Part shown: positions 1 to 37,747 of the stretch, in pieces
How the letters are laid out: each line of letters starts with the position of its first letter
Numbering within the stretch: position 1 is the first letter of the stretch
Assembly: GCA_021833665.1 (NCBI GenBank)
Contig: JAKBES010000001.1
Span: 13,489 to 51,235, forward strand
Reading direction: 5' to 3'
Length of the DNA: 37,747 nt
DNA from: Acidobacteriota bacterium
GTDB lineage: Bacteria; Acidobacteriota; UBA4820; DSQY01
Notes under the pieces: generated by a model
Told to the model about the DNA's origin: nothing
Seen by the model: only the letters and a program-made list of their open reading frames with translations
Databases searched by the model: none
Position numbers and translations under genes: made by a program

Positions 1-34
1 GCGCTGCATGAGCTTCTCGGCAGCTCGCTGGCGC

Positions 35-1204
35 TCAAGGCGCCCGGCGCGCAGCCAGCGCGCCCTTGAATAGAGACACGGGCATCCGGAGGGCCAGCCA
101 GGCCAGAAAACCCTGGTAGGAGAGGTTCTGCATGGGGACTTCGAGGTAGCGCTCGAGGACCCGCCGGTCCCCTGCGAAGATCCTGAGAAGCAGGTCGGGG
201 AACCGATGCATCAGCCTCGTCACGAGGAGGGAGTAGCCGAGATTCCTTCCGAACTCCGAATGGCACCGCGCCGTATAGCCCCTGGCACCCGCGCAGAAAT
301 CTTCATGGCCGCGGAGGCTCTCGTGAACCGATTCGGCCGCGAGCTGGCCCGATCGGATGGCGTAGGCGATTCCCTCGCCGTCAAAGGGATCCACGAAACC
401 CGCCGCGTCCCCGGCCAAAAAAAGCCGGTTGGCCGCGAGGGTTCTGCGAACCCCGCCGCACGGGATGAAGTGCCCCCGTGGCCTGAGGTCCCTCGCCGGA
501 ATGCCCAGGCCCTCACAGAAGCCCTCGAACGCCTCTCGTGGCCGGGGGAACCGATCTCGAAGGCCCCCCACGCCCACGGAACAGTAAGAGCCATGGGGGA
601 AAACCCAGCCGTAGCCGAAGGCAGCTACCCCGAAGTGGATGTCCACCAGTCCCGGCGGGAGGGGCGCGGTGGCGGCGGGGACCCTAGCCTCCAGGCAGAT
701 TCCCGACTCGGCCGGCGTATCTTGAGGTCGGACCCGCTGGCAAAGGTTGCCGTGGGCTCCGTGGGCCAGGATGGCGGCACGGGCCCGCACCTCTCCCGCC
801 GGCGTCCGCAGAAGGACGGTGCGGCCCTCGTCCTGAACGTCCCTCACGTGCGCCGTCCTGTGTTCCGCCCCGCTCTCCTGCGCTTTTTGCAGGAGGAAGG
901 AATCGAAGCGCTCCCGGCTCACCAGGACGGCGATCCGCTCCGAACACCTCCCCTCGGAGGACAGGGCGCCGTAGCACACGCGGGCTCCGTAGCACTCCGA
1001 GTCAAGCAGGTGGAGGGGAAGAGAGAAATCGAGATAGCCTTGGGCCCGATGGGAGACCGCTCCTCCGCACGTCTTTTCACGGGGCATGGCGGCCTTGTCC
1101 ACGAGGAGGACTCGAAGGCCGAGCTGGGAGGCGCGCCGCGCCGCGGAGCTGCCCGCCGGGCCCGCTCCGACGACGGCCAGATCGTAGGCTGCATTCGATG
1201 GCAT
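35..1204 (-). CDS. Geranylgeranyl reductase family FAD-dependent oxidoreductase
   Basis: A 389-aa flavoprotein of the geranylgeranyl-reductase/PHBH fold. The N-terminus carries the dinucleotide-binding motif GAGPAG (residues 13-18), followed by REKTCGG (about 42-48), a signature of this family. The second FAD motif, AGDAAGFVDPFDGEG, lies near 264-278, and GYGWVFP near 197-203 is also typical. Family members reduce isoprenoid double bonds in lipids or quinones, but the substrate cannot be read from sequence. I chose the ATG at 1204 because GAGGAG sits six bases upstream; a GTG nine codons earlier (1231) lacks a comparable site. It follows the M24 peptidase on the same strand after 119 bp, so it may be the last gene of the block or have its own start signal. 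It has no signal peptide and is probably cytoplasmic or membrane-associated. Family assignment is firm; physiological role is unknown. Confidence 0.85.
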   Translation of the reverse strand: MPSNAAYDLAVVGAGPAGSSAARRASQLGLRVLLVDKAAMPREKTCGGAVSHRAQGYLDFSLPLHLLDSECYGARVCYGALSSEGRCSERIAVLVSRERFDSFLLQKAQESGAEHRTAHVRDVQDEGRTVLLRTPAGEVRARAAILAHGAHGNLCQRVRPQDTPAESGICLEARVPAATAPLPPGLVDIHFGVAAFGYGWVFPHGSYCSVGVGGLRDRFPRPREAFEGFCEGLGIPARDLRPRGHFIPCGGVRRTLAANRLFLAGDAAGFVDPFDGEGIAYAIRSGQLAAESVHESLRGHEDFCAGARGYTARCHSEFGRNLGYSLLVTRLMHRFPDLLLRIFAGDRRVLERYLEVPMQNLSYQGFLAWLALRMPVSLFKGALAARRAP

Positions 1205-1244
1205 GCTAATCTCCTCACACAGCTCCGCCACCGGCGTGAACTTG

Positions 1245-1250
1245 ATCGTA
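1245..1250 (-). promoter_or_regulatory. Possible extended -10 promoter before the flavoprotein gene
   Basis: On the minus strand TG-A-TACGAT matches an extended -10 element about 40 bases upstream of the chosen start at 1204. No convincing -35 is present. The only other thing seen in the 119-bp gap is a short T-run upstream of it, so this is a weak call. Confidence 0.25.
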
Positions 1251-1323
1251 TCACGCCCGAAAAACCACGCCGCCGGGGCGCCGTATTCCCCGCGAGGCGA
1301 GGGGGGGCCAGGGCTGGGGCGCG

Positions 1324-2640
1324 CTAAAGGATGACGGTGCGCCTGGGCCGGGCCAGGGCTTTTTCGATCTCCCCGGGGTCCCTCGGGGCGTGCGTCATGC
1401 GCTCGGCGCCCTGAGGCGTAATCAGGACGTCGTCCTCGACGCGGACGCCCAGTTCTTCCGAGGCGATGTAGGCGCCCGGCTCGATCGTGATGACCACGCC
1501 GGGCTCGAGGGGAACCTCGTTGGAGCCCGCATCATGAGGTTCGAGACCCAGGTAGTGGCTGGTCCCATGGAAGAAGTAGGGCGCCAGTCCGGCTTCCGCC
1601 ATGACCTCCACGGCGGCCCGGTGGACGTCCTTGATAAGGACCCCCGGCGCGGCGGCTGCAAGGGCCGCCTCTTGAGACCGCAGAACCACGTCATAGACGG
1701 ACCGTTGGCGCCGGGTGAAGCGGCCCGACACGGGGTAGGTTCGCGTCACGTCGGCGCAGTAGAGGTCCTTGCGGCAGCCGATGTCGCAGACCACCAAGTC
1801 CCCCCGCGACATAATGCGGCGGTTTTTATCATAGTGCAGGGCGCAGGTGTTGGGGCCCGATCCGACGATGGAGGGGAAGGCCGTGCTCTGGGCTCCCAGG
1901 GACGTGAACGCATACTCCACCAGGGCCTGCACCTGATACTCGGCCATGCCGGGACGCAGGTGGCGCAGGATGGCCTCATGGGCTTGGTCGGTGATGGCCA
2001 TGGCCTCGCGCATGAGCGCGATCTCGCCTGGATCCTTGACCCTCCGCAGGGCTGCTACGAGCTTACCTGCGTGGTAAAACCGGAGGTGGGGATGGCTGGC
2101 GGCCAGGCGCTGGGCGAGGTGCTGAACCGGGCCCACCTGTCCCGGGGGGGAGTCGTCGGGAAGGTTGAGAAAGACGATCTCGGCTTCATGCAAGGGCCGG
2201 GCGAGGATCTCCTCGATCTGCTGGAAGGTGCCGATCAGAGGCAAACCCGTGAGGCGGGCCGCTTCCTGGCGCCTCGCGTCGGGCTCGCAGGCCTCCGTGA
2301 AATTGCCCGCGGATAGGACTTTGCCCGTCCACCGCTCCCGGGTGGGATCGGTGGCGGGGAGAAGGAGGACCTCCGTGTCCCGCGCGCGGGATACGGCGAG
2401 AAAGTAAAGGGAATCGGGACTCTGAACCCCCGTCAAATAATAGAAACCCGCGTCCGGACTGAACGTGCGCAGGCCGCGCTCCTCGCCCGAGAAGATGAGG
2501 GCCATCGCCGGACGCCCTGAGGCCGCGCCCCTGATGGCCTCCTTGAAGCGCTCTCGCCGGAGGGCGAAGCGTTCCCCGGGCGAGGGAGTCCGGGGGCCGC
2601 CTTTTCCCGCTCGGGTGCGAGAGGCGGCGGGGCGTCTCAC
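1324..2640 (-). CDS. pepP: Xaa-Pro aminopeptidase (M24B metallopeptidase)
   Basis: A 438-aa protein with the two-domain layout of aminopeptidase P, which removes an N-terminal residue preceding proline. The N-terminal creatinase-like domain includes FYYLTG near residue 66. The C-terminal pita-bread domain has all five expected metal ligands: D286 (VVCDIG), D297 (CADVTR), H362 (GTSHYLG), E387 (TIEPGA) and E402 (RVEDD). Together these predict a dinuclear Mn or Zn site. The GTG start at 2640 overlaps the stop of the bactofilin gene as GTGA, indicating translational coupling. The first 30 or so residues are basic and low-complexity, so a slightly later start cannot be excluded. No signal peptide is seen, so it is cytoplasmic. 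Its place after parB and bactofilin probably reflects co-transcription rather than a shared function. Confidence 0.9.
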   Translation of the reverse strand: MRRPAASRTRAGKGGPRTPSPGERFALRRERFKEAIRGAASGRPAMALIFSGEERGLRTFSPDAGFYYLTGVQSPDSLYFLAVSRARDTEVLLLPATDPTRERWTGKVLSAGNFTEACEPDARRQEAARLTGLPLIGTFQQIEEILARPLHEAEIVFLNLPDDSPPGQVGPVQHLAQRLAASHPHLRFYHAGKLVAALRRVKDPGEIALMREAMAITDQAHEAILRHLRPGMAEYQVQALVEYAFTSLGAQSTAFPSIVGSGPNTCALHYDKNRRIMSRGDLVVCDIGCRKDLYCADVTRTYPVSGRFTRRQRSVYDVVLRSQEAALAAAAPGVLIKDVHRAAVEVMAEAGLAPYFFHGTSHYLGLEPHDAGSNEVPLEPGVVITIEPGAYIASEELGVRVEDDVLITPQGAERMTHAPRDPGEIEKALARPRRTVIL

Positions 2641-3041
2641 GGCTTGCTCCCCTGCTTGGAGGCCGGTTCTGATGCGGGCGGGGCATCGGCCTTGCCGCCC
2701 AGCTTGACGGTCCCCTCAATGAAGCCCCCCTCCAGGACGGAGAGCGCCGGGGCGGCCATTTCCAGCTCACCCGCGATGCGCCCTTTGGGGTGGACCTCCA
2801 GACGGCTCTTGACGCGCACCTTTCCCTCTACCCGGCCATAGACGACCAGGGTGTTCACGTCGATCTCGCCCGAGACTTTGCCCTTCTCTCCGACCACGAG
2901 CCGGTCCGAGCGGGTGATTTTCCCTTTGAATTCCCCGTCCACGCGAAAGGTTTGGGAGAAGACCAGCGTCCCCTCCACGGCCACGCCTTCGCCCAGCATG
3001 CCCCCTACCTGCGGCGTCTCCGCCGGCCGTTTCATCATCAT
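2637..3041 (-). CDS. Bactofilin family cytoskeletal protein
   Basis: A 134-aa polymer-forming protein of the bactofilin (DUF583) family. The central region from about residue 15 to 105 shows the short beta-repeat pattern of a bactofilin right-handed beta-helix, for example GTLVFSQTFRVDGEFKG and KGKVSGEIDVNTLVVYGRVEGKV. It is flanked by a short N-terminal tail and a Pro/Ser/Lys-rich C-terminal tail. Three consecutive ATG codons occur at 3041, 3038 and 3035. The first is preceded by GGAGGG at eight bases and forms an ATGA overlap with the parB stop, so I start there rather than at the in-frame ATG at 3071. Bactofilins form filaments without nucleotide and act as scaffolds at poles or cell-wall growth sites. 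Coupling to parAB suggests a link with chromosome segregation, as known in myxobacteria. Confidence 0.88.
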   Translation of the reverse strand: MMMKRPAETPQVGGMLGEGVAVEGTLVFSQTFRVDGEFKGKITRSDRLVVGEKGKVSGEIDVNTLVVYGRVEGKVRVKSRLEVHPKGRIAGELEMAAPALSVLEGGFIEGTVKLGGKADAPPASEPASKQGSKP

Positions 3042-3886
3042 CGCGACTCCCTCCGCTGTCCCTGGAGCCATTGGAAGAGGCGGTGCAGCTCCTGCTCATC
3101 TCGAAATCGCACCGAAACCTCTCCGCCTCGCCCGCGCCGCCGGATCTCCACGGGCATGCCCAGCTCCATGGAGAGGCGCTGGGCCGCCGCCGCCGTGTCC
3201 GGATCCACCGCGCGCTTGCCTCGGGCCTTGGCCTGAACGCGCCGGTGAAAGGCCTCCGCTTCTCTGACCGAGAGCCCTCGCTTGAGAACCTCCTCCAGGA
3301 GGGCCTCCTGCTCTTCCCGCCGCTTCTGGGACAGGATGGCCTTGGCGTGACCCGTGGTGATCTGGCCGGCCTCAAGGGCGTCCAAGGCCATCTTGGGCAA
3401 GTGAAGAAGGCGCAGGGTGTTGGCCACCGTGGCCCGCTCCTTGCCAACCTTCCGCGCGACCTCCTCCTGGCTCAGGTCCAGATCCTCCACGAGCACCTGG
3501 TAGGCGCGGGCCTGTTCAACCGGGTTCAAATCCTCGCGCTGGAGATTTTCAACGAGCGCCAGCTCGAGCATTTGGGCGTCCGCCGTCTCCCGGACGATGA
3601 CGGGCACCCGCTGGAGGCCCGCGCGCTGAGCGGCCCGCCACCTCCGTTCTCCCGCGATGATCTCGTATTTGCCGTTGCTGGGCCGCACGAGAATGGGCTG
3701 GAGGACCCCGTTCGCTCGAATAGAGCGGGCGAGGTCCTCGAGGGCCTCCGTCTCGAACCGGGCCCGAGGCTGGCTTGGATTGGGCTGGAGGCGATGAACC
3801 TCAACCTCCAGAACGCGGCGGGGCTCGGACCCGGGGGCGTTGAGGAGGGCGTCGAGGCCTCGGCCGAGGGCGTTTTTAGCATTCAT
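3038..3886 (-). CDS. parB: Chromosome-partitioning protein ParB (CTP-dependent clamp)
   Basis: A 282-aa chromosomal ParB/Spo0J. It carries the conserved N-terminal NALGRGLDALL segment that in relatives stimulates ParA. It then has the CTP-binding boxes, with GERRWRAA at residues 79-86 and ENLQRED at 113-119. A helix-turn-helix DNA-binding domain follows at about 137-165, and a C-terminal dimerisation region closes the protein. ParB loads at parS and spreads along DNA as a CTP-gated clamp to organise the origin region. The ATG at 3886 lies inside the last codons of parA (11-base overlap), and its stop overlaps the bactofilin start, so parA-parB-bactofilin is translationally coupled. Two perfect parS sites occur in this window at 4790 and 9886. 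Length and motifs are normal for the family. Confidence 0.97.
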   Translation of the reverse strand: MNAKNALGRGLDALLNAPGSEPRRVLEVEVHRLQPNPSQPRARFETEALEDLARSIRANGVLQPILVRPSNGKYEIIAGERRWRAAQRAGLQRVPVIVRETADAQMLELALVENLQREDLNPVEQARAYQVLVEDLDLSQEEVARKVGKERATVANTLRLLHLPKMALDALEAGQITTGHAKAILSQKRREEQEALLEEVLKRGLSVREAEAFHRRVQAKARGKRAVDPDTAAAAQRLSMELGMPVEIRRRGRGGEVSVRFRDEQELHRLFQWLQGQRRESR

Positions 3887-4640
3887 GGGCCATAAACTCC
3901 TGCGCTATCTGAAGATAGCTCTGCGCACCCCGTGAGGCGATGTCGTAGAGAATGATGGGTTTGCCGAAGGAGGGAGCCTCCGCCAAACGGATGTTTCTGG
4001 GGATAACGCCGTGATAGACCTTATCGCCGAAAAACCGCTGGACCTCCGAGGACACCTGCCGTCCCAGGTTGGTTTTTTGGTCCACCATGGTGAGGAGTAC
4101 GCCTCGAACCGCCAGGTCCGGGTTCAGTGATTCCCGGACCCGCTCCAGGGTTCGGAGCAGCTCGCTGACCCCCTCCATGGCGTAGTACTCCGCCTGGATG
4201 GGGATGAGCACCTCGTCGGCCGCCACCAAGGCGTTCAGCGTGAGCAGGCCCAATGAGGGAGGACAGTCAATTAAAATATAGTCGTATTGCTCCTTGACAG
4301 GAGCCAGGGCCTTCTTCAGAACGAACTCCCGTTCCTCCATCCCCGCCAACTCCACTTCCGCCCCGGCCAGGGAAATGGATCCCGGAAGGATGGAGAGGTG
4401 GGGCAGGTCCGAGTCGGCCACCGCTTCCTCCACCAGCGCGGCCCCGCTCAAGACGGCGTAGGCATTGAGGCCGTCCCGTGATTTAGAAATGCCCATGCCG
4501 GACGTGCAGTTGGCCTGGGGATCGAAATCCACGAGAAGGACCCTCTTCTCGGCGGCGGCGAGGCACGCACCGAGGTTGATGACGGTGGTGGTCTTCCCAA
4601 CCCCGCCCTTCTGGTTGGCAACAGCGACGATTAGACCCAC
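3876..4640 (-). CDS. parA: Chromosome-partitioning ATPase ParA (Soj)
   Basis: A 254-aa deviant-Walker ATPase of the ParA/MinD superfamily. The P-loop KGGVGKTT is at residues 11-18 and includes the signature lysine of the deviant Walker A; the Walker A' segment VDFDPQAN lies near 40. It binds DNA non-specifically as an ATP dimer and drives movement of ParB-parS complexes. The open frame continues 124 codons further upstream without family similarity. The real start is GTG at 4640, because TTGGAGGG precedes it by about seven bases and the protein then begins with the usual GLIVAVANQKGG. It lies 146 bp after rsmG, a gap in which I see no clear promoter or terminator. Its last codons overlap parB. 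Confidence 0.96.
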   Translation of the reverse strand: MGLIVAVANQKGGVGKTTTVINLGACLAAAEKRVLLVDFDPQANCTSGMGISKSRDGLNAYAVLSGAALVEEAVADSDLPHLSILPGSISLAGAEVELAGMEEREFVLKKALAPVKEQYDYILIDCPPSLGLLTLNALVAADEVLIPIQAEYYAMEGVSELLRTLERVRESLNPDLAVRGVLLTMVDQKTNLGRQVSSEVQRFFGDKVYHGVIPRNIRLAEAPSFGKPIILYDIASRGAQSYLQIAQEFMAHEC

Positions 4641-4786
4641 GGATTTCCCTCCAAGACAGGCAACCAATGTACCACGGGAGCCATGGGGGAGGATAGGGCC
4701 GGAGGCCATCGCGGGAGTGTGAAACGGGCCTTTGAGGGAGAGAGTATCAGGGGGAAAGCACGTCCCGTTTCGCAGCCCTTCGAGCC

Positions 4787-5362
4787 TTATGTTCCACGTG
4801 GAACACGTGCCAGGAGGAGGGGGACCGGCGGCACCGTGGGCAGGAGGCGTTCCTCCACCACCAGTCCGGCCTCGGAGGCCCACTTGGCGTAGCTTTGCTC
4901 CCGCTCCCCTCCGCTCCACACGGCCAGCACTCCGCCAGGGGCGAGGGCTTTGGACAGGCGCTTGAGAAGGCCGTGGCGCAGATGCACACCCCGCACCGTG
5001 ATGACATCCCACCTCTGCGTCCCTCCCTGGCGAAGGACCACCTCGACGGGGACGTTCTCCACCTGAACGTGCAGGCCGAACGCGGCGGCCGCCTCCCTCA
5101 GAAAGGCAGTTTTCTGGCGGCTCGGCTCGGTGCAGGTCACGTGCAGATCGGGACGCAGCAGGGCCAGCGGAATGGCCGGAAACCCGCCTCCGGAGCCCAC
5201 GTCCAGGAGGCGGGCGCCCTGGGGCAGGTCGTCCAGGATCGCCAGGGAGGGCTTTACGCCCAGCGCCATGGCTTCCTCAGGGCCCTTGAAGGCCGTGAGC
5301 CTGTAGGTCTGGTTCCATTTGAACAGGAGGGCGAGAAAGTCCTCCACGCTAGGGACCGCCAT
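4787..5362 (-). CDS. rsmG: 16S rRNA (guanine527-N7)-methyltransferase RsmG
   Basis: A 191-aa SAM-dependent methyltransferase that modifies G527 of 16S rRNA. It shows the family N-terminal segment WNQTYRLTA near residue 16 (normally WNxxxNLTA, here with Arg). The SAM-binding motif [17 protein letters not shown] follows near 52-68, and a basic RNA-contact region lies further on. It is slightly short compared with the usual 200-240 aa, mainly at the N-terminus. The ATG at 5362 overlaps the end of mnmG by 14 bases, the usual mnmG-rsmG coupling. The final codons are written by a parS palindrome, so the tail RVPRGT is probably dictated by the centromere site. Confidence 0.93.
4790..4805. other. parS centromere site 1 (in the 3' end of rsmG)
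   Basis: The 16-bp sequence TGTTCCACGTGGAACA is a perfect palindrome and matches the bacterial chromosomal parS consensus. It lies in the last codons of rsmG and overlaps its stop by one base, 150 bp upstream of parA. It is the expected ParB loading site. Confidence 0.93.
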
Positions 5363-7211
5363 GGGCCCTCCTCTCCTGCTCCAGTGCGATGCGGATCACC
5401 GTAAGCGCCACGGGCGTCACGCCGGGGATCCGCGATGCCTGGTCCAATGTTTCGGGACGCACCGCCACCAGCCGCTCCACCATCTCGCCGCTGAGGTTGG
5501 GAAGTCCGCCGTACTCGAAATCCTCCGGTATCCTCCGCCCGCGCGCCTCCCTCGTTCTCCTCACCTGAGCGCGCTCCCGCTCCCGGTACCCCTGCGTCTT
5601 CACCTCCGCCTCGACGTCCAGGCCCACCCATCGGTCCCAGGCCAGCCCGGACAAGTCGGCCTTGAGGTCCGCCAGGGTCACCCCGGGGCGGCTCAGGACC
5701 TGGGCCAAGGGGAGGCTCTGGCCTTCCTCTTCCGCCCAGGTCGCCGACAGGGCTGCCATGAGATCGGAGAACCGCGTGGCCCGCTGGGCGAGGTCCGCCC
5801 GATCGTCCTCGGGATGGAGGCCATCCTTCTCCACGAGGTGCGTGAGCCGCCGGTAGGCGCTATGGCGGTCCAGAAGCAGGCGGTATTCGGCCCGGGACGT
5901 AAACATCCGGTAAGGTTCGGTGACGCCGCGTGTCACCAGGTCGTCCACGAGGACGGCGAGGTAGGTCTCCTCCCGCCCCGGCAAGAAAGGCTCCTCGCCC
6001 CTCAGGGCCCTCGCCGCGTTGAGTCCGGCCCAGAGTCCCAGGGCGGCCGCCTCCTCATAGCCCGTCGTCCCGTTGACTTGGCCCGCCAAGTAGAGTCCGG
6101 GCAAGGCCTTGTATTCCAGTGTCTCTCGCAGGGCCCGGGGGTCCACGTAGTCATATTCCACGGCGTAGCCGTACTTCAAGATCCGTGCGCCCTCCAGCCC
6201 GGGAATGCTGTGGACCACCTGATCCTGCACGTCCTTCGGGAGGGAGGTGGAGATGCCGTTGGGGTAGATCTCCTCCGAGTGCGCCCCGTCGGGTTCGAGG
6301 AAGACGTGATGCGTCTCGTTGTGGGGAAACCGCACCATCTTGTCTTCGATGGAGGGGCAGTAACGCGGTCCCCTCCCCTGGATGGCTCCGGCGAAGAGGG
6401 GCGATCTGTGAAGGTTTCCCTCGATGACCCTCCGTGTCTCCGAAGTCGTGCGGGTGAGGTAGCAGAGCTGCTGGGGCAGGAGGGGGAAGGGCTTGCTCAG
6501 CAGGGAGAAGGGCTCGGGATCAGGGTCACCGGGCTGAGGTTTGAGCTGGTCCCAGGCGATGGTGCTCCGGTCGAGCCGCGGCGGCGTCCCCGTCTTAAAC
6601 CTGCCCACGGGAAGCCCTAGACCTCGCAGGCACCTCGCCAATCCTGCGGCCGCGAATTCACCCATGCGCCCGCCCGGCGTCTGCTCCGGACCCACGTGCA
6701 TGAGCCCGTCCAGGAAGGTCCCCGCGGTGATGATCACGGCCCGGGCCGCCACCCGCCGGCCATCCTCGAGCTCCACGCCTGCGGCGCGGCCGCCGTGCAG
6801 CAGGAGCATCACCGCCCGCCCCTCCACGAGGCTGAGTCCCGAGGTTCCTTCGAGGATCCTGCGCACCACTCGATGATAGGCCAGGCGGTCCGTCTGGCAC
6901 CTCAGCCCCTGGACCGCCGGGCCCTTGCTGGCGTTGAGCAGGCGAAAGTGGATCCCCGTGGCGTCCGCCGCCCTGGCCATGAGGCCGCCCAGGGCGTCGA
7001 GCTCGCGAACCATGTGGCCCTTGCCGACGCCCCCGATGGAGGGGTTGCACGACTGCCTCGCGATGGCCGACAAGGATTCGGTTACCAGGACCGTCTCCAG
7101 CCCCTTGCGCGCCATGATCCGGGCCGCCTCGCAGCCCGCGTGGCCCGCGCCCACAACGACGGCATCACATGCGACTTCGAAGTTCTTATCCCCGGGCTCT
7201 CGGACCGCCAT
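5349..7211 (-). CDS. mnmG: tRNA uridine-5-carboxymethylaminomethyl modification enzyme MnmG (GidA)
   Basis: A 620-aa FAD protein that works with MnmE to install (carboxymethyl)aminomethyl groups at wobble U34 of certain tRNAs. The N-terminal Rossmann motif [13 protein letters not shown] is at residues 18-30. The GidA signatures [12 protein letters not shown] (55-66) and [19 protein letters not shown] (91-109) follow, and the C-terminal helical domain is complete. Length is standard. An N-terminal extension of about a dozen residues precedes the usual start, and no alternative start codon is available inside it. It begins 16 bp after mnmE and overlaps rsmG, so it belongs to the yidC-mnmE-mnmG-rsmG block. 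Confidence 0.97.
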
Positions 7212-7227
7212 GCCTTGACCGCTCCAC

Positions 7228-8577
7228 CTATTTGCCTATACAAAACCGGGAAAATATCCGGTCGTAGAGATCTTCTACCGATCCGCCCGTGATGCATGCT
7301 TCCAGCGCGCGCTGTGCTTCCACGAGCCCCTCACAGGCCAGATCCTCCCCGCCGCCCTCCTCGGCCGTTTTGAGCGCCCAGAGGCATCCGGCAAGAGCGC
7401 CGCGGAGGGTTTCCACTTGGCGCTCCGACGACAGGACTTCCCGCCCCTTGGGGGCCGCCTCCTCCATCCACGCTCCCAGGCGCCCGGAGAGGCTTTCCAG
7501 GCCCGCCCCCGTCACGGCGCTGACGGAAACCGTGCCATCCGGCAGGAGACCCGCCTGGATGCCCAGATCGGCCTTGTTGGCCACAATCGCCACGGGAGTC
7601 TGGTTCAAGCGCCCCAGGAGAGCCTCCTCCTCCTGGCCCCAGCCCTTTCGGCCGTCGAACACCAGAACGGCACCATCGGCCATGCTCGCCGCGCTCAGCC
7701 CCCGCTCGACCCCCAAGCGCTCCACCGGGTCGCTGGTCGTGCGCACACCCGCCGTGTCCATGAGGATCAGCGGGTATCTCCCGATTTGAACGGATTCTTC
7801 AAGAACGTCGCGCGTGGTTCCCGGATGAGGCGTCACCAGGGCTCGCTCTCTCTTGAGAAGTGCGTTGAAGAGGGATGACTTACCGGAGTTCACGGGTCCC
7901 ACCAGAGCGAGCCGCCATCCCTCTCGAAGGTAGCGCAAGGCTGGAGCGGCCCGCAGGAGCCCCTCCATCTGCCCCGCCATGGACCGAAGGCGCTCCAGCG
8001 AACCCGCCAAGGCGACCTCGCCCACGTCTTCCGGAAAGTCGATGCCCGCCTCCCAGCCGGCTCGCAGATCCAGCACCTCGTCCAGCATGTCCCTGAGCTG
8101 CCCCTCGATACCCCTGCCCAATCCTCCCGCCAGCCCCGCCGCCTGCCCTTCCGTCTCCGCGTCCACCAGGGCGTTGACGGCCTCCGCCTCCATGACCGAG
8201 AGCTTGCCGTTGAGGAAGGCTCTGTACGAGAACTCCCCCGGCAATGCCATGCGGGCTCCGCCGGCACCCAGGAGATCGAGGACGCCGCGCACCACCCCCG
8301 GCGCACCGTGGACCTGCAACTCCACCACATCCTCCCCGGTGAGGGAGTCGGGACCCCGAAAATACACGGCGAGAGCCCGATCAAGGATCCCCTCGCCCGG
8401 TGCGCGCACGGCACCCAGGCACAAACGCCGGGGCCGCTCCCACGGGAGCGGCCCCTGCGGTACGAACAGCGATTTCAAGAGAGGTACGGCCTCGGGCCCG
8501 CTCAGCCTCACGATCCGGATGCTCCCCCGGCCCGGAGGGGTGGCCTCGGCGGCGATCGTGCCCGACAGGTCCCTCAT
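7228..8577 (-). CDS. mnmE: tRNA modification GTPase MnmE (TrmE)
   Basis: A 449-aa GTPase, partner of MnmG in U34 tRNA modification. The tetrahydrofolate-binding N-domain occupies roughly residues 1-120 and a helical domain surrounds the inserted Ras-like G domain. G motifs are G1 GPVNSGKSS (227-235), G2 PGTTRD (252-257), G3 DTAG (274-277) and G4 NKAD (334-337). In G1, Val stands where Pro is usual (GxPNxGKSS). The C-terminus is the invariant CIGK (446-449), whose cysteine is conserved in the family. The frame is open further upstream, but ATG at 8577 gives the normal N-terminus and overlaps the yidC stop by one base (TGATG). The jag/khpB gene that often separates yidC and mnmE is absent. Confidence 0.97.
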
Positions 8578-10364
8578 CAGGACGGCCGGGACGGCCCCTT
8601 TGGCGTCGACTTCCTGCCTTTGGCCGCGGCCTCCTGTCTGGCCTGCACCTGCCGGTTGATGATGGCCTGCTGCCCCATGGTTAGGAGGTTGTTGGCCAGC
8701 CAGTAGAGGGTCAGGCCAGCGGGGGCCCACAGGCAGATCCAGGTGAACATGACGGGCATAAAATAGAGCAGCATCTTCTGGCTCCCTTCCATGCCCGTGG
8801 AGCTGGTCATCTTGGTTGACGCGAACATGGACAGGCCCATGAGGATCGGCGTCACGTAGTACGGATCCTGCATGGAGAGGTCGTGAATCCACCCAAAGAA
8901 CGGCGCCCCCCTGAGCTCCAGGGTCTTGGGAAGCAGGGTGAAGAGGGCGAAAAAGATGGGCATCTGCAGCAGGAGGGGCAAGCAACCGCTCATACCCCCG
9001 AGGGGATTGATGCCCTCCCGCTGATAGAGGCCCATCATTTCTTCGTTCAGCTTGGCCCGGTTGGCCATGTCCTTGGGCAGCTTCTTATACTTGGCCTTGA
9101 TGCGGTCGAGCTGGGGCTTGAGCTTCTTCATGCCCTCGCCCATTTCCTTCATCTTGACCATGGACCGCTGAGTCAGCGGGTAGAAGGCAAGCTTGATAAT
9201 GAGCGTGAGGAGAAGGATGGCCACGCCGTAGTTTCCCACCAGGCCGTGCAGGCCCTTGAGGCCCCATAGCAGGGCCGCGCAGATGGGGTTGAGGATGGCG
9301 TTGGAAAATCCATAGGAGCCCCAATCAAGGATTCTATAGAAAGAATCTCCCATGTCCCTCAATCGTCCGTATTCTTTCGGGCCGATGAAGACCTTTCCCT
9401 CCCCGGGGAATCCCACGATGAGGGAGACGGACGAATCCGAAGGGTGAATCTTTCTTTCCTCAGGGGTGAGCGCGAACGTTTCCAGCGTCACCCCGGTCAG
9501 GGGCCGGTCAGGGATAAAGATGGCCGCGAAATAGCCCGTGCTCAGTCCCGCCCAGGCGTCCCCGCCGGGGAAGGTCGTGGCCGACTCCGGCTTCGCGGAC
9601 CCGACCTTCCGGTCCCGGTCCACCTTCTTGTACCCCTCGGGCGTCACGACCGCCAGGAACTCCTGTTGGAAGTACTTGTTCTTGGCCTCCGCCTCCGTCA
9701 GAGTCCCCAGGCCCGCGCCCCAGGTAAGAGGAACGCTCTCCAGCGCTCTCCCGCCCTTCAACGCCGAGACCTGCAAGCCCAGCTCATAGCCTGAGGCGGG
9801 CAGCGTAACGGTCTTGGTTACGGCGTTGCCCTTGCCGTCCGCCCAGCTCATGCGCAGCCCGTCAGCTCCCTGGAGCCCGGGGATGTGTTCCACGTGGAAC
9901 AATGCCTCCGACACGGCCTTATCAAAGACCCCGTCCCCGGTCCTGACGGCCAACGGGTAGGCTCCCGTCACGGCCGACAGGGGGGAAACCAGGTCGTCGT
10001 TGGGCCCGCCCTTGGCCCGATACTTCTTCAGGACCGCGCTGCGCAAGATGCCGCCCTTGTTTCCGAATACCAAGCGAAGGTCATCGTTCTCCAGGGTGAA
10101 GGTCTCCTCCTTCTCCCCTTGCACCGGCACGGGATTCGCCTCGGGAGCCGCCAGCGCAGCCTGCGGAGTTTGGGCCGAGGCCTGCGGCCCCGCCGCACCC
10201 TGAGCCGACACGCCCTTGGTTGCCTGCCCCCCTTGGACCGGCGCGGCCGGCGGAGCCTTGCTCCGCATGAAGTAGGTGCTGCCGCCGAAGACGACGGCCA
10301 TGAGGATCATGGCCCAGATGAGGCGCTTGAAGCTCTGCGGATCTTCCTGACCCAGCTGTTCCAT
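8577..10364 (-). CDS. yidC: Membrane protein insertase YidC (Oxa1 family)
   Basis: A 595-aa Gram-negative-type YidC. One N-terminal membrane segment (about residues 17-33) is followed by a Pro/Ala/Gln-rich linker and a large periplasmic beta domain up to about 340. The conserved Oxa1 core has five membrane segments; its motifs include YGVAILLLTLIIKLAFYPLT, GCLPLLLQMPIFFALF and APAGLTLYWLANN. It inserts membrane proteins alone or with SecYEG-SecDF-YajC, and secDF and yajC are also in this window. I start at ATG 10364, two bases after the yidD stop with GGGAG upstream; an earlier in-frame start at 10430 would overlap yidD. The coding sequence contains a perfect parS palindrome at 9886-9901, which encodes LFHVEH in the periplasmic domain. 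Confidence 0.96.
   Translation of the reverse strand: MEQLGQEDPQSFKRLIWAMILMAVVFGGSTYFMRSKAPPAAPVQGGQATKGVSAQGAAGPQASAQTPQAALAAPEANPVPVQGEKEETFTLENDDLRLVFGNKGGILRSAVLKKYRAKGGPNDDLVSPLSAVTGAYPLAVRTGDGVFDKAVSEALFHVEHIPGLQGADGLRMSWADGKGNAVTKTVTLPASGYELGLQVSALKGGRALESVPLTWGAGLGTLTEAEAKNKYFQQEFLAVVTPEGYKKVDRDRKVGSAKPESATTFPGGDAWAGLSTGYFAAIFIPDRPLTGVTLETFALTPEERKIHPSDSSVSLIVGFPGEGKVFIGPKEYGRLRDMGDSFYRILDWGSYGFSNAILNPICAALLWGLKGLHGLVGNYGVAILLLTLIIKLAFYPLTQRSMVKMKEMGEGMKKLKPQLDRIKAKYKKLPKDMANRAKLNEEMMGLYQREGINPLGGMSGCLPLLLQMPIFFALFTLLPKTLELRGAPFFGWIHDLSMQDPYYVTPILMGLSMFASTKMTSSTGMEGSQKMLLYFMPVMFTWICLWAPAGLTLYWLANNLLTMGQQAIINRQVQARQEAAAKGRKSTPKGPSRPS
9886..9901. other. parS centromere site 2 (inside yidC)
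   Basis: A second perfect copy of TGTTCCACGTGGAACA, identical in all 16 bases to the site at 4790 and 5.1 kb from it. It is embedded in the periplasmic-domain codons of yidC. Confidence 0.92.
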
Positions 10365-10366
10365 CC

Positions 10367-10597
10367 TCAACTCCCTTCGCCACCCGCCTTGGGGACCGGG
10401 TCGTAGCCGCCTTCGAACCAGGGATTGCACCTAAGCAGGCGCTTCAACCCCATCCAGCCCCCGCGCATCAACCCATACCGCTCCACCGCCTCGTACGTGT
10501 AATGCGAGCAGGAAGGATAGAACCTGCACGCGCTGCCCAGAAGCGGGCTCAGGGTCCACTGATACGCCTTGATCAGCCACAGCACCAAGCGCCTCAC
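10367..10597 (-). CDS. yidD: Membrane protein insertion efficiency factor YidD
   Basis: A 76-aa member of the YidD family of short, amphipathic, membrane-associated proteins that help YidC-dependent insertion. The signature [19 protein letters not shown] starts at Cys24 with the second Cys at 30. It is followed by the [17 protein letters not shown] ending that defines the family. The GTG start at 10597 overlaps the rnpA stop as GTGA and has GGGAGGGG eight bases upstream. Translating from further upstream in the same frame only adds sequence that shadows rnpA. It lies between rnpA and yidC, the standard position. Confidence 0.95.
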
Positions 10598-10977
10598 GAG
10601 AGGTACCCCTCCCGCCCGATTCGCCCGGCCACGTCCAGGAAGTGCCGGAGAACGTCTTCCAAGGTCACTCCCGCCGCGCTTCGCTTGGCGTTCACCACCA
10701 CGACGCACCCTTCCGGGAAGCGGCCCCGCGTCTGTCTGAAGGCCTCACGGATGAGACGCTTGATGCGGTTCCGCTCCACCGCGTCTCCCACCACTTTGGG
10801 CACCGTGCACCCTAGCCTGCGCCTCGGCCCTTCCCCCGGGCAAGCATAAAACACGAGCCGCGCGGTGTACATGGGCGCGGCCCGCTTGTAGACCGATTTG
10901 TACTCCGGCCGCTTTCGGACCTTGTCGTCTTTCCGAAAAGGCCCGGTCGGAGGGGTTACGCCGGCGTGAGCCGCCAT
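10594..10977 (-). CDS. rnpA: Ribonuclease P protein component
   Basis: A 127-aa protein subunit of RNase P, which with the catalytic RNA removes 5' leaders from tRNA precursors. The hallmark RNR motif is present as [13 protein letters not shown] from residue 69, preceded by [13 protein letters not shown], where Pro replaces the more usual Ser of VSKK. The N-terminal part [17 protein letters not shown] fits the family. The ATG at 10977 is the only usable start codon before that region, which places the first 22 bases of rnpA inside rpmH in another frame. The stop overlaps yidD. The catalytic RNA gene is not in this window. Confidence 0.94.
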
Positions 10978-11093
10978 CGCCCCTTGGCGCGCCTGCGCGC
11001 GAGCACCTCGCGGCCGCCCTTGGTGGCCATGCGGGCGCGGAACCCGTGCGTTTTTGCCCTGCGGTGCCGGTTGGGCTGAAAGGTTCTCTTCAT
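10956..11093 (-). CDS. rpmH: Large ribosomal subunit protein bL34
   Basis: A 45-aa basic protein beginning [20 protein letters not shown] and continuing through [16 protein letters not shown] to a RLTPA end, the complete bL34 sequence pattern. bL34 is a small protein of the 50S subunit buried in 23S rRNA. The ATG at 11093 has AAGGAAG five to eight bases upstream. The gene lies only 37 bp after the stop of atpC with no terminator between them, so atp transcripts probably read into it. Its last 22 bases overlap the start of rnpA. Confidence 0.96.
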
Positions 11094-11130
11094 AGAATCA
11101 CTTCCTTAAAAAGGTTCGGTGGTTACGGAA

Positions 11131-11559
11131 CTACCTGGGCAGGGGCGCCGCCTTCGCCGCCACCTGCATTCGCACGAGGGCCTGCTCCAGCGAAATCTGC
11201 GCCGAGAGGAAGTCCGCGTCCGGGTGTTTCAACCTGCTCTCCGCCACATCGCGCGCCTCGCGAGCCGCGGCCACATCAATGTCCTCCGGCTGCTCCGCGA
11301 TATCCGCCAGCACCGTGACCCGGTCCGGCAGGACCTCAACGAAGCCCCAGGATACAAACAAGTACTTTACGGTGCCGCCGAACCGGTACCTGATCTCGCC
11401 GATCTTCAGGGCAGTCAACAGCGGGGTGTGCCCCGGAAGAATGCCCAGGTACCCTTCTACACCCGGAAGGGTCACCTCGTCCACCTGCTGGTTCACGAGG
11501 CTCCGCTCTGGGGTCACGATGATCAGTTCAATAGCCTTGGGGAGCTCGAAAGTCGCCAT
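11131..11559 (-). CDS. atpC: F1F0 ATP synthase epsilon subunit
   Basis: A 142-aa epsilon subunit of F1. The N-terminal beta-barrel includes VTPERSLVNQQVDEVTLPGVEGYLGILPGHTPL, the conserved PGxEGxxGILPGHxP pattern near residues 32-45. The rest is the C-terminal helical hairpin that can inhibit rotation. It is part of the central stalk and contacts gamma and the c-ring. Start ATG 11559 lies 11 bp after atpD with GGACGGAG upstream. It is the last gene of the atp cluster and is followed directly by rpmH. Confidence 0.96.
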   Translation of the reverse strand: MATFELPKAIELIIVTPERSLVNQQVDEVTLPGVEGYLGILPGHTPLLTALKIGEIRYRFGGTVKYLFVSWGFVEVLPDRVTVLADIAEQPEDIDVAAAREARDVAESRLKHPDADFLSAQISLEQALVRMQVAAKAAPLPR

Positions 11560-11570
11560 GGGCTCCGTCC

Positions 11571-13888
<2,318 letters not shown>

Positions 13889-13891
13889 GGC

Positions 13892-15412
<1,521 letters not shown>

Positions 15413-15418
15413 CTCTTC

Positions 15419-15952
15419 CTACCCCTTCACGAGGTCCTGGCGCAGGGCCTTCAGCGCCCCTGCCACGGTTCCGTCGTAGACGGTGGATCCCAGCCGGAGC
15501 TCCACACCCCCGAGGAGGGCCGGCGACACGCCCGGTTCAAGCTCGACGCGGCGGCCCAATACTTTGCCCAGGCGAGCCGCCAAGTCTGTCCTGGTCACCT
15601 CTTTCATGGGACGGGCGGTTCGGACCCGTGCCCGGACCACGCCGTGTTTCTCATCCACCAAGCCGCGGAAGGCGTCCGCCAGGTCGCCCCACTCGCGGAT
15701 GCGGCGGTTGGCCACGACCATCTGCACAAACCGCTCCGAAACCGGCTCAAACCCCGCCTTCTTGCACAAGTCCTTGAGGAAGCTCTCCTTGAGGGAGCTT
15801 GGGATTCCAGGGTTCTCGACGGCCCCCCGAAGGGCGGGCACGCCGGCCACCCACTGGCCGAACGATTCCAGGTCCGACAAGACCTTGTCCGCACTCGCAT
15901 CCCCGAGGCCCTTCATGAGGACCTGGGCGTAGCGCTTAGCCCTGGCGCTCAT
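15419..15952 (-). CDS. atpH: F1F0 ATP synthase delta subunit
   Basis: A 177-aa delta/OSCP subunit that joins the peripheral stalk to the top of F1. It begins MSARAKRYAQVLMKGLG, a typical A-x-RYA-x-AL start. It ends in the conserved GGVELRLGSTVYDGTVAGALKALR segment near residues 147-170. ATG 15952 is preceded by GGAGG at six bases and overlaps the end of atpF by 17 bases. The frame is open for 17 more codons upstream but those shadow atpF. Confidence 0.95.
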   Translation of the reverse strand: MSARAKRYAQVLMKGLGDASADKVLSDLESFGQWVAGVPALRGAVENPGIPSSLKESFLKDLCKKAGFEPVSERFVQMVVANRRIREWGDLADAFRGLVDEKHGVVRARVRTARPMKEVTRTDLAARLGKVLGRRVELEPGVSPALLGGVELRLGSTVYDGTVAGALKALRQDLVKG

Positions 15953-16553
15953 GGGCTTCCTCCTCCATCTCCGAAAGGAACCGTCCGCGGAGCCTGTCCT
16001 CATCCGCGTCCGTCACCGCTTTGGCCAAGATGTCCCTGGCCGCCGCCACGGCGCTGTCCGCCGCGTAGGTCCGCAAATCACGGCGGGCCTCCGTGAGCCG
16101 GCGCTCGATCTCGTCCCTGGTTTCCTGCTGGATGCGCGCTCGGGCCTGTTCGGCCTCAACCTGCACGCGTTGCTGGTCAACCTCGGCCTGCTGCTTGGCC
16201 GCAGTCTCGATGGCGGAGACTTCATCCTGGAGCCGTTCCATCTTGGCTTCGACTTCCTTCAGGCGCTGCGTGGCCTCCTCCTTCTCCCGCACGGCCCGCT
16301 CCAGGAGGTCTTGAATCTCCTTGGCACGCCCTTGGAAGAACTGCGGCGCGGGCCTCCGAAGGAGGTACACGAAGAGCCCAATCACCAGGAGAAGGTTGAT
16401 GATCTGCCAGACGATCATGGGGACGCCCCAGATGGGGTCCACCCAACCGGGGGCATGTTCCACGGCACCCTCGGCGGCCTTTTCGGCCTCCTGAGCCAGC
16501 ATCGCCGCGCCCGGCAAGAGCAGCGCGAAGGCCGCGCCCACCCGGCGCCTCAC
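15936..16553 (-). CDS. atpF: F1F0 ATP synthase b subunit with N-terminal signal-like segment
   Basis: A 205-aa peripheral-stalk subunit. It begins with a hydrophobic signal-like stretch (residues 3-20) and a short acidic segment. A membrane span, MIVWQIINLLLVIGLFVYLL, covers about 46-65, and a long charged coiled coil then runs to the C-terminus. This signal-plus-span arrangement is seen in b subunits of several deep-branching Gram-negative groups. The GTG start at 16553 overlaps the preceding b' gene as GTGA. The pairing with a second b-type subunit implies a b/b' heterodimer stalk. Confidence 0.92.
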   Translation of the reverse strand: MRRRVGAAFALLLPGAAMLAQEAEKAAEGAVEHAPGWVDPIWGVPMIVWQIINLLLVIGLFVYLLRRPAPQFFQGRAKEIQDLLERAVREKEEATQRLKEVEAKMERLQDEVSAIETAAKQQAEVDQQRVQVEAEQARARIQQETRDEIERRLTEARRDLRTYAADSAVAAARDILAKAVTDADEDRLRGRFLSEMEEEAHERQG

Positions 16554-16993
16554 GGGGCCACCTCGCGGCCGAGGATCTTGGAGGTCATGATCTTCACGAG
16601 GTCGGGGGTCGTGGCGTCCAATTCTCTCTTGATGGCTTCCGTGCTCACTTTGAGCTCCGCCTCGGTCTTGCGAATCTCCGCGTCCATCTCGGCCTTCATG
16701 GCACCCAGGACCTGGGAACGGTACGCGTAGGCTTGGCCGCGCGCCTCTTCCTTGATGTGCGTGCCCTTGCGGTGGGCCTCCAGCACGGCCTGCTCGTAAT
16801 CGGCGAACCGCTGTTTCAGGGACTCGCGGGACTGCTCGGAGAGAGCCCCAGCCTCGCGGATCCTGCCTTTGCGGTCATCCAGAACCCGCAGGACGGGCCG
16901 GAAGAGGACGCGGTTGAGCAAGAATCCGTAGACCAGGATCATGGCCATGAGGATAGGGATATGCCACAGGTTTTTGACGATCTCTTCAAGCAC
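16550..16993 (-). CDS. F1F0 ATP synthase second b-type (b') subunit
   Basis: A 147-aa b-type stalk subunit, first gene of the cluster. One membrane span lies at about residues 11-30 (IPILMAMILVYGFLLNRVLF). It is followed by RPVLRVLDDRKGRI, the conserved post-membrane segment of b/b' subunits, and a charged helix. The start is GTG 16993 with GGGAG eight bases upstream. It is about 40 bases downstream of the predicted start site of the promoter at 17039-17067. No atpI, atpB or atpE precede it, so the a and c subunits must be encoded elsewhere. Confidence 0.93.
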   Translation of the reverse strand: MLEEIVKNLWHIPILMAMILVYGFLLNRVLFRPVLRVLDDRKGRIREAGALSEQSRESLKQRFADYEQAVLEAHRKGTHIKEEARGQAYAYRSQVLGAMKAEMDAEIRKTEAELKVSTEAIKRELDATTPDLVKIMTSKILGREVAP

Positions 16994-17038
16994 GGTCAGA
17001 TCTCCCGAACGGAACCCCGTTCATAAGGAAGATGATAG

Positions 17039-17067
17039 ACATTATCAGATTTCTCCTATCCGGTCAA
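17039..17067 (-). promoter_or_regulatory. Sigma70-type promoter of the atp-rpmH-par block
   Basis: On the minus strand a -35 TTGACC (17067-17062) and a -10 TAATGT (17044-17039) are separated by 17 bases. The predicted start near 17032 leaves a leader of about 40 bases before the GTG at 16993. No other promoter of similar quality was noticed down to 1324, although internal ones are possible. Confidence 0.75.
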
Positions 17068-17115
17068 GGCTTTGTAGAACAAGTCTTGGCCTTTTTGCGA
17101 GAAAACCCTCTCCGT

Positions 17116-17145
17116 TTGACCTTCGCTCCCTCCATCCGTTACACT
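17116..17145 (+). promoter_or_regulatory. Sigma70-type promoter of the tRNA-Val gene
   Basis: A -35 TTGACC (17116-17121) and a -10 TACACT (17140-17145) with an 18-base spacer end 12 bases before the mature 5' end of the tRNA at 17158. It is back to back with the atp promoter. Confidence 0.75.
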
Positions 17146-17157
17146 GCGCGGGCTTCC

Positions 17158-17232
17158 GGGCGGTTAGCTCAGCGGAAGAGCGCCTGCCTTACACGCAGGA
17201 TGTCGGGGGTTCGAATCCCTCACCGCCCACCA
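17158..17232 (+). tRNA. tRNA-Val (anticodon UAC)
   Basis: A complete cloverleaf can be drawn. The acceptor GGGCGGU (17158-17164) pairs with ACCGCCC (17222-17228). The D arm is GCTC/GAGC, the anticodon stem is CCTGC/GCAGG (17183-17187 and 17195-17199), and the T arm has the loop TTCGAAT. The anticodon loop CTTACAC gives UAC at 17190-17192, reading valine GUA/GUG codons. The discriminator is A17229, and the CCA end is encoded at 17230-17232. It stands alone, with its own promoter, between the atp promoter and the ThiS-like gene on the opposite strand. Confidence 0.97.
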
Positions 17233-17334
17233 TCCGCACACGACGGCCCCCAGGCCGTAACCCGCCCGCATCCTCACGAACTTTTGCGTTCTTATCCCCC
17301 CGCCCCCGTTCACTCGCTTGTCCGATCTACCCTT

Positions 17335-17535
17335 TCATCCACCGCCCACGAACTGGACGACCTCCAGGCGGTCACCCTCGGCAAGAACGGTGTCCGAAAA
17401 CCGCTCCCTAGAGACGATGGCTCCGTTGCGCTCCACGGCCACGCGCGCCGCGGAAAGACCGAGGGCCTGGAGAAGCTCATCCACGGCCATCCCCTCGGGG
17501 CATTCCCGCTCTTGGCCGTTGAGGCGCACCGTCAT
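17335..17535 (-). CDS. thiS: ThiS/MoaD-like sulfur-carrier protein
   Basis: A 66-aa beta-grasp ubiquitin-like protein. It begins MTVRLNGQERECPEGMAVDEL, contains RVAVERNGAIVSR in the middle (the typical VAVNxxxVxR strand) and ends FVGGG. The C-terminal Gly-Gly is the thiocarboxylation site that carries sulfur to the thiazole synthase ThiG in thiamine synthesis. ATG 17535 overlaps the stop of the upstream gene by one base (TGATG), so it is translationally coupled to it. No thiF, thiG or other thiamine gene is nearby. It could therefore serve thiamine from a distance or feed another sulfur-transfer pathway; the assignment to thiamine is inference. Confidence 0.85.
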   Translation of the reverse strand: MTVRLNGQERECPEGMAVDELLQALGLSAARVAVERNGAIVSRERFSDTVLAEGDRLEVVQFVGGG

Positions 17536-18179
17536 CACGGCGCCCTCTTGGCCACCAGCGCCTTGTGCTGGTAGGCGCCCTTGGCGTGGGTCACCTCCGT
17601 GAGGATCACGGCGTTCTCGGCCACGGCCGGCACCAGGAACTCGGCGGAGCACAGGCCCTGGCCGTCGGTCCGCCCGTCGAAGAGGTCCTGGGTCTGCCCG
17701 CTTGTGGAGGTGAGCCTCACCGTGACGCGGGCACCCGCAAGGGCCGTCTTGCTGATGTCGGTGGCGGCCTTGACCTTGATCCAGGCTCGTTCTCCCGCCA
17801 CGGGCTGTTGCTGGTCGAGGATGGCGACGGCAAGCTTCTCCCCTTCCGCCTCGCTGGTAAGGTAGTCCAGGATCACCTCGTCCAGGCTTCTCGATGACAC
17901 GAGGCCGGCGCCGAAGGCCTCCTCGGGCTCCCGGGCGTACTTGCCCAGCTTGATGTCCACCACCACGCGCCGGTGCTGTTGCTCCAGCCGGGCCATGAGC
18001 TTGGGCTCGTCGTATCCCTCCTGAAGGAGGTCTTCGTAGGAGCTCTTCTTGGAGGATAGGATTTCCCCCCCCGCGTAGATGAGGGTCTCGATGACCGGGT
18101 TGTTCTTGCCCCGGTCCTCGGTCTGGACGTGGTAGACCTTGCCCTTGTAGGTGACGTCCTGGTTGAATCCCGTGATCAT
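17535..18179 (-). CDS. Uncharacterised protein with N-terminal conserved domain and C-terminal Ig-like domain
   Basis: A 214-aa protein I cannot assign to a named function. The N-terminal 85 residues start MITGFNQDVTYKGKVYHVQTEDRG and look like a compact conserved domain known to me only as hypothetical. A short linker and a helical patch (SLDEVILDYL) follow. The C-terminal hundred residues (from about KLAVAILDQ to ALVAKRAP) have the alternating strand pattern of an Ig-like or carboxypeptidase-regulatory-like beta-sandwich, including GARVTVRLTSTSGQ and TDGQGLCSAEF. There is no signal peptide or membrane segment, so the Ig-like part would be cytoplasmic unless exported by another route. It is translationally coupled to the ThiS-like gene and starts 107 bp after tnaA; that gap holds only a weak GC-rich hairpin without a T-run. 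Confidence 0.8.
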   Translation of the reverse strand: MITGFNQDVTYKGKVYHVQTEDRGKNNPVIETLIYAGGEILSSKKSSYEDLLQEGYDEPKLMARLEQQHRRVVVDIKLGKYAREPEEAFGAGLVSSRSLDEVILDYLTSEAEGEKLAVAILDQQQPVAGERAWIKVKAATDISKTALAGARVTVRLTSTSGQTQDLFDGRTDGQGLCSAEFLVPAVAENAVILTEVTHAKGAYQHKALVAKRAP

Positions 18180-18286
18180 GCGCCCTTCACTTCCCCCAGT
18201 TGTACAGCATAAGCAACAAACGGCTCCGGCTCAAGGGGGCGGGCGCGCAAAGGCCCGCTCTCCCTCTGTTGGCCGGCGGCGGCGCT

Positions 18287-19660
18287 TCAGGTCAGGGGAG
18301 CCAGCCGCGCGGAAAAGTGACGGAGGAAGGGCGGCTCCTCCACGATGCGGTAGCCGCCGTAGGTCCCTTTCCGCCGCATGATCTCACCCGCCACTTCGGC
18401 CACGTAGCCAAGGTGGTTGTCGGTATAGACCCGGCGAGGCACGGCGAGCCGGACCAGTTCCAGGTCCGCCCCTTGGAAGGTCCCGTCGGACATCGTTCGG
18501 CCGAACATGAGGGAGCCGATCTCCACGCCGCGCACGCCTCCTTCGGCGTAAAGAGCTACCGTGAGGCTCTGGGCCGGAAGGCCCTCGGGGGCGATGTGCG
18601 GAAAGGCGCCGCGGGCGTCGAGGTACACCGCGTGCCCCCCCGTGGGTTCAAGGATGGGCATCCCGGCCGCCTTGAGCGCCTCCCCGAATCGCGCCACCTG
18701 CCCGATGCGCGCCGCGAGGTAGGCTTCGTCCTGGACCTCTTCAAGGCCCGTCGCCAGCGCCTCCAGATCGCGCCCGGCCAGGCCGCCGTACGTGGGAAAC
18801 CCCTCACGCAGAATGAGGGCGCTCTTCAGCCGCACGGCCAAGGCGCCATCCCTGAGCGCCAGGAAGCCTCCGATGTTGCCCAGGCCGTCCTTCTTGGCGC
18901 TCATGGTGGCCCCGTCAGCGCAGGCGAACATGGCCCGGGCGATCTCGCCCACGGTCATGGCCTTGCAGGCTTCTTCACGCTGCTGGATGAACCAGGCGTT
19001 CTCGGCGAACCGGCAGGCGTCCAGGAAGAAGGGTACGCCGTGGGCCCGGCAGAGGGCCGACGCACCCCGGATGTTTTCCAGGGATACGGGCTGCCCGCCT
19101 CCCGTGTTGTTGGTGACCGTGAGCATGCAGAGGGGGACCTTCTCCCGCCCCTTGGCCTTGAGCAAGGCTTCCAGGCGGTCCAGATCCATATTTCCCTTGA
19201 AGGGCAGGCGGGCGTGGAGGTCGTGGCCCTCGGGAACCACCAGGTCCACGGCCTCGGCGCCGAAGAACTCAATGTTGGCCCGGGTCGTATCGAAGTGGCT
19301 GTTGCTCGGGATCACTAGGCCCGGCTTGGAGATCTCCGAGAAGAGGATATTCTCGGCCGCACGCCCCTGGTGCGTGGGCAGCACGTGCTCCATGCCCGTG
19401 ATGCCCTTCACCACGTCGTAAAAGCGAAACCACGAGCGGGCCTGGGCGTAGGACTCGTCCCCCCGCATGAGCGCTGACCACTGGCGGTCGCTCATGGCTC
19501 CGGTCCCCGAATCGGTGAGGAGGTCGATGAAGACCGCCTCCGCGGGGACGAGGAAGAGGTTGTACCCCGCCTGTTCGAGGAGGCGCAGGCGCTCTTCCCT
19601 TGAGGTCTGGCGGATCGCCTCAACCATTTTGATGCGGTACGGCTCCGGATTGTGCTGCAT
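18287..19660 (-). CDS. tnaA: Tryptophanase (tryptophan indole-lyase)
   Basis: A 457-aa PLP-dependent beta-eliminating lyase that splits L-tryptophan into indole, pyruvate and ammonia. The PLP lysine is K257 in MSAKKDGLGN. Tyrosine phenol-lyase and tryptophanase are very similar, but three positions distinguish them, and all three are of the tryptophanase type here. D124 is in SHFDTTR (Thr in the phenol-lyase), I381 is in GVEIGS (Arg in the phenol-lyase), and H448 is in FLRHFS (Phe in the phenol-lyase). ATG 19660 is preceded by AGGGGGG. It lies 106 bp after uvrA on the same strand. No tnaC-like leader peptide or tnaB permease gene is present. It would allow use of tryptophan as carbon and nitrogen source and release of indole as a signal. 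Confidence 0.92.
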   Translation of the reverse strand: MQHNPEPYRIKMVEAIRQTSREERLRLLEQAGYNLFLVPAEAVFIDLLTDSGTGAMSDRQWSALMRGDESYAQARSWFRFYDVVKGITGMEHVLPTHQGRAAENILFSEISKPGLVIPSNSHFDTTRANIEFFGAEAVDLVVPEGHDLHARLPFKGNMDLDRLEALLKAKGREKVPLCMLTVTNNTGGGQPVSLENIRGASALCRAHGVPFFLDACRFAENAWFIQQREEACKAMTVGEIARAMFACADGATMSAKKDGLGNIGGFLALRDGALAVRLKSALILREGFPTYGGLAGRDLEALATGLEEVQDEAYLAARIGQVARFGEALKAAGMPILEPTGGHAVYLDARGAFPHIAPEGLPAQSLTVALYAEGGVRGVEIGSLMFGRTMSDGTFQGADLELVRLAVPRRVYTDNHLGYVAEVAGEIMRRKGTYGGYRIVEEPPFLRHFSARLAPLT

Positions 19661-19766
19661 GGATCACCCCCCTGTAACTTCTGGCTGGAACCCTGGTGGA
19701 TGGGGAGCCCGGGGCACAGCCTACCGCCGCCAGGGCGAATCCGGCCTTCCCCGTCCCGTCCCCGTT

Positions 19767-22586
19767 CTATTTCCTGCCGCCAAGGAGCTTCTTAAGGTAG
19801 GCTCCCGTGGGCGAGGCCCCTACCATGGCTACGTCTTCGGGTGTGCCGCGGGCCACCACGTAGCCTCCCGCGTCACCGCCCTCGGGCCCGAGCTCGATGA
19901 TGTGGTCCGCGCACTTGATGACGTCCAGGTTGTGCTCAATGACCACCACCGTGTTTCCCGTGTCCACCAAGCGCTGGAGGACCTCCAAAAGGCACCGCAC
20001 GTCCTCGAAGTGAAGGCCCGTCGTGGGCTCGTCCAACACGTACAGGGTACTGCCTGTGGCGCGCCGGGACAACTCCCTGGCGAGTTTGATGCGCTGGGCC
20101 TCCCCTCCCGAGAGGGTCGTGGCCTGCTGGCCCAGGTGGACGTACCCCAAACCCACGTCTTCGAGGGTCCTCAGCTTCTTGGCCACGAGAGGAACCTTGT
20201 CGAACAGGAGGAGCGCCTCGCTCACGGTCATGTCCAGGACTTCGGCGATGGTCTTGCCCTTGAATCGCACCTCCAGCGTCTCACGGTTGTACCGCCGGCC
20301 CTTGCAGGTCTCGCAGGTGACGTACACGTCCGGCAGGAAGTGCATCTCGATCTTCAAGACGCCGTCGCCCTGGCAGGCCTCGCAGCGGCCCCCTTTCACG
20401 TTGAAGGAGAAGCGGCCGGGTTTGTACCCGCGGGCCCGGGCCTCTGGAACCTGCGCGAAGAGGTCCCTGATGGGGGTGAAGAGCCCCGTATACGTAGCCG
20501 GATTGCTGCGGGGCGTGCGCCCGATGGGCGCCTGGTCGATCTCGATGACCTTGTCCAGGAGCGGCCAGCCTTCGATGCTCCGGTGCGCGCCGGGCCGGTC
20601 CACGCCGTGGTACACCTTCTGCACGAGCCCCTTGTAGAGGACCTCGTGCACCAGGGTGGACTTGCCCGAACCGGACACCCCCGCCACGACGGTGAACGTG
20701 CCCAAGGGGATGGACACGTCGATATCCTTCAGGTTGTTTTCTTGCGCCCCTCGCACCCAAAGAGCGCCGCGGGAGGGCCGGCGCTTGGCCGGAACGGGAA
20801 CGCTGCGGCGCCCCGAGAGATAGGCACCCGTGAGAGAGCGCGGTTGGGCGCACAGGTCCGGCACCGTGCCTTGGGCCACCACTTCGCCCCCCAGCACGCC
20901 CGCACCCGGCCCCAAGTCCAAGACGTGGTCCGCGGTGCGGATGGTCTCCTCGTCGTGCTCCACCACCACCACCGTGTTGCCCAAGTCTCGCATGGCCTCC
21001 AGGGTGTCCAGGAGCTTGCGGTTGTCCCTGGGATGCAAGCCGATGGAGGGCTCGTCCAGAACGTAGAGAACCCCCGTGAGCTGGCTGCCCACCTGGGTCG
21101 CGAGCCGGATGCGCTGGCTCTCTCCCCCCGAGAGGGTCGTGGCTGACCGAGAAAGGGCCAGGTATCCGAGCCCCACGTTCTCCAAAAATGTCAGCCGGCT
21201 GCGGATCTCCTTCAGGATCAGGCGGGCGATCTCCCGGTCCCGGGCGCCCAGGTTCAGGCTCTCAATGGCCTGCCGCGCCTGGCTCACGGGCAGGGCACTG
21301 AAGGAGGCGATGTTGTAAGCTCCCACCCGCACGGAAAGGGCCTCGGGCTTCAGGCGCAGCCCGGAGCAGGCGGGGCAGGGGTTGGAGGACATGTAGGCCT
21401 CGATTTCTCCCCGGGACAGGTCCGACTTGGTCTCCTTGTAGCGGCGCAGGAGGTTGGGAACGATCCCCTCGAAGGCGTGCTGGAACTGGTAGCGGCTCGT
21501 GTCCCGTTTCACGTCGTAGGCGATCTTCTTGCCGTTGGTGCCGTAGAGGACGGCGCGCCGCGCTTCCTCGGGAAGTTTGCTCCAGGGGGTCTTGAGGGAG
21601 AAGTTCATCTCGCGACCCAGCCCCTCCAGCATCTCCCGGTACCAGAAGCCTCCCTCCACGGGCCACGGCGCCAGGACCCCCTGCGCGATGGACAGGGACG
21701 GGTTGGGCACGATCTTGGAGGGGTCGAGCTCCATCTTCACCCCCAAGCCCGAACAGTCGGGACAGGCGCCGTGGGGGCTGTTGAAGGAGAAAAGGCGCGG
21801 CTCCATCTCGGGCAGGGCCGTCTGGCACGTGGGGCACGAGAGCCGCTCGGAAAAAAGCTGGTTCTCCCCCGAGTCCAGGCGGTGAACCACCATGAGGCCC
21901 TCCCCTTTCTGCAGGGCCAGCTCCACCGATTCCGTGAGGCGGCCCTGGATCCCCGCTTTGATGACGAGCCGGTCCACCACCACCTCGATGGTATGCGCCT
22001 TGTACCGGGCCAGGTCGGCGATCCCCTCCAGCTCCACCACCTTGCCGTCCACCCTCGCCCTGACGAAGCCTTCTCGCAGCAGGTCCAGGAAGAGTTTGCG
22101 GTATTCGCCCTTCCGGCCCCGGACCACGGGCGCCAGGACGAAGATCTTTTCCCCCTCGGGGAAGGCCAGGACCGCGTCCACCATCTGCTGGACCGTCTGG
22201 CTCTCGATGGGCCGCCCGCACTTGGGGCAGAAGGGTTTGCCGATGCGGGCGAAGAGCACGCGAAGGTAGTCGTAAATCTCCGTCACCGTACCCACCGTGG
22301 ACCGCGGGTTGTGGGAGGTGCTCTTCTGCTCGATGGAGATGGCCGGCGAGAGCCCCTCGATGGCGTCCACGTCGGGCTTTTCCATCAAGTCCAGGAACTG
22401 GCGGGCATAGGCCGAAAGGCTCTCCACGTAGCGCCGCTGACCCTCCGCGTAGAGCGTGTCAAAGGCCAAGGAGGACTTCCCCGAACCTGAAAGTCCCGTG
22501 ATGACCACCAGCTTGTTTTTGGGAAGGACCACGTCCAGGTTTTTGAGGTTGTGCTCCCGGGCGCCTCTGATGTGAATGTGTTCCAT
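19767..22586 (-). CDS. uvrA: UvrABC excinuclease ATPase subunit UvrA
   Basis: A 939-aa UvrA, the damage-recognition ATPase of nucleotide excision repair. It has two ABC-type ATPase modules: the first Walker A is GLSGSGKSS (near residue 32), the second is GVSGSGKST. Signatures [12 protein letters not shown] and [12 protein letters not shown] follow. Zinc-finger cysteines are seen as CPTC...CPDC before GLG and CEAC...CETC. Two ATGs occur at 22589 and 22586; GGAGG lies only one base before the first and four before the second, so I prefer 22586, which gives [16 protein letters not shown]. Length is typical. It may head an operon with tnaA, the uncharacterised gene and thiS. No LexA-like box was recognised upstream. 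Confidence 0.97.
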
Positions 22587-22606
22587 CATACCTCCGAAAC
22601 TTCCAT

Positions 22607-22615
22607 GTTATCACA
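22607..22615 (-). promoter_or_regulatory. Possible extended -10 of the uvrA promoter
   Basis: On the minus strand TGTGATAAC gives an extended -10 (TG-T-GATAAC) about 21 bases upstream of the uvrA start, without a recognisable -35. The call is weak. The remaining part of the 183-bp gap up to 22769 contains only the terminator of the next gene. Confidence 0.3.
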
Positions 22616-22697
22616 GACTTGGCGCCTTGGCCAGGGAACATGGCGAGGCACCGTTCAGGGGGGCCTGGGCCGCCTCCCGCACCGGGCGCCGGTTACC

Positions 22698-22735
22698 ACA
22701 AACAAAGCGGAGGGGCCTTGATTCGACCCCTCCGC
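22698..22735 (-). terminator. Intrinsic terminator of the DUF4097 gene
   Basis: Minus-strand stem GCGGAGGGG/CCCCTCCGC (9 bp, 22735-22727 with 22715-22707) has an 11-base loop and is followed by TTTGTTTGT. It lies 35 bases after the stop at 22770. Confidence 0.9.
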
Positions 22736-22769
22736 CAGGAGGTTTCCAGTTGGAGGTGCACGCACTGCG

Positions 22770-23600
22770 TTACGAGGCCGACTTGATCTCGATGCTCCCG
22801 TTGACGGTCTCCACGGTGAGGGTCGCCCCGCCACCGTTCAAGTTCCCCGAGAGGCTGTGCTTCTCCGCCGCCAGGCCCGGCAGGCCGCTGCGGATGGATC
22901 CGTTCACGTTCTCCGCCTCGATCCTCAGGGCCGCCTTCGATGGAATCGCCAACGCCACATGCCCGTTCACGGTCTCCACGTGTCCCGCCCCGGGGGCCAG
23001 CCCCAACAGGGATCCTTCCACGGAGCCGTTGGTGGAACTCACGTCGCCCACCTGGTCAGCGGCGAAGCGGATGCGCCCGTTGACGGTTGTGGCGCTGAGC
23101 ACCCCGGCTCCCTCCACGCGGATGGTGCCGTTGGTGGCCTCGCAGGCCACCTCCGAGCCGGGAGCGTCCACGTCCATGGACCCGTTCACGCCCGACAGTT
23201 TCACCTTCGTACCCCGGGGCACGTCGACGATATAGTCCACCGCCAGATACACACCGGCCCCGAAGAGCATCCCGCTCGGGCTGGAGGGGTACCGGGTGGT
23301 GATGGAAATGGCCTTGGGGGAGCTCTCGACGGCCACCGTGAGTTTGGACAAGCCCTCCCGGGCCTTGCTCTCGTCCAGGGCCTTGGCCCGCTTCACGGCC
23401 ACGAAATGGACCGAGTGTCCGTCCACGGCCCGCACCGTCACGTCGCCATTCACGTTCTCGAGGGATAAGCTCCCCCCCTGTTCCAGGGGAATCGTTTGTT
23501 CCTGCCGGTCCGTAGCCGAGGCGCTCAGCAATGCCTGCGCGCACCCCACGGTCATCCACAGGAAAAGTGCCATCATCGCAACCGCTAGCTGGCGTTTCAT
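22770..23600 (-). CDS. DUF4097-family beta-helix protein, exported (possible lipoprotein)
   Basis: A 276-aa exported protein. The basic start MKRQ and hydrophobic core end at WMTVGCAQ, which could be a lipobox with Cys20, although Thr at -3 is not ideal; cleavage after an AxA site shortly downstream is the alternative. The mature part contains about nine short strand-turn units built around an asparagine-glycine turn: VNGDV, VNGSM, TNGTI, VNGRI, TNGSV, VNGHV, VNGSI, LNGG and VNGSI. Such spacing fits the DUF4097 right-handed beta-helix, a fold often called a putative adhesin though its function is unknown. ATG 23600 has a near-perfect AGGAGGT six bases upstream, so I reject the longer frame to 23648. 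The gene is a single unit with a strong terminator, divergent from the lipoprotein gene at 23804. Confidence 0.85.
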   Translation of the reverse strand: MKRQLAVAMMALFLWMTVGCAQALLSASATDRQEQTIPLEQGGSLSLENVNGDVTVRAVDGHSVHFVAVKRAKALDESKAREGLSKLTVAVESSPKAISITTRYPSSPSGMLFGAGVYLAVDYIVDVPRGTKVKLSGVNGSMDVDAPGSEVACEATNGTIRVEGAGVLSATTVNGRIRFAADQVGDVSSTNGSVEGSLLGLAPGAGHVETVNGHVALAIPSKAALRIEAENVNGSIRSGLPGLAAEKHSLSGNLNGGGATLTVETVNGSIEIKSAS

Positions 23601-23803
23601 GATCCACCTCCTCACGCCTGTTTCTTTAAACGCAGGGCTGAGGACCAAGGTTTCACGGAGCCCTTCCCAGCCAACCTGCCTGCTCCTCCGAATGCCCGTG
23701 TTCCATGGGGAAGGCGCCTGAGGTACACTAACGGCCTTCGCGGCCCCCGAGAAGCGGGAGCTCGCGATTCGGTGTTCCGTCCCTGTTTGAGGAGAAACGA
23801 CCC

Positions 23804-24373
23804 ATGCACCTGAAACCCTTCGCGATCCCGGCGGCGCTGCTCCTGGCCTGCCTTGGCCTTGCCTGTTCCAAGCCCGCCACCCCCAACAACCAATCCCAGA
23901 CGGGACAGGTCGCCGCCCCGGCGGCCGCGTCCGAATCCACCGCCTCGCCCGCCCCCTCCGACCCCATTCAGAAGGCCGTCTACGCCTACCTCCAGGATGT
24001 GCGCCAGCTGAACCTGTCCAAGATGGACGTGGCGGTGACGGACCAGAAGATCGAAGGGGACAAGGCCACCTGCGACGTTACCTTCACCGTGAAGGGCGGG
24101 GGCATGACGCCCATGGAGTACACCTACGACCTGGTCCAGGAAAGCGGCGCCTGGAAGGTCACCTCGTCCAAATCCAAAAGCGGCGCCCACGGCGGCGGCA
24201 TGCCCCCGGGCACGGGCGAGATGCCTCCCGGCCACCCCGCCATGGGAGGCGAGGGCGCTCCCTCCGGGATGCCCGCCCACGGAGACACCACGGGGCTTCC
24301 GGCGGGCCACCCTTCGGTGGACGCCCAGCCCGCCCCGGCACCGGCCCCCGCGGCAGCACCCAAGGCCAACTAG
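23804..24373 (+). CDS. Lipoprotein with Met/His/Gly/Pro-rich C-terminal tail
   Basis: A 189-aa predicted lipoprotein. Its signal peptide ends in the lipobox LACS with Cys21, and the next residue is Ser-Lys, favouring outer-membrane or periplasmic anchoring. An Ala/Ser/Pro linker follows up to about residue 50. A small alpha-beta domain from about 53 to 122 (DPIQKAVYAYLQDVRQLNL to SGAWKVTSS) resembles the ketosteroid-isomerase-like or lumazine-binding-like folds in which the motif 'GAWKV' is common; this is weak inference. The tail from 125 repeats MPPG, GHPAMGG, MPAHG and LPAGHP and ends in an Ala-Pro run, so metal binding is possible. GAGGAG precedes the ATG at 23804. A strong terminator follows. 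Function is unknown. Confidence 0.82.
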   Translation: MHLKPFAIPAALLLACLGLACSKPATPNNQSQTGQVAAPAAASESTASPAPSDPIQKAVYAYLQDVRQLNLSKMDVAVTDQKIEGDKATCDVTFTVKGGGMTPMEYTYDLVQESGAWKVTSSKSKSGAHGGGMPPGTGEMPPGHPAMGGEGAPSGMPAHGDTTGLPAGHPSVDAQPAPAPAPAAAPKAN

Positions 24374-24395
24374 GCCCGTGACGGGTTGAAAACCT

Positions 24396-24422
24396 GGCCC
24401 GGCTTCATGCCGGGCCTTTTTT
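24396..24422 (+). terminator. Intrinsic terminator of the lipoprotein gene
   Basis: Stem GGCCCGGC/GCCGGGCC (24396-24403 with 24409-24416) with loop TTCAT is followed by six T. Read on the minus strand the same stem is followed by AGGTTTT, so it may also slow transcripts leaving radA at 24430. Confidence 0.93.
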
Positions 24423-24429
24423 CTTGAGG

Positions 24430-25785
24430 TTACGGCAGGAGCAGGGCGAGGGCTTCGTCGAGCCGGGTGACGGGGTGCAGGGTGATCCCCCTGGGAGGGT
24501 TCTCCAGGCGCTTGTGGTCGGAGGCGGGAAGGAGGCAGCGCGTGAAGCCCAGCGCCGCAGCCTCAACCGCCCGGGCGCGGGCCGAACCCACGCCTCGGAT
24601 CTCACCCGCGAGGCCCACTTCGCCGAAAGCCGCCAGCTCGGACGGGAGGGCCTCACCCCGGTAGGCCGAGGCCACGGCCATGCACAGGGGCAGGTCCAGG
24701 GCCGGTTCGTCCAGCTCCACGCCGCCCACCACGTTCACGAAGAGATCCCGGTCCCCCATGGTCATTCGGGCCGCTCGCTCCAGCACGGCGGTGAGGAGCT
24801 GGACGCGGTTGCGGTCCAGCCCCAGGCTCATGCGCTTGGCCAGACCGAAGGCGGAGGGGCTGGTGAGCGCCTGGATCTCGAAGAGGAGGGGCCGCGTCCC
24901 CTGAACGGCCACGCCGATGATAGAACCTGGAACGTGCAGGGGCCGGTCCGCCAGGAGAGCCGCCGAAGGGTTCTCCACCTCCTTGAGACCCTCCCCGGTC
25001 ATGTCCAGCAGGGCCAGCTCGGAGGTGGCGCCGAAGCGGTTCTTTTGAGCCCGGAGCACCTTCAGGTGGCGGTACTTGTCCCCCTCCAGGTAGAGGACCG
25101 TATCCACCATGTGCTCCAGGGCCTTGGGGCCGGCGATCATACCGTCCTTCGTGATGTGGCCCACCATCACCACGGGCATGCCTCGCCCCTTGGCCACTTC
25201 GATGAGGCGCGCCGAGCACTCCCGCACCTGGGAGAGGGATCCGGGCGTGGCGCTCAGGGCCGAGGTGCCCGCGGTTTGGATGGAGTCCACGGCCAGGGCG
25301 GCGGGAGCGAGGCGCTCCACCTCCCCGAGGATGGCTTCGAGAGACGTCTCGGCGTAGAGATTCAGGGTGGACGATTCGATGCCCAGCCGGCCGGCCCGGG
25401 CGGCCACTTGAGCCAGGGACTCCTCGCCGCTGGCGTAGAGGAGAGTGCGGCCCCGGGCGAGGTGCCCGAAGAGCTGGAGGAGGAGGGTGGATTTCCCGAC
25501 ACCCGGATCTCCTCCCAGGAGGGTGACGCCGCCGGGAAAGAGGCCGCCTCCCAGCACCCGGTCCACCTCGGCCATGCCGGTGAACAGGCGCGCGCCCTCG
25601 TCGAAGGACACCTCCGGAAGGGGCGTGGCACGGCCCGCCTTGCGCGGAAGGCCAGGGCGCGGCTCCTCGCCTCCCGAGACTTCTTCCACCAGCGTGTTCC
25701 ACTCGCCGCACCCAGAGCAGCGCCCCATCCACTTAGGGCTCTGGGTCCCGCACGACTGGCACACGAACACCGTCGAGGCCTTCAA
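24430..25785 (-). CDS. radA: DNA repair protein RadA (Sms)
   Basis: A 451-aa bacterial RadA, a RecA-like ATPase that promotes branch migration in recombination and repair. The N-terminal zinc finger is C9-x2-C12...C23-x2-C26. The Walker A motif GGDPGVGKST is near residues 91-100, the RadA-specific KNRFG motif lies near 250, and a Lon-protease-like domain (from about 270) ends the protein. Start choice is uncertain. No ATG exists near the zinc finger, and TTG at 25785 gives MKASTVFVCQSCG, which fits the family spacing. TTG at 25800 would add five residues. Both lie at the edge of the inverted-repeat element (25784-25938), whose left arm touches the chosen start codon. The upstream ribosome site is weak (GGCGG). 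Confidence 0.93.
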   Translation of the reverse strand: MKASTVFVCQSCGTQSPKWMGRCSGCGEWNTLVEEVSGGEEPRPGLPRKAGRATPLPEVSFDEGARLFTGMAEVDRVLGGGLFPGGVTLLGGDPGVGKSTLLLQLFGHLARGRTLLYASGEESLAQVAARAGRLGIESSTLNLYAETSLEAILGEVERLAPAALAVDSIQTAGTSALSATPGSLSQVRECSARLIEVAKGRGMPVVMVGHITKDGMIAGPKALEHMVDTVLYLEGDKYRHLKVLRAQKNRFGATSELALLDMTGEGLKEVENPSAALLADRPLHVPGSIIGVAVQGTRPLLFEIQALTSPSAFGLAKRMSLGLDRNRVQLLTAVLERAARMTMGDRDLFVNVVGGVELDEPALDLPLCMAVASAYRGEALPSELAAFGEVGLAGEIRGVGSARARAVEAAALGFTRCLLPASDHKRLENPPRGITLHPVTRLDEALALLLP

Positions 25786-25938
25786 GGAACGAACCGCCAA
25801 GGCAACAAAGCACCAAGTAATGGCTTGGGGTCATGGAGGTACTCGTGTCGTCTTATGACACCTTGCCACCGGTCCACGTTCGTGCGGGACATTTTTCCGC
25901 TCTCGTGGTGTCTTGGTGCCTCGGTGGCAGGCTTCCTT
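25784..25938. repeat. Imperfect inverted-repeat element between radA and pyrC
   Basis: The left arm 25784-25817 and the reverse complement of the right arm 25902-25938 align over about 35 bases. Both begin AAGGAA, then share a CCGCC/CCACC block, AGGCA-C-A and CACCA-G words. The 84-bp centre has no gene. The element fills the whole gap, ending one base before the pyrC stop codon and touching the radA start. The runs of CCAAG-type words resemble interspersed intergenic repeats I have seen in other bacteria, but I cannot name the family. Confidence 0.6.
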
Positions 25939-25939
25939 G

Positions 25940-27217
25940 TCATCTCGCCGGGTACACCCGGCCGGCGATGACCACGGCCACCACGGCCCCTTTCAGCTTC
26001 ATCCCCAGAAAGGGGGTGTTCTTGCTCAGGGACTGGATGTCCTCGGCCTTGAGGCAGGTCTGCTTGCGCAAGGAAAAGAGGGTGAAGTCCGCCTCCGCGC
26101 CCGGAGCGATCCTCCCCTTGTCCGTCAGGCCCAGCAGGCGCGCGGGAGCGCAGGAGAAGGCATCCACCATGCGTTTGAGGGAAATGCGGTCGGTCTTGAC
26201 GAGGCGGTCGAGGGCCAGGGGCACGGCGGTCTGGAGGCCGATGATCCCGTTGGGGGCCCGGTCGAACTCCACCATTTTCTCCTCGTAGGCGTGCGGGGCG
26301 TGGTCCGTAACGATGGCGTCGAGGGTGCCGTCGGCCAAGCCTTCGATGACTGCCTCCACGTCGTCCTTCCCCCTCAAGGGAGGGTTCATCTTGGCGTTGG
26401 TGTCGAACCCCAGCACCGCCTCATCCGTGAGGGTGAAGTGGTGGGGCGTAGCCTCGGCGGAGACGGGAAGGCGCTTTTTCTTGGCGGCGCGGATGGCCTC
26501 CACACCCAGCCGGGTCGAGACGTGGGCGATGTGGACTCGCTGCCCCGTGAGGCGCGCCAGGGAGATGTCGCGGCGAATGGGGATGATTTCGGCCTCGGCA
26601 GGGATGCCCTTGAGCCCCAGGCGCACCGAAACCGTGCCCTCGTGCATGGAGCCCTCTCCCGCCAGATCCGTGTCCTCGCAGTGGTCGATGACCAGCAGCC
26701 CCAGGGAGCCCGCGTATTCCATGGCCCGGCGCATGACCGAGGCCTTCACCACGGGCTTGCCGTCGTCCGAAAGGGCCCGCGCGCCCGCCTCCCTCAGCTC
26801 AGCGTAGGGGGCCAGCTCCTCGCCCTTGGATTCTTTCGTGATGGCCCCGATGGGATAGACGTGAACGGGACTTGCAGCCTTGGCCCTATCCAAAATGAAG
26901 CGGGTCACGGAGGCGCTGTCGTTGACGGGGTCCGTATTGGGCATGCAGCAGACGCCCGTGAAGCCTCCCGCGAGAGCCGCCGCCAGGCCCGTGGCGATGG
27001 TCTCCTTGCGCTCGTAGCCGGGCTCTCGCAGGTGCACGTGCATGTCGATGAATCCCGGGGCCACGATGAGGCCCGTGGCGTCCAGGATCTCGGCCCCCTT
27101 GGCCTCCAGCTTCTTATCCACGGCCTCCACCCGGCCGTCCTTGATGAGCACGTCGAGGGTCTCGTCGGTGCCCGAAGAGGGGTCCACCACGCGGCCGTTC
27201 TTAATGAGCAGATACAT
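25940..27217 (-). CDS. pyrC: Dihydroorotase (class I)
   Basis: A 425-aa amidohydrolase that closes carbamoyl-aspartate to dihydroorotate, third step of pyrimidine synthesis. Metal ligands and active-site residues are visible: H60 and H62 in [11 protein letters not shown]152 in SDDGKPV, H179 in IDHCED, H232 in IAHVST and D305 in VTDHAPH. Asp at the bridging position instead of a carboxylated lysine is seen in class I enzymes such as that of Aquifex, where the protein works in a complex with PyrB. ATG 27217 overlaps the end of pyrB by 17 bases, with GGAGG five bases upstream. It is the last gene of the pyr operon and is followed by the inverted-repeat element; no terminator is obvious. Confidence 0.96.
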
Positions 27218-28139
27218 CTTCCCCTCCGCCCAGCAGGAGGTACAGCACGGCCATGCGAACCGACACGCCGTTCTCCACCTGGTCCAGGATCACCGAGTAC
27301 GGCCCGTCGGCCACCTCGGAGGCGATCTCCACCCCCCGGTTCATGGGCCCGGGGTGCATGACGATGACGTCCTTATCCGCCAGTTTCAGCCGCTCTTCGG
27401 TGAGGCCGTAACGCTGGTAGTACTCCATGAGGGAGGGGAAGAGGCCGCGCGTCTGCCGCTCGAGCTGGATGCGCAGCATCATGACCACGTCCTTGCCCCT
27501 GATCGCCTCCTCGAACGCCGTACTCGCCTTCACACCGAGGCTCTCGATGTGCGGCGGGAGCAAGGTGGCGGGCCCGCACACCGTGACCTCGGCACCCATC
27601 GTGTTGAGGAGGTGGATGTTGGACCGCACCACGCGGGAGTGGGCGATGTCTCCCGCGATGAGAACCCGGAGGCCCTTGAAGCTGCCCTTCCGCTGCCGGA
27701 TGGTCATGGCATCGAGGAGGGCCTGCGTGGGATGTTCATGGGCGCCGTCTCCCGCGTTGACGATGGACGCCTTGGTGAACCCGCTGATGAGCTGGCCCAC
27801 ACCGGGGCTGGGGTGCCGCATGACGTAGCAGTCGGGCATCATGCGCTCGACGTTGAGGATGGTGTCCACGAGAGATTCGCCCTTGCTCACCGAGGAGGTG
27901 CTGGCGGAGAAGTTCAGGGTGTCGGCGCTCAGGCGCTTCTCGGCGATCTCGAAGGAGGAGCGGGTGCGGGTGGAGTTTTCGAAGAACAGGTTCACCACGA
28001 GCTTGGCGCGGAGGGCCGGCACTTTTTTGACGGGACGCGTGGCCACCTCGGCCATCTTCTCCGCCGTGTCCAGGATGAGGGTGATCTCTTCCGGCGCGAG
28101 CCCTTCGATGCCCAGGAGGTGTTTGTGTCGCCAGTTCAT
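27201..28139 (-). CDS. pyrB: Aspartate carbamoyltransferase catalytic subunit
   Basis: A 312-aa transcarbamoylase that joins carbamoyl phosphate and aspartate in pyrimidine synthesis. The carbamoyl-phosphate motif NSTRTR is at residues 55-60 ([13 protein letters not shown]). It has the [13 protein letters not shown] segment near 135 and the aspartate-side motif [10 protein letters not shown] near 273. No pyrI regulatory gene is nearby, which suits control through PyrR and association with the class I dihydroorotase. The start overlaps the pyrR stop as ATGA, and its end overlaps pyrC. Confidence 0.97.
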
Positions 28140-28693
28140 GGTCTCCCCTCCTTGGCGGTGATCTGCGTCTCCAACAAGAGCGCGTCCTCTCCGTCGAACT
28201 CGGTCAGGTGAAGCTCTACGTGGTCTTCGCGCCGCGTGTTGAGGGAGAGGCCCACGTAGTCAGCCTGGATGGGCAGTTCCCGGTGGCCGCGGTCCACGAG
28301 GACCGCGAGCTGGACCCGGGCGGGGCGCCCCAAATCCACGAGGGCATCAAGGGCCGCTCGGATGGTCCTTCCGGTGAACAAGACGTCATCCACCAAGACG
28401 ACCGTCCGCCCTTCGATGTCGAAGTCCACCTGGGTTCCACGCAGGACGGGAGCCGTCCCCGCGCTGGAAAAATCGTCCCGGTAGAGGTTGATGTCCAGGC
28501 TTCCCACGGGCACCTGCACCTTCTCCACTTCGTTGAGCTTGTCCGCAATTCGCCGGGCCAGAGGCACGCCTCGACGGTGGATGCCGATGAGGGCCGCGCC
28601 TTGGCACCCTTGGAGGCGCTCGGCGAGTTCCAGGGCCAGACGGCCCAGGGTGCGCTGGATTCCCGCCGCGTCGAGGATGGTCTTCCGCTTCAT
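28136..28693 (-). CDS. pyrR: Bifunctional pyr operon regulator / uracil phosphoribosyltransferase PyrR
   Basis: A 185-aa PRTase-fold protein. The PRPP loop [17 protein letters not shown] spans residues 98-114. [12 protein letters not shown] near 65 and [10 protein letters not shown] near 37 are typical of PyrR. In relatives it binds UMP and then a conserved hairpin in the pyr leader RNA to reduce expression, and it also converts uracil to UMP. ATG 28693 has AAGGAG nine bases upstream. The frame is open 33 codons further, but those lie in the leader. It is the first gene of pyrR-pyrB-pyrC, all joined by overlaps. Confidence 0.95.
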
Positions 28694-28730
28694 GGGATCG
28701 GTCTCCTTGGTCGGGGGGGCTGAGGGTGGG

Positions 28731-28747
28731 CGCCCCTCCCCGGGACT
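28731..28747 (-). promoter_or_regulatory. Possible PyrR-binding loop in the pyr leader RNA
   Basis: The leader contains AGTCCCGGGGAGGGGCG, close to the PyrR anti-attenuator consensus AGUCCnGnGAGGnUG as I recall it; the final U is C here. It lies about 40 bases before the pyrR start and 45 after the predicted transcript start. Flanking G-rich and C-rich stretches could pair. I see no terminator T-run, so control would be at translation if it is real. Confidence 0.45.
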
Positions 28748-28797
28748 ACCCCTCACGGACGACGGAAGGGGTGGCGCGGTCTCTCCGGTCATGGTTC

Positions 28798-28826
28798 AGT
28801 TTACCGTGGCCCGTGCCCAGCGTCAA
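28798..28826 (-). promoter_or_regulatory. Sigma70-type promoter of the pyrRBC operon
   Basis: Minus strand -35 TTGACG (28826-28821), 17-base spacer and -10 TAAACT (28803-28798). The predicted start near 28791 gives a leader of about 98 bases. Confidence 0.72.
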
Positions 28827-28869
28827 CGCGGCACGGCCCGGTGAAAAAGCCCTGAAAGGCTGTGTCAGC

Positions 28870-28899
28870 TTGACAGAGGGCGGGCTCGGGTGGTAGGTT
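28870..28899 (+). promoter_or_regulatory. Sigma70-type promoter of the cold-shock gene
   Basis: A perfect -35 TTGACA (28870-28875), an 18-base spacer and -10 TAGGTT (28894-28899). The leader is about 50 bases. It is divergent from the pyr promoter, 43 bp away. Confidence 0.7.
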
Positions 28900-28955
28900 C
28901 GGGTCTCCGGTGAGCCCGTTTGCCGGAGGAACGGTTTCCATGTGAAGGAGCTGCA

Positions 28956-29162
28956 ATGTCTACAGGCACAGTGAAGTGGTTCGACGAGAAAAAGGGATAC
29001 GGGTTCATCACGGAAGATGGCGGTAAGGACGTATTCGTCCACTACAGCGCCATCGTAGGCAGCGGGTTCCGCAAGCTCGCTGAGGGAGAAAAGGTCTCCT
29101 TTGAAGTCAAGGAGGGGGCCAAAGGTCCGCAGGCGGATCAAGTTCAGGCGCTCCGCGACTAA
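28956..29162 (+). CDS. Cold-shock domain protein (CspA family)
   Basis: A 68-aa single-domain OB-fold protein that binds single-stranded RNA and DNA. RNP1 is KGYGFI (residues 13-18), RNP2 is VFVHY (26-30), and the start [18 protein letters not shown] is typical. AAGGAG lies five bases before the ATG at 28956; the in-frame start at 28920 is inside the leader. The gene has its own promoter and a strong terminator, so it is monocistronic. Whether it responds to cold cannot be told, since many family members are expressed constitutively. Confidence 0.96.
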
Positions 29163-29190
29163 CCGCCAACGGTTACGACGGACAAACCCC

Positions 29191-29218
29191 AAGGGGCCCT
29201 CGGGCCCCTTTTCTTTTT
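29191..29218 (+). terminator. Intrinsic terminator of the cold-shock gene
   Basis: Stem AAGGGGCC/GGCCCCTT around a CTCG loop (29191-29210) is followed by TTCTTTTT, 28 bases after the stop codon. Confidence 0.92.
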
Positions 29219-29300
29219 GGGGGGTGCCCCCCTCTGGACATCCTTCGTCCAGCGGTTCATACTTAGAGCAGAATCGAGTTTGGTTTCGGGGGGCCTCTCT

Positions 29301-29762
29301 ATGTTGGACCGTCGCCGAGCCTTGAGAATTTCGCCCAAGAAGCCCATCAAGGCCAAGGTTAAGACGTCCCTGACCGCCCGGGTGGTGGATATCTCCTCCC
29401 TCGGGGTGCAGGTGGAGCTGGCCTACTCTCTCCCTCTGCGCACACGCTGCGACGTGCGCCTGCAAAACGGCGGGGCGGACCTCTCCCTCACGGGGACGGT
29501 GCGCCGATGCACGGTCCTGGGCTGGACGGAGCACGACGGGAAGAAGGTGCTCATGTACCGTGCGGGGCTTGAATTCGAGGGAACAACCCGGGAGCTGGTG
29601 CGGGCGCTGGAGGCCAAATTCCCCGAACTCTTCGAAGAGGCCCGGCCAACGAGTCACGACCTCCTTTCTCAAGGTGAGGCCGCTTCGCCCAAAGACATTG
29701 AAGTGATCATCCAAGTGCAGGACGGCGGAAAAACGGACAAGCCTCCAGACCCAAAGGGCTGA
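29301..29762 (+). CDS. PilZ-domain protein (predicted cyclic-di-GMP binding)
   Basis: A 153-aa protein with one PilZ domain over residues 4 to about 105. The two ligand motifs are intact: R5-x3-R9 in the DRRRALR segment and D30-x-S-x-x-G35 in DISSLG. Binding of cyclic-di-GMP is therefore predicted. A short helical and acidic tail follows. The start at ATG 29301 matches the usual position just before RRxxxR; the ribosome site is a poor GGGGG run. An in-frame start at 29217 would lie in the preceding terminator. It has no signal peptide and is cytoplasmic. It is separated from the cold-shock gene by a terminator and is convergent with the DUF456 gene, so it probably has its own promoter, which I could not place. 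Confidence 0.87.
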   Translation: MLDRRRALRISPKKPIKAKVKTSLTARVVDISSLGVQVELAYSLPLRTRCDVRLQNGGADLSLTGTVRRCTVLGWTEHDGKKVLMYRAGLEFEGTTRELVRALEAKFPELFEEARPTSHDLLSQGEAASPKDIEVIIQVQDGGKTDKPPDPKG

Positions 29763-29776
29763 GGCAGGGTCCTTTC

Positions 29777-29796
29777 CCTTGGTGGGTGGACCAAGG
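29777..29796. terminator. Hairpin between convergent genes (possible bidirectional terminator)
   Basis: A 7-bp perfect stem CCTTGGT/ACCAAGG with a six-base loop fills most of the 34-bp gap between the PilZ and DUF456 stop codons. No T-run follows on either strand, so terminator function is doubtful. Confidence 0.3.
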
Positions 29797-30345
29797 TCAC
29801 CGGCCGGGTTCGCCCCAAACGCTCGCCAGGAGCCACACGACCCGCGCTCCGGCGAGAACCAGGAAGGCGCCTCCGCACCCCAGTTTGGCACCCAATCCCA
29901 CGGCCCGGCCCAAGGCCGCCCCAAGGCCGGCCAGGGCTGCGCGCCCCGCATGCCTTTGGCGGTAGAACTCGGAGGCCAGGGCGCCAAGAAAGGCCCCCAG
30001 GACCGTGCCGGGTATGGCCCCCAGGCCGTACCCAAACCCCGCGCCCACCAGGGCCCCGGCGATGGCGCCGGCCAGGGCGAATAGGCCGCTCCACCGGCTG
30101 CCGCCGAACGTCCGGGCACCCAAGTAGCCCGAGAGATGTTCCGCCACCTCCGCCACGGCGAACAGCACGAACCCCGTCCCGAGCACCCATAGGCGCATGG
30201 CGCGGAACCCCTCTCCCCAGCCGTAGAGGAGAGCGAGCAGAAGCATGATCCAGTTGCCCGGAAGGCTGAAGACGCTGGACGCCCAGGCCAGGGTGGCCAG
30301 AAGCAGGAAGGCGGCGCTCAGGGCGGTCAGCCATTCCGTGGTCAA
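29797..30345 (-). CDS. DUF456 family integral membrane protein
   Basis: A 182-aa hydrophobic protein with about four to five membrane segments. The first ends in the family signature SLPGNWIMLLLALLYGW (residues 27-43). Glycine-rich helices follow, with repeated small-residue motifs (GAIAGALVGAGFGYGLG). These match the DUF456 family, for which no molecular function is established. The only start giving the full first helix is TTG at 30345, with a GAGGG about eight bases upstream; this start is moderately certain. It is convergent with the PilZ gene. Upstream of it (30346-30392) is only the secDF terminator region. Confidence 0.8.
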   Translation of the reverse strand: MTTEWLTALSAAFLLLATLAWASSVFSLPGNWIMLLLALLYGWGEGFRAMRLWVLGTGFVLFAVAEVAEHLSGYLGARTFGGSRWSGLFALAGAIAGALVGAGFGYGLGAIPGTVLGAFLGALASEFYRQRHAGRAALAGLGAALGRAVGLGAKLGCGGAFLVLAGARVVWLLASVWGEPGR

Positions 30346-30392
30346 GGAGGGTGCCCTCTCAAGGTCATTCTACTCACAGAGCCTCGGCATAC

Positions 30393-30423
30393 GCAAAAAG
30401 GCCCGGGGGTTGGCCCCCGGGCC
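30393..30423 (-). terminator. Intrinsic terminator of yajC-secDF
   Basis: Minus-strand stem GGCCCGGGGG/CCCCCGGGCC (10 bp) with a four-base loop CCAA is followed by TTTTT. It lies 27 bases after the secDF stop. Confidence 0.95.
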
Positions 30424-30449
30424 TGCGAAACTCACAACGGCGGCCGAGC

Positions 30450-33224
30450 TTAGCGCCGGCGCCCGCTGGACTTCTTGAAGAACTTCTCGAATCCTAGCTT
30501 GTCCCACCACAGCACGTACGGGCTAGCTACGAAGATGGATGAGTAGGTTCCCACGATGATGCCCACGGTCATGACGAAGCTGAAGGAGAAGAGGACTTCG
30601 CCTCCGAAGATGAGCATGGCCACCACCACGAAGAAGGTCAGCATGGAGGTGATCATGGTACGGGACAGGGTCTCGTTGATGGAACGGTTGAAGAGGTCGT
30701 CGTCCTCCTTTTTCCGCTCTTTCTTCATGTGCTCGCGAACGCGGTCGAATACCACGATGGTGTCGTTGATGGAGTAGCCCAGCAGGGTCAGGAGGGCGGC
30801 GATGGTGGGCAGATTCACTTCCACCTGGAAGAGAGACACGAGGCCGATGGCCATGAGCGTGTCGTGGACCAGGGATAGGATGGCGCCCACGCTAAACCGG
30901 AACTGGAACCGGAACCAGGCATAGAGCAGGATTCCGATGAGGGATCCGATGACCGCCTGGAGGGCTTTGTTCTGAAGCTCTTTGCCGACGGTGGGGCCCA
31001 CCGTGTCGATGCGCTGGATGGCGAAGTCACCCGTGACGGTCTTGTCCTTGAGGAAGTTGAACATGGCGTCCGTCATGCCGGGGACCTTCTTCAGGTCGTC
31101 CACGGTCGCCACCATGCCTCCGTGCTCCCGCTTGTAGTCCTGAATGGCCTGGGCCACGGCCTTGCCCTGCTCGTCCGTGCCCGAGATGGCACCGGAACGC
31201 ATGCCGCTCAGGATGAGATCCTCGATGGTCTTGGCGTTGGTGCTGTTCACGTCGACCTTGCCCGCGGCGATGGCCTGCTGGATCGCCGGTCCGCGCAGGC
31301 CGCTCAAGATCTGCTGGCTTCGCGTGGCGAGGGCCACTTCGTCCAGGAGCTGGCCTTCCTTGTTCCGGGCGTCCATGCGGACCAGAACTTCATGATCCTC
31401 GGGCTTGCCGTAACTCACGACGGTCACCGTGCCCGAAGTGTTCTTCTTGATAGTGGCTTCCACGGCACGGGGATCCACCTCGTGGCTGAACCGGACTTGC
31501 ATCTCCTGGCCGCCCCGGAAGTCTATGCCCCAATTGATACCCCGGGTGGCCACGCTCCAGATGCCTATGCCAATGAGGATGGCCGAACCCACGATGAAGT
31601 GGACCTTGTACTTCATGAAGGGGATCTTGAAGCCGCGGAAGGAGTGGATGGGACCGATGGAGACGTCCGTAGGCCGCTTTCCGCCCTTGGTCCGCAGGTC
31701 CATCACGATGTCGTAGATGATGCGCGACACGAAGACCGCCGTGAACATGTTGGCGATGAGGCCCACCGTGAGGGTGACGGCGAACCCGCGCACGGGGCCG
31801 GTGCCAAACTGCAGGAGGAAGAGCGCCGAGACCCAGTCCGTCACGTGGGTGTCGAAGATGGTGATGAAGGCCTTGGAGAACCCGTTGGCTATGGCCGTCT
31901 GGACGGTTTTGTTCTCGATGATCTCATCCTTGATCCGCTCGAAAATCAGGACGTTGGCGTCGATCGCCATGCCCAGCGTGAGGATGATGCCCGCGATGCC
32001 AGGAACGGTAAGGGTGAAGCCGAACGTCGACATGATGCCGACGAGGATGACGAGGTTGAGCAGCAGGCAGAAGTTGGCGTTGATGCCCGAGGCCCGGTAG
32101 TAAATGAACATGAAGGCCAGGATGGCGATGAGGCCGATGAGCCCCGACACGGTCCCCTTCCGGATGGAGCTCAGGCCCATGCTGGGCCCGATGGTGCGCT
32201 CCTCGGCGAAGCGGGGAATGGCTGGAAGGGCCCCCGACTTGAGCTGAAAGACCAGTTCCTGGGCTTCCTGGGTCGTGAAGTTGCCCTCGATGATTCCTCG
32301 GTCGCCGATCTCGGCGTTGATGACCGGCGCGGAGATAACGTTCCCGTCCAAGACGATGGCGAGGGGCTCGTGGAGATGCGCGCGGGTCAGCTCGCGAAAG
32401 CGCTGGCCCGCGGTGGCCGTCAGGATGAAGCCCACGGCGGGTTGGCCGTACTGGTTGGCCTCCACTCTCACTTCCTGGATGTCAGCCCCGGTGATGGGGG
32501 CCACGGTCTTGAGGGCGAAATAAATCTCCGAGCCGAACTTCTCGCGGCTTCCGGGGTAGATGGCCACGTCCGGAGGAAGGGTGCCACCGTACAGCTTCAG
32601 GATGGCTTCGCGGCTCGGGGCTCCCTGCTTGGGATCCACGGCGATGTGCCACTCAAGCTGGGCGGCCTTGCCGATGAGGGCCTTGATCTCGGTGGAATCC
32701 TCCACCCCAGGCAGCTCCACCACGATCTTGTTGGAACCCATCCCCTGGCGGTGAATGGAGGGCTCAGAGACGCCGTACTTATCGATGCGGTTCCGGATGA
32801 CCTCCACGGACTGCTGGACGGCCTTGTCCCGCAAATCGCGCTCGAAGGGCGCCTTGAGCGTGAGGGTATATTGGCCGCCGCCCAGGGCTTTAAAGTCGTA
32901 GTTGTTGAGCGACTTGTCCGCCAGGTCCCGAAGGGCCACCCCCAGGTTGGGGTTGTCGCCCGACACGAAGATCGTGTTGATGTTCTGGTTCTCAGAGAAA
33001 ATCTTGCTGTAAGGGATGTTCTTGGCTTTGAGCTGTTCCTCCGCCGCAAGGATGTCCGTCTGCACGCGGTTGTAAACCGACACGTTCGTGTCCATGAGCA
33101 GGACCAGGTGGACGCCGCCGCGCAGGTCCAGACCCTCCTTCAGGCCATTCTTCCAAAAGAAGAAGACGCAGAGGGCGATGACCCCTATGACCAGAAGAAC
33201 TCGCCATTTGATGCTGTCGCGCAT
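30450..33224 (-). CDS. secDF: Fused protein-export membrane protein SecDF
   Basis: A 924-aa fusion of SecD and SecF, the proton-driven accessory subunits of the Sec translocon. The SecD half has TM1 at about residues 7-23 and the motif LDLRGG (32-37). A large periplasmic domain runs to about 345, then five membrane segments with AIDANVLIFERIKDE near 420. The SecF half begins around 530, with DFRGG at 568-572 and the motif GYSINDTIVVFDRVRE near 816. Between the SecF first periplasmic strands and the VGPTVGKEL segment (742-750) lies an extra stretch of about 88 residues (645-732). It resembles a ComEA-type helix-hairpin-helix domain, and normal SecF has nothing comparable there. ATG 33224 lies 9 bp after yajC, and a strong terminator follows the gene. 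Confidence 0.95.
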   Translation of the reverse strand: MRDSIKWRVLLVIGVIALCVFFFWKNGLKEGLDLRGGVHLVLLMDTNVSVYNRVQTDILAAEEQLKAKNIPYSKIFSENQNINTIFVSGDNPNLGVALRDLADKSLNNYDFKALGGGQYTLTLKAPFERDLRDKAVQQSVEVIRNRIDKYGVSEPSIHRQGMGSNKIVVELPGVEDSTEIKALIGKAAQLEWHIAVDPKQGAPSREAILKLYGGTLPPDVAIYPGSREKFGSEIYFALKTVAPITGADIQEVRVEANQYGQPAVGFILTATAGQRFRELTRAHLHEPLAIVLDGNVISAPVINAEIGDRGIIEGNFTTQEAQELVFQLKSGALPAIPRFAEERTIGPSMGLSSIRKGTVSGLIGLIAILAFMFIYYRASGINANFCLLLNLVILVGIMSTFGFTLTVPGIAGIILTLGMAIDANVLIFERIKDEIIENKTVQTAIANGFSKAFITIFDTHVTDWVSALFLLQFGTGPVRGFAVTLTVGLIANMFTAVFVSRIIYDIVMDLRTKGGKRPTDVSIGPIHSFRGFKIPFMKYKVHFIVGSAILIGIGIWSVATRGINWGIDFRGGQEMQVRFSHEVDPRAVEATIKKNTSGTVTVVSYGKPEDHEVLVRMDARNKEGQLLDEVALATRSQQILSGLRGPAIQQAIAAGKVDVNSTNAKTIEDLILSGMRSGAISGTDEQGKAVAQAIQDYKREHGGMVATVDDLKKVPGMTDAMFNFLKDKTVTGDFAIQRIDTVGPTVGKELQNKALQAVIGSLIGILLYAWFRFQFRFSVGAILSLVHDTLMAIGLVSLFQVEVNLPTIAALLTLLGYSINDTIVVFDRVREHMKKERKKEDDDLFNRSINETLSRTMITSMLTFFVVVAMLIFGGEVLFSFSFVMTVGIIVGTYSSIFVASPYVLWWDKLGFEKFFKKSSGRRR

Positions 33225-33233
33225 GATGCCCCC

Positions 33234-33548
33234 CTATTCCTTCTGGCTCACGAGGGCCGCGATGGCGGCCTTGTTGAAGGTCAGCTTCACGTTGTCGGCC
33301 ACACGCAGGATGACCGTGTCCTGATCCACCCCGGCCACGGTCCCGTGGAGGCCCCCCACGGTTACCACCTGGTCACCACTCTTGAGGGAGTCCAGCATGG
33401 CCCGCTGCTGCTTGGCCCGTTTCTGCTGGGGCCGGATCAACAGAAAGTAGAAAATCACGATGATGAAAAGGATGGGCAGGAACGCCGTGATGGGGTTGCT
33501 CTGCGCGCCGCCACCGCCCGGCTGGGCCATCAACAGGAACCAGGACAT
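33234..33548 (-). CDS. yajC: Preprotein translocase subunit YajC
   Basis: A 104-aa protein with one membrane span (about residues 21-38, AFLPILFIIVIFYFLLIRP). The YajC signature RPQQKRAKQQRAMLDSLKSGDQVVTVGGLHGTV follows, with a small cytoplasmic beta domain. YajC associates with SecDF and YidC. ATG 33548 has GGGAGGT upstream. It heads the yajC-secDF operon, with a promoter about 170 bp upstream and a structured leader in between. Confidence 0.96.
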   Translation of the reverse strand: MSWFLLMAQPGGGGAQSNPITAFLPILFIIVIFYFLLIRPQQKRAKQQRAMLDSLKSGDQVVTVGGLHGTVAGVDQDTVILRVADNVKLTFNKAAIAALVSQKE

Positions 33549-33571
33549 GGGAACCTCCCTCGCTCAACCCT

Positions 33572-33594
33572 AAAAAAGGACGCCCCGCGCGTCC
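33572..33594 (-). terminator. Terminator-like hairpin in the yajC leader (possible attenuator)
   Basis: Minus-strand stem GGACGC/GCGTCC with a five-base loop is followed by six T and lies 23 bases before the yajC start codon. Because it sits between the promoter at 33713 and yajC, it may act as an attenuator. Confidence 0.65.
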
Positions 33595-33680
33595 ACGGCC
33601 CCGCCGGGCCCTCCGCGCCTCCCGGCGCCCGGCGCCTCCGCAGGACCGCTTCGGGTCCCAGGCGGCCAAATCCGGAGAAA

Positions 33681-33704
33681 GGGACACTGGACTTCCAGCG
33701 TCCC
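33681..33704 (-). other. Leader hairpin near the 5' end of the yajC-secDF transcript
   Basis: A 10- to 11-bp stem with one G-U pair, GGGACGCTGG/CCAGTGTCCC, lies immediately downstream of the predicted transcript start near 33706. A second smaller stem, GGACC/GGTCC, lies at 33643-33658. No protein gene is recognised in the 273 bp from 33549 to 33821. Confidence 0.5.
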
Positions 33705-33712
33705 GAACCCGG

Positions 33713-33741
33713 ATTATCCCTCCAAGTGGCTCATTAGTCAA
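33713..33741 (-). promoter_or_regulatory. Sigma70-type promoter of yajC-secDF
   Basis: Minus strand -35 TTGACT (33741-33736), 17-base spacer and -10 GATAAT (33718-33713), only one mismatch in each box. The leader to yajC is about 158 bases. Confidence 0.78.
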
Positions 33742-33821
33742 GAGTTCGAGGTACCTTCAGCGGGAGCCGCGACGCGTGATGGGGGCGATGACCTCCCGTT
33801 CCGTGTCCGCTGTCCTCCTAA

Positions 33822-35264
33822 TCAGTCCGCCTTCGGATTGGACTCGGGCGCCTCCACGACCACCGTCTTGCAGGCGGCGATCTCCGCTTCCCGGTCCGGA
33901 GCGGGCGTTTCGGTCTTCACCCAGCGGGCCACCGTCCCCTTCGTATCCCTCACACCGAGCTGGCCGATAAGGAAAGCGAACTTGGCTTCCAGGGCCGCCC
34001 CCACCTCCTCGCGCACCCCCGATGGGAGGGACCACCACTCCCGCTTCAGGGGTCCGCCGAAACCCTTCTTGCGAGTTTTGTAGAGGAACTGCTCCTCCGT
34101 CTCGCCCTCCTTGCGCTCCTTGGCGAAGGCGCCCCTCAGGTGGTCGTACACGTGGGCCTTGAACTGGGCGGGGAGGGCGGGGTGATCGTAGACGAGGTTC
34201 TGGAAGCCCGTGGCCAAGTGGACCTCCACGGCGCCGTTTTGCGGGAAATGGTGGAACATGTCGTCGGGCAGGGTGGAGGCCCCGTGCTGCACCGTTCCCC
34301 CTAGCCCGTAACGGCTGCGGGCCAACTCGGAGATGGCCTTGAGGACGCCGAAATCCAGGTTGACCTTGGCCACCGTCCCGTCGGGGAGGACCACGCCGCC
34401 GTGGCTGGTGCCCGTCTGGACCGAGATCTTAGAGATGCCGCGCACGCCCTCCCCCAGTTCCTTGCGGTACTCGCCCATGAACGCCTCGAACTCCTCTACG
34501 GTGCTGTTGTGGCCCCCCACTTCGCCGATCTCGCCGCCCACGGAGACGGTCGTGCCCGCCGGCTCGTGCTCCCGAATGAACCGGGTGAGTTCGGCGCAGA
34601 CGGCTCCGTTGTCCCGCTGCTGCGCGCCCAGGCCTTCGCGCTCCAAAACCACCAAGGTGGAAGAATCGATATCGATGTTGTAGAAGCCCGCTCCAATGGA
34701 CTCGCGAATGAGGGCGCGGAGCCGGTCCACCTCGGCGCCGGGGTTCTGCGCGTAACTTTTGGCCGCGGCCTGGAAGTGGTCCCCCTGGATGAAGACGGGG
34801 CCCGCGAAGCCCTCCCGGATGGCCGCCGCCAGCATGACCGCCACGTATTCATGGGGCCGCTGGTCGGTGTAGCCCATTTCACTCTTGGCGATCTCGAAGA
34901 CGTAGGCCCCGCACGAGGTGGCGTTGGCCGCGCGGTAGAAGGCCCGGGCCGTGTCGTAACTGAGGCCGCGGATGTTCATGGCCGGCACCGTTAAGGGGCC
35001 GGCCTCCCCTCGTCCCGAGGCGAGGTAGAAGTCCTGGATGGAGGCAAGGTGAATGCCCAAGGCCCGGGCCACGTTCTTGAGGATGAAACGTGCCCGGCCC
35101 CGAAGTTCCGGATCGGGGGCGAAGACGGCGGTCCAAACCACGTTGTCGCACAGGGGCCCGTGCCATGCCTGGGGATCGGTTACCTTGAGGCCGCCCGCCT
35201 CACCGCAGTGCTCCACCGTTGTATGCACATCGTCGCGCATCTGTTCAAAGGTCGGATAAATCAT
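33822..35264 (-). CDS. Class II fructose-bisphosphate aldolase family protein (long form)
   Basis: A 480-aa zinc-dependent aldolase of the class II ketose-bisphosphate type. The catalytic Asp and first zinc ligand are D162-H163 in QGDHFQ. The other expected ligands are E245 in GGEIGEVGG, H288 in GTSHGG and H327 in VQHGAS. The barrel is therefore complete and probably active. Family members usually have 280-360 residues; here extra sequence is present before residue 150 and in a C-terminal extension from about 375 (KERKEGETEEQFLY, KKGFGGPLKREWW). The sugar substrate, fructose-1,6-bisphosphate or another ketose, is not certain. ATG 35264 has GAGGAG six bases upstream; an in-frame start at 35300 is less likely. 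Confidence 0.85.
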   Translation of the reverse strand: MIYPTFEQMRDDVHTTVEHCGEAGGLKVTDPQAWHGPLCDNVVWTAVFAPDPELRGRARFILKNVARALGIHLASIQDFYLASGRGEAGPLTVPAMNIRGLSYDTARAFYRAANATSCGAYVFEIAKSEMGYTDQRPHEYVAVMLAAAIREGFAGPVFIQGDHFQAAAKSYAQNPGAEVDRLRALIRESIGAGFYNIDIDSSTLVVLEREGLGAQQRDNGAVCAELTRFIREHEPAGTTVSVGGEIGEVGGHNSTVEEFEAFMGEYRKELGEGVRGISKISVQTGTSHGGVVLPDGTVAKVNLDFGVLKAISELARSRYGLGGTVQHGASTLPDDMFHHFPQNGAVEVHLATGFQNLVYDHPALPAQFKAHVYDHLRGAFAKERKEGETEEQFLYKTRKKGFGGPLKREWWSLPSGVREEVGAALEAKFAFLIGQLGVRDTKGTVARWVKTETPAPDREAEIAACKTVVVEAPESNPKAD

Positions 35265-35328
35265 CGGAGACTCCTCTCGGGGCAGGGGCATGGTCCGCAT
35301 TCATGAACGCCCGCACCCTAGTTATTTG

Positions 35329-35355
35329 CGTCTCGCGTCTCGCGTTTTCGTTTCG
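35329..35355. repeat. Short degenerate tandem repeat after the SDR gene
   Basis: Two exact CGTCTCG heptamers (35329-35342) are followed by CGTTTTCG and TTTCG. The tract fills much of the 96-bp gap between the SDR stop at 35361 and the aldolase start. Read on the minus strand it is a GAGACGC-like run directly after the SDR stop codon. Confidence 0.5.
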
Positions 35356-35360
35356 CCCTT

Positions 35361-36095
35361 TTACACCGTGTTGATTCCGCCGTTGAGGGGTATGTACTGC
35401 CCCGTGACCCACCGGGCTTCCTCGGAGCAGAGGAAGGCCACGACGCTCCCGATGTCCTCGGGCTGCCCGATGCGCCGAAGGGGCGTGAACAGGGCCACGG
35501 CTTTCTTCATCTCCTGCGGCTGGCGGGACGTGGCATCCGTTTCCACGAGGCCCGGAGCCACGGCATTCACGGTGACGCCGCTAGGACCCATCTCCCGGGA
35601 AAGGACGCGCACGGCGCCGTCCAGGGCCGACTTGGCCGCGGCATGGGCCCCGAACCCGTCGCTCGCGAACCGGGAAAGGCTGCTGGAGACGGCCACGATG
35701 CGCCCCCGCTTCCGTTCCACCATGCCGGGGGCCACGGCCGCCACCAGGGCATGGAAGGCGCCCAGCTCCCCTTCCAGCTTTGCCCGTACCTCGTCCCACG
35801 GCAGGCACCAGAAGGGTCCCATGGGAAACGAGATGTTGGCGTTGTGCACGGCCGCATCCACGGGGCCCAGCCTGGCCTCCACGGCCTTCACCATGGCGGC
35901 CACTTGGCCGTGATCGCGGGCGTCCGCCTGGAAGACGGCGCCTTGGCCCCCGATCTCCCCCAAAACCCTTTCCGCCAGCTCCGTGTTCTTGAGGCAGTTC
36001 ACGGCGACGGTGAACCCCTTCGCCGCGAGCCCTCGCACGATGGCGGCACCGATGCCCCGGCTCCCCCCCGTTACGAGTGCCACGTGTTGTGCCAT
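35361..36095 (-). CDS. SDR-fold (FabG-like) protein with altered catalytic site
   Basis: A 244-aa short-chain dehydrogenase/reductase by fold. The nucleotide-binding motif TGGSRGIG (residues 9-16), the serine SSS (137-139), PG after VNAVA and a C-terminal GGINTV are all present. The active-site tyrosine of YxxxK is replaced by histidine: H151 with K155 in GAHAAAKSAL. The usual NNAG is HNANIS (84-89), and the helix-4 asparagine region reads KLEGELGAF without the expected Asn. Cofactor binding is likely, but classical Ser-Tyr-Lys chemistry is not. It could be a diverged ketoreductase or a non-catalytic relative. ATG 36095 has AAGGAG upstream and a good promoter. The gene is divergent from the PKD-domain gene. 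Confidence 0.85.
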   Translation of the reverse strand: MAQHVALVTGGSRGIGAAIVRGLAAKGFTVAVNCLKNTELAERVLGEIGGQGAVFQADARDHGQVAAMVKAVEARLGPVDAAVHNANISFPMGPFWCLPWDEVRAKLEGELGAFHALVAAVAPGMVERKRGRIVAVSSSLSRFASDGFGAHAAAKSALDGAVRVLSREMGPSGVTVNAVAPGLVETDATSRQPQEMKKAVALFTPLRRIGQPEDIGSVVAFLCSEEARWVTGQYIPLNGGINTV

Positions 36096-36124
36096 GACCG
36101 GCTCCTTTCTATTGCGGTCTCAAG

Positions 36125-36152
36125 AGTATAGGAGGAGGGCCCGGGCTGGCAA
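36125..36152 (-). promoter_or_regulatory. Sigma70-type promoter of the SDR gene
   Basis: Minus strand -35 TTGCCA (36152-36147), 16-base spacer and -10 TATACT (36130-36125), with a short leader of about 23 bases before the ATG at 36095. Confidence 0.65.
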
Positions 36153-36200
36153 CCCGGGGATCCTGCAAAGCCCCCCCTGGCCGCCGGGGCCACCGGAGGC

Positions 36201-36206
36201 TACAAT
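36201..36206 (+). promoter_or_regulatory. Possible -10 box before the PKD-domain gene
   Basis: TACAAT stands 29 bases before the ATG at 36235, which would give a leader of about 22 bases. No clear -35 is seen. Confidence 0.35.
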
Positions 36207-36234
36207 GCCCCTGACATTCCATGGAGGAGATCCC

Positions 36235-37218
36235 ATGCTGACATTCACCCGCGGACCACGGACAGCCCTTCTGCTCGCTTCGGCGTTTCTGGCCGCCGGC
36301 CTGGCGGCCCATGCCCAAAGGCATCCGGCGGCGGGGCTCATGGTGGCTCAGCCTCAGGCCCTGAACATCACCGCCGAGAGCACGGTCGCCTTCCGCGTCC
36401 CAGCTCCACTCAAAACGGCCTTGAGCGGCCGGTTCGACCTCCTGTCGGAGGATGGACAGGTCGTGGTGCCCGCTTTCGACTCCGCTGTTGGGCCTGGGCC
36501 TGCCGAGCGAGAGGCGTCCTTCTCCATAACACCGGCCCAGCTCGCCCCCTTCGCCCTGGGCGAAATGGTGACCTTGCGGGGCGCCGTGGGGCCCTGGCGG
36601 ACCGAGGCCCAGCTGAAGGTGACGGCCACGGAAGCCAGGTCCGAGAGCCGCGGGTGGGTCCTGAACGTTCCGGCCACGGCCGTGGTCTACTCGACCCGCG
36701 ACAGCGAGGTGGCCTTCCGCAGCGTGAGCCCCAAGAACAAGCCCGTCGCCGCCAAACTCCTCCTCAAGTTCAGAAATATCAAGGGTAACGTGGTGGCCAA
36801 GTGGAAGTACCCCATCGTGGCCCTGCCTGGAGAATCGGTCCACACCGTCACCGTGCCCGTGGCCGTCTGCCTGAAGGCCAAGCTGAAAGGGGCCGCCAGC
36901 CTAAAATCCTTCCTCATGGTGGGGGGAATTCAGAAGGCCGCGGGGCAGTCTCTCGTGGATTGGGACCTAGCCGTCTCCGCCTCCGCGGACCAATCCTCGG
37001 GCACGGCGCCCGCCCTTGTGACCTTCACCACGCTGGTGTCGGGCGGCGCCGCCCCGTATATCTACGCCTGGGACTTCGGAGACGGATCGGCGCCGAGCAC
37101 GAGCCAGAATCCATCGCACGTCTACACCTCGCCAGGGATTTACACGGCGGCGGTGGCGGTGGTGGACAGCCGCGGCGGCACGGTGGCCTCCGATCCCATC
37201 GTCATCGCGGTGAACTGA
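36235..37218 (+). CDS. Secreted PKD-domain protein
   Basis: A 327-aa exported protein. The signal peptide MLTFTRGPRTALLLASAFLA continues to a likely signal-peptidase site after AHA (about residue 24). Residues 25-230 form an all-beta region I cannot assign. It contains TEARSESRGWVLNVPATAVVY and, further on, VHTVTVPVAVCLKAKLKGAA, and may be one or two sandwich domains. The C-terminal 85 residues are a PKD domain with the hallmark YAWDFGDGS and HVYTSPGIYTAAVAVVDSRGG. PKD domains typically mediate protein or polysaccharide contacts at the cell surface. The ATG at 36235 has GGAGGAG five bases upstream; the open frame extends further up to 35983 but shadows the SDR gene. No enzymatic motif is seen. 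No terminator is clear in the 70 bp before trpS. Confidence 0.85.
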   Translation: MLTFTRGPRTALLLASAFLAAGLAAHAQRHPAAGLMVAQPQALNITAESTVAFRVPAPLKTALSGRFDLLSEDGQVVVPAFDSAVGPGPAEREASFSITPAQLAPFALGEMVTLRGAVGPWRTEAQLKVTATEARSESRGWVLNVPATAVVYSTRDSEVAFRSVSPKNKPVAAKLLLKFRNIKGNVVAKWKYPIVALPGESVHTVTVPVAVCLKAKLKGAASLKSFLMVGGIQKAAGQSLVDWDLAVSASADQSSGTAPALVTFTTLVSGGAAPYIYAWDFGDGSAPSTSQNPSHVYTSPGIYTAAVAVVDSRGGTVASDPIVIAVN

Positions 37219-37288
37219 GGGGCAGGCCCCGCGTCTTGCCGGTGCGGCTGCCTGTCTGATAGTCTCTAGGACCTTCGGGAGGAGCCGC

Positions 37289-37747
37289 ATGCGTATCTTG
37301 TCGGGCATCCAGCCTTCTGGCAAGCTCCACGTCGGGAACTACCTGGGAGCCATGAAGCAGCACCTGGATCTCCAGGACAAGGGCGAGGCCTTCTATTTCA
37401 TCGCCGATCTCCACGCCCTCACGACGGTGAAGGAGCCCCAGGCCCTTCGCGACCACATCCGCGATGTGGCCCTGGACTATCTGGCGCTCGGGCTGGACCC
37501 TCAAAAGTGCACCTTCTACCGCCAGTCGGACATCCACCAGGTGCCCGAGCTGGCCTGGATCCTCACCACCGTGACCCCCATGGGCCTGCTGGAGCGCTGC
37601 CACTCCTACAAGGACAAGGTGGCCAAGGGCATCCCGGCGGACCACGGCCTTTTCGCGTACCCCGTCCTGATGGCCGCCGACATCCTCATCGTGGATTCCA
37701 ACGTGGTACCCGTGGGCAAGGACCAGAAACAGCACGTGGAGGTCACG
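37289..37747 (+). CDS. trpS: Tryptophan--tRNA ligase (5' part, runs off the window)
   Basis: The first 153 codons of a class I aminoacyl-tRNA synthetase. It begins MRILSGIQPSGKLHVGNYLG, where PSGKLHVGN contains the HIGH-type ATP motif (as HVGN) of tryptophanyl-tRNA synthetase. FYFIADLHALT, YRQSDIHQVPELAWIL and AYPVLMAADILIVDSNVVPVGKDQKQHVE all match the family. The KMSKS loop and C-terminal domain lie beyond the window end. GGGAGGAG four bases before the ATG at 37289 supports the start. Confidence 0.97.
   Translation, partial: MRILSGIQPSGKLHVGNYLGAMKQHLDLQDKGEAFYFIADLHALTTVKEPQALRDHIRDVALDYLALGLDPQKCTFYRQSDIHQVPELAWILTTVTPMGLLERCHSYKDKVAKGIPADHGLFAYPVLMAADILIVDSNVVPVGKDQKQHVEVT

What the first reader, a model, noticed from the sequence alone, without database searches (positions are those of the whole stretch)
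31029..31292. Helix-hairpin-helix-like insertion in the periplasmic part of SecF in a fused SecDF
Residues 645-732 of SecDF interrupt the SecF region that normally runs straight into the VGPxVGxEL segment. The insert contains GKVDVNSTNAKTIEDLIL, then AQAIQDYKREHGG, then VDDLKKVPGMTDAMFNFLKD. This order (V-D/N-N-T-A, A-xx-I-x-x-Y-R/K, V-D-D-L-xx-V-x-G-(I/M)) is that of ComEA/GspK-type helix-hairpin-helix repeats, usually DNA-binding or protein-contact modules outside the membrane. A module of this type in the proton-driven Sec motor could contact substrates or other periplasmic partners. The pattern is seen directly; the domain call and role are inference.
Basis: partly seen in the sequence, partly recalled or inferred. 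Interest (0 to 1): 0.6.

Follow-up and report, generated by a model that had tools for sequence, protein, structure and literature searches.

The report
ComEA-like helical module inside SecF
In many Acidobacteriota, and in a second little-known phylum, the SecF subunit of the protein-export motor carries an extra helix-hairpin-helix domain, related to the DNA-uptake protein ComEA but without its DNA-gripping loops, so it probably serves as a contact point for other envelope proteins.

Summary
Residues about 645-733 of the fused SecDF (window 31026-31292, minus strand) are an extra domain of about 83 aa, set between helix α2 and the last β-strand of SecF's periplasmic ferredoxin-like domain. 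It matches Pfam HHH_3 (E 9e-8, above cutoff for the insert alone). Its family profile aligns with ComEA along nearly the whole ComEA repeat (hhalign 97.7%, E 2e-12). AlphaFold gives a confident five-helix module (pLDDT 90-95). Foldseek's best PDB matches are PsbU, ComEA and GspK, though only at weak E-values.

It is not peculiar to this genome: 237 of 396 genomes of the phylum carry it, as do all 4 Coatesbacteria searched. No full-length match was found in 596 genomes of Desulfobacterota, Gemmatimonadota and Marinisomatota. In 119 SecF proteins of the phylum the loop is either 24-37 or 96-127 aa. A SecF tree shows a clean loss within Acidobacteriaceae (Granulicella) and several other switches.

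DNA binding is unlikely: the GhG hairpins are kept in 7 of 94 sequences each and mean net charge is -3. Best reading: a ComEA-like domain recruited as a protein-contact module at SecF's membrane-distal tip. The role is inferred. No paper on it was found in the library searched.

The parts
30450..33224 (-). secDF, fused SecD-SecF, 924 aa
   Evidence: ORF; Pfam SecD_1st, SecDF_P1_head, Sec_GG, SecD_SecF_C; NCBIfam TIGR01129 secD 462 bits and TIGR00966 SecF 380 bits, both over cutoff
30453..31604 (-). SecF half, residues 541-924, used for structure prediction
   Evidence: alignment A3; AlphaFold2 mean pLDDT 83.2; best PDB matches are SecDF/SecF structures
31296..31340 (-). helix α2 of the SecF periplasmic domain (residues 629-643), just before the insert
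   Evidence: AlphaFold2 model; kept also in SecF proteins without insert
31026..31292 (-). inserted ComEA-like helix-hairpin-helix module (residues about 645-733)
   Evidence: HHH_3 hit, hhalign to ComEA, AlphaFold2 pLDDT 90-95 here, fold search
31044..31166 (-). PF12836 HHH_3 match, residues 687-727
31197..31235 (-). helix A of HhH 1 (residues 664-676), after the DVN (DLN/INLN-type) cap
31125..31175 (-). helix B of HhH 1 (residues 684-700, around AVAQAIQDYKR); the position of the R in YR is R or K in all 94 family members
31086..31103 (-). helix C of HhH 2 (residues 708-713)
31041..31070 (-). helix D of HhH 2 (residues 719-728); the hairpin before it reads VPGMT, without the second G of GhG
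30999..31025 (-). last β-strand of the SecF periplasmic domain (residues 734-742), leading into VGPTVG
33234..33548 (-). yajC, immediately upstream of secDF
   Evidence: Pfam YajC 6.5e-32

Best explanation
A tandem helix-hairpin-helix (ComEA-type) domain was inserted into the α2-β4 loop of SecF's periplasmic domain in an ancestor of most Acidobacteriota. It was then inherited and lost several times. It lost the glycine hairpins with which HhH domains grip DNA and now works as a protein-contact module. The two strands next to the transmembrane helices fix the topology, so the α2-β4 loop, and hence the module, should lie on the membrane-distal face of the SecF domain, beside the SecD P1 head. 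There it would most likely dock a periplasmic partner (chaperone, BAM-type lipoprotein, or another envelope machine) while the proton-driven motor moves. Shown: the domain, its place, its homology, its distribution and the loss of DNA-binding motifs. Inferred: the single early gain, the distal position and protein docking. Not identified: the partner.
For: HHH_3 match (17 of 26 homologues); ComEA homology along almost the whole ComEA repeat; TIGR00426/TIGR01259 ComEA models at 1e-6 to 5e-6, below cutoff. AlphaFold places a separate, confident helical module between α2 and β4, and the insert alone also folds well (pLDDT 88.7). Fold search of the insert alone ranks PsbU, ComEA (8dss, 2duy) and GspK at the top. 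PsbU and GspK are HhH-fold proteins that make protein contacts outside the cytoplasm (own knowledge); Pasteurella ComE1 uses two HhH motifs to bind fibronectin and also binds DNA (PMC2601033, abstract). Carried by 237 of 396 genomes and 147 of 210 genera of the phylum. Divergence of the module (mean pairwise identity 0.26) is near that of the rest of the periplasmic domain (0.31), so it is maintained. GhG lost and mean charge -3.1. In E. coli, SecDF periplasmic domains are placed at the SurA contact (PMC9987972) and, with YidC, at the BAM lipoproteins (PMC7695460), which is precedent for docking here.
Against: No partner, substrate or phenotype is known. No Foldseek match of the insert reaches E 0.001 (best 0.026; TM-scores by query length 0.40-0.51 for the top matches). 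The whole protein falls just under the HHH_3 gathering score (25.7 against 27). Loss in some lineages, for example Granulicella, shows the module is dispensable there, so it could be an accessory of small effect. The distal position rests on topology, not on measured coordinates.
Confidence: 0.5

Rival explanations
1. The module binds the emerging preprotein itself, acting as an extra substrate clamp beside the SecD P1 head, and so alters the stroke or processivity of the motor.
For: It lies on a periplasmic domain of the motor. The SecDF P1 domain is thought to bind polypeptide and to move with proton transport (PMC9987972).
Against: Known HhH domains bind DNA or folded partners rather than unfolded chains (own knowledge). 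A conserved exposed hydrophobic groove was not tested for.
Confidence: 0.2
2. Structural brace: the module packs on SecD's P1 domain, on a second SecDF or on YidC and only stabilises the complex or one of its conformations.
For: Confidently folded and maintained; PsbU is an example of an HhH protein used as a stabilising subunit (own knowledge; fold match). Found both in separate SecF and in fused SecDF.
Against: Lost in some lineages; whether SecD compensates was not examined.
Confidence: 0.2
3. The module binds DNA and couples SecDF to DNA uptake or extracellular DNA, as ComEA does.
For: Clear kinship with the ComEA-type HhH family.
Against: GhG hairpins kept in only 7 of 94 sequences at each hairpin; mean net charge -3.1; K/R at the site I equate with ComEA's hairpin-2 DNA-contact lysine in only 9 of 94 (lysine contacts from PMC9747964; the equivalence rests on my reading of the alignment). 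The same genome has a separate ComEA-type protein with nearly intact hairpins.
Confidence: 0.03
4. The insert is an unrelated helical insertion that resembles HhH by chance.
For: The α2-β4 loop takes other, unrelated-looking insertions in Latescibacterota, Poribacteria and Hydrogenedentota.
Against: Independent hits in Pfam, NCBIfam, hhalign and Foldseek to one family, with the DLN, YR and G landmarks in the same order.
Confidence: 0.03

Closest known systems
SecF / SecDF of the Sec holotranslocon (T. thermophilus SecDF, PDB 3aqp, 5xap; E. coli SecF)
   Same: Transmembrane core, Sec_GG motif, ferredoxin-like periplasmic domain, VGPxVG segment; SecDF structures are the best PDB matches of the whole SecF model
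   Different: Extra module of about 83 aa between α2 and β4; SecF proteins of other phyla mostly have 20-30 aa there
ComEA (HHH_3, TIGR00426), periplasmic or surface DNA receptor of competence
   Same: Tandem HhH with the same order of landmarks (INLN, A..I..YR, G.F.s.dEL, v.G); hhalign 97.7%; 8dss and 2duy among the top fold matches
   Different: Built into a membrane transporter; hairpin 1 usually expanded or degenerate; GhG and basic residues mostly lost; acidic on average
PsbU, extrinsic 12-kDa subunit of photosystem II
   Same: Top fold match (4yuu_U1, E 0.026, prob 0.99); an HhH domain outside the cytoplasm in a protein-protein role (own knowledge)
   Different: A separate subunit of a photosynthetic complex, not part of a translocase
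GspK (T2SS minor pseudopilin)
   Same: Fold match 3ci0_K (E 0.37, prob 0.84); one of 26 inserts hits PF03934 at 0.0031
   Different: A pseudopilin with its own pilin fold (own knowledge); the window's insert has no PF03934 hit
SecD P1 head
   Same: Also a subdomain added to a ferredoxin-like periplasmic domain of the same motor (own knowledge)
   Different: Different fold and family (PF22599), and a standard part of bacterial SecD (own knowledge)

Membership tests
SecF (TIGR00966) / SecD (TIGR01129) | score over the curated cutoff | tested here: met
   380.1 bits against 160; 462.5 against 244.4
SecF | RND-type transmembrane core and ferredoxin-like periplasmic domain | tested here: met
   AlphaFold topology βαββαβ plus TM helices; SecDF structures are the best PDB matches
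HHH_3 (PF12836) | score over the gathering cutoff | tested here: inconclusive
   insert alone 32.5 bits, over 27; whole protein 25.7, just under; 17 of 26 homologous inserts hit at E 0.01 or better
HHH_3 / ComEA repeat | two consecutive HhH motifs | tested here: met
   helices 664-676/684-700 and 708-713/719-728 in the model; hhalign covers 63 of 71 ComEA columns. The Pfam match itself covers only profile positions 23-62.
ComEA (TIGR00426, TIGR01259) | score over the curated cutoff | tested here: not met
   28.4 against 53.1 and 26.4 against 152.35: homologous domain, not a member
ComEA | GhG hairpins and basic DNA-contact residues | tested here: not met
   GhG in 7 of 94 at each hairpin, mean net charge -3.1; K/R 9 of 94 at the compared site
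ComEA | binds double-stranded DNA | not testable with these tools
   needs EMSA
GspK (T2SSK, PF03934) | Pfam match | tested here: not met
   no hit for the window's insert; 1 of 26 homologues at 0.0031

The most novel reading that the evidence does not exclude
The Sec motor of most of a phylum carries a dedicated docking domain, related to ComEA, that ties SecDF to a lineage-specific periplasmic partner such as an export chaperone, an outer-membrane assembly lipoprotein or a secretion machine, so that export and envelope assembly are wired differently in Acidobacteriota than in E. coli.
Probability: 0.3. Interest if true: 0.7.

Novelty: new variant of a known kind. Interest (0 to 1): 0.5.

Why it matters
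SecDF is a widespread motor whose periplasmic domains handle preproteins and contact chaperones and the outer-membrane assembly machine. A conserved extra domain there, in a major soil phylum, gives a marked handle for finding partners. The natural loss within Acidobacteriaceae (Granulicella without, Acidipila with) offers a ready comparison. It is also a further example of an HhH domain reused outside the cytoplasm without its DNA-binding loops.

Tried and rejected
Chance or low-complexity insertion: rejected by profile and fold evidence. DNA binding: motifs and charge tested, not met. A solved relative found by sequence alone: only E 0.061 to ComEA 8dfk. Insert in other phyla: the hits in Desulfobacterota, Gemmatimonadota and Marinisomatota covered only the flanking VGP region of SecF or lay in short ComEA-like frames; L212 and L215, read out, are insert-less Gemmatimonadota SecF, and L216 is a ComEA-type protein. 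Literature: no paper with SecF or SecDF plus helix-hairpin-helix in the library searched; SecDF plus Acidobacteri gave ten papers, none about this by title. Co-variation of SecD with loss of the insert was not examined, and the coordinates of the model were not available for measuring distances.

Full report
WHAT IS THERE. The window encodes a fused SecDF of 924 aa on the minus strand, 30450-33224, directly downstream of yajC (33234-33548; Pfam YajC 6.5e-32). Pfam and NCBIfam recognise both halves well above cutoff. SecF proteins of other phyla mostly have 20-30 aa between helix α2 and the VGPxVG segment; here there are 107, so the insert is about 83 aa.

IS IT AN HhH DOMAIN? The insert alone hits Pfam HHH_3 at E 9.1e-8, 32.5 bits against a cutoff of 27. 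Within the whole protein the score is 25.7, just under. Seventeen of 26 homologous inserts hit HHH_3. NCBIfam's ComEA models hit at 1.3e-6 and 5.4e-6, below their cutoffs. A profile of 28 family sequences (one of them a consensus) against two secreted ComEA-type proteins gives hhalign probability 97.7%, E 1.9e-12, over 63 of 71 columns, from the INLN cap to the last helix. AlphaFold2 on the SecF half (28-row alignment) puts a five-helix module with pLDDT 90-95 between α2 and β4 of a βαββαβ domain. The insert on its own also folds with confidence (pLDDT 88.7). Foldseek of the insert ranks PsbU, ComEA (8dss, 2duy) and GspK first, although no match reaches E 0.001 (best 0.026). The whole SecF model matches SecDF structures. 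Together these make a ComEA-type double HhH very likely.

WHO HAS IT. In 119 SecF proteins drawn from most of the family-level groups of the phylum, the α2-VGP stretch is either 24-37 aa (23 proteins) or 96-127 aa (96 proteins), with nothing between. An insert profile finds it in 237 of 396 genomes and 147 of 210 genera at E 1e-10 or better. This is a lower bound: family f23 (L047, L048, L050) and f67 (L051) have insert-length loops that read as divergent HhH, and few f23 genomes pass the threshold. The phylum is Acidobacteriota: contig G110:C202 has the length and the SecF of a record titled Acidobacteria bacterium. Of these, 23 insert-bearing loci are Acidobacteriota or Aminicenantes (Bryobacterales, Acidipila, Sulfotelmatobacter, groups gp1, gp2 and gp13), and one is Candidatus Coatesbacteria. 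All four genomes held for the Coatesbacteria phylum have it. In Desulfobacterota (247), Gemmatimonadota (200) and Marinisomatota (149) no SecF match at 1e-6 covered the whole insert (phylum names are read from the record titles of the loci used as centres). Other phyla were sampled thinly, so wider occurrence is not excluded.

HISTORY. In a SecF tree built without the insert columns (172 rows, FastTree, many weak branches), the trait needs 14 changes; starred branches force at least 5. In a careful tree of Acidobacteriaceae and neighbours, six insert-less rows including Granulicella form one group (91/91) inside insert-bearing relatives (Acidipila, Sulfotelmatobacter, Bryobacterales). That is best read as a loss, given a homologous insert at the same site all round; L073 is a second, long-branched, insert-less row. 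I read the whole as one early gain in Acidobacteriota and several losses. Counts on an unrooted tree do not by themselves separate gain from loss. Whether Coatesbacteria share it by descent or by transfer is open.

DOES IT BIND DNA? Probably not. HhH domains grip DNA mainly by backbone contacts, and ComEA adds lysines (PMC9747964); the GhG hairpin as the place of those contacts is general knowledge of the motif. Across 94 inserts the GhG is kept in 7 at hairpin 1 and 7 at hairpin 2, and net charge averages -3.1. At the hairpin-2 position I equate with a ComEA DNA-contact lysine, 9 of 94 have K or R. What is kept are the fold landmarks: D-L-N, the R/K after the helix (94 of 94) and the final G. 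The genome has a separate ComEA-type protein with nearly intact hairpins (G000:C89).

HOW IT MAY WORK. The first strand of the domain follows TM1 and the last precedes TM2, so α2 ends and β4 begins at the membrane-distal side. The module should therefore cap SecF on the side facing the periplasm (topological inference; coordinates were not measured). In E. coli the SecDF periplasmic domains are placed at the SurA contact (PMC9987972), and SecD, YidC and, less, SecF reach BAM lipoproteins (PMC7695460). HhH domains already serve as protein-contact modules outside the cytoplasm (PsbU and GspK, own knowledge; Pasteurella ComE1 binding fibronectin, PMC2601033, abstract). Divergence of the module (mean pairwise identity 0.26) is near that of its host domain (0.31), so it is maintained rather than decaying. 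I therefore favour a docking module (0.5) over a substrate clamp (0.2) or a brace (0.2). The partner is unknown.

NOVELTY. SecF is well known, and so is HHH_3. The combination as a lineage-wide SecF architecture has no paper in the library searched, which does not include most subscription journals. Domain databases may already list the architecture. It is a new variant of a known kind.

Noticed in passing
L149, L180, L185, L167, L176, L190 (Latescibacterota, Poribacteria, Hydrogenedentota and an unnamed bacterium; SecF): The same α2-β4 loop of SecF carries other insertions (loop 66-113 aa) with no HhH pattern: a possible insertion hotspot.
   Followed up: no
L047, L048, L050 (family f23), L051, L101: Insert-length loops with divergent HhH patterns, and FSPSI in place of the otherwise conserved VGPxVG segment of SecF.
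   Followed up: no
L015, L016, L017, L018 (family f4): The VGPxVGxEL segment before SecF TM2 is replaced by variants such as IAAAVSGEM and IEASVSKEM.
   Followed up: no
G000:C89:1162-1350: Secreted ComEA-type HhH protein with nearly canonical hairpins (PRIG, KGCG) in the same genome, 75 bits to HHH_3.
   Followed up: partly
window 28139-30345: Neighbours: phosphoribosyltransferase of PyrR type (28139-28792, minus), cold-shock protein (28956-29162, plus), PilZ-domain protein (29301-29762, plus), DUF456 membrane protein (29797-30345, minus).
   Followed up: partly
window 31122-33737 (plus strand): An 871-aa open frame antisense to secDF, most likely a by-product of codon composition.
   Followed up: no
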